Positions 1 through 41,580 of a stretch of 41,580 nt of DNA are shown here, one piece after another (the first letter of the stretch is position 1; every line of letters begins with the position of its first letter). Source of the DNA: an uncultured Methylobacillus sp. (lineage in GTDB: Bacteria > Pseudomonadota > Gammaproteobacteria > Burkholderiales > Methylophilaceae); NCBI GenBank assembly GCA_946478965.1, contig CAMLDQ010000010.1, positions 1 to 41,580 of the forward strand, given 5' to 3'. The position numbers were made by a program, and so were the translations under genes. The notes under the pieces are model-generated. The model did no database searches. It was given only the letters and a program-made list of their open reading frames with translations, and was not told the origin of the DNA.

Positions 1-1564
1 CGGGCGAGATCAGCACGCCGCCGGCGTGCATGCCGATGTTGCGGGTCAGGCCTTCCAGCCGCAACGCCAGTTCCAGCAGCTCCTTGACTTCTTCTTCCTG
101 CTCCTGCCGCTCCTTCAACTGCGGCTCTTTTTCCAGTGCATCGGAAAGGGAAATGCCGAGTTCGTTCGGGATCAGTTTGGCAATGCCGTCGACGAAGTTG
201 AACGGCAGGTCGAGTACGCGGCCGACATCGCGGATGACCGCCTTGGCCGCCATGGTACCGAAGGTGGCGATCTGCGAGACCGCCTCCTTGCCATATTTTT
301 CGCGCACGTACTGGATGACGCGGTCGCGCCCGTCCATGCAGAAATCGATATCGAAGTCGGGCATGGATACCCGCTCCGGATTGAGGAAGCGCTCGAACAG
401 CAGGTTATAGCGCAGCGGGTCGAGGTCGGTAATGCCGAGACTGTAGGCCACCAGCGAGCCAGCCCCGGAACCCCGTCCCGGGCCGACCGGCACGCCGTTA
501 TTCTTGGCCCAGTTGATGAAATCGGCCACGATCAGGAAGTAGCCCGGGAAGCCCATCTGTACGATGATGCCGATCTCGAAATCGAGGCGCGATTCGTATT
601 CGCCCCGCCTGGCTTCGCGCACTTCGGGATCGGGGTAGAGCACTTCCAGTCGGTGGCGCAAACCGGTATGCGCCTCAACGGCGAGGAACTCGTCCAGGCC
701 CTCGTTGTTGGGCGTCGGGAATTGCGGCAGGTAGTTCTTGCCCAGGGTCAGCGTCAGGTTGCAACGCTTGGCGATTTCGACGCTGTTGGCGAGCGCTTCG
801 GGAATGTCGGCAAACAGCTCCGCCATCTCCGCCTGCGTGCGGAAATACTGCTGCTCGGTAAAATGGCGCGGACGCCGCCGGTCGGCCAGCACGTAGCCTT
901 CGGCGATGCAGACGCGCGCCTCGTGCGCCTTGTGATCGTCGGCATCGAGAAACTGGATGGGATGCGTCGCCACCACCGGCAGGGCCATTTCTGCGGCGAG
1001 ATCGAGCGCGCGCGCGATGTAGGCCTCCTGCTGCGGCGCACCCGTGCGCTGCACTTCGATAAAAAACCGCCTTGGGAACAGAGTTTGCCATTGCCTAGCC
1101 AGTTCACGCGCGAGCGGTAGGTTTTCCTGCAGCAATGCCTGTCCGACATCACCGGCCATCTCGCCGGAAAGCAGAATCAGGCCCTCGCTACCGCCCTCCA
1201 GAAGCCATGCACGACGTAGTTCGGCACGCCCGCGATGCTGGTTCTCAAGAAACGCACGGGAGATGAGTTCGCACAGGCGCAGATAGCCCGCATGCGTCTG
1301 GCACAGCAGCAGCATGCGGTAGGGCTGATCGCGATTGTTTTCGTTTTCCAGCCAGACGTCGGCGCCGATCAGCGGCTTGACGCCCTTGCCGCGCGCCGAC
1401 TTGTAGAATTTGACTGCACCGAATAGGTTGGCAAGATCCGTCAGTGCCAGCGCAGGCATCTCGTCCTGCACCGCGCGCTTGACGTAGTCGCCGATGCGCA
1501 CCATGCCATCCACGACGGAAAACTCGCTATGGCAGCGCAGGTGGATGAAAGCGGGGTCGGACAT
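1..1564 (-). CDS. dnaE: DNA polymerase III subunit alpha, N-terminal part (cut by window edge)
   Basis: Replicative DNA polymerase III catalytic subunit. Only the first 521 codons are in the window (the family is about 1150 residues); the frame stays open to base 2. The start ATG is at 1564-1562 and gives MSDPAFIHLRCHSEFS, which matches the start of the family's PHP domain (residues about 5-170). The polymerase active-site motif PDFDIDF lies near residue 400 (bases around 350-365), with two of the catalytic aspartates. The visible part ends at MHAGGVLISP, which is also conserved. No mutation or frameshift is seen. It lies downstream of the kinase gene on the same strand, with a 41-base gap. 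Identity is very secure. Confidence 0.97.
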   Translation of the reverse strand, partial: MSDPAFIHLRCHSEFSVVDGMVRIGDYVKRAVQDEMPALALTDLANLFGAVKFYKSARGKGVKPLIGADVWLENENNRDQPYRMLLLCQTHAGYLRLCELISRAFLENQHRGRAELRRAWLLEGGSEGLILLSGEMAGDVGQALLQENLPLARELARQWQTLFPRRFFIEVQRTGAPQQEAYIARALDLAAEMALPVVATHPIQFLDADDHKAHEARVCIAEGYVLADRRRPRHFTEQQYFRTQAEMAELFADIPEALANSVEIAKRCNLTLTLGKNYLPQFPTPNNEGLDEFLAVEAHTGLRHRLEVLYPDPEVREARRGEYESRLDFEIGIIVQMGFPGYFLIVADFINWAKNNGVPVGPGRGSGAGSLVAYSLGITDLDPLRYNLLFERFLNPERVSMPDFDIDFCMDGRDRVIQYVREKYGKEAVSQIATFGTMAAKAVIRDVGRVLDLPFNFVDGIAKLIPNELGISLSDALEKEPQLKERQEQEEEVKELLELALRLEGLTRNIGMHAGGVLISP

Positions 1565-1605
1565 GAGCGAATTTTACCCCAAAACCGGGGGTAGCCGCTG
1601 TCGAT

Positions 1606-2214
1606 TCAGGGCAGGATCAGGCTGAAACTGGCACCGCCGCCATTGGCCAGGCGGACCTCCCCATCACGCCCACGGGCCTGATGCAGGCCGGCAATCCGGC
1701 TCGCCAGATACAGCCCGATGCCGGTTCCTTGGCGGCTCGCCGGTGCCATATGCGGCCCGCTCTCCAGCAGCCCGGCGGCGTAGCCCGGCCCGTCATCCTG
1801 CACCCGCAGCCGCATGCGGCCATCTTCAGTATCGGCTGACAGCAGCACCTGCTGCCGGGCATGGCGGCAGGCATTATGCACCGCATTGGCCAGGGCAATG
1901 CGGACAAGCGCTTCATCGTAAAACCAGAATGCCGGCGCATCGTCCAGCTGCTCGATAATCCGCAACTCCGGAAAGAAAACGCGGTATTCGTCGGCGAGTT
2001 CATGCAACAGTTCCGCCGGGCTGGCGGCATCAACATGTACGGCCAGCGCACCGGCATCGTAGCGGTAGGCGATCAGCAGTGCGGTCAAACGGCGTGCCGC
2101 ATCGAGTGCGATGCCGGTTTCGCGCAAGCTATCGCCCCGCCGTTCCAGTCGCAGCGCCAGCTCCGCCAGCTGGTTCTTGATATCGTGGATAACCGCTGCG
2201 CCGAAGTCGTCCAT
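1606..2214 (-). CDS. Minimal sensor-less histidine kinase (HATPase_c)
   Basis: Protein of 202 residues consisting almost only of a kinase core. The H-box is VIHDIKNQL with the likely phospho-accepting His10. The ATP-binding domain has an N-box (NAVHNACRHA, residues 110-119), a G1 box (DDGPG, 140-144) and a G2 box (GTGIGL, 163-168). There is no membrane segment and no PAS, GAF or HAMP domain, so it probably senses through a partner or acts on the adjacent regulator. I chose the ATG at 2214, where MDDFGAAVIHDIKNQ begins, because it lies 2 bases after the regulator's stop; the longer upstream reading overlaps that gene. It is almost certainly co-transcribed with the response regulator/TPR gene. 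The biological signal is unknown. Confidence 0.85.
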   Translation of the reverse strand: MDDFGAAVIHDIKNQLAELALRLERRGDSLRETGIALDAARRLTALLIAYRYDAGALAVHVDAASPAELLHELADEYRVFFPELRIIEQLDDAPAFWFYDEALVRIALANAVHNACRHARQQVLLSADTEDGRMRLRVQDDGPGYAAGLLESGPHMAPASRQGTGIGLYLASRIAGLHQARGRDGEVRLANGGGASFSLILP

Positions 2215-2216
2215 GT

Positions 2217-3836
2217 TCAGGAGGCCGCCTGCCTCTCCGAAGCCTTTTTCAGCATCGCGTCGATTTGTGCCAGTTTGGGATAGGTCGGGTTCTTGCCTAG
2301 CACCCATTGGCGATACTTGAGGCAGGCCTGCATTTTTTCCATATCGGCACCGTTGCGTGCCAGATCAAGCGCCAGCGCCAGCGCTGCGTTGCTGACGATC
2401 TGGAGGTTGTTGGGCAGTCGTTCCGCGGCATCGCGCAGCAGTGCGACCGCTTCGGCCAGTTGTCCGGCCTCGGCCTTGCGCACGCCATCGTTGTTGATCT
2501 GGACCACTTCGCGCACGCTGCTTTCGATCATTGCGCCGGCAGCGGCCGCGTCCTTGCCGGCAGCGGCGAAGACCTGCTCCACCCGTCCCTGGACGCTGGT
2601 ATCGTCAGGGTTGTTCTGCACCATTTGCTTGAGCAGCGCATTGGCCTGTTCTTCCTTGCCCAGCGCAAAACAGGCATCCGCCACTGCCGCGGCAGCGGCC
2701 ACCGGCAATGTACTGGCATTGGCTTGCAGGGCGCGCGCCAGCGCGTCTTCCGCCGCCGCGGTATCTCCCATGCTGCGATGCGCCAGGCTCTCGCTGGCGG
2801 CAAGCAGGGCGGCATCGGATTCACTACGGAAACTGCCGCCGGCTTCCTTCAGCACTTCCAGGGCTTTGCCCGCTTTCCCCTGCTCGCGCAAGGCCTGCGA
2901 CAGGGTCGCATAATCCGCGGCTTCGCGCACTGGGGAATAGCGATGCTGCTTGAGTGCGGAGTCGAGTATTTCCTCAGCGAGGGCGTGGTCGCCTGTCGCT
3001 ATCGCCAGCGCACCGATGGCGCGCGTGCGGCTCATGGTTCCCGGGCTCACCGTGCGGGCCTGCTTGAGTACCTCCAGCGCGCCTTGCTTGTCACCAGCGG
3101 CATCGAGCAACTTGCCGAGGAAATCGTACGCCGCCATGAATTGCGGGCTTTCGGCAAGCAGTTCGCGCACCATTTCCTGCGCCAGTTCGCGCTCGCCCAG
3201 TGCGGCACGCGCCTTGGCCAGTCCCAGACGCGCCCAGGGTAGCGACCGCAATGCGAGGATTTCCTCATACAGCCCGGCAGCATCCGCCGGCCGCTGCAGT
3301 TCGAGCAATGCCGCACCTTTAACTTTGCAAAGCTCGACGAAGTATTTGTCCCGGTGCGCCATCAGGCTGTCGCATTCCGCAATCACACGTTCCCAGTTGC
3401 GGGCGTCGTGCGCCTTGTCGAGCGCGATAAACCGCTCCTGGCGTTCCAGCAGCCGCGCAAGCCGGCTATTGAGCATTTCGGCGGTAAACGGTTTGAGCAG
3501 GTAATCGTCCGGCGCGCATTCGGACGCGACCACCACCCGCTCGTAAGAGCTCTCGGCGGTGATCATGACAAAGATGGTATTGCGGCTGATCAGGTCGCGC
3601 GTGCGCAGGTATTCCAGAAATTGCTGCCCGTTGGTGCTGTCGCCGAGGAAGTAATCGCACAGGATGACGTCGTATTTCTCGATTTCCAGACGGGCCAGCG
3701 CCTCCTTGATCGTCGCGACCACATGCAGTTTTTCGAAACCGGAATGGGTCAGCGATTGCTGCAGCTGCGTGCGCATGCCGGGCTGGTCGTCAATCACCAG
3801 GACCTTCTTGTTCGAAACTTGCGTCACCAGCGCCAT
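2217..3836 (-). CDS. Response regulator with C-terminal TPR repeats
   Basis: Protein of 539 residues. Residues about 10-125 form a CheY-like receiver: acidic pair D16/D17, phospho-acceptor D61 in LCDYFLGD, T93 and K115 in LLKPF. The rest (about 140-535) is helical and Ala/Leu-rich, with TPR-like repeats such as AYDFLGKLLDAAGDKQGALEVLKQA. No DNA-binding or enzymatic output domain is visible, so output is probably by protein-protein interaction. The histidine kinase follows 2 bases downstream, making a cognate pair. The family is seen as receiver-TPR proteins in beta- and gammaproteobacteria, but no specific role is assigned here. Confidence 0.88.
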   Translation of the reverse strand: MALVTQVSNKKVLVIDDQPGMRTQLQQSLTHSGFEKLHVVATIKEALARLEIEKYDVILCDYFLGDSTNGQQFLEYLRTRDLISRNTIFVMITAESSYERVVVASECAPDDYLLKPFTAEMLNSRLARLLERQERFIALDKAHDARNWERVIAECDSLMAHRDKYFVELCKVKGAALLELQRPADAAGLYEEILALRSLPWARLGLAKARAALGERELAQEMVRELLAESPQFMAAYDFLGKLLDAAGDKQGALEVLKQARTVSPGTMSRTRAIGALAIATGDHALAEEILDSALKQHRYSPVREAADYATLSQALREQGKAGKALEVLKEAGGSFRSESDAALLAASESLAHRSMGDTAAAEDALARALQANASTLPVAAAAAVADACFALGKEEQANALLKQMVQNNPDDTSVQGRVEQVFAAAGKDAAAAGAMIESSVREVVQINNDGVRKAEAGQLAEAVALLRDAAERLPNNLQIVSNAALALALDLARNGADMEKMQACLKYRQWVLGKNPTYPKLAQIDAMLKKASERQAAS

Positions 3837-3866
3837 GGCAATGTTTTCCGGGAGGAACTCAAGGCA

Positions 3867-4409
3867 TCATTTCAAGGCGTAAATCGCCGGCAGATTGCGC
3901 CACCAACCATGCACATCCATGCCGCAGCCGAATACATAGCGGTTCGGCACCTTCAGCCCGACAAAGTCCGCGCTGATCGGCTTGGCATGGCCGGTGTCCT
4001 TTTCGGTCAGCACGGCAATCTTCACATCGGCGGCACCGGCCGCCAGGCATTTCTCGCGCACTGCCGCCAGCGTATGCCCTTCGTCGAGAATATCATCCAG
4101 CAGCAGCACCGTGCGCCCCAGTACGTTTTCGCCTGGCGACATTTTCCACACCACTTCGTCGCCATGGGTGCGGTTACGGTAGCGGCTTGCCTGCACATAG
4201 TCGAATTCCAGCGGAAACCGCAGTAGCGGCAGCAACTGGCCGGCAAACACGGTGGCGCCGCTCATCACGCACAGCACCAGCGGCCGGCTGCCCCCCATGG
4301 CGCGCGTGATGTCCGCAGCCATGCGGTGGACGGCGGCCTCGACATCGACGATGGAATAGATGACTTCCGCCTGATCGAGCAGGTCTTCCGGCGCCAGTTG
4401 CTGCGTCAC
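3867..4409 (-). CDS. hpt: Hypoxanthine-guanine phosphoribosyltransferase
   Basis: Purine salvage enzyme joining hypoxanthine or guanine to PRPP to give IMP or GMP in the cytosol. The protein has 180 residues, the usual size. The PRPP-binding loop [13 protein letters not shown] lies at residues 101-113, with the acidic pair D105/D106. The flexible-loop segment SRYRNRT is at 75-81. The ATG at 4409 overlaps the galU stop (ATGA), so the two genes are translationally coupled. Pairing with galU has no direct metabolic logic beyond nucleotide supply. The exact base preference (hypoxanthine versus guanine) cannot be read from sequence alone. Confidence 0.92.
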
Positions 4410-5287
4410 AGCTCGCCCTTTTGCACGAAGTCGCGCAGATACGTGGAGAACGCCTCACCGATCTCGGGATGACGCAAGGCGAGTTCGACATTGGCTTCCA
4501 TATAGCCCAGTTTGCTGCCGCAATCGTAACGCCGGCCGCTGAAACGATACGCCAGCACCTGCTCCTGCTGCATCAGGGCGGCGATGCCGTCGGTCAGCTG
4601 GATTTCCCCACCCTTGCCCGGAGCCACCGCTTGCAGGCATTCGAAAATACGCGGCGTCAGCACATACCGCCCCACCACGGCGAGATCAGACGGCGCGTCC
4701 TCCGGTTGCGGCTTCTCGACGATGCCGTGTACCTGCAGCAAGCGTTCCGAGCGCTCCGTAGCATCGACGATCCCATAACTGGACGTCTCGGCGTGCGCCA
4801 CATCCTCGACCCCGAGTACAGAATTTCCATGCTGGCCATACACTTCGACCATTTGCGCCAGCGCCGCAGGACGGCCGTCGATGAAATCGTCGGCCAGGAT
4901 CACCGCGAACGGTTCGTCGCCGATCACCGGCCGTGCACACAACACCGCATGCCCCAGCCCCAGCGCCTCGGCCTGGCGGATGAACACGTAATTCACCTTT
5001 TTCGGGAACATGTCACGCAGCGACTGCAACATTTTGTCGCGTCCGCGCGCCTCCAGCTCCGCCTCGAGTTCATAGGCCTTGTCGAAATGGTCCTCGATCG
5101 CGCGCTTGCTGCGCCCGGTGATGAAGATCATCTCCGTAATACCCGCTGCCGCCGCTTCCTCCACGGCATACTGGATCAGCGGTTTGTCGACGATAGGCAG
5201 CATTTCCTTCGGGCTGGCCTTGGTGGCCGGCAGGAAGCGGGTCCCCAGGCCGGCGACCGGGAACACGGCCTTGGTCGGTTTTTTCAT
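4406..5287 (-). CDS. galU: UTP-glucose-1-phosphate uridylyltransferase
   Basis: Makes UDP-glucose from UTP and glucose-1-phosphate for envelope polysaccharide and lipopolysaccharide synthesis. The protein has 293 residues. The nucleotidyltransferase signature [11 protein letters not shown] is at residues 13-23, followed by [10 protein letters not shown]. Further family motifs are [24 protein letters not shown] and [13 protein letters not shown] chose the ATG at 5287 ([13 protein letters not shown]) because a GGAGAA ribosome-binding site sits just upstream; the longer frame gives an unrelated N-terminus. It is followed by hpt with a 4-base overlap and preceded by a nucleotide-sugar dehydratase, which suits a polysaccharide role. 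Confidence 0.96.
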
Positions 5288-5348
5288 GCACTTCTCCTCC
5301 ATACTGCTAATCAAGCTTGGCAACCCTGCACCGCCCACAGGGGCAGTT

Positions 5349-7229
5349 TCAATGCAAACGCGCGGATGTCGGCGCGAGTATTGACTTTGACGCCACGCCA
5401 TTCACATCGCCGAGATATTCTTCTACCCAGCTCTTCAATTCCGTCTTGACGACATTCTCGTCTTTGGATTGGGCGGCTTCCACCCAAGTCAGCAGAGCCT
5501 TAACCCAGGCCCCATCGGCCGAACGCGCCTGGGCAATGCGCAGCTTCTCGTGGGGCGTCGGCAACGTGTGTTCATCGTCCGCCAGCAGCTCCTCGTACAT
5601 TTTTTCTCCGGGACGCAAACCACTGAACACGATTTCGATTTCGCCCTCGCCATAGCCTGACAGACGAATCATTTCCTGCGCCAGCTTGAGGATCTTGATC
5701 GGTTCGCCCATGTCCAGCACGAAAATCTCGCCACCCTGACCCATCAGTCCTGCTTGTAGCACCAGCTGCGCCGCCTCCGGAATCGACATGAAATAACGCG
5801 TCACTTCAGGGTGGGTCACCGTCACCGGGCCGCCTTTGGCGATCTGCTCGCGGAATTTTGGAATGACGCTGCCGGAGGAACCCAGCACATTACCGAATCG
5901 CACCATCACGAACCGGGTACTGCCATCCTCCTGCAACCCTTGGCAGACCAACTCGGCCAGTCGTTTGCTCGCGCCCATCACGTTGGTCGGGTTGACCGCC
6001 TTGTCGGTCGACACCAACACCACCTTGGGCACGCCGGCAGCCTTGCAGGCCATGGCCAGCGTATGGGTACCCAGCACATTATTGGCCAGCGCCTCGCCGA
6101 CGTTGCCCCATTCCATCAAGGGCACATGCTTGTACGCGGCCGCATGGAATACGACGGCCGGCTGGAAGCGACGCAGCACGCTTTCTACGCGTTCAGCATT
6201 CTTCACGTCGCCAATCACGCAGGCAAGTCGCAACTGCGGGAAGGCCTCCCGAAACTCCTGCTCCACCTGGTAAAGCGCAAACTCGTTGAGTTCGAACAGC
6301 ACCATGAGTTCCGGCTGGAAGCGCGCAATCTGTCGGCAGAGCTCGGAGCCGATGGAGCCGCCGGCACCGGTAATCATCACGGTTTTCCCACTCAGCAATG
6401 CTTGCAGCCCGGCATCATCCAGCCGCACCGGGTCGCGCCCGAGCAAATCCTCGACCTCCACCTTGCGCACTTCGGAAATACTCACGCGTCCGCTCACCAG
6501 ATCGTCGAACGACGGTACGGTCAGTGTTTCCACACCGGCCGCGGCACAGATATCGAGCGCACGCCGCCGTTCAATATGATTTACCGACGGCATGGCGATG
6601 ATCGCGTGCCTGGCGCCGGTATGCGCGCACCAGACGGGAAGTTCATCCAGCATGCCCATGACGCGCACGCCGTGCAGCTGGCGGCCATGTAAACCAGGAT
6701 GGTCGTCCAGCAAGCCAACGACTTGCCAGTCCTGACTGCGCGACAATTCCTTGATCAAACCGGCAGACGCATCGCCGGCTCCGAGGACGATGACCGGTTT
6801 ACCTTGCGTCTGTGCGAAACCATAAAGCCTGTGCTCCTTCCAGGCACGGTAGGCAAAGCGGCTGCCACCCATGATTAGCACCAGCAGCAAGGGATCCAGA
6901 ACCAGCACGGAACGGGGTACGACAACCTGCGGATGCGTCATGAACAGAATCACCGGCACCGCCATTGCGGCAACGCCAACGGCTATCAGGATGCGCTTGA
7001 GATCGGGAATGCTGGCAAAGCGCCACATCCCCCGATACAGCCCGAAGCGCCAGAACACCAGCGCCTGCAAGGGTATGATCCAGATCAGGGTTTCCATCAT
7101 GCCACTGACAAAGGAGGTCGGCATCGAAAAATTGAAGCGGAACAGGAAGGCGAGACACCAGGCAACCGCTGAAGCGGCCAGGTCGTGCCCAAATACCAGC
7201 AGGATGCGGGGATTATTCAATCGTTTCAT
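5349..7229 (-). CDS. Membrane-bound UDP-sugar 4,6-dehydratase/epimerase (WbpM/PglF/CapD family)
   Basis: Protein of 626 residues in the family that converts UDP-GlcNAc to a 4-keto-6-deoxy sugar for O-antigen, capsule or glycan synthesis. About four hydrophobic segments lie in residues 10-125. A first Rossmann-like domain has [12 protein letters not shown] (146-157). The catalytic short-chain dehydrogenase domain starts at TGAGGSIG (287-294). The active-site stretch [16 protein letters not shown] (407-422) has the Met-x3-Lys variant in place of Tyr-x3-Lys, typical of this family. [13 protein letters not shown] near the C-terminus is also conserved. The galU gene follows after 61 bases. Which sugar it makes cannot be decided; no glycosyltransferases are in view. 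Confidence 0.9.
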
Positions 7230-7284
7230 GCGGCGGTCGTCTTGTTCGTTTTATCCTGCATCGGCTCGTTTTCCAAACCGAGCC

Positions 7285-7325
7285 ATCTTGAAATGGATGC
7301 GACATTCTAGAACCCATTTCAAGAT
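7285..7325. repeat. 12-bp perfect inverted repeat in the divergent intergenic region
   Basis: ATCTTGAAATGG at 7285-7296 is matched exactly by its reverse complement at 7314-7325, with 17 bases between. It lies between the starts of the divergent sugar dehydratase gene and the small gene at 7378, so it is placed like an operator. No T-run follows either arm, so it is not a terminator. The function is inferred only. Confidence 0.6.
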
Positions 7326-7377
7326 TGCGCCAATCCGGGTACACTCGGCGCCGTGGGTGTTACAGGGAGATCGCGCG

Positions 7378-7686
7378 ATGGACGTCAGAATAGGAGCAAT
7401 CTACGGCAAGCGGACCGCCAGCCGCGTGGTGATGTATAACGTGCTGAAAGTAACGAAAAAAGCCATCACGCTGCAGAACGTCGACAACCCGCTCAGCCTG
7501 TTCGAAACCACCGCTGACAAGCTGGCGCAGTCCGGCTACGAGCTTATCAGCGAAACCCCGTTCATCGACACCGCCTGCACCGGCAAGAAGCGCAAAGCGG
7601 TGCGCCGCCCCAACCGCTGCCCGTTCACGCTGGACTTCCTGGAAGGGCGCGCCGACTGCGAGAAACCGCAGTTTCCCGCCAGCTGA
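7378..7686 (+). CDS. Small conserved-looking protein of unknown function
   Basis: Protein of 102 residues that I do not recognise. The start ATG at 7378 has an AGGGAGA ribosome-binding site about 8 bases upstream. The N-terminal half (MDVRIGAIYGKRTASRVVMYNVLKVTKKAITLQNV) looks like a small beta-strand-rich fold. The C-terminal part is basic and has three cysteines (CTGKKRKAVRRPNRCPFTLDF, then DCEKP). There is no signal peptide or membrane segment. It converges on rimO with one base between stop codons. Its base composition matches its neighbours. It is a likely real gene because of its start signals and because it fills the only space available, but no function can be assigned. Confidence 0.7.
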   Translation: MDVRIGAIYGKRTASRVVMYNVLKVTKKAITLQNVDNPLSLFETTADKLAQSGYELISETPFIDTACTGKKRKAVRRPNRCPFTLDFLEGRADCEKPQFPAS

Positions 7687-7687
7687 A

Positions 7688-9004
7688 TCAGGCCGGCCCG
7701 GCGAACAGGTCGTGTTCGTCGGCGTCGGTGATCTCCACCTCCACCAAGTCGCCGGGCAACAGCCCAGCCCCGCCTTCCAGGTAGACAACCCCATCGATTT
7801 CCGGCGCATCCGCCATGCTACGGCCGACTGCGTTCTCATCGTCCACCGCGTCCACCAGCACCAGCATGGTCTCGCCGATCCTGGACTTCAGCTTGCCCGC
7901 GCTGATGCCGGCCTGCACCTCCATGAAGCGCTCCAGGCGTTCCTGTTTGACGGCCTCCGGCACTGCGTCCGGCAAGGCATTGGCCGCGGCACCCTCGACC
8001 GCCGAATAGGCGAAGCAGCCCACCCGATCCAGCTGGGCTTCCTGCAGGAAGTCCAGCAACTGCCGGAAGTCCTGCTCGGTTTCGCCGGGAAAACCGACGA
8101 TGAAGGTGCTGCGGATCGTGATCTCCGGGCAGATCTCGCGCCACGCCTGGATGCGCGCCAGGTTGTTCTCGCTGCTGGCCGGGCGCTTCATCGCCTTGAG
8201 CACGCGCGGGCTGGCGTGCTGGAACGGCACGTCCAGGTAAGGCAGCACCAGGCCATCCGCCATCAGCGGAATCACCTCGTCCACGTGCGGATAGGGGTAG
8301 ACGTAGTGCAGGCGCACCCAGACGTCGAGCTCGCCCAGCGCGCGCGCCAGTTCGGTCATGCGCGTCTTCAACGGGCGCCCGCCCCAGAATCCCGTGCGGT
8401 ACTTCACATCCACCCCATAGGCCGAGGTATCCTGCGAAATCACCAGCAGTTCCTTCACCCCGGCATCGACCAGGTTCTCGGCCTCCTGCATCACTTCGCC
8501 GATCGGCCGGCTGACCAGGTCGCCGCGCATGCTCGGGATGATGCAGAACGAACAGCGGTGATTACAGCCCTCGGAAATCTTCAGGTAGGCATAGTGCTGC
8601 GGTGTGAGACGTATGCCCTGCGGCGGCACCAGATCGGAATACGGATCGTGCGGCTTGGGCAGATGACCATGCACCGCCTCCATCACCTCTTCCAGCGCAT
8701 GCGGGCCGGTCACCGCCAACACGCTGGGATGCGCATCCTGGACGACACTGCCTTTGGCGCCCAGGCAACCGGTGACGATCACCTTGCCGTTCTCCGCCAG
8801 CGCCTCGCCGATCGCATCGAGCGACTCTTCCACGGCCGAATCGATGAAGCCGCAGGTATTCACCACCACCAGATCGGCGTCCCGGTAGCTGCCGGATATT
8901 TCATACCCCTCGGCGCGCAACTGGGTCAGGATGCGCTCGGCATCGGAAGAAGCCTTGGGGCAGCCGAGAGAGACGAAACCGACTTGTGGAACAGATCTGG
9001 ACAT
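7688..9004 (-). CDS. rimO: Ribosomal protein S12 methylthiotransferase
   Basis: Radical-SAM enzyme that adds a methylthio group to a conserved aspartate of ribosomal protein S12. The protein has 438 residues. The N-terminal domain carries the first iron-sulfur cluster ligands C15, C51 and C80. The radical SAM motif CNHRCSFC gives C147, C151 and C154. A TRAM-like domain forms the C-terminus (about 375-438, ending [17 protein letters not shown]). [14 protein letters not shown] at the start is characteristic of RimO rather than the tRNA-modifying MiaB. It stands as a single gene on the minus strand, just downstream of the ATPase operon. Confidence 0.96.
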
Positions 9005-9094
9005 GGCAGTGGCGCAATAAAAAAGTGCGAAGTATACAGGGACTTAGCTGGCGTTCCCACTCCATTTGAGTCCCGGGTACAACACCGCAATACA

Positions 9095-9907
9095 TTAGCC
9101 CAGCGCGCCGGTGCCGGAAGTGGCATGCCCGGCCATCAATTCGATTTCCTGGACGATTTCTTCCTGGCGCAAGCGGTTGCGTTCACGCTTGAATTCTTCG
9201 GTACCGCGCTCCAGATGACGCAACGCATTTTCCATCTGTAACAGACGCAAACGATTTTCCCCATGCAAGGCGCGCAGCAGAGCCGTGAGCAGGCTGTGGA
9301 ACAGAAAATATTCGGCAACCGCCATGGCGACCTGCGGCGCGGGCTCATTCGTCAATGGAAGCTGCGCGCGGGAAATTCCCTGCGGAGCCGGCAACGGCAA
9401 CAGCCGGATGGGTTGTGCGCCCCCTTCCCCGCCTACCAACGCCACCAGCCCGGCATCGGCATCCGCCGCTCGCCGGGCTTCCGACAATACCGGCAACAGC
9501 CGGTCGATCGCGGCCGCCGCATCCAGGCTGCCCTCGGCGCCCTGAACGGTATGAAACATGACTTGCCCGGGCATCATGCCGGCGAGGCGTTCTCCGACGA
9601 CGACCGTCGGCCCACCCTCGGCGCGCGCTCGCCAGGCATCGAGCACATCCTCGTTGTAGCTGCCGCAAAACCCTCTTGCGGAGCCGAATAGCAACCAGAC
9701 ATCCGCCCCTCTCGCACTCACTGCCGGCAATGCTGGAGCCAAGCTTTCCAAGGCTGAGCTCAGGGCTTGCGTCACCTGCTGCTGCGCTTCCTCGCGTCGG
9801 GCGACGCGCTGCAGTTCGGTCAGCGCGAAGCTGCGCATCGCGCCGATGATGCCGGAGAGGTCGTCGTAGAGCGCGAGGCGCGCTTCGACTTCGCGACGCT
9901 GGCTCAT
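9095..9907 (-). CDS. atpG: N-type ATPase gamma subunit
   Basis: Central-stalk gamma subunit coupling the catalytic hexamer to the c-ring. The protein has 270 residues. The N-terminal helix is [33 protein letters not shown] central Rossmann-like part has [19 protein letters not shown]. The C-terminal helix holds the typical basic and Glu-rich segment [24 protein letters not shown] chose the ATG at 9907, whose ATGA overlaps the stop of the alpha gene; the upstream reading would overlap atpA further. It is the last gene of the operon, as is usual for atpG in N-ATPase operons. Confidence 0.9.
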
Positions 9908-11346
9908 GCCGCCCTGCCCACCGCGGCGCGCAGCACGTCCAGCCATTGCGCGCGCGGCGCATCCAGGGTTAGTCCGTTCTCGCCCACCGCGGCATAGAGT
10001 CCGGGCAGGGCGGCAATCGCGGCTTCAGGCGCCAAGGTATCCAGCAGGCCTTCGCCATAAGCGAGCAACCAGGCCAGATGGGCGGTTTCCGGCAGCGGCG
10101 ACAAGCGATCCTGCTTCAGCAGCTCGCGCAATAGCCGGCCGCGCTTCAAGCGCGCTTCCATGCCGGCTTCCAGCTTTGTGCCGAACCGCGCGAACAGCTC
10201 CTGCTCGAGAAATTGCAGGTAGTCCAGGCGGATGCGCGCGGAAGCGGCCTTGATCGCCGGATGCTGCGCCTTGCCGCCGATGCGCGAGACCGAGCGGCCG
10301 ATGTCGATGGCGGGCAGCATGCCGGCGGCGTAGAGCTTGCTGTCCAGGTAGATCTGGCCGTCGGTGATCGAGATCAGGTTGGTCGGGATGTAGGCCGAAA
10401 TCTCGCCCTGCCGCGTCTCGATGATGGGCAGCGCGGTCATGCTGCCGCCGCCGGCTGCCGGCGCCAGCACGGTGGAACGCTCCAGCAGACGGGAATGCAG
10501 GTAGAAAATGTCGCCGGGATAGGCCTCGCGCCCGGGCGGGCGCTGCAATAATAGAGACAATTCCCGATAAGACTGCGCATGTCGGGTGAGATCGTCGTAT
10601 ACCACCAGCGTATCGCGCCCCGCCGCCATCCAGTGTTCGGCAATCGCGCAGCCGGAAAACGGGGCGAGATAGCGGAACCCGGGCAGCGCATCCGCTTCGG
10701 CCACCACGACCACGGTGTACGGCAATGCATCAGCAGTACGCAGCGCTTCGATGGTGGCTGCGACAGAGGAACGCGTCTGGCCGATCAGCACCATGATGCA
10801 TACCACGTTGCGGCCGCGCTGGTTGATGACGGTATCGATCGCCAGCGCGCTCTTGCCGATGCCGTCGTCGCCGATGATGAGCTGGCGCTGGCCCTTGCCG
10901 ATCGGGATCAGCGCATCGACGATCTTGCAGCCGGTGTACAACGGCGTGCTGACGAAGTCGCGCGCAACGATGGGCGGCGCCGGATTTTCCAGCCAGCGGA
11001 ACGCCTGGGTCTCGGGCGGTGGCAGGCCATCCAGCGGGTTGCCGAGGGGATCGACGACACGCCCAAGCAAGGCATCGCCGACGCCGATCTCCAGGTTGCG
11101 CCCGATATGGCGCACCGTCATGCCGGCCGTCACGCCGTGGCTCTGCGACAGCAGGATTGCGCCCAGTGTGCGCTCGCCCAGCTGGAATACGAGTCCGGTA
11201 CTGCCGTCTTCGAAACCGATGAGTTCGTCCAGGCGCGCCGAAGGCAGGCCGCTGATCCAGGCGATGCCGTCGCCGATGCCGACCACGCTGCCGCGCTCGG
11301 TCAGGCGCAAGCCGAAACGGTAAGCGTGTCCTGCGTCGTCAGGCAT
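9904..11346 (-). CDS. atpA: N-type ATPase alpha subunit
   Basis: Non-catalytic nucleotide-binding subunit of the F1-like head. The protein has 480 residues, slightly shorter than housekeeping alpha subunits (about 510). The P-loop reads GDDGIGKS (159-166) instead of the usual GDRQTGKT. The arginine-finger segment is [10 protein letters not shown] (R355). The N-terminal beta-barrel is short. The ATG at 11346 ([13 protein letters not shown]) was chosen because it overlaps the end of atpF by only 8 bases; the longer frame begins with atpF-antiphase sequence. The subunit is divergent from the housekeeping alpha, as expected for N-ATPases. Its Walker A change is discussed as a finding. Confidence 0.93.
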
Positions 11347-12088
11347 GTCTATCCTGCTGAAAAAAGGCCAGTTCGTCCGCCAGATTGGCATGCAGCAGGC
11401 ATTCGCCCACGCCGATGCGTACGCCGGCAATCAGTTCCGGCTGCGCCTGGTAATGGATGTCGAGCTTCCTGCCCGCAGCCTCCTCAAGCGCCGCACCGAG
11501 CTTGTCCCATAGGCCTTGGTCCAAAGGATGCGCAGACGCCACCTCGAAACCGGTGTCGGAAAGCGCGGACGCTGCGGCCTTGCGCAGGCTCGCCCGCCCG
11601 TCTTCAGACAAGGCGGCCAGATCCTCCAGCAGTAGCTGTACGATGGCCTCCGTCAGCTGCGGGTTCGCCATGCGCCGCAGCATTGCCGCGGCGGCGCCAA
11701 AAGCCTGGCCGGAAGCGGCATGGATCGCCGCGGCCTCGCGCGAGGCCGCCATCGCCTCGGTTCGCGCGCGCGCCTTGGCTTCTTCGTCAGCCAACTTTTT
11801 TTTCAAGGACTCCATGCCGGCGACACGCGCCTGCTGCAGTTCCTCGTTCAGTTTGTGCTGCAATTGCTCGCGCTCCCCTTGCCAGTCCGCCAGGCGCGTC
11901 TCGTATTGCCGGCGCAAGGTCTCCGCTTCCGCCATTTTCTGCACCGCCTGCGCGCTTTCCATGGCGAGGCGCGCCTTGCGCGCATCCAGCACCTTCAGCA
12001 CCGGCCGGTACAGGAAATGCTGCAGTATCCACACCAGCACCAGGAAATTCAGGATTTCCAGGACAAAGGTCGTCCAGTCGATTTGCAT
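11339..12088 (-). CDS. atpF: N-type ATPase b subunit with delta-like C-terminus
   Basis: Peripheral-stalk subunit of 249 residues. It has one N-terminal membrane helix (about residues 6-25, [19 protein letters not shown]). A long charged helix follows (about 30-150). A C-terminal domain (about 165-245) resembles the F-ATPase delta subunit, ending [24 protein letters not shown]. No separate delta gene is present in the operon, so this fused protein probably supplies both b and delta functions. This fits the extended AtpF known from N-ATPases. It is spaced 15 bases after atpE and overlaps atpA. Confidence 0.9.
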
Positions 12089-12103
12089 GCCAGCCCCCCG
12101 CGC

Positions 12104-12370
12104 CTACTTCAGGAAATACTCCAGTAGCGGGTTGCGGAACAGCACGATCAACGCCACCACCAGACAATAGATCGCCAGCGACTCGATCATCGCCAGGCCG
12201 ATGAACAAGGTGCGGGTGATGGTTTTTTCGGCCTCCGGCTGGCGCGCCAGCGCCTCCAGCGCGCTGGCGATGGCGCGTCCCATCGCGATCGCCGGCAGCA
12301 TGGTGCCGAGTGCGATGACCAGCCCGGCGACGATGGTCGATAAGGTACTGAACTGATGAAGATCGGTCAT
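12104..12370 (-). CDS. atpE: N-type ATPase c (proteolipid) subunit
   Basis: Rotor-ring subunit of 88 residues with two membrane helices joined by the polar loop ARQPEAEKT (42-50). The ion-carrying carboxylate is E63 in AMIESLAIY. Compared with the Na+-binding c subunit of Ilyobacter tartaricus and typical N-ATPase c subunits, S64 and Y68 are kept. However, the first-helix Gln/Glu is M30 (AIAMGRA) and the Thr after ES is L65. The ATG at 12370 overlaps the atpB stop (ATGA), with an AAGGAGAA ribosome-binding site inside the end of atpB. The ion used (Na+ or H+) is uncertain; the losses point to H+. Confidence 0.93.
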
Positions 12371-13092
12371 GTTTTCTCCTTGCTATTGTCAGATACGGAT
12401 ACGCGACTCGCTGACGTCTCTGCCCACTCGCCGGGCTCCATCGCACCGGCGATGTAGATCAGGGCCAGCATGCCAAAGATATACGCCTGCACCACGGCCT
12501 CGACCACATGCAGCATGAGGAGCGGAACCGGCACCAGAAACCCGGCGATCAGCAGCACCAGCAGGGCCGCCATTTCCAGACTCATCATGTTGCCGAACAA
12601 CCGGATCGCAAGCGCGAGGGTGCGCGTGAATTCGCTGATGATGTGAAATGGCAGCAGGATGATGCTAGGCTCGGCATAGTGGCGCAAGTAGCCGCGCCAG
12701 CCCTTGGCACGTATACCGAACCAGTGCGTGGAAACGAAGACCAGCGCGGCCAGCGCTGCGGTTGCGGACAGATCCCGCGTCGGCGCGTGCAAGCCGGGAA
12801 TAAGGCCCGCCAAGTTGGCCACCAGAACGAAAAGCCACAGGGTGGCGACGAAAGGCAGCACCCGCCGCACATCCGCGCGCGGGAGCACTTCGGCAATCGC
12901 CGCCTCGATCGAGGCGACGACGCCTTCAGCCAGGCTTTGCCAGCGATTGGGCGGACGGTCGAGATACCGCCGCAGCCAGAACGCCGTCACTCCGAATAGC
13001 AGCAGCAGGCCCCAGGTCACCAACACGGTGTCGCTCAGCGCAAGCGGCCCCAACTGCAGCAGAATATGTTCGCCCAATGCGTTTTCGCTCAT
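12367..13092 (-). CDS. atpB: N-type ATPase a subunit
   Basis: Membrane stator subunit forming the ion half-channels against the c-ring. The protein has 241 residues with about five or six hydrophobic segments. The essential arginine is R164 in [12 protein letters not shown]. Polar residues around FHIISEFTR (150-157) are also family-typical. The C-terminus carries a short polar tail ending NSKEKT, whose coding bases contain the ribosome-binding site of atpE. The ATG at 13092 overlaps the stop of the preceding gene by four bases. There is therefore no room for an atpR gene between the two. Confidence 0.93.
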
Positions 13093-13360
13093 GTCCTGTC
13101 CTTAAGGAAGCGGAACACGTTATACCCGCCCAGCACGATACCGAGCAATATCAGGCTGATCGTCCAGCGAACCGAATAACCGCTCACCAGCGAATCCAGC
13201 CAGCGGCCAAGATAGGCGCCACCGACAACGGGTACGGTAAACAGCAAACCCAGCGTGCCACCGTAGAACAAGATGCCGACCCAAGTGGCCGGCGCACGCT
13301 CATGCGATTCCAACCGACGCACATCACGGCCGGTTTCCTCGATCAACTTGTTGCGCTCGT

Positions 13361-13364
<4 letters not shown>
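13089..13364 (-). CDS. atpQ: AtpQ, AtpI/AtpZ-like small membrane protein of the N-ATPase operon
   Basis: Protein of 91 residues with a charged N-terminus (MNERNKLIEETGRDVRRLESHER) and two hydrophobic helices (about 31-53 and 65-85). Between them lies YLGRWLDSL, typical of the AtpI/AtpZ family that accompanies F-type ATPases and is thought to help c-ring assembly or ion supply. In N-ATPase operons the gene at this place is called atpQ and is normally followed by atpR; here atpB follows directly. It overlaps both neighbours by four bases (ATGA). Function is inferred from family and position. Confidence 0.82.
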
Positions 13365-15195
<1,831 letters not shown>

Positions 15196-15240
15196 TTAAA
15201 GCAGGCCGTGCCACTTGGCCGGCATGCTAAGCTAGCCGCC

Positions 15241-15462
15241 ATGTATATCGTCGCAATCGCCTGGCTGTATGTCACCCTGATGATGGCGCTGACCGAGCCC
15301 AGCATCGCCGCAGGTTTTCTAACGTTCGTGTTCTATGGCTTGCTGCCGTGTGCGCTGCTGCTCTGGCTCATCGGCACGCCGCAGCGGCGGCGCAACCGTT
15401 TAGCCGAGGTCGCCGAGCAGCCACTTGACGCCACCGACGGAGGCGATGCCCAAGGCGATTAG
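15241..15462 (+). CDS. Small two-helix membrane protein, unknown function
   Basis: Protein of 73 residues. Two hydrophobic segments (about 1-20 and 25-45) flank a short loop (MALTEPSIAA). The tail is charged, beginning GTPQRRRNRLAEVAEQ. I chose the ATG at 15241 because hydrophobic coding sequence begins there; the longer upstream frame runs antisense to atpD. It is divergent from the ATPase operon. Its last 63 bases overlap the 3' end of the ZIP transporter gene on the other strand. I recall similar small proteins in other betaproteobacteria but know of no assigned function. Confidence 0.7.
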   Translation: MYIVAIAWLYVTLMMALTEPSIAAGFLTFVFYGLLPCALLLWLIGTPQRRRNRLAEVAEQPLDATDGGDAQGD

Positions 15463-16188
15463 CGCGACCTGCTGCACCGTGGCGCGCAATTCGGGACGCT
15501 TGTGCAGGCCCGGAATCAGATCGGCCACCGCGACGTAGATCATGCTGGATGCGGCAAGGCCAAGTACGAATGGCAGCACCCCCTTGAGCGAATCCAGCGT
15601 GAAATAAGCCAACGCCCCCCCCACCATGGTAGCGACGCTGGAAAGCAAATTCAGTATCAAGGCCTGGCGCCGGCTGTAGCCGGAATGCAGCAAGATCAGG
15701 AAATCACCGACTTCCTGTGGAATTTCGTGGGCGATGATGGCCAGCGCGGTCACCGTTCCCAGCTTGAAATCCGTCATGAATGCCGCGGCAATGAGCACAC
15801 CGTCGACAAAATTATGGAAGGTATCCCCCACGGTAATCATCATGCCGCTGCGGCCATGATCATGCCCGTGACTGTGATCATGAGTGGCGCCGGCATGAGC
15901 TTCGCACTCGTCGCCATGACAGTGGCGCCACAACACCAGCTTTTCCAGTACGAAAAACAGCAGGATGCCGATCAGTATCGTCGTCGCCATCGCATGTGCG
16001 CTCGGGGCGCTATCGAAGGCCTCAGGGATGATCTCGAGGAACGCGGCACCGAGCAGCGCACCGATGGCATAACTGACCAGCACCGGCACCCACTGCGCAC
16101 GAGCCCGGAAAGCGACGAAGGCCGCCGCCAGCATGCTAAGCAATCCGCCAACCAGGCTGGCAATCACAATGGAAGTAAAAACGGGCAT
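15400..16188 (-). CDS. ZIP-family divalent metal transporter
   Basis: Inner-membrane importer of zinc or related divalent metals. The protein has 262 residues with about seven or eight hydrophobic helices. The variable loop is His-rich (HDHSHGHDHG, 103-112), with CHGDECEAH just before it. Helix IV holds HNFVDG (125-130) and helix V holds HEIPQEVGD (154-162), which are the metal-site motifs of the family. The close group is GufA/ZupT-like. The substrate could be Zn2+, Fe2+ or Mn2+; the sequence does not decide. It is a single gene between pgeF and the small membrane gene, converging with the latter with a 63-base overlap. Confidence 0.92.
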   Translation of the reverse strand: MPVFTSIVIASLVGGLLSMLAAAFVAFRARAQWVPVLVSYAIGALLGAAFLEIIPEAFDSAPSAHAMATTILIGILLFFVLEKLVLWRHCHGDECEAHAGATHDHSHGHDHGRSGMMITVGDTFHNFVDGVLIAAAFMTDFKLGTVTALAIIAHEIPQEVGDFLILLHSGYSRRQALILNLLSSVATMVGGALAYFTLDSLKGVLPFVLGLAASSMIYVAVADLIPGLHKRPELRATVQQVALIALGIASVGGVKWLLGDLG

Positions 16189-16230
16189 GAAAGGCTCGGT
16201 GAACAGAAAACCGGGATTATACGGGATGTG

Positions 16231-16968
16231 TCAAGCGGCGCTCAGCCAGATCAGGGAAACCATGCGTCCGGTCCTGCCATCGCGGCGATAAGAAAAAAAC
16301 CGGCCAGCATCCGTATAAGTGCAGAAATTCCCGCCATAAACGCGCGTCACCCCCAGCGCCCGCAGGCGCAGCCGGGCCAAGGCGTAAAGATCGGCAAGAT
16401 ATTTTTCACCTTTGGCCTCGAAAGCTGCGGCGCTCGCCGCATCGTGTCCGAGGAACGTTTCGCGCACTTCCGGCCCTACCTCGAACGCCTGCGGACCGAT
16501 AGCCGGCCCCAGCCAAGCTATCAGTTCGTGTCCGGGCACATCCATCGCCTTCACGGTCTCCTCGATCACGCCATCCGCCATACCGCGCCAGCCGGCGTGG
16601 GCGACCCCGGCCACCGTCCCGGCATCGTCGCACAGGAAGACCGGCAGGCAGTCCGCCGTCATCACGGCGCAGACGGCATTGCGCTGGCGGGTGATGCCAG
16701 CATCTGCTTGCGGCGCGCAGCCGGCCGTCTCGGCCATGATCACACGGGTTCCGTGCACTTGCTCCAGCCAGACCGGCTCGCTCGGGACCCACGCACTCAG
16801 CAATTGGCGGTTTGCCGCGACAGCATAGGCATCGTCCCCGACGTGCATGCCGAAATTGAGGCTGTCGTAGGGCGACTGGCTTCTGCCGCCCTGCCTTGTC
16901 GTCTGCAGCGCCTTGACGCAAGCCGGCGCCGGCCAGTCGGGAACTATGAAATGCAGGTCGAGGCTCAC
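16231..16968 (-). CDS. pgeF: Peptidoglycan editing factor / multicopper polyphenol oxidase-like (YfiH family)
   Basis: Protein of 245 residues in the YfiH/DUF152 family. In E. coli this family removes misincorporated amino acids from peptidoglycan precursors; others show laccase or purine nucleoside-cleaving activity. The metal-site residues are visible: H72 in EQVHGTRV, C107 in MTADCLPV and H124 in GVAHAGWRG. The ATG at 16968 overlaps the stop of rluD (ATGA), the same rluD-pgeF pair found in many proteobacteria. The length is normal and no change is seen at the key residues. Confidence 0.9.
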   Translation of the reverse strand: MSLDLHFIVPDWPAPACVKALQTTRQGGRSQSPYDSLNFGMHVGDDAYAVAANRQLLSAWVPSEPVWLEQVHGTRVIMAETAGCAPQADAGITRQRNAVCAVMTADCLPVFLCDDAGTVAGVAHAGWRGMADGVIEETVKAMDVPGHELIAWLGPAIGPQAFEVGPEVRETFLGHDAASAAAFEAKGEKYLADLYALARLRLRALGVTRVYGGNFCTYTDAGRFFSYRRDGRTGRMVSLIWLSAA

Positions 16969-18005
16969 TCCTCCTCATCCTCGAAATCGTCGTCGAGCTC
17001 TTCATCGTCCGCATAGAAGAGCTCGAATTCCTCGTCGCTGACCTCCTCCGCATCCACATGGCGCATGGCTTCCAGCAAGCCCTTCATGTCGGCGGGCAAT
17101 TCGGCCTGCCATTCCATGGGCTTGCCCGTGGCCGGGTGCAGCAACCCGAGCCGAACCGCATGCAACGCCTGCCGCTTGAATCCCTTTAACGTTTCACGCA
17201 AGGTCTGCGTCATCGCGCGATGCGGCACGATACCGCGCAAACCGTAAACGGGATCGCCCACCAGCGGCGCGCCGATATGCTGCATGTGTACGCGAATCTG
17301 GTGCGTTCGCCCGGTTTCCAATCGGCAGCGCAGATACGTATGCACGGCAAAGCGTTCCAGCACCTCGTAATGGGTGATCGCCGGCTTGCCGCCGACACGC
17401 GTGACCGCCATGCGTGTGCGCGCACGCGGATCTCGACCGATCTGGGTTTCCACCGTCCCGTTCTGCCACACTTCGCCCCATACGATGGCGCGGTATTCGC
17501 GCTTGACGGTACGCGCCTGCAACTGGCGCACCAGGCTGGTCTGCGCAGCCATGGTCTTGGCCACCACCAGCAAGCCGGTGGTTTCCTTGTCCAAACGATG
17601 CACGATGCCTGCGCGCGGCAGTTCCTTCAGCTGGGGCGCATGGTGCAACAGCGCATTCAGCAGCGTCCCCTGCCAATTCCCCGCTGCCGGATGTACCACC
17701 ATCCCGGCCGGCTTGTTGATGACGAGAATGTGCTCATCCTCGTGTACGATGTCGAGCTCAATGGCTTCCGGAGCGAAAGCGGTTTCCTCGGGACGGGCCT
17801 GGGGCTCCACGGCAACCGTTTCGCCCCCCCAGACCTTTTGTTTGGCGATGGCAGGCTGCCCGTCCACCAGGATACGCGCCTCCTTGATCCAGGCTTGCAG
17901 ACGCGCGCGCGAATAGTCCGGCAGAAGTTTGGGCAAGGCCTGGTCGAGCCGTGATCCGGCCAGGGATTGAGGAATGACAAGTGTGATAGGCTGGGGTTGG
18001 GTCAT
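16965..18005 (-). CDS. rluD: 23S rRNA pseudouridine synthase D
   Basis: Converts uridines 1911, 1915 and 1917 of 23S rRNA (E. coli numbering) to pseudouridine. The protein has 346 residues. An S4 RNA-binding domain lies at about 15-75 (SRLDQALPKLLPDYSRARLQAWI). The catalytic motif is GIVHRLDKETTGLL, with the nucleophile D139. The C-terminus is unusually acidic (from about residue 318), with a run of Asp and Glu. It is divergent from bamD with only 39 bases between starts, and coupled to pgeF downstream. Confidence 0.95.
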   Translation of the reverse strand: MTQPQPITLVIPQSLAGSRLDQALPKLLPDYSRARLQAWIKEARILVDGQPAIAKQKVWGGETVAVEPQARPEETAFAPEAIELDIVHEDEHILVINKPAGMVVHPAAGNWQGTLLNALLHHAPQLKELPRAGIVHRLDKETTGLLVVAKTMAAQTSLVRQLQARTVKREYRAIVWGEVWQNGTVETQIGRDPRARTRMAVTRVGGKPAITHYEVLERFAVHTYLRCRLETGRTHQIRVHMQHIGAPLVGDPVYGLRGIVPHRAMTQTLRETLKGFKRQALHAVRLGLLHPATGKPMEWQAELPADMKGLLEAMRHVDAEEVSDEEFELFYADDEELDDDFEDEEE

Positions 18006-18009
18006 CGGT

Positions 18010-18015
18010 TATAAT
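18010..18015 (+). promoter_or_regulatory. Candidate -10 box for bamD
   Basis: A perfect TATAAT lies at 18010-18015, 30 bases before the bamD ATG. No good -35 box is seen at 16-18 bases upstream (that region is inside the rluD 5' end), so this is a candidate only. Confidence 0.45.
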
Positions 18016-18044
18016 CGGAAAAAAATGTCTTTGGGACTAATTAC

Positions 18045-18845
18045 ATGAAACGTAGTGTAGCCTTAATTCTCGCCCTGTTTCTCTCCGCTTGCGCCATTTT
18101 CGGCGATCCTACGGAAATCGACGAGACCAAGGGATGGACGGTACAGCGGATCAACAGCGAGGCCGAAAAGTCATTGAAGGATCATGACTACGAAAAAGCC
18201 ATCAAATATTACCAGATCATCGAGTCCCGGTATCCCCATGGCCGCTATGCCCTGCAAGCCGAACTGGAAGTCGCTTACGCCTATTACAAGAAGGGCGAAG
18301 CCGCTTCGGCGATTGCTGCAGCCGACCGCTTTATCAAGTTGCATCCGCACCACCCCAACGTCGATTACCTGTACTACTTGAAGGGGCTGGCTACTTTCAA
18401 CGAACGCGGCATCGTCGACAAGCTGACCGCCCAGAACATCAGCGACCGCGATCCAAAATCGCTGCGCGAATCTTTCGCCTCGTTCAAGGAACTGGTCACG
18501 CGCTTCCCCGAAAGCAAATATGTCAAGGATGCTCAGGCCCGCATGGTTTACTTGGTGAATACGCTCGCCGAGCATGAAATGTTCGTCGCACGCTATTACA
18601 TGAAGCGCGAGGCCTACCTGGCCGCAGTCAACCGCTGCAAGTTCGTGCTCGAAAACTACCCGCAAACGCCCGCGGTCGAGGAAGCGCTGGTCACCATGAT
18701 CAGCGCCTACGACCTGCTGGGTCTGGAAGACCTGAAACAGGATGCCTTGCGTGTACTGAAGACCAACTACCCGGAAAGCCGTTTCAACGGCAAGGCTGCA
18801 CCGCCCGAACAAAAATCCTGGTGGAAATTCTGGGAAAGCCTGTAA
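18045..18845 (+). CDS. bamD: Outer-membrane assembly lipoprotein BamD
   Basis: Essential lipoprotein of the BAM complex, which inserts beta-barrel proteins into the outer membrane. The protein has 266 residues. A signal peptide MKRSVALILALFLSAC ends in the lipobox LSAC with acylated C16. TPR repeats follow: YEKAIKYYQIIESRYPHGRYALQAELEVAYAYYK and similar motifs up to about residue 245. A role in the outer membrane fits a Gram-negative organism. It stands alone on the plus strand, divergent from rluD, as in many proteobacteria. Confidence 0.96.
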   Translation: MKRSVALILALFLSACAIFGDPTEIDETKGWTVQRINSEAEKSLKDHDYEKAIKYYQIIESRYPHGRYALQAELEVAYAYYKKGEAASAIAAADRFIKLHPHHPNVDYLYYLKGLATFNERGIVDKLTAQNISDRDPKSLRESFASFKELVTRFPESKYVKDAQARMVYLVNTLAEHEMFVARYYMKREAYLAAVNRCKFVLENYPQTPAVEEALVTMISAYDLLGLEDLKQDALRVLKTNYPESRFNGKAAPPEQKSWWKFWESL

Positions 18846-18860
18846 CTCGCGCCTGAAAGT

Positions 18861-19319
18861 TTATGGAATCGGCAATGCGGGATTATCCCGCACACGCCTC
18901 AGAACAAAGCTGGTATGCACCCCGGTCACGCCGGTGATACGCGTAATCTTGTTCAGAAGCAAATCCTGATAGGCCTCCATGTCTTTCACGACGACCTTGA
19001 GCTGGTAATCCGACTGCTGGCCGGTAATCAACAGGCATTCCACCACTTCTGGAATTTTTGAAATGCCCGCCTCGAAGTTGGCAAAGCGTTCCGGGGTGTG
19101 CTGATCCATGGAGATTCCGATCAAGGCCATCAGCGTCAGCCCCAGCTTCTTGGCATCAAGTACGGCCCGGTAGCCCGCGATGACCCCGTTTTCCTCGAGC
19201 ATACGCACACGCCGCAGGCAGGGGGCAGGCGACAGCCCGATATGGTCTGCCAGTTCCTGATTACTCATGCGACCATGCTTCTGCAATACCTCCAAAATCA
19301 TCCTGTCGTAACGATCCAC
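18861..19319 (-). CDS. Lrp/AsnC-family transcriptional regulator
   Basis: Protein of 152 residues. An N-terminal winged helix-turn-helix (about residues 5-60) includes MILEVLQKHGRMSNQELADHIGLSPAPCLRRVRMLEENGVI. A C-terminal RAM/ligand-binding domain follows (about 65-150), with VVECLLITGQQSDYQLKVV. The start is GTG at 19319, with AAAGGA upstream. It is divergent from leuA across an AT-rich 172-base region, so it may regulate leuA and itself. The ligand is unknown; leucine or another branched-chain amino acid is a natural guess from context. Confidence 0.9.
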   Translation of the reverse strand: MDRYDRMILEVLQKHGRMSNQELADHIGLSPAPCLRRVRMLEENGVIAGYRAVLDAKKLGLTLMALIGISMDQHTPERFANFEAGISKIPEVVECLLITGQQSDYQLKVVVKDMEAYQDLLLNKITRITGVTGVHTSFVLRRVRDNPALPIP

Positions 19320-19491
19320 GCCGATCCTTTCTTGAATTGCAGAGAAATTGCAATATAATTTCTTGTATATTTATTATATTAAAATAATATTTTACAAAAT
19401 CAAGTTTTATCCTTTCATTTCGCAATAGAATTTTCCAAATTACCGCTACCATGACTGTTATCGATTATTGATATTCAGCGCAGGAGCCGTC
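19320..19491. promoter_or_regulatory. AT-rich divergent regulatory region between the Lrp-type gene and leuA
   Basis: This region is far richer in A and T than its surroundings, especially 19340-19440. It holds two direct copies of ATTGCA (19336-19341 and 19347-19352) spaced 11 bases apart, about one helical turn. The second copy is part of the palindrome ATTGCAAT (19347-19354). A GCAAT occurs at 19422-19426. This layout suits Lrp-type binding near the promoters of both genes. Exact -10 and -35 boxes cannot be chosen because many AT-rich options exist. The leuA ribosome-binding site AGGAG is at 19482-19486. Confidence 0.5.
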
Positions 19492-21186
19492 ATGTTGCAA
19501 AGCCCTTCCGAGAAATACCGCCCGTTTACCCCGGTCCAGCTCGCGGATCGTTACTGGCCCAACCGCGTCATTACCGCTCCGCCAATCTGGATGAGCACCG
19601 ATCTGCGCGATGGCAACCAGTCCTTGTTCGAACCGATGCATGGCGAGAAGAAATTGCGCATGTTCAAAATGCTCTGCCAGATCGGTTTCAGGGAAATCGA
19701 AGTGGCGTTCCCTTCCGCTTCGCAGACGGATTTCAATTTCGTCAGAACGCTGATCGAGGACAACCATATTCCGGACAATGTGACGATAGAGGTGCTCACG
19801 CAAGCACGCGAACATCTCATTCGCCGCACCATGGAATCGATCAGGGGCGCGCGGCGCGCCATCGTTCATGTCTACAACGCCACCTCCCAACCTTTTCGTG
19901 ACACCGTATTCGGCATGAGCAAGGCTGAAGTTGTCGCAATGGCAGTGAATGCGGTGGAGCTTGTCAAGCAGTTGGCTGCAGACATGCCGGAGACGGAAAT
20001 ACAATTGCAATACAGCCCGGAAACTTTTTCCGCCACTGAGTTGGAGTTTTCGCTTGAGGTATGCAATGCGGTGACGGCCGCCTGGGACGCCACGCCCGAG
20101 CGCAAGGTGATTCTCAACCTCCCGACGACGGTCGAGGTGAGTACGCCGAACGTGTACGCCGACCAGATCGAATGGATGCATCGCAACCTTGCACGTCGCG
20201 ACAGCGTCATCCTCAGCCTGCATCCGCACAACGATCGCGGCACGGCAGTCGCTGCCGCCGAACTCGGCCTGATGGCAGGCGCAGACCGTGTCGAAGGCTG
20301 CCTGTTTGGCAACGGAGAACGTACCGGCAACGTCGATCTTGTCACTGTTGCCCTCAACATGTACACCCAGGGCATCCATCCTGGGCTCGATTTCTCCGAC
20401 ATCAACGCCATCGGCCGTACCGTCGAGGATTGCAACCAACTGCCGATTCACCCACGCCACCCGTATGTGGGCGACCTCGTATTCACGGCTTTCTCCGGCT
20501 CCCACCAGGACGCCATCAAGAAAGGATTCGCCGCTCAAAAGGCCGGCGCCCCGTGGAACGTCCCTTACCTCCCGATTGACCCGGCCGATCTCGGCCGCAG
20601 TTACGATTCCATCATTCGGGTCAACAGCCAATCGGGCAAGGGTGGCATCGCCTTCCTTCTGGAATCAAACTACGGGGTCGTACTGCCAAGACGCTTGCTG
20701 GTCGAATTTTCCGGAGTCGTACAACAACATACCGACATGCTCGGCAATGAAGTTCGCGCGTCCGACATCTGGCAACTGTTTACGGCCCAGTATCTCGATG
20801 AGGAGGCCGCCATCCGTTATCGCGAACACCACCTCTTCGAACATGGCGATGCCCAGGGTGTCCGCCTTGCGCTCGAAATTGAGGGCATTCCCCACCTGTT
20901 AAGCGGTGAAGGCAACGGACCGATAGATGCGACCATCCATGCGTTGCGTGGAGCCGGTATTGAACTTCAGGTGCGCAGTTACGAGGAGCGCTCCATCGCA
21001 GCCAGCATCGATGGAGCGGAAGCAGGCGCCTGCGCGTTTATTGAAGTGGCAAACCAGGGGCGGGAATTCTATGGGGTTGGTATGGATACCAATATCGTCA
21101 CCGCCTCGATCAAGGCGATTATCAGCGGCCTCAACCGCAGTCGCCAGAACTCGCAGCTCTCCCGGGATGCAAAAATACCCGCTTGA
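19492..21186 (+). CDS. leuA: 2-isopropylmalate synthase, class II (long single-enzyme type)
   Basis: First committed step of leucine synthesis: acetyl-CoA plus 2-ketoisovalerate gives 2-isopropylmalate. The protein has 564 residues, matching the second LeuA type (as in Corynebacterium or yeast) rather than the 510-residue E. coli type. The TIM-barrel motif [11 protein letters not shown] contains D40. The metal ligands H244 and H246 are in SLHPHNDRG. The C-terminal regulatory domain (about 440-545) is expected to bind leucine. I chose the ATG at 19492 because AGGAG lies 6 bases upstream. It is divergent from the Lrp-type regulator and converges on hisC. Confidence 0.94.
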
Positions 21187-21206
21187 TCGGCAGCGCCAGA
21201 AACATG

Positions 21207-21230
21207 CCCGGCCTTTTAGCCAAGGCCGGG
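21207..21230. terminator. Hairpin between leuA and hisC, probable terminator
   Basis: A 9-bp perfect stem, CCCGGCCTT (21207-21215) and AAGGCCGGG (21222-21230), with a 6-base loop. It lies between two converging genes. T-rich sequence follows only loosely (CTTTT at 21238-21242 on the plus strand), so efficiency is uncertain. Confidence 0.5.
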
Positions 21231-21263
21231 ATTGTGGCTTTTACCCAGAGGTGTTCAGCTGGA

Positions 21264-22373
21264 CTATTTCGATGCCAGGATCGCCTGCAGGGTACTCAGG
21301 AAGCGTGCGTTTTCTTCCGGCAGGCCGATACTCACGCGCAACCAGTCAGGCATGTCGTAGGCAAACACCGGACGCACGATCACACCGTTCTCCAGCAATT
21401 TTCGATTGACTGCCGCGGCTTCCGCGACATGAAAGCTGACGAAGTTGCCGTAGGACGTTATATAGCGCAACCGCAGCGCACTCAGTCCTTCACACATCTG
21501 CGCCATGCCCGCATCGTTCAAGCTACGGCTACGCTGGACAAACTCATGATCTTCAAGAGCTGCCGCGGCCGCGGCCTGGGCGAGCAGGTTCACATTGAAA
21601 GGCTGGCGCACGCGATTCATGACGTCAGCGACAACGGGATGAGCTAGCGCGTAGCCGACACGCAATCCGGCCAGACCATAGGCCTTCGAGAAAGTACGGG
21701 TCACGATCAGATTGTCAAACAATGACAGCCAGGAAATGGCCTCGGATTTGCGCGCGTCGGACAGGTACTCATCGTATGCCTCGTCCAGGACGACCAGCAC
21801 ATGGCTTGGTACGCTGCGCAGGAAATCAAGCAATTCGGTTTTGTCCAGCAATGTTCCGGTCGGATTGTTGGGATTGGCGATAAAGATGACACGTGTCGCA
21901 GGCGTCACTGCGGCAAGCATGCGCGAAAGGTCATGCCCGAACTCCCTGGCTGGAACCGTCACGCCTCGTGCCCCCACCGCGAGTGTAACCAGAGGATAGA
22001 CGGCAAACGCGTGTTGCGAAAACACCGCTTCACATCCTGGTGCAAGAAATGCGCGCGCGACCAATTCGAGCACATCGTTGGAGCCATTGCCGGGAACAAT
22101 TTGCTCCATGAATACCCCGAATCTGGCGCAAATCGCCTGTTTCAGGGCGAAGGCATTCCCATCCGGATATAGCGCTACGTTATTCAGCGCATCTTCCATC
22201 GCTTTGCGCGCCATAGGACTCATGCCCAATGGGTTTTCGTTGGAAGCCAGCTTGATGATGTCCGCTTCGTTCAGGCGCATCTCTCGCGCCAGCTCGGAAA
22301 TCGGCTTGCCAGGCTGATAAGGGGCTATCGCACGGACATAGTCTGGTGCGAGCGCAGAAAGATCATGGGTCAT
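21264..22373 (-). CDS. hisC: Histidinol-phosphate aminotransferase
   Basis: PLP enzyme of histidine synthesis that converts imidazole-acetol phosphate to histidinol phosphate. In this operon it may also make phenylalanine and tyrosine. The protein has 369 residues. The motifs are NENPLG (45-50), ANPNNPTG (167-173) and the PLP lysine K230 in [18 protein letters not shown] chose the ATG at 22373 ([10 protein letters not shown]), 22 bases after pheA; the longer frame overlaps pheA. Its place after pheA suggests an aromatic aminotransferase role in addition to the histidine one. Confidence 0.93.
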
Positions 22374-22395
22374 ATTGCTGATTCGGAAAACGGGA

Positions 22396-23463
22396 CTAGA
22401 TAACTGCAACCGGGTAGGAGCCCAGCACTTTCAGAAAAGCAGCCCGTTCCGTCAATTCGGACAACGCCTGCTGAACCTGCGCATCCTGTCGATGCCCTTC
22501 GATATCGACGAAGAAAACATATTCCCAAAGACCGGTATGTGCCGGACGGGACTCGAACTTGGTCATGCTGACGCCATGGCGTGCAAGCGGCTCCAGCAGC
22601 GCCACCACCGCCCCCGGCACGTTGCGCGCAGCCATCGCCAGGGAGGTCTTGTCTTTGCCGGAAGGCGCAACGTCATGCCCGGACAGCACCAGGAACCGTG
22701 TCGTGTTACGTGGATCGTCCTCGATATTTTCGGTCAGCAGACTCAGACCAAACAGCTCGCCGGCACGCCGGCTCGCAATCGCGGCAGCGCCTTCTTCCAT
22801 CCCGGCAAGTCTGGCGGCCTCGGCATTGCTGGCGACAGCTTGGCGCTCGACCCCGGGCAGGTTGCGGTTCAACCATTCATGGCACTGCGCCAGGGATTGC
22901 GCGTGGGAATAGACCTTACGGATGCCATTCTTGGCAATGTCTCGGGCAAGGAGATTGTGGTGCACCGGCAGTTCGATCTCGCCGCAGATATGCAAACTGG
23001 TCTGCAACAGCAGATCGAGCGTGCGCCCCACACCGCCTTCGGTAGAGTTTTCCACTGGCACCACGCCGTAATCCACCGTGCCGGATTCGACCGTCTGGAA
23101 TACCTCATCGATGGAGGCACATTGCACCGGCTTGGACAACCCGCCGAACTGCTTGCTCGCCGCTTCTTCGCTGAATGTGCCGAGCGGCCCCAGGAAAGCG
23201 ACCGACAATTCCTTTTCCAATGCCCGGCAATGCGACATCACCGTACGGAAAATCGCCGTCACGGCTTCGCCCGAGAGCGGCCCCGGGTTGTTCTCCAGCA
23301 GCCGGCGCAGCACCTGGGCCTCGCGCTCTGGGCGGTAAATCGGGCCGCCATTCTTGACCTGGCCAATGGTATGGGCCAATTGCGCCCGCTCACTCACCAG
23401 GGACAACATTTGCTGATCGATCGCGTCGATCTGATCACGCAGCGTTTTAAGGTCCTTATCCAT
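22396..23463 (-). CDS. pheA: Bifunctional chorismate mutase / prephenate dehydratase (P-protein)
   Basis: Converts chorismate through prephenate to phenylpyruvate for phenylalanine synthesis. The protein has 355 residues in three parts. An AroQ-type chorismate mutase helix bundle is at about 1-90 ([24 protein letters not shown]). Prephenate dehydratase follows at about 95-275 ([13 protein letters not shown]). A regulatory ACT domain is at about 280-355, with the ESRP motif that binds phenylalanine. The ATG at 23463 overlaps the serC stop by 8 bases. It is the usual middle gene of the gyrA-serC-pheA-hisC cluster. Confidence 0.95.
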
Positions 23464-24580
23464 TGCGGCGAGCGAAATCCATCATGAAATTGATCAAAAT
23501 CTGTACGCCTTCCAGCGGCATTGCGTTGTAGATCGACGCACGCATGCCGCCTACCGTCTTGTGTCCGCGCAACGCCACAAGGCCGGCCTGCTCCGCTTCC
23601 GTGAGAAAACGCTCATCCAGCGTGGCATCGCGCAAAGTAAATGGTACGTTCATACGCGAACGATCCTGTACTTGCACCGGATTATGATAGAAGCCGCCGC
23701 TTTCGTCGATGCAGCGATAAAGCAACGTCGCCTTTTCGATATTCACTTTTTCCATCACCACCAGCCCGCCCTGGCGCTTCAGCCATTGAAACACCAGCCC
23801 GGCCACATAGATCGAGAACGTGGGCGGCGTATTCGGCATGGAGCCGTTCTCCGCCATGACCGAGAAATCCATGATGCTTGGCATGGTCGAAATGGCTTTG
23901 CCCAGCAAATCCTCACGCACGATGCACAGCACAAGGCCGGACGGGCCGATATTCTTTTGCGCACCGGCATAGATCAGGCCGTAGCGGCTGACATCGACGG
24001 AACGCGACAGAATATGAGAGCTCATGTCCGCCACCAGCGGCACATCTCCCGCCAGTTCGCCAAGATGGGCGCAGTCATCCTGCACTTCGACCCCGTAGAT
24101 GGTTTCGTTGGTGCAAAGATGCAGAAACGCGGCATTCGGGTCGAGCGCGATCTCGTTGTCCTGCAGGAACCGGGTAAATCCGTCTGCAACCGCGCCCTTG
24201 GCTGCAGTACTGCCGGCCACGTGCACGGCCCCGGCGATTGGCGCCACGCGTTTCGCTTCGTCCACGGCTTTTTTCGACCACGAGCCGGTGACCAGGTAAT
24301 CGGCCGAGCGGCCGGCGGCGAGATTCATCGGAATCTGGGAAAAAAGCTGCGTCGCCCCGCCCTGCAGGAACAACACCTTGTAATTGGCCGGAATGCTCAT
24401 CAACTCACGCACATCGGCTTCGGCGGTTTTGATGATGGACTCGTAAGCCTTGCCACGGTGGCTCATTTCCATCACGCCCATCCCGGCACCATGCCAGTCG
24501 AGCATCTCGTCCCGCGCCTGCGCGAGCACCTCGGCAGGAAGCGCAGCCGGACCGGCGCTGAAATTCCAGACACGAGTCAC
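23456..24580 (-). CDS. serC: Phosphoserine aminotransferase
   Basis: PLP enzyme of serine and pyridoxine synthesis that converts 3-phosphohydroxypyruvate to phosphoserine. The protein has 374 residues. The PLP lysine is K209 in YAGAQKNIGPSG, and the start NFSAGPAALP is family-typical. I chose the GTG at 24580, one base after the gyrA stop. The longer frame would overlap gyrA by 65 bases and add a highly basic, non-family N-terminus. It forms an operon with gyrA, pheA and hisC. Confidence 0.93.
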   Translation of the reverse strand: MTRVWNFSAGPAALPAEVLAQARDEMLDWHGAGMGVMEMSHRGKAYESIIKTAEADVRELMSIPANYKVLFLQGGATQLFSQIPMNLAAGRSADYLVTGSWSKKAVDEAKRVAPIAGAVHVAGSTAAKGAVADGFTRFLQDNEIALDPNAAFLHLCTNETIYGVEVQDDCAHLGELAGDVPLVADMSSHILSRSVDVSRYGLIYAGAQKNIGPSGLVLCIVREDLLGKAISTMPSIMDFSVMAENGSMPNTPPTFSIYVAGLVFQWLKRQGGLVVMEKVNIEKATLLYRCIDESGGFYHNPVQVQDRSRMNVPFTLRDATLDERFLTEAEQAGLVALRGHKTVGGMRASIYNAMPLEGVQILINFMMDFARRNG

Positions 24581-24581
24581 G

Positions 24582-27131
24582 CTACGCTTCGCCTTCCTCT
24601 TCGGTTTCGACCACCTTCTCCAGACCGGAAAGTTTTTCGCCTTCACCCAGATTGATCAGCGTCACGCCCTGGGTGGCGCGGCCCAGTTCGCGGATTTCCT
24701 TGACGCGGGTGCGGATCAGCACGCCGCCGGTGGTGATCAGCATGATCTCGTCCTCGTCGCTCACCAGCTTGGCGGCGACCACCTTGCCGTTGCGCGCCGA
24801 GGTGGCGATCGCGATGACGCCCTGCGTACCGCGGCCGGAATGGCGGAAATCAGCCAGCACGGTGCGTTTGCCATAGCCGTTCTCGGTCGCCACCAGTACG
24901 GTCTGCTTGTCGTCGTCGGCGATCAGCAGCGACAACACCTGCTGCTTGGCCTGCAATTTCATGCCGCGTACGCCGCGCGTTGCACGCCCCATGGCGCGTA
25001 CATCTTCCTCGTCGAACCAGACCGCCTTGCCGGCATCCGACACCAGCACAATATCGTTGCTGCCATTGGTGACTTCGGCACCGACCAGGAAATCGCCCTC
25101 GTCCAGGTTGATCGCAATGATGCCGGCCTTGCGCGGGTTGGAGAACTCGGTCAACGCGGTCTTTTTTACCGTGCCCTGCGCGGTTGCCATGAAGATGAAG
25201 TGATTCTCGTCGAATTCCTTCACCGACAGGATGGCGTTGATCTTCTCGCCCTCCTCCAGCGGGAACAGGTTGACGATGGGCTTGCCGCGGCTGACGCGGG
25301 AACCCTGCGGCACTTCGTAGACCTTGAGCCAGTAGACGCGGCCGCGGCTGGAGAAGCACAGGATGTAATCGTGCGTGTTGGCGACGAACATCTTGTCGAT
25401 GAAATCGTCTTCCTTGGTCGCTGCTGCCTGCTTGCCGCGACCGCCGCGACGCTGCGCGCGGTATTCGGCCAGCGGCTGCGACTTGATGTAGCCGGTGTGC
25501 GACAGTGTCACGACCACGTCTTCTGGCGTGATGAGGTCTTCCAGCGAAATGTCCTGCGCGTTGTGCTCGATCTCGCTGCGGCGCTTGTCGCCGAACTGCG
25601 CCTTGATCGCGGACAGTTCGGTGACGATGATCTGCGTCACACGCTCCGGCTTGGCAAGGATGTCCAACAGGTCGGTGATGAGGTCCATCACCTCCTTGTA
25701 TTCGGTAACGATCTTGTCCTGCTCCAGACCGGTCAGGCGTTGCAGGCGCATCTGCAAAATTTCCTGCGCCTGCACGTCGGATAGCCTGTAGCCGTTGGCC
25801 TTGAGGCCGTAGGCTTCGTCCAGACCTTCGGGGCGCGAGGCTTCCATCGCGGCACGAGCCAGCATTTCCTCCACCACCGGCGACTTCCAGGTACGCTCCA
25901 TCAGCGCGACCTTGGCCTCCGGCGGCGTCGGCGCGGCCTTGATGAGCGCGATCATCTCGTCCACGTTGGCGAGCGCCACTGCCAAGCCTTCCAGCACATG
26001 GCCGCGCGCGCGCGCCTTGCGCAGCTCGAACACGGTACGGCGCGTCACCACTTCGCGGCGATGACGCAGGAAGGCTTCCAGCATCTGCTTGAGGTTCAGC
26101 AGGCGCGGCTGGCCGTCCAGCAGCGCCACCATGTTCATGCCGAAGGTGTCCTGCAGTTGGGTCTGCTTGTAGAGGTTATTCAGCACAACTTCCGGCATTT
26201 CGCCGCGCTTGAGCTCGATCACCATGCGCATGCCGGACTTGTCCGATTCGTCGCGCAGGTCGGAAATACCCTCGATCTTCTTGTCGTTGACCAGTTCCGC
26301 GATCTTTTCGATCAGCGACTTCTTGTTCACCTGATACGGCAATTCGTCGACGATGATCGCCTGGCGCTCACCCTTGCCGATGTCCTCGAAATGGGTACGT
26401 GCGCGCATCACTACACGGCCGCGCCCAGTGCGATAGCCTTCCTTGACGCCAGCGGTACCGTAGATGATGCCTGCGGTCGGGAAATCCGGCGCAGGCACGA
26501 TGTCGATCAACTCGTCGAGGGTAATTTCCGCGTTTTGCAGCACGGCCAGACATGCATCAATGATTTCGCCAAGATTGTGAGGCGGGATATTGGTCGCCAT
26601 GCCCACCGCGATACCGGACGAACCGTTGATCAGCAGGTTGGGAATGCGCGCCGGCATGATGAGCGGCTCCTGCTCGGAACCGTCATAGTTCGGGCCGAAA
26701 TCGACCGTTTCCTTGTCGAGGTCGGCCAGCAGTTCGTGCGCAATGCGCGCCATGCGGATTTCGGTGTAACGCATGGCCGCCGCGTTATCGCCGTCCACAG
26801 AACCGAAGTTGCCCTGCCCGTCCACCAGCATATAGCGCAAGCTGAAATCCTGCGCCATGCGCACGATGGTGTCGTACACCGCGGTGTCGCCGTGCGGGTG
26901 GTATTTACCGATCACGTCGCCGACGATACGCGCCGATTTCTTGTACGGCCGGTTCCAGTCGTTGGAAAGCTCGTGCATGGCGTAAAGCACACGGCGGTGC
27001 ACCGGCTTCAGGCCATCACGAACATCCGGAAGCGCACGCCCCACGATCACGCTCATGGCGTAATCGAGATAGGAACGACGCATTTCTTCTTCTAGGCTGA
27101 CGGGAAGTGTTTCTTTGGCAAACTGATCCAT
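24582..27131 (-). CDS. gyrA: DNA gyrase subunit A
   Basis: Cleaves and rejoins DNA in the gyrase tetramer. The protein has 849 residues. The catalytic tyrosine is Y122 in AAMRYTEI, the same number as in E. coli. The GyrA box QRRGGRG lies near residue 565. In the quinolone-determining region, HGDTAVYD, position 83 is Thr (Ser in E. coli) and position 87 is Asp. The acidic C-terminus ends [10 protein letters not shown]. It is the first gene of the operon, with an extended -10 promoter candidate just upstream. Confidence 0.97.
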
Positions 27132-27167
27132 AAATCCAAGTTACTCGGCGATGGCGTAAAAGCCTTG

Positions 27168-27176
27168 ATTCTAGCA
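27168..27176 (-). promoter_or_regulatory. Candidate extended -10 promoter for gyrA
   Basis: On the minus strand, TGCTAGAAT is a TG-extended -10 box ending about 37 bases before the gyrA ATG. No clear -35 box accompanies it, which is common for extended -10 promoters. Confidence 0.4.
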
Positions 27177-27351
27177 TGATAGTGCAACCCCCATCACCCC
27201 TAATCCGGCCTCATGCCAGCGGCCCGCGGATCGCCTGCAGGCAGCATGAAAAGGCCTTGATTGCAAATCCATTTTTCATTCATTGTTGAATTCGACACCG
27301 GGCTGCCGCATGATGATGCGTTTTAACAACAACATCTCTCGGAGGATCATT

Positions 27352-27855
27352 ATGGCAAGCACTGTCACGCTCAAGGGCAACCCCGTCGAAGTCGCCGGAA
27401 ATTTCCCCTCCCCCGGGCAAACCGCCCCCGATTTCACGCTCGTCAACCAGGATCTGCAGAATGTCGGCCTGGCCGAATTCGCCGGAAAACGCAAGATACT
27501 GAACATTTTCCCTAGCATCGACACGCCGACCTGCGCTACTTCGGTACGCAAATTCAACCAACTGGCCAGCGAATTGCCGAACACCGCGGTCCTCTGCATC
27601 TCGGTGGATTTGCCGTTTGCGCAGAAGCGTTTCTGCGGCGCGGAAGGGCTCTCCAATGTCACGACCCTGTCCACCATGCGCGGCCGTCGCTTCCTGGAGG
27701 ATTACGGCGTCGCCCTCGCCAGCAGCAAGCTGGAAGGCATCGCGGCGCGCTCGGTAGTGGTGCTCGACGAGAACAACAAGGTCCTGCACAGCGAACTGGT
27801 CAGCGAGATCGTCAACGAACCCAATTACGACGCCGCTCTGGCTGTATTGCGCTAG
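27352..27855 (+). CDS. tpx: Thiol peroxidase Tpx (atypical 2-Cys peroxiredoxin)
   Basis: Reduces hydrogen peroxide and organic hydroperoxides using thioredoxin. The protein has 167 residues. The peroxidatic cysteine is C61 in DTPTCATS and the resolving cysteine is C95 in QKRFCGAEG, the same numbers as in E. coli Tpx. I chose the ATG at 27352 because GGAGG lies 7 bases upstream (27341-27345). It is divergent from gyrA and upstream of another peroxidase gene, ahpC, in the same direction, 131 bases away. Confidence 0.95.
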
Positions 27856-27917
27856 GCATTTTGCAACGGACGGCCATGCCCGCGATGCACCGCTCCTTGC
27901 GAGATTTAATTAGAAAT

Positions 27918-27972
27918 TTGATGTGGGTTGAATTAAGCTATTAGTCTTTCTACGCCATTCAACCCACATCAA
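27918..27972 (+). repeat. 16-bp perfect inverted repeat in the ahpC leader
   Basis: TTGATGTGGGTTGAAT (27918-27933) is the exact reverse complement of 27957-27972, with a 23-base spacer. The right arm ends directly before the ribosome-binding site AAGGAG (start codon at 27987). It could form an mRNA stem next to the ribosome-binding site, or be an operator for a dimeric regulator; the left arm overlaps possible promoter boxes. It does not match the OxyR consensus as I recall it. Confidence 0.75.
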
Positions 27973-27986
27973 GAAGGAGAACCCTC

Positions 27987-28589
27987 ATGGCCGTCCTCGT
28001 CGGAAAACCTGCTCCCAATTTCACCGCGGCTGCCGTCCTCGGCTGCAACACCATTGAAGAAAGTTTCAATCTTGCCGACCACATCAAGGGCAAGTATGCG
28101 GTGATTTTTTTCTACCCGCTGGATTTCACCTTCGTCTGCCCGTCTGAACTGATTGCGTTCGACCATCGCCTGGAAGAATTCACCAAGCGCGGCGTGCAAG
28201 TGATCGGCGTGTCCATCGATTCCCATTTCACCCACCTGGCCTGGAAGAACACCCCGGTCAACGCCGGCGGCATCGGCAAGGTCGGCTACCCGCTCGTCGC
28301 CGACATCAAGCACGATATCGCCAAGGCCTATGACGTCGAAGCGGATGCCGGCGTTGCCTACCGCGGCTCCTTCCTTATCGACAAGCTGGGCATCGTTCGC
28401 CACCAAGTCGTCAACGATCTTCCGCTCGGCCGCAACATCGACGAAATGCTGCGCATGGTCGATGCCCTGCAATTCACCGAAGAACACGGCGAAGTCTGCC
28501 CGGCCGGCTGGAACAAGGGCAAGGCCGGCATGGATGCCAGCCCGGAAGGCGTTGCCAAATACCTGGCTGCACACGCTACCGAACTGTAA
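27987..28589 (+). CDS. ahpC: 2-Cys peroxiredoxin (AhpC/TSA family)
   Basis: Peroxidase of 200 residues that removes hydrogen peroxide, alkyl peroxides and perhaps peroxynitrite. The peroxidatic cysteine is C51 in LDFTFVCPSE and the resolving cysteine is C171 in EVCPAGWNKG. The loop GGIG (94-97) resembles the GGLG motif of oxidation-sensitive members, but the C-terminal YF motif is absent, so a robust type is likely. No ahpF gene is adjacent; thioredoxin or another reductase would have to supply electrons. It has a conspicuous inverted repeat in its leader and a strong terminator after the stop. Confidence 0.93.
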   Translation: MAVLVGKPAPNFTAAAVLGCNTIEESFNLADHIKGKYAVIFFYPLDFTFVCPSELIAFDHRLEEFTKRGVQVIGVSIDSHFTHLAWKNTPVNAGGIGKVGYPLVADIKHDIAKAYDVEADAGVAYRGSFLIDKLGIVRHQVVNDLPLGRNIDEMLRMVDALQFTEEHGEVCPAGWNKGKAGMDASPEGVAKYLAAHATEL

Positions 28590-28600
28590 AACAGTTTCTC

Positions 28601-28637
28601 AAAAACATAACGGGGCCTATGGCCCCGTTATGTTTTT
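28601..28637. terminator. Bidirectional terminator between ahpC and metZ
   Basis: A perfect 17-bp stem, AAAAACATAACGGGGCC (28601-28617) and its complement (28621-28637), around the loop TAT. The stem begins with five A and ends with five T, so it works as an intrinsic terminator on both strands for the converging genes. Confidence 0.9.
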
Positions 28638-28651
28638 ATCCGCAAGCCGAT

Positions 28652-29815
28652 CTAACCCAGACGCAAATCCGCCTTGAGATCGTCGATATGCTCAAGGCCA
28701 ACCGCAATGCGTACCAGCCCATCCCCGATCCCCGCCGCCGCACGCGCTTCCGGCGTTACCCGGCTATGCGTAGTGGTGGCCGGATGCGTGATGGTAGATT
28801 TTGCATCGCCGAGATTGGCGGTAATCGATAGCAGGCGGGTACTATCGATCAGCTTCCAGGCCGCCTCCTTGCCGCCCTTGATATCAAACGAGACGATCCC
28901 TCCGCCGCTACGCTGCTGACGCATTGCCAGTGCATGCTGCGGATGCGACGGCAAACCCGGGTAATAGACGCGCGCCACCTGCGGCTGCTGCTCCAGCCAT
29001 TGCGCCAGCGCCAGCGCGCTGCGGGAATGCGCCTCCATGCGCAGACTAAGCGTTTCCAGACCTTTCAGGAATACCCAGGCATTGAAAGCACTCATGCTCG
29101 GGCCGGCCGTGCGCAGAAAACCGTAGACGGGTTCGAGAACGTCCTTCTTGCCTAATACCGCACCGCCCAGGCAGCGCCCCTGACCGTCGATATACTTGGT
29201 CGCGGAATGCACCACGACGTCCGCTCCCAATTCGAGTGGCTTTTGCAGTGCGGGCGTGCAGAAACAGTTGTCCACGACCAGCCGTGCACCAGAAGCATGA
29301 GCCAGTTCGGCCAGCACGCCGATATCGCAGACTTCCGTGAGCGGATTGGACGGCGTTTCCACGAAAAACAGCTTGGTGTCGGGACGTACGGCCGCCTTCC
29401 ATTCCTCGATATCGGTGAGTGAAACGAATGTCGTTTCCAGGCCCCAGCGCTTGAGGATGTTGCCGAACAATTGCACGCTGGTGCCGAAGATGCTGCGCGA
29501 AGCCACGACATGATCGCCGGCAGAACAGAGCCCCATCACGCACGCAAGAATCGCGGACATGCCGCTGGAAGTCGCCACGCAGAACTCTGCGCCTTCCAGG
29601 GCGGCCAGCTTGTCCTGAAACATCGTGACCGTGGGATTGGTGAAACGCGAATAGATATTGCCCGGCTCCTGCCCGCCGAAACGGGCCGCCGCCTGCGCCG
29701 CGCTCTCGAAAACAAAGCTGGAGGTCAGGAAGATCGCCTCGGAATTCTCACCAAATTCGGTGTGCGCACTGCCTGCGCGCACCCCCAGGGTTTCCTGTTG
29801 CCACTGGTATTCCAT
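28652..29815 (-). CDS. metZ: O-succinylhomoserine sulfhydrylase
   Basis: PLP enzyme that joins O-succinylhomoserine and sulfide to give homocysteine, the precursor of methionine. The protein has 387 residues of the Cys/Met metabolism family. The PLP lysine is K207 in HSATKYIDGQG; YSRFTNPT (55-62) is also typical. The start GTG/ATG choice is settled at ATG 29815 (MEYQWQQETLGVRAG) because the longer frame reads through the terminator. Expression is probably controlled by the SAM-II riboswitch and attenuator upstream. It could be O-acetylhomoserine-specific, but the family look and purF neighbourhood favour MetZ. Confidence 0.92.
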   Translation of the reverse strand: MEYQWQQETLGVRAGSAHTEFGENSEAIFLTSSFVFESAAQAAARFGGQEPGNIYSRFTNPTVTMFQDKLAALEGAEFCVATSSGMSAILACVMGLCSAGDHVVASRSIFGTSVQLFGNILKRWGLETTFVSLTDIEEWKAAVRPDTKLFFVETPSNPLTEVCDIGVLAELAHASGARLVVDNCFCTPALQKPLELGADVVVHSATKYIDGQGRCLGGAVLGKKDVLEPVYGFLRTAGPSMSAFNAWVFLKGLETLSLRMEAHSRSALALAQWLEQQPQVARVYYPGLPSHPQHALAMRQQRSGGGIVSFDIKGGKEAAWKLIDSTRLLSITANLGDAKSTITHPATTTHSRVTPEARAAAGIGDGLVRIAVGLEHIDDLKADLRLG

Positions 29816-29846
29816 GTTATTGCCCTTCTTGCCCGTATCCGGGCAT

Positions 29847-29882
29847 AAAAAAACCCGCTTCAGCATTGGCTAAAACGGGCTT
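29847..29882 (-). terminator. Intrinsic terminator (attenuator) in the metZ leader
   Basis: On the minus strand AAGCCCGTTTTAGC (29882-29869) pairs with GCTGAAGCGGGTTT (29864-29851) around the loop CAAT, giving 14 pairs with three G-U. It is followed by seven T (29853-29847). It lies between the SAM-II aptamer and the metZ start, so it acts as an attenuator rather than an end-of-operon terminator. Confidence 0.85.
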
Positions 29883-29887
29883 TTCCG

Positions 29888-29943
29888 GCTCGCTTTAGCT
29901 GTATTTGTAATGCGCCCGCAAGCTGAAACTTCAAATCGGCGCA
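29888..29943 (-). ncRNA. SAM-II riboswitch aptamer controlling metZ
   Basis: Reading the minus strand, P1 is TGCGCC (29943-29938) with GGCGCA (29916-29911). The conserved loop bases GATTTG (29937-29932) and GCTTGC (29923-29918) follow. After an A/T-rich spacer comes AGCTAAAGCG (29900-29891), the family's conserved GCUAAA element. The pseudoknot can form: UUGC against GCUA (with the U-U pair of the ligand site), then GC against GC. This matches SAM-II (SAM_alpha) aptamers as I recall them, first described upstream of methionine genes in Alphaproteobacteria. The gene downstream, metZ, is the expected target. It was recognised by eye, not by covariance search. Confidence 0.8.
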
Positions 29944-29949
29944 GATCAA

Positions 29950-29978
29950 ACAGTAAGGCTTGCAGATCGCCTTGTCAA
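29950..29978 (-). promoter_or_regulatory. Promoter of the metZ leader
   Basis: On the minus strand a perfect -35 TTGACA (29978-29973), a 17-base spacer and a -10 TACTGT (29955-29950). The expected transcription start is about 29943, the first base of riboswitch P1. The -35 box is 8 bases after the purF stop, so metZ has its own promoter. Confidence 0.7.
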
Positions 29979-29985
29979 CTTCGGC

Positions 29986-31527
29986 TTAGGCGGCCTCCTC
30001 CTCCATGTTCTCCGCACCGACCAGATTGAGGTCCAGCTGGGTACTGGAATTGGCCGGTTTGAGCTTCTTCTCGCCATCGCCGCGTGCATTTTCGATGGCC
30101 GACAGGTACTCCTCGGTGATATCGCCGGTCACGTAGTTGCCGTCGAAGCAGGAGCAGTCCAGCTGCCGGATATCAGGATTGCTCAGTTGCACCGCATGCA
30201 CCAAGGCATCGAGATCCTGGTAGATCAAGGCATCCGCACCGATTTCCCGGCAGATTTCCGCGTCGCTGCGACCAGTTGCCAACAGCTCGTCACGCGACGG
30301 CATGTCGATGCCGTACACATTCGGGTAACGCACGGGCGGCGCCGCAGAAGCAAAAAATACCTTGTTCGCACCGGCTTCGCGTGCCATCTGGACGATACGC
30401 TGCGAAGTAGTGCCACGCACGATGGAGTCGTCCACCAGCAGCACGTTCTTGCCCTTGAATTCCATGCCGATCGGGTTCAGTTTCTGGCGCACCGATTTCT
30501 TGCGCAGCGCCTGCCCCGGCATGATGAAGGTTCGCCCTATGTAACGGTTCTTGATGAAGCCTTCACGGTAAGTCAGGTTGAGTGCATTGGCCAGCTGCAA
30601 TGCACTGGGACGACTGGTATCCGGAATGGGGATGACGACATCGATATCCAGATGCGACCATTCGCGATGAATCTTTTCCGCCAGGCTCTCGCCCATGTGC
30701 AAGCGCGTCTGGTAAACCGAGACGCCATCGATCACCGAGTCAGGGCGCGCGAGGTAGACATACTCGAAAATACAGGGATTGAGCACCGGATTTTCCGCGC
30801 ACTGGCGTGCATGGAAATTACCGTCCATGTCGATAAAAATTGCTTCGCCGGGCGCCACGTCGCGTACCAGTTGAAAACCGAGCACGTCCAGCGCCACACT
30901 TTCGGACGCAACGACGTACTCTACGCCTTTTTCGGTTTCCTGCTTGCCGATCACCAGCGGACGGATGCCGTTGGGATCGCGGAACGCCAGCATGCCGTAG
31001 TTGGCGATCATCGCCAGCACTGCATAAGCGCCCTTCACGCGCCTGTGCACCCCGGCCACGGCACCGAAGATCATGTCCACGTCGAGCGCGGTGCTGCGCG
31101 CCGTACTTTCGATTTCATGCGCCAGCACATTCAGCAGCACTTCGGAATCCGACGTGGTATTGATGTGGCGCAGATCCTGACGGAACATCTCGCGCTTGAG
31201 TTGCTCGGAATTGGTCAGGTTGCCGTTATGGCCGAGCACGATACCGAACGGGGAATTGACATAGAAGGGCTGCGCTTCGGCGGCGGAAGACGAGCCGGCG
31301 GTTGGATAGCGCACATGGGCGATGCCGACATTGCCGATCAGGTTGCGCATGTGACGCGTCTGGAAAACGTCCTGCACCAACCCGTTGTTCTTGTGCATGT
31401 AGAACGTTCCGCCGTCGCTGGTCACGATGCCGGCGGCATCCTGGCCGCGATGCTGCAGCACCAGCAGGCCATCATACAGCAACTGGTTGACGGGGTTCTT
31501 GCCAACGATACCGATAATTCCACACAT
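29986..31527 (-). CDS. purF: Amidophosphoribosyltransferase
   Basis: First committed step of purine synthesis: PRPP plus glutamine gives phosphoribosylamine. The protein has 513 residues. The N-terminal glutaminase nucleophile is C2 in MCGIIGIVG, exposed after Met removal. The PRPP-binding motif [14 protein letters not shown] lies near residue 360. The C-terminus ends [13 protein letters not shown]. It follows cvpA after 50 bases, the classic cvpA-purF pair. It is the last gene of the co-directional run before the metZ promoter. Confidence 0.97.
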
Positions 31528-31557
31528 GCTGTGAAGTCCGCTCCTGCAGTTATCCGC

Positions 31558-31573
31558 GAGCCTGAACAGGCTC
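31558..31573. other. Short hairpin between cvpA and purF
   Basis: GAGCCTG (31558-31564) and CAGGCTC (31567-31573) form a perfect 7-bp palindrome with two central bases. There is no T-run on either side, so it is not an intrinsic terminator. It may shape mRNA processing or hold a regulator site upstream of purF; no role can be shown. Confidence 0.35.
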
Positions 31574-31577
31574 TAAA

Positions 31578-32069
31578 TTAGTCGTATTTGACATGTTTGG
31601 CAATGCCTTCCGGCAGCCAGGGCAACGCGTGCGTCACCATGGCTTCCAGGGGCGGGCTGAACATCGCATTCCGCCAGAAAGGTTCACGCGGCAGACTGGT
31701 CAGCCCGCCCAGGAATACAATAATCCCGGCAACCAGTATCCCGCGCAGCAAACCGAACAGCGCTCCCAGCCAGCGGTCCAGCCAGCCCAACCCAACTTTC
31801 TTGAACAGTTCCGCAATCACAATGGCCACGAGGCTGATAACCAGCAACGTCACTAAAAACAGAATCAGAAAAGCGGCCAACAAGCGTAGCGACTCCCCAG
31901 GGATGGCCTGCGGCAACAGCGGCGCCAGCGCCAGGGTATACCACTTGGCGATGAAGAATGCTGTAACCCAGCCCGCCAGCGACAGCGTTTCGCGCAAAAA
32001 CCCATGGAGCATGCTCAACAACACCGACAATCCCAGAATACCCAGAACCCCGTAGTCAAAAAGCGTCAT
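31578..32069 (-). CDS. cvpA: CvpA family membrane protein
   Basis: Inner-membrane protein of 163 residues with four hydrophobic segments. CvpA is needed for colicin V production in E. coli and more generally for envelope stress tolerance; its biochemical role is unclear. The start MTLFDYGVLGILGLSVLLSMLHGFLRE is typical, including the conserved GFLRE segment. It precedes purF, as in most proteobacteria, and follows the SPOR-domain gene after 18 bases. Confidence 0.93.
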   Translation of the reverse strand: MTLFDYGVLGILGLSVLLSMLHGFLRETLSLAGWVTAFFIAKWYTLALAPLLPQAIPGESLRLLAAFLILFLVTLLVISLVAIVIAELFKKVGLGWLDRWLGALFGLLRGILVAGIIVFLGGLTSLPREPFWRNAMFSPPLEAMVTHALPWLPEGIAKHVKYD

Positions 32070-32087
32070 GGCCGCAGTTTGACCGAA

Positions 32088-32744
32088 CTACTTACCCGGC
32101 ACGACGATAGCCGTCATTCCCAGCGTTTTCAGTTTGTCCCTGGATTTTTCAGCCTCCGCCCTGGAAGAATAAGGCCCCACGCGCAACCGAATCTTGCTGC
32201 CCTGTGCGGTATTCACGCTTTCCGTATAGGCCTTGAAACCGTCCTTCGCCAGATTCGTACGCAGCTGCCCGACTTTGGCAGCATCCGAGTAAACACCCAC
32301 CTGTACTGAAAACACTTCCTTGGAAGTCTCCTTTGCCGCTACTTCCTTGGGGGCTTCCGCGCTGGATTTTTCCTGAACTGATTTTGTCTCCACCTTGGCC
32401 ACGGGCGCCTTTTCCGGTGCGGATGCCGGAGCCTGTGGAGGCGCGGTCTCTGCCTTGGCCGGCTCCGCCGGTGCGGGCGGGGCTTCCTTGACTGGCTCCG
32501 GAGGAGCCGCTTCGGGACTGTCCGCAGGTGGTGTCACCGGAACGATACGGGAGGCGAAGTCCCCATTGTCCTGGCTGGGAATGCTGACAGCGATTTCAGG
32601 CTGCGGCGCCTGCGCCTGACGGTCATCCAGTACCATGGGCAGCACCGTCACCATCAATAGCACCAAGGCAATGGCACCCACAAGGCGGCGGCGCGCACGT
32701 TTCCTGAGCTGGATTTCCTGTTCGTTCAACTTCTCGGTCGCCAT
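32088..32744 (-). CDS. SPOR-domain membrane protein (DedD-like)
   Basis: Protein of 218 residues. A cytoplasmic basic N-terminus (NEQEIQLRKRARRR) is followed by one membrane helix (about 22-40, VGAIALVLLMVTVLPMVL). A Pro/Ala/Glu-rich periplasmic linker covers about 55-140. A C-terminal SPOR domain (about 142-218, FSVQVGVYSDAAKVGQLRTNL) should bind denuded septal peptidoglycan. Its position between folC and cvpA is the place of dedD, a division-related gene. The DedD name is by position and architecture, not by close sequence reading. Confidence 0.88.
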   Translation of the reverse strand: MATEKLNEQEIQLRKRARRRLVGAIALVLLMVTVLPMVLDDRQAQAPQPEIAVSIPSQDNGDFASRIVPVTPPADSPEAAPPEPVKEAPPAPAEPAKAETAPPQAPASAPEKAPVAKVETKSVQEKSSAEAPKEVAAKETSKEVFSVQVGVYSDAAKVGQLRTNLAKDGFKAYTESVNTAQGSKIRLRVGPYSSRAEAEKSRDKLKTLGMTAIVVPGK

Positions 32745-32752
32745 GAATATTC

Positions 32753-34063
32753 CTAAACTGCGGGGCGGTCAGTCGGCAGCGCTTGCAGCACATCGGCCAC
32801 CGTATAGAAAGAGCCAAATGCCGCGATTCTATCATTTTCGCCGGCACTCAAACAGGCTTGCCGGTATGCGGAAATGACGTTGCGGTGGCAAGACACCGGT
32901 TTGCCACCGGTTTTCTCGGTCAGAATCGTCGCCAACATGGCGCCGGAAGCGCCGCGCGGCTGGTCGATGTCGGCGACAAACCAGGCATCCACCGCAGGCG
33001 CCAGCGCCTCCACTACGCCTGCGATATCCTTATCCGCCAACATCGCAAACACGGCAAGCGTGCGGCCTGAACAGGGAAAGGGAAGCCCGCGCAAATTTTC
33101 GGCAAGGCTGCGCGCGGCATGCGGATTATGTGCCACGTCCAGGATGACCTCCGGCGGACCCGGAAAGCGCTGGAACCTGCCTTGCAACAGCACGTGTTGC
33201 AGGCCATCCCATATCGCGCTGGTAGAAACCGGTAATTGTGCTTGCAGACAGCGCACCGCTTCCAATACGCAGCTCGCATTAAGCAGTTGAAATGCGCCAT
33301 TCAGTGCCGGCTTGGGCAAGCCCGGCCACTGTTCCTCCCCGGAGAAGAATGTCCAGCTATCCGTGTTATCGATGAATCCGAAATCCACCCCGCTCTGCCG
33401 ATAGCGCGCACCTATGGTAGCGGCAGCTTTCAGCACCGTAGTCGGAGGCTGCATGTCGCCGCAGATGGCCGGAACGCCCTTGCGGAAAATGCCCGCTTTT
33501 TCCTGCCCGATGCTTTCCCGGCTATCGCCCAGGAAATCGATATGATCGATGTCCACGCTGGTCAACACCGCACACTGCGGTTCGAATATATTCACCGCAT
33601 CCAATCTTCCACCGAGTCCGACCTCCAGTATCGCAACCTCCACACCGGCCTCGATGAAAAGCCACATCGCAGCCAGCGTACCGAATTCGAAATAGGTCAG
33701 CGGAATCTCGTGGCGTACCGCCTCGACTGCGGCGAAAGCCCGGCACAACGAAGCATCGTCGGCTTCCCGGCCATCGATACGAACGCGTTCGTTATAGCGC
33801 AGCAGATGCGGTGAGGTATAGCAGGCAACGTGGTAGCCTGCCTCACGGTAGATCTGCTCCAGCATGGCACAAGTGGAACCCTTCCCGTTTGTTCCGGCAA
33901 CAGTGACGATGGGGAATACGGGCTCCAGTTGCAGTGCACGCCGCACGGCATCCACGCGTTCCAGACCGAGCGCGATGGATTTGGGGTGCAGTTTCTCGAG
34001 ATAGGCAAGCCAGCCGGCAAGCGTTTCCGGCACGACCGGCAGGATGGGATCAGGATCAGCCAA
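32753..34063 (-). CDS. folC: Folylpolyglutamate / dihydrofolate synthase
   Basis: Adds glutamate to dihydropteroate and to folates. The protein has 436 residues. The P-loop is AGTNGKGST (56-64). Later Mur-ligase-like motifs are [14 protein letters not shown] and [13 protein letters not shown], with DVAHNPHA in the C-terminal domain. The ATG at 34063 overlaps the accD stop by 8 bases, so the genes are coupled. The accD-folC pair and the SPOR gene that follows are the normal order in beta- and gammaproteobacteria. Confidence 0.95.
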
Positions 34064-34922
34064 CGGCAGTATGGTGCATCAGGTTGCCGATCAGGCTGGC
34101 GAGCTTGTCGCGCATTTCGCGACGATCGATGATGAGGTCGATCGCACCATGCTCCAGCAGGAATTCGGCGCGCTGGAAGCCTTCTGGCAAGGTTTCTCGC
34201 ACGGTCTGCTCGATCACGCGCGGACCGGCGAAACCGATCAAGGCCTGCGGCTCGGCAATGATGATATCGCCCAGCATGGCAAAACTGGCTGATACCCCGC
34301 CCATGGTCGGGTCGGTCAGCACGGAAATGAAGGGCAACTGGGCATGACTGAGTTGCGTCAAGGCGGCGCTGGTCTTGGCCATCTGCATCAGCGAAAACAG
34401 CCCCTCCTGCATGCGCGCGCCACCACTGGCGGCGAAGCAGATGAATGGCGCCTTCTGTTCCATTGCGGCATGCACGCCGCGCACGAAACGCTCGCCAACC
34501 ACAGAACCCATGGAGCCGCCCTGGAAACGGAATTCGAAAGCCGCAGCCACGACCGGGACTGTCTTGATCGCGCCCTGCATCACAACCAGCGCGTCGGTCT
34601 CGCCGGTTTCAGCCTGGCTTGCCTTCAAGCGGTCAGGGTAACGCTTGCTGTCCTTGAATTTGAGCGGGTCGAGCGGCGTGACCTCGGTGCCGATCTCGAA
34701 ACGACCCTCGGCATCGAGCACGAAATCCAGACGGGTACGCGCCGAGATGCGGTTATGAAAACCGCACTTCGGGCAGACTTCCTGATTGTTTTCGAGATCA
34801 GTGCGATACAGCACGGATTCGCACGCAGTGCATTTGCTCCACAGCCCTTCCGGCACGGTTTTCTTGCTTGTGCCGAGACTGCGCTTGATCTTGGGGGGGA
34901 GGAGTTTCTGTAACCAGCTCAT
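34056..34922 (-). CDS. accD: Acetyl-CoA carboxylase carboxyltransferase subunit beta
   Basis: Makes malonyl-CoA for fatty-acid synthesis together with AccA. The protein has 288 residues. The N-terminal zinc ribbon has C31, C34, C50 and C53 (CTAC, then CPKC). The carboxyltransferase core includes GGARMQEG and [12 protein letters not shown]. It lies 9 bases after trpA and overlaps folC, within the trp-accD-folC cluster. Nothing unusual is seen. Confidence 0.97.
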
Positions 34923-34931
34923 GATAGCCTT

Positions 34932-35732
34932 TTAATTGGAGTCGACCGCAGTGCGCAGCACGCTTGTCAGCTTCGCAAGATTCTCGGTGACATTGTGTAC
35001 GGTGGAGTTTTCGACTTCTTGCACCATACGGCTGCCCACCACCACGGCATCGGCGATCTCCGCAACCGATTTCGCCGTTGCCGCATCCCGCACGCCAAAG
35101 CCGACGCCGACTGGCAGCGAAGTCTTGTTGCGAATGGCGGCCACCTTGGCTGCCACATCGGCAAGGTCGAGATTGGCCGCGCCGGTCACCCCACGCAGGG
35201 ACACGTAATAGATAAAGCCACGCGCGGCAGCAACCACGGCTTCAACACGTTCCGGCGCCGATGTCGGCGCCAGCAGGAAAATTGGATCAATATTGTACTT
35301 CGCCAGACACTGGAAAGCCTCGCCGCTCTCTTCCGGCGGGAAATCCACGGTGAGCACGCCATCCACGCCGACCTCGGCGCAGCGCTTGGCAAACGCTGCC
35401 CACCCCATGGCCTCGATCGGGTTGCCATAACCCATCAACACCACGGGCGTGGTCGTATTCTTTTGGCGGAATTCCGCCACTATGTCCAGCACGTTGCGCA
35501 GCCCAATCCCATGCTGGAGCGCACGCTCGGACGCACGCTGGATGGTTGGCCCATCCGCCATCGGATCGGAAAACGGCACGCCCAGCTCGATCATGTCGGC
35601 CCCACCCTCGACCAGCGCGTGCATCATCGGCACCGTCAATTGCGGATTAGGGTCGCCTGCGGTGATGAAGGGAATGAGCGCCTTGCGCCGTTGTTGTTTG
35701 AGTTGTTCGAAGACAGTCTGAATAAGACTCAC
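34932..35732 (-). CDS. trpA: Tryptophan synthase alpha subunit
   Basis: Cleaves indole-3-glycerol phosphate to indole, which is channelled to TrpB. The protein has 266 residues. The catalytic acids are E49 and D60 in [14 protein letters not shown], with the same numbers as in Salmonella. I chose the GTG at 35732, which overlaps the trpB stop as GTGA and places the conserved residues at canonical positions; the longer frame reads inside trpB. It is coupled to trpB upstream and accD downstream. Confidence 0.94.
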
Positions 35733-36931
35733 AGCGTGATTCCCTTGATGCGTGCAACAGTGTTCATGTCCTTGTCGCCGCGGCCGGACAGGTTGACCAG
35801 AATGACCTGATCCTTGCTCATGGCCGGCGCGATCTTCATTGCGTGCGCAAGTGCGTGGCTGGACTCGAGCGCCGGGATGATGCCCTCGAAGCGGCACAGC
35901 GCGTCGAAGCCGCCGATAGCTTCATCGTCGTTGATTGCAACGTACTGTGCGCGATGGATATCCTTGAGCAGGCAGTGCTCGGGGCCAACGCCGGGATAAT
36001 CAAGGCCGGCGGAGATAGAGTGGGTCTCGATGATCTGTCCGTTTTCGTCCTGCATCAGATAGACCTTGTTACCATGCAGCACGCCAATCTTGGCGTCAGC
36101 CGTCAGCGGTGCCGCATGCTGGCCGCTGGCAATGCCGTGGCCACCGGCCTCGACGCCGATCAACTGCACGCCCTCTTCCTCAATGTAGGGATAGAACATG
36201 CCAATCGCGTTCGAACCGCCGCCGACGCAGGCGATGACTATGTCCGGCTGCCGCCCGATCATTTCCGGCATCTGCACCTTGGCTTCGTTGCCGATCACGC
36301 ACTGGAAGTCGCGCACCATCATCGGATAGGGGTGCGGGCCGGCAGCAGTACCGAAAATATAGAAGGTGCTCTCGCAATTGGTCACCCAGTCGCGGATCGC
36401 CTCGTTGCAGGCGTCCTTGAGCGTGCGCGAGCCGCTTTCCACCGGCACCACGGTGGCACCCAGCAATTTCATGCGGAACACGTTGGGCGCCTGGCGCTGC
36501 ACGTCTTCGGCGCCCATGTAGACAACACACTCCATGCCGAAGCGCGCGGCTACGGTCGCCGAGGCCACGCCATGCATGCCGGCGCCGGTTTCGGCGATCA
36601 CGCGCTTCTTGCCCATGCGCTTCGCCAGCAGGGCCTGGCCGATAGCGTTGTTGATCTTGTGCGCGCCTGTGTGGTTGAGGTCTTCGCGCTTGAGGTAAAT
36701 CTGCGCACCGCCCAGATGTTCGGAAAGCCGCTTGGCATGATAAATCGGACTAGGGCGGCCGACATAGTGCTTCAGTTCATGCGCAAATTCGGCCTTGAAG
36801 TCAGGGTCATCGCGAAAATGCTCATACTGCCGGCGCAACTCATCAACTGCCGGGATCAGCGTTTCCGCCATGTAGATGCCGCCAAACTGGCCGAAATGGC
36901 CATGCGCATCGGGAAAGTCATATTTGCCCAT
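35729..36931 (-). CDS. trpB: Tryptophan synthase beta subunit
   Basis: PLP enzyme that condenses indole with serine to tryptophan. The protein has 400 residues. The PLP lysine is K92 in [15 protein letters not shown], and GGGSNAIG binds the cofactor phosphate. I chose the ATG at 36931 ([18 protein letters not shown]), which overlaps the end of trpF by 14 bases and has GAGGAG just upstream; the longer frame adds a non-family N-terminus. Confidence 0.96.
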
Positions 36932-37541
36932 CGAGCACTCCTCGCATGAATGCGGCGATTTTCGCCGCATCCTTAATTCCTTTTTCTCGTTCCACGCCGC
37001 CGCTCACGTCCACCGCATAGGGGTGCGCGCAGCGGATCGCCTCGCCAACATTGCCGGCATTGAGCCCGCCTGCCAGGATCACCGGCACCGCCAACTGCGG
37101 CGGGATCAGACTCCAATCGAACGTCTGCCCGGTTCCGCCCGGCACTCCTTCGTGGTAAGCATCCAGCAGCAGGGCTTTCGCATCGTAAAAATCAGCCGCA
37201 TATTGTAGCAAATTTGTCCCCGGCCTGACGCGCACAGCTTTCAGGTAAGGCATTCCAAATTGCCTGCAATATTGCGGCGTCTCCTCCCCGTGGAATTGCA
37301 GCACAGCCAGGTCGACCTGCGCCATGACGCCATGCACTTCTTCCACGGAAGCATCGACAAAAAGTCCGACGGCACTCACAAAAGGAGGCAGCGCGGCAAC
37401 GATTTCAGCTGCCCTGGCGGGCGTAACGTAGCGCGGACTTTTCTCGTAGAACACCAGCCCAATGGCATCGCACCCATGTAAAACAGCCGCCTGGGCATCT
37501 TCGGCGCGGGTGATACCGCAAATTTTGACGCGAGTTCGCAC
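36918..37541 (-). CDS. trpF: Phosphoribosylanthranilate isomerase
   Basis: Isomerises N-(5-phosphoribosyl)anthranilate in tryptophan synthesis. The protein has 207 residues, a single TIM barrel with no fusion to TrpC. The start [16 protein letters not shown] holds the catalytic cysteine C8. The phosphate-binding segments are [10 protein letters not shown] and [11 protein letters not shown]. The organism thus keeps trpF with trpB and trpA, while trpC, trpD and trpE must lie elsewhere. It follows truA after 59 bases. Confidence 0.95.
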
Positions 37542-37600
37542 GAAAAATAAGGAAAGTCAGGGAACGAAACCCGTAAGCGTATCCGAAAGCGGGAGCGCTG

Positions 37601-38395
37601 TCAGCCAACTGGCAGCAGCAATGCCTCCAGGCTGCGATGGCACGCTGGCAACCCCCATGCGCCATCGTAATCAACGCCGGTCAGGTAAAGCCCATCCGGG
37701 GAAAAGGTGGGCGGCGCCAAGGTGCGGTTGCGCGATGCCAGCAACCCCGGCATCCATTCCGGCGGGTATTTCCCTTTGCCGACATACACAAGGGCACCGA
37801 CCATATTGCGCACTTGATGGTGCAGAAAGGCTCCGGCATGGAAATCGAATACGATGCAATCCCCGATCTGCTCGATGGACAAGCGATGGAGTGTCTTTAC
37901 CGGAGATTTTGCCTGGCACTCAGCCGCACGGAATGCACTGAAGTCATGTTCACCAACCAGGCAAGCGGCGGCCCGCCGCATCGCCGCGACATCCAGGGGC
38001 AGATGGAACCAGCCGGCCTTGCGCGCCATGACGGCCGGCGCGACCGGACGGTTGATTAACAGATATTGATAACTACGCCCTTGCGCGGAGAAACGGGCAT
38101 GAAACGTCTCATTCACCTCCTGCGCCCACAGCGCCCTCAGCCCTGGAGGCAAGAAGGCATTCACGCCTCGGACCCAGGCGCCTGGCGGACGTTGGACGTG
38201 CGCATCGAAATGTACGATCTGCGACAACGCGTGCACCCCCGCATCGGTACGCCCTGCTGCATGTACCGTCACCGCGTGTCCCGCCACTTGCGCGATCGCG
38301 TGCTGCAGGTGGTCTTGTGCACCGCAACCGCCAGGCTGGCTTTGCCAGCCGCAGAAACCGCTGCCGTCATATTCCAATGCCGCGGCGATTCTCAT
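37601..38395 (-). CDS. truA: tRNA pseudouridine synthase A
   Basis: Makes pseudouridine at positions 38-40 of tRNA anticodon stems. The protein has 264 residues. The catalytic aspartate is D51 in AAGRTDAGVHALSQ. I chose the ATG at 38395 (MRIAAALEYDGSGFCGWQ), which overlaps the stop of the membrane-protein gene upstream (ATGA); the longer frame has a non-family, His/Arg-rich extension. It lies between fimV and trpF, as in other betaproteobacteria. Confidence 0.95.
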   Translation of the reverse strand: MRIAAALEYDGSGFCGWQSQPGGCGAQDHLQHAIAQVAGHAVTVHAAGRTDAGVHALSQIVHFDAHVQRPPGAWVRGVNAFLPPGLRALWAQEVNETFHARFSAQGRSYQYLLINRPVAPAVMARKAGWFHLPLDVAAMRRAAACLVGEHDFSAFRAAECQAKSPVKTLHRLSIEQIGDCIVFDFHAGAFLHHQVRNMVGALVYVGKGKYPPEWMPGLLASRNRTLAPPTFSPDGLYLTGVDYDGAWGLPACHRSLEALLLPVG

Positions 38396-39006
38396 GCCAA
38401 CCACCCGATGATCGCCGCTGCAACCAGAGCCAGGAAAAGCCAATCCGCCCAGTTCAGCCGCGGCAGATTGATGCGGATGGTTTCGATCCCGGCCTGTTCG
38501 GTGGGAAAATCCCTGAACCCGCCCCAATTCAGGCCGCGACCTTTCGGCTGTTTTGCGGCTTCCTCTTCGATGTAATGCATCGTCAGCCATAACCTCGCCG
38601 TCAGTCGTTCCGGTGAAAGCCCGAGCAGGCGTAACGGCTGCATCGCTGGATAAATGCCGGCCATCAGGCTGTCGCGCGTGGTCGATTCCAGCAACAACAC
38701 CAATCCTGCCAACATGGCGATCAGCCGACCAGCCTGATGCGCCCCCAACTGCAGTCCTTCATAGGTCGGCGCCGGCGCAAACGGCCAGGCCCCGACATAC
38801 TCCCCCGGCGTCGTAAAGGCATACAGCAGCCCCATCGTCAGCAGCAGCCAGCGTGACCGGTGCAGCATTTTGCGTAACGGCAAAGGATAACGAATTAAGG
38901 CAACCACCAGCACCACACACCCAACCGTAGCCAGGCAAAGCATATTCATGAACTGAAGCGCCACCGCCAACAGGATGAATGCGAAGATTCGAAGGGTAGG
39001 ATGCAT
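38392..39006 (-). CDS. CbiQ/EcfT-like membrane protein
   Basis: Protein of 204 residues with about five hydrophobic segments (roughly 5-40, 52-68, 85-110 and 184-203). RSRWLLLTMGLLYAFTTPGEY resembles the transmembrane (T) component of energy-coupling factor transporters (CbiQ/EcfT family). LGLSPERLTARLWLTMHYIEEE is in the expected coupling region. No S component or ATPase genes are adjacent, so the transported substrate is unknown and it may work with unlinked partners. It lies between the fimV terminator and truA, overlapping truA by four bases. Confidence 0.75.
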   Translation of the reverse strand: MHPTLRIFAFILLAVALQFMNMLCLATVGCVVLVVALIRYPLPLRKMLHRSRWLLLTMGLLYAFTTPGEYVGAWPFAPAPTYEGLQLGAHQAGRLIAMLAGLVLLLESTTRDSLMAGIYPAMQPLRLLGLSPERLTARLWLTMHYIEEEAAKQPKGRGLNWGGFRDFPTEQAGIETIRINLPRLNWADWLFLALVAAAIIGWLA

Positions 39007-39020
39007 ATCAACCTATAAAT

Positions 39021-39047
39021 GAAAAGGCCGGGCAAAAGGCCCGGCCT
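39021..39047 (-). terminator. Terminator after fimV
   Basis: On the minus strand AGGCCGGGC (39047-39039) pairs with GCCCGGCCT (39033-39025) around the loop CTTTT, followed by TTTTC. It lies 19 bases after the fimV stop and before the CbiQ-like gene. Confidence 0.8.
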
Positions 39048-39065
39048 CTCGCACCGCCAGACCGA

Positions 39066-41580
39066 TTATAAGGAATCGAGCAGCTTCTGTGCCCGCTCGC
39101 GTTGTTGTGGCCCACCTTCCTGCAGAACCTCTTCGAGCAACTCGCGCGCACCCTCGGTATCGCCCATATCCATGTAAGCCGTTACGAGATCAAGCTTGGT
39201 ATCCACATCCGCGGATTCATCGCCGCCGGACAGGGTAATTTCCTCCGTAGCTTCGGCTTCATCCAGTGACGACGGGCTGCCGATGTCCAGACTGATACCG
39301 GAAAGATCAAGATCCGGCACAGCTGGCGCTTCCTCAACGGTTTGCCCCGCTTCGGCCGCACCGCCGATATCGGCATCGAAGTCGAAATCGAGCACATTCT
39401 CTTCGACCGCTGGCGCAGCGGGGGCGACGGCTTCGGACTCTTGCGTGACCGCTACGGCCTGGGCAACCTCCGCCGGCTTGTCCTCTGCCATTGTGGGCAA
39501 CTCCATCCCCGGCAACGCAAATTCCGCCGCTGCTTCAGCAGCCGGGATTTCAACCTCTTGCTCGGTCGCAGGCTCCACAGCTTGCGGCAACTCCAGCTCA
39601 GGCAGGTCAAGCTCGACCGCGGACGGTTCCGTGTCCATCCTTTCCTCGGCAAGAGCTTGCTCGACGGGAGACTCTGGTGTCTCGCTCGACAATTCAGGCA
39701 GTTCAATCGAAGCTGCCCCTGCAGGAGCCTCCTCGACCGAAGCTTCTTCGCTCACATCAATCTCAGGCAAGTCAAAGCTGATCTCCTCCACCGTATCCGC
39801 CTGGGCCTCCGCCACCGAGAGCTCAGGCAGGCCCAAGTCAGCCCCCTCTTGCACCGGCTCCGCTACAGCGGCACTCTCGGGAGCCTCCAGTGTGCCGATG
39901 CTGGGCAACTCGAATGACGCTTCCACCTCCGGCTCCTCTTCCGGGAGACCTAATTCGGCTGCGCCCAGTTGCACGACTTCTTCCGCGGCCGGCTCCGGCA
40001 ACTCGAATTGGAAATCCATGACCGACGTATCTTCAGCAGCTGACTCTTCAGGCACGGCATCATCTGCCGGAGCCTCCTCGGCCACAGCTTCGAACGACGA
40101 GTCAAAAGTAGGCGGAAGGTCCGACGGCTCGCCACCGGATTCCTTTTCAATACCGGATGCTTCGTCCGACGGTTCCTCCGCCAACATGCCAAGATCGAAA
40201 TCCAGGCTATTGTCCTGCGCTGCCGGCGCCTCGGCTTCCTGCTCGGCGGTCTCAGGGGCAGGCATAGGCTCCGCGTCGACCGCATCGGATGCCACCGTGG
40301 CTACAGCCGCCCCGCCACCGCTCGCGTACATCGGGTTTTCAGGTTCCAGGGCACGGCCCATCTCTGCAACAGCCAGCCAATTAGGATCGTTCACGCCCAG
40401 AGTCGTATAAAGCTCCCCTGCCAGCGTCTCGAATGCGGCAACATCCTTGCGGTTCGAATAAATCTCGAGCAGTTTATGGTGCAGTTCGTAACGCTTCGGT
40501 TCCTTGCTGATGGCATCCTTGAGTATTTCTTCGGCTTGCGCATCCCGGCCATAGGCCATATAAACTTCCGCCTCGGAAATAGGATCGACATCGCTGGTAT
40601 CGATCATGCCATCGCCGCGATGACCGAAATCGGACAGGAACGAAGTTTCTCCGGTATCCACAGCACCATTGCCTGTATTGGCAAAAGCCGTGTCACTCTT
40701 CAGCCCCCCGGACGTCAGTATTCCCTTCTCGAAAGCATCCAGGCTCTTGCGACGTTTGTTGCGCAGGTAGAACCAGCCCCCAGCCAGCAGGACTAAAGCA
40801 CCGCCAGCACCACCAAGCAACATGGGATCTTCCATCATGCTATCGAGCAACGAAGGCTCTGGCGGGGGAGGCGGCGCCATCTTTTTATCCGGTTTAGGAG
40901 TAGGAGCCGGTGGCTTGGGTTTGGGCGACTCCATTTGCGAGGCCGGCGCCGATGGCTGCATTTCTGCAGGCGCGGGCGCTGGCATCGCGCCCTCAGCGAC
41001 CTGTGCTGGCTTGCCCTTTTGCAAATCGGCCAGGATCTGATTTTGGACCAGCAGCAATTTCTGCATGTCCTGAATCTGCTTTTCAAAGAAGGCAATACGC
41101 TCGTTCACTTCCGAAATCGCCTTGTCCTGAGAGGTCGACTCCTCTTCCAGCGCCTTCAGCTTGTCCGTGTCTGCACCGCTTTTCGCGGCAGCAGCCCCCT
41201 TGCCGGGCTCGACTTCGCTCTTGGAAAGCTTGACTACATCGTGCGGTCCAGCCGGTGCGGGCGGCGCATTTTTGTCCTCAGCAGCGGCGGTGATCTTGCC
41301 TGAAGCTGCCTGCTGTTCTTCCGTTTGCACATCGGGGCCGGATTTGGCCACCGTATCGGCCATCTTGTTGCGGTAGGCATTCCAGTTCGCAGTTTGGACC
41401 CGGACTTCCTTCAAGGCCTCGTCAGGACTGACGGACTGGAGTTCAGCTTTGGATGGAACGCGGATAATCTGACCGACCTTGAGCTGGTTCATGTTGTCAT
41501 CCATGAACGCGCTCCGGTTGGCATGGAACAGGCCGACCAGCATCTGCTCCAACGTGACGTCGTCGACTTGCGTATTGCGT
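39066..41580 (-). CDS. fimV: FimV-like pilus/polar-hub protein, C-terminal 837 residues (cut by window edge)
   Basis: Inner-membrane hub protein needed for type IV pilus assembly and polar organisation in Pseudomonas. The window holds 837 residues and the frame stays open to base 41579; the start codon and LysM part lie outside. Visible parts in order: the conserved segment TLEQMLVGLFHANRSAF after the LysM domain, a coiled coil (about residues 135-190), a Pro-rich linker (about 195-245), one membrane helix (about 253-275), a long acidic low-complexity cytoplasmic region (about 290-790) and a C-terminal TPR-like domain ending RERAQKLLDSL. The start codon TTG at 41552 is internal and not the true start. 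Confidence 0.93.
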   Translation of the reverse strand, partial: RNTQVDDVTLEQMLVGLFHANRSAFMDDNMNQLKVGQIIRVPSKAELQSVSPDEALKEVRVQTANWNAYRNKMADTVAKSGPDVQTEEQQAASGKITAAAEDKNAPPAPAGPHDVVKLSKSEVEPGKGAAAAKSGADTDKLKALEEESTSQDKAISEVNERIAFFEKQIQDMQKLLLVQNQILADLQKGKPAQVAEGAMPAPAPAEMQPSAPASQMESPKPKPPAPTPKPDKKMAPPPPPEPSLLDSMMEDPMLLGGAGGALVLLAGGWFYLRNKRRKSLDAFEKGILTSGGLKSDTAFANTGNGAVDTGETSFLSDFGHRGDGMIDTSDVDPISEAEVYMAYGRDAQAEEILKDAISKEPKRYELHHKLLEIYSNRKDVAAFETLAGELYTTLGVNDPNWLAVAEMGRALEPENPMYASGGGAAVATVASDAVDAEPMPAPETAEQEAEAPAAQDNSLDFDLGMLAEEPSDEASGIEKESGGEPSDLPPTFDSSFEAVAEEAPADDAVPEESAAEDTSVMDFQFELPEPAAEEVVQLGAAELGLPEEEPEVEASFELPSIGTLEAPESAAVAEPVQEGADLGLPELSVAEAQADTVEEISFDLPEIDVSEEASVEEAPAGAASIELPELSSETPESPVEQALAEERMDTEPSAVELDLPELELPQAVEPATEQEVEIPAAEAAAEFALPGMELPTMAEDKPAEVAQAVAVTQESEAVAPAAPAVEENVLDFDFDADIGGAAEAGQTVEEAPAVPDLDLSGISLDIGSPSSLDEAEATEEITLSGGDESADVDTKLDLVTAYMDMGDTEGARELLEEVLQEGGPQQRERAQKLLDSL

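Follow-up and report, generated by a model that had tools for sequence, protein, structure and literature searches.

A predicted SAM-II riboswitch upstream of metZ in a Methylophilaceae methylotroph, and its probable identity with the metXZ element and Bp2_287

In the window analyzed here, a stretch of 41,580 nucleotides from an uncultured Methylobacillus sp., the gap between purF and metZ on the minus strand carries a promoter, followed by a SAM-II aptamer, then an intrinsic terminator and finally the ribosome site of metZ (Table 1). The MetZ protein is 85-89% identical to the best 14 listed relatives, which belong to Methylobacillus, Methylovorus, Methylotenera and related bacteria. The list of open reading frames, which takes the longest frame, has metZ begin at 29866, a position in the loop of the terminator; the start is likely the ATG at 29815-29813, downstream of AAGAAGGG, and in automatic annotation the metZ start may thus fall 51 nt too early. 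Between the U tract and the ribosome site lies a second perfect hairpin, TGCCCG-GATA-CGGGCA (29830-29845). Genes for a thiol peroxidase and a peroxiredoxin (27283-27855 and 27987-28589, plus strand) are convergent to metZ. The interval 29888-29943 marked in the first-pass annotation covers the aptamer, while the promoter, the terminator and the ribosome site lie outside it, and both terminator and antiterminator had been missed.

Table 1. Positions of the features of the metZ leader and of its flanking genes in the window.
Feature	Position	Strand	Basis
purF, neighbor upstream of the aptamer (context)	29986-31527	-	TIGR01134, 541 bits
Promoter: -35 TTGACA (29978-29973), 17 nt, -10 TACTGT (29955-29950)	29950-29978	-	single exact match in the window
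SAM-II aptamer core	29889-29943	-	RF00521, 38.0 bits over 29952-29874; R2, 73.6 bits
P1 5' strand TGCGCC	29938-29943	-	sequence, RF00521 match, covariation
L1 GATTTGA; in solved SAM-II, it supplies the third strand to the triplex of the pseudoknot (PMC5352136)	29931-29937	-	GATTTG letters in 96 or 97 of 97 copies
P2 5' strand TTCAGCTTGC, A29924 omitted	29918-29927	-	sequence; pair counts in relatives
P1 3' strand GGCGCA	29911-29916	-	sequence, RF00521 match, covariation
P2 3' strand GCTAAAGCGAG	29889-29899	-	GCTAAA unchanged in all 97 copies; pair counts
Antiterminator hairpin, GCTAAAGCG (29899-29891) with CGTTTTAGC (29877-29869)	29869-29899	-	fold of -12.2 kcal/mol
Intrinsic terminator, CCCGTTTTAGC / GCTGAAGCGGG (29879-29869, 29864-29854), seven U (29853-29847)	29847-29879	-	hairpin of -19.8 kcal/mol and U tract
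Shine-Dalgarno AAGAAGGG of metZ	29823-29830	-	read from sequence
metZ, O-succinylhomoserine sulfhydrylase, 387 aa	28652-29815	-	NF006003, 717 bits (cut-off 522); TIGR01325, 613 bits (cut-off 510)

Read on the minus strand, positions 29943-29888 consist of TGCGCC GATTTGA AGTTT CAGCTTGC G GGCGCA TTACAAATACA GCTAAAGCGAGC. P1 is formed by six pairs, and a pseudoknot P2, drawn by hand after the solved relatives, fits with nine pairs including a single G-U. Thus, the elements on which the first-pass annotation had based its SAM-II aptamer on the minus strand of the purF-metZ gap, namely P1 of 6 pairs, GATTTG, GCTTGC, GCTAAA and a feasible pseudoknot, are all present. When the whole window was searched with the covariance models of 4227 Rfam families, RF00521 was the sole family at gathering level (29952-29874, minus strand, E 3.5e-5), and the SAM-II assignment proposed at first pass is borne out by a score of 38.0 bits against a gathering score of 36, a margin of only 2 bits. 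A second covariance model, R2, which was built from 38 relatives with the window excluded, gave 73.6 bits at 29943-29889 of the same strand, and the next best place in the window reached 10.4 bits.

Chance resemblance was ruled out by the E-value of the RF00521 match, by the score of the window-free model R2 and by covariation. Neither SAM-V nor any other SAM class matched up to E 10; SAM-V was absent among the nine Rfam matches obtained up to this value in 29600-30200. An origin from coding sequence or a repeat was likewise rejected, the window being without tandem repeat and without tRNA. The aptamer lies in the leader of a methionine gene, metZ, and holds the ligand-pocket letters GCTAAA, TTGC and GATTTG. 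In solved relatives, these stretches are described to hold the uracil that pairs with the adenine of SAM, the third strand formed by L1 and a triple next to the sulfonium (PMC6061858, PMC5352136). If the pocket residues of the solved relatives are mapped onto the window sequence, U29897 would stay unpaired for the SAM adenine. By its sequence, the window element is confirmed as an ordinary, well-supported member of SAM-II, and the class assignment is taken as real. As in SAM-II/SAM_alpha (RF00521; PMC1273637), it comprises P1, an H-type pseudoknot P2 and the pocket letters, with a promoter just before P1, a terminator after P2 and a methionine gene downstream. SAM-V, whose pocket is described as near-identical to that of SAM-II in solved structures (PMC6061858), differs from the window element in that it is translational and gave no match in the region at E <= 10.

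The promoter ends 6 nt before P1, and its -10 element has the consensus letter at only three of six positions. Among relatives, 61 of 63 leaders have TTGAC no more than 45 nt upstream of P1, and 45 of 63 have TTGACN-N16-18-TANNNT, which ends 5-7 nt before P1, compared to 0.10 expected from mononucleotide shuffles. A promoter just ahead of P1 had already been described for SAM-II in 2005 (PMC1273637). Generic promoter and terminator scans of the window listed neither this promoter nor this terminator.

Among 80 metZ loci from relatives, the pattern GATTTG-GCTTGC-GCTAAA, sought within 500 nt upstream of metZ, was present in 63 and absent by pattern in 17. Because GCTTGC and GCTAAA could be no more than 45 nt apart in the pattern, copies with a longer spacer were missed; at least two of the pattern-negative loci (L063, L064) have all three motifs, with the GCTTGC and GCTAAA blocks 54 nt apart. 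From 39 metZ-leader sequences including that of the window a covariance model, R1, was built, in which P1 is the sole helix. Of 131 loci with R1 hits, 35 (MATE, untyped and some others) were excluded before pair counting; the remaining 96 and the window provided 97 betaproteobacterial copies, 93 of them distinct rows. Across these 93 copies, 91.6% of the P1 and P2 cells are paired, the pseudoknot not being part of R1, and sliding the partner by 1-3 columns lowers this share to 26-60%. Double-sided changes number 57 compared to 25.6 in shuffles, with none of 500 shuffles as high, and on four of five measures the whole structure of P1 and P2 beats all 500; the number of further pair types shows no excess (18 versus 18.0). 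P1 is paired in 96.1% of cells with double-sided changes in three of six pairs, and P2 in 88.6% with double-sided changes in two of nine pairs; four of the nine P2 pairs are invariant and therefore uninformative on pairing. P2 pair 29-69 occurs in six forms (UA 40, AU 16, UG 6, GC 5, GU 3, CG 1), and weak positions are pair 32-67, unpaired in 19 of the 93 copies, and pair 28-70, unpaired in 45 and gapped in 6. Taken alone, the 39-row metZ alignment supports the structure weakly, as three pairs with double-sided change were matched by 115 of 500 shuffles and its covariation score was reached by 41 of 500; it says little because its pairs vary too little. No deviation from GCTAAA or TTGC occurs in any of the 97 copies, and GATTTG is preserved, letter by letter, in 96 or 97; these counts have to be read with the fact that the copies were chosen with a model already holding the GATTTG, GCTTGC and GCTAAA letters. 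Conservation of P1 and of the pseudoknot in relatives, the lack of which had been named in the earlier reading as refuting, was thus observed together with covariation in both.

SAM-II in a betaproteobacterium is already known: Bordetella bronchiseptica appears in a figure legend of 2005 (PMC1273637), a survey of 2007 tied SAM-II to terminators in beta-proteobacteria (PMC2258182), and a paper of 2009 lists the class in alpha, beta and gamma (PMC2704228). The doubt voiced at first pass as to whether it is common in this group proved wrong. R1 detected the element in 126 of 150 Methylophilaceae genomes (E <= 1e-5), in 145 of 200 genomes of the order Burkholderiales (E <= 0.01) and in 132 of 274 genomes of the class sample (E <= 0.001), where a few matches span only part of the model; these searches ran without control genomes, the R1 E-values are rough, and the scores in the family and order samples are not fully independent because the 39 sequences of R1 include the window and members of both. 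RF00521 scored above its cut-off in 2 of the 150 family genomes (37 at E <= 0.01) and in 36 of the 200 order genomes (115 at E <= 0.1), while 2 of 14 control genomes matched at E <= 0.1 and none above the cut-off. Thus, annotation based on RF00521 misses nearly all copies in Methylophilaceae.

Many relatives are unlike SAM_alpha in carrying an insert. Between L1 and P2, an insert of at least 16 nt is found in 47 of 64 metZ leaders, and most of these inserts are able to fold as a hairpin. The 39 distinct inserts fold slightly better than their shuffles, with a mean z of -1.44 and p <= 0.05 individually in 9, a test that is weak singly and was judged on the whole set. The inserts are closed by GAG..CTC in 37 of 39, which is no proof of pairing because the same CTC forms the outer P2 pairs. 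In the wider betaproteobacterial alignment, the L1-P2 insert occurs in only 3 of 97 rows. In some other Burkholderiales a hairpin lies between P1 and GCTAAA instead, as seen by eye at places matched by RF02424 (L255, L257, L258, L259, L260, L263, L265). The window copy has neither insert. That Rfam misses copies in Methylophilaceae is, at least in part, attributed to the inserted hairpin; since compact copies also fall below the RF00521 cut-off (L006 with 32.2 bits, L054 with 35.5, L078 with 34.1), it is not the whole reason.

By blastp, 132 R1 hits, which are selected loci and a subset of all hits, were typed as preceding metZ-like genes (54), metX (30), metH (15), metK (2; L109 and L124) or a threonine-dehydratase-like gene of the PALP type (1; L158), and 30 were untyped. 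Four of the metZ-like products (L174, L187, L190, L218) are only 34-35% identical to MetZ. Two further loci (L238, L239) are metN-like by eye.

Downstream of the aptamer, folding and sequence indicate two mutually exclusive pairings, as the 5' arm of the terminator can alternatively pair with the aptamer stretch GCUAAAGCG. When the window leader was folded at growing length, the antiterminator was the minimum-energy form at 74-86 nt from P1 and the terminator from 90 nt on. A hairpin with a U tract was found in all 64 metZ leaders (the window and 63 relatives) by a lenient finder, which accepts a T4 tract and a hairpin below -7 kcal/mol; from the 124 of 127 leaders found in a wider set no conclusion was drawn because of this leniency. 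TTTRGC, the complement of GCTAAA, is located on the side of the terminator 5' arm in 60 of the 64 metZ leaders compared to 5.4 expected, and the duplex formed with the 11-letter stretch starting at GCTAAA has a mean z of -4.34, with 62 of 64 leaders at p <= 0.05 against shuffles. In the terminator fold of the 60 leaders, all six TTTRGC letters are paired in 9, five in 23, four in 16, three in 11 and none in one. As the motif is fully paired in only 9 of 60, its conservation is poorly explained by the terminator alone and points to the alternative pairing. In leaders outside the metZ set, from other Burkholderiales, TTTRGC is much rarer (26 of 124 compared to 2.9 expected; 54 of 124 at p <= 0.05), suggesting that the antiterminator is lineage-bound and that elsewhere different letters or a different mechanism are in use.

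Taken together, we consider it highly probable that a SAM-II riboswitch controls the transcription of metZ in this Methylophilaceae methylotroph, with a predicted function as an OFF switch, and metZ would very probably be switched off when S-adenosylmethionine suffices. Transcription would begin just ahead of P1. At low SAM, GCUAAAGCG in the nascent RNA would pair with CGUUUUAGC to form the antiterminator, which would sequester the terminator 5' arm and allow the polymerase to continue into metZ. When SAM is plentiful, it would be bound in the P1/P2 pseudoknot with GCUAAAGCG held in P2; since binding would keep this stretch in P2, the terminator should win, and transcription would halt before metZ. 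Both SAM as the ligand and the direction of switching are predicted from the riboswitch class. The kinetics are equally a prediction: as the terminator, at about -16 to -20 kcal/mol, is more stable than the antiterminator at -12.2, read-through at low SAM would have to be kinetic. As far as can be compared by description, the SAM-II element of Sinorhizobium meliloti metZ resembles that of the window in its target and in a predicted SAM-induced terminator, and a riboswitch sRNA has been seen there (PMC9373788); unlike the host of the window, S. meliloti is an alphaproteobacterium.

It might be argued that the aptamer is genuine but that the hairpin behind it is the terminator of purF, or an unregulated one, and that control, if any, is translational. 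The hairpin indeed sits between purF and metZ, with purF directly upstream in 56 of 63 element-bearing loci, and some SAM-II riboswitches are translational, such as the metX copy with a solved crystal structure (PMC6061858). We regard this as improbable: six of the 63 loci have the element before metZ even though PurF ends over 500 nt upstream of that gene (the seventh, L055, is a contig end), and a terminator arm complementary to the aptamer strand, as present in 60 of 64 metZ leaders, argues for a hairpin that belongs to the switch. A translational switch was dropped as the main reading because metZ has its ribosome site beyond the terminator and not within the aptamer; moreover, where the alpha SAM-II consensus ends in AGGCC after GCUAAAG, the window has CGAGCC. 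A SAM-II fold which has changed its ligand, for example to S-adenosylhomocysteine, or has lost binding appears highly improbable. The hairpins inserted in relatives could alter the ligand pocket; against this, 96-97 of 97 copies retain the letters that face the ligand in the solved relatives, and the target is a methionine gene.

The remaining alternative, a small RNA on the plus strand as filed in Rfam under RF02424, is next to negligible in our view. RF02424 does match the plus strand of the window at 29848-29977 and also the opposite strand of related leaders, yet the window is not a Bp2_287 member by either strand or score, its 35.8 bits (E 2.3e-6) being far under the gathering score of 70. 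On the plus strand the hairpin has A's before it and no U's after it, and the G-U pairs of the minus strand (at pair 29-69, six UG and three GU) become A-C mismatches. The promoter, the covarying pseudoknot and the met gene all indicate the minus strand.

RF02424 is Bp2_287, named after the candidate Bp2_Cand287 of Khoo 2012, which is described there as neighboring purF, metZ and metX and was called a cis element of methionine metabolism (PMC3521395). It occupies the same intergenic places as SAM-II; the differences are that it is placed on the opposite strand and that Rfam lists it among sRNAs. In the order sample of 200 genomes, RF02424 gave 41 matches at E <= 0.001, spread over 39 genomes, with one genome above its cut-off; 39 of these matches overlap an R1 match on the other strand, none does so on the same strand, and two overlap no R1 match. 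At four places (L258, L259, L260, L265), the R1 match spans the P1 part only and the GCTAAA part is a separate weak match. When the visible part of the RF02424 consensus is reversed, it reads GCGTCGATTTGA..CAGCTTGCGGACGC..CAGCTAAAGC followed by a terminator and a U tract, and places opposite a SAM-II element with terminator can be seen, for example, in L013 (2334-2447) and L265 (1554-1756). From these sequences, the 'Burkholderia sRNA' RF02424 appears to be SAM-II and its terminator on the wrong strand.

A similar case can be made for the metXZ element. Leyn 2014, which reported SAM_alpha only in Rhizobiales and Rhodobacterales, presented beside it a metXZ element, termed 'novel', from 35 genomes of beta-proteobacteria (PMC4239095). 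In that description, the element has six conserved regions, with regions 1 and 4 paired, a pseudoknot and a terminator, and it precedes metXW in 30 cases and metZ in three Methylophilales, Nitrosospira and Thiobacillus (PMC4239095). By our own division, the R1 alignment can be split into six ordered blocks, TGCGCC, GATTTGA, CAGCTTGC, GGGCGC, AAAT and GCTAAAGCG. SAM-II hits share the metXZ gene context, with 54 metZ-like and 30 metX among the 132 typed, as well as pseudoknot and terminator. The published pairing of regions 1 and 4 fits P1. The two descriptions differ in the pseudoknot: in metXZ, region 2 pairs with 6 and region 3 is partnerless (PMC4239095), whereas in SAM-II block 3 (GCUUGC) pairs with 6 around the ligand, that is 3-6 and not 2-6. 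By comparison with the published description, rather than with its letters, the metXZ element is most likely SAM-II. A statement equating metXZ or RF02424 with SAM-II was not found in the literature searched, mostly without subscription papers.

Several unusual copies were also observed. Thirteen typed hits are SAM-II copies in front of a MATE exporter gene (L125, L126, L148, L156, L184, L185, L195, L196, L209, L211, L213, L214, L222; assigned by PF01554 for L126), and in 11 of the 13, in one weakly, a small open reading frame of unnamed kind is located between aptamer and MATE gene; three of these frames were checked against Pfam and gave no match. A second aptamer-like copy with the signature GATTTAA..CAACTTGC, at times with an extra hairpin before GCTAAA, follows the first terminator at MATE loci. 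This second copy was recovered by the strict pattern in 8 of 13, as a second R1 hit in L125, L213, L214 and L222, and by eye in L211. Tandem SAM-II is known from 44 cases (PMC9481103); a paper on SAM-II in a MATE context was not found in the literature searched. On one contig, L189 harbors two R1 copies 1 kb apart (151-216 and 1178-1242) that share the sequence TTTGCACTTCTTAAAAT... upstream of P1, and the upstream sequence of L140 is similar. No methionine gene was recognized in the stretches of L189 and L140 examined, and perhaps the aptamer is carried there on a repeat. One genome of the class sample (G591) has seven R1 matches, of which the five listed are on two contigs.

We therefore hold, with considerable confidence, that one riboswitch has received three names: both the metXZ element of 2014 and Bp2_287 of 2012, the latter on the wrong strand, would be SAM-II, which would serve as a main SAM sensor of betaproteobacterial metX, metZ and metH, at times of metK and probably of metN, with tandem copies before a MATE exporter. 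It would have gone unrecognized at least partly through hairpin inserts specific to lineages, between L1 and P2 in Methylophilaceae and between P1 and GCUAAA in several Burkholderiales, that lower the score under the Rfam cut-off. The names metXZ element and Bp2_287 should then probably be retired and, if this is true, the 'novel' element of 2014 has a known ligand. For the window alone, the riboswitch would explain how metZ is linked to the level of SAM. The wider interest lies in its relatives, a widely missed set of SAM-II riboswitches, many of them with a hairpin insert. With an updated model, methionine control would be annotated throughout the betaproteobacteria.
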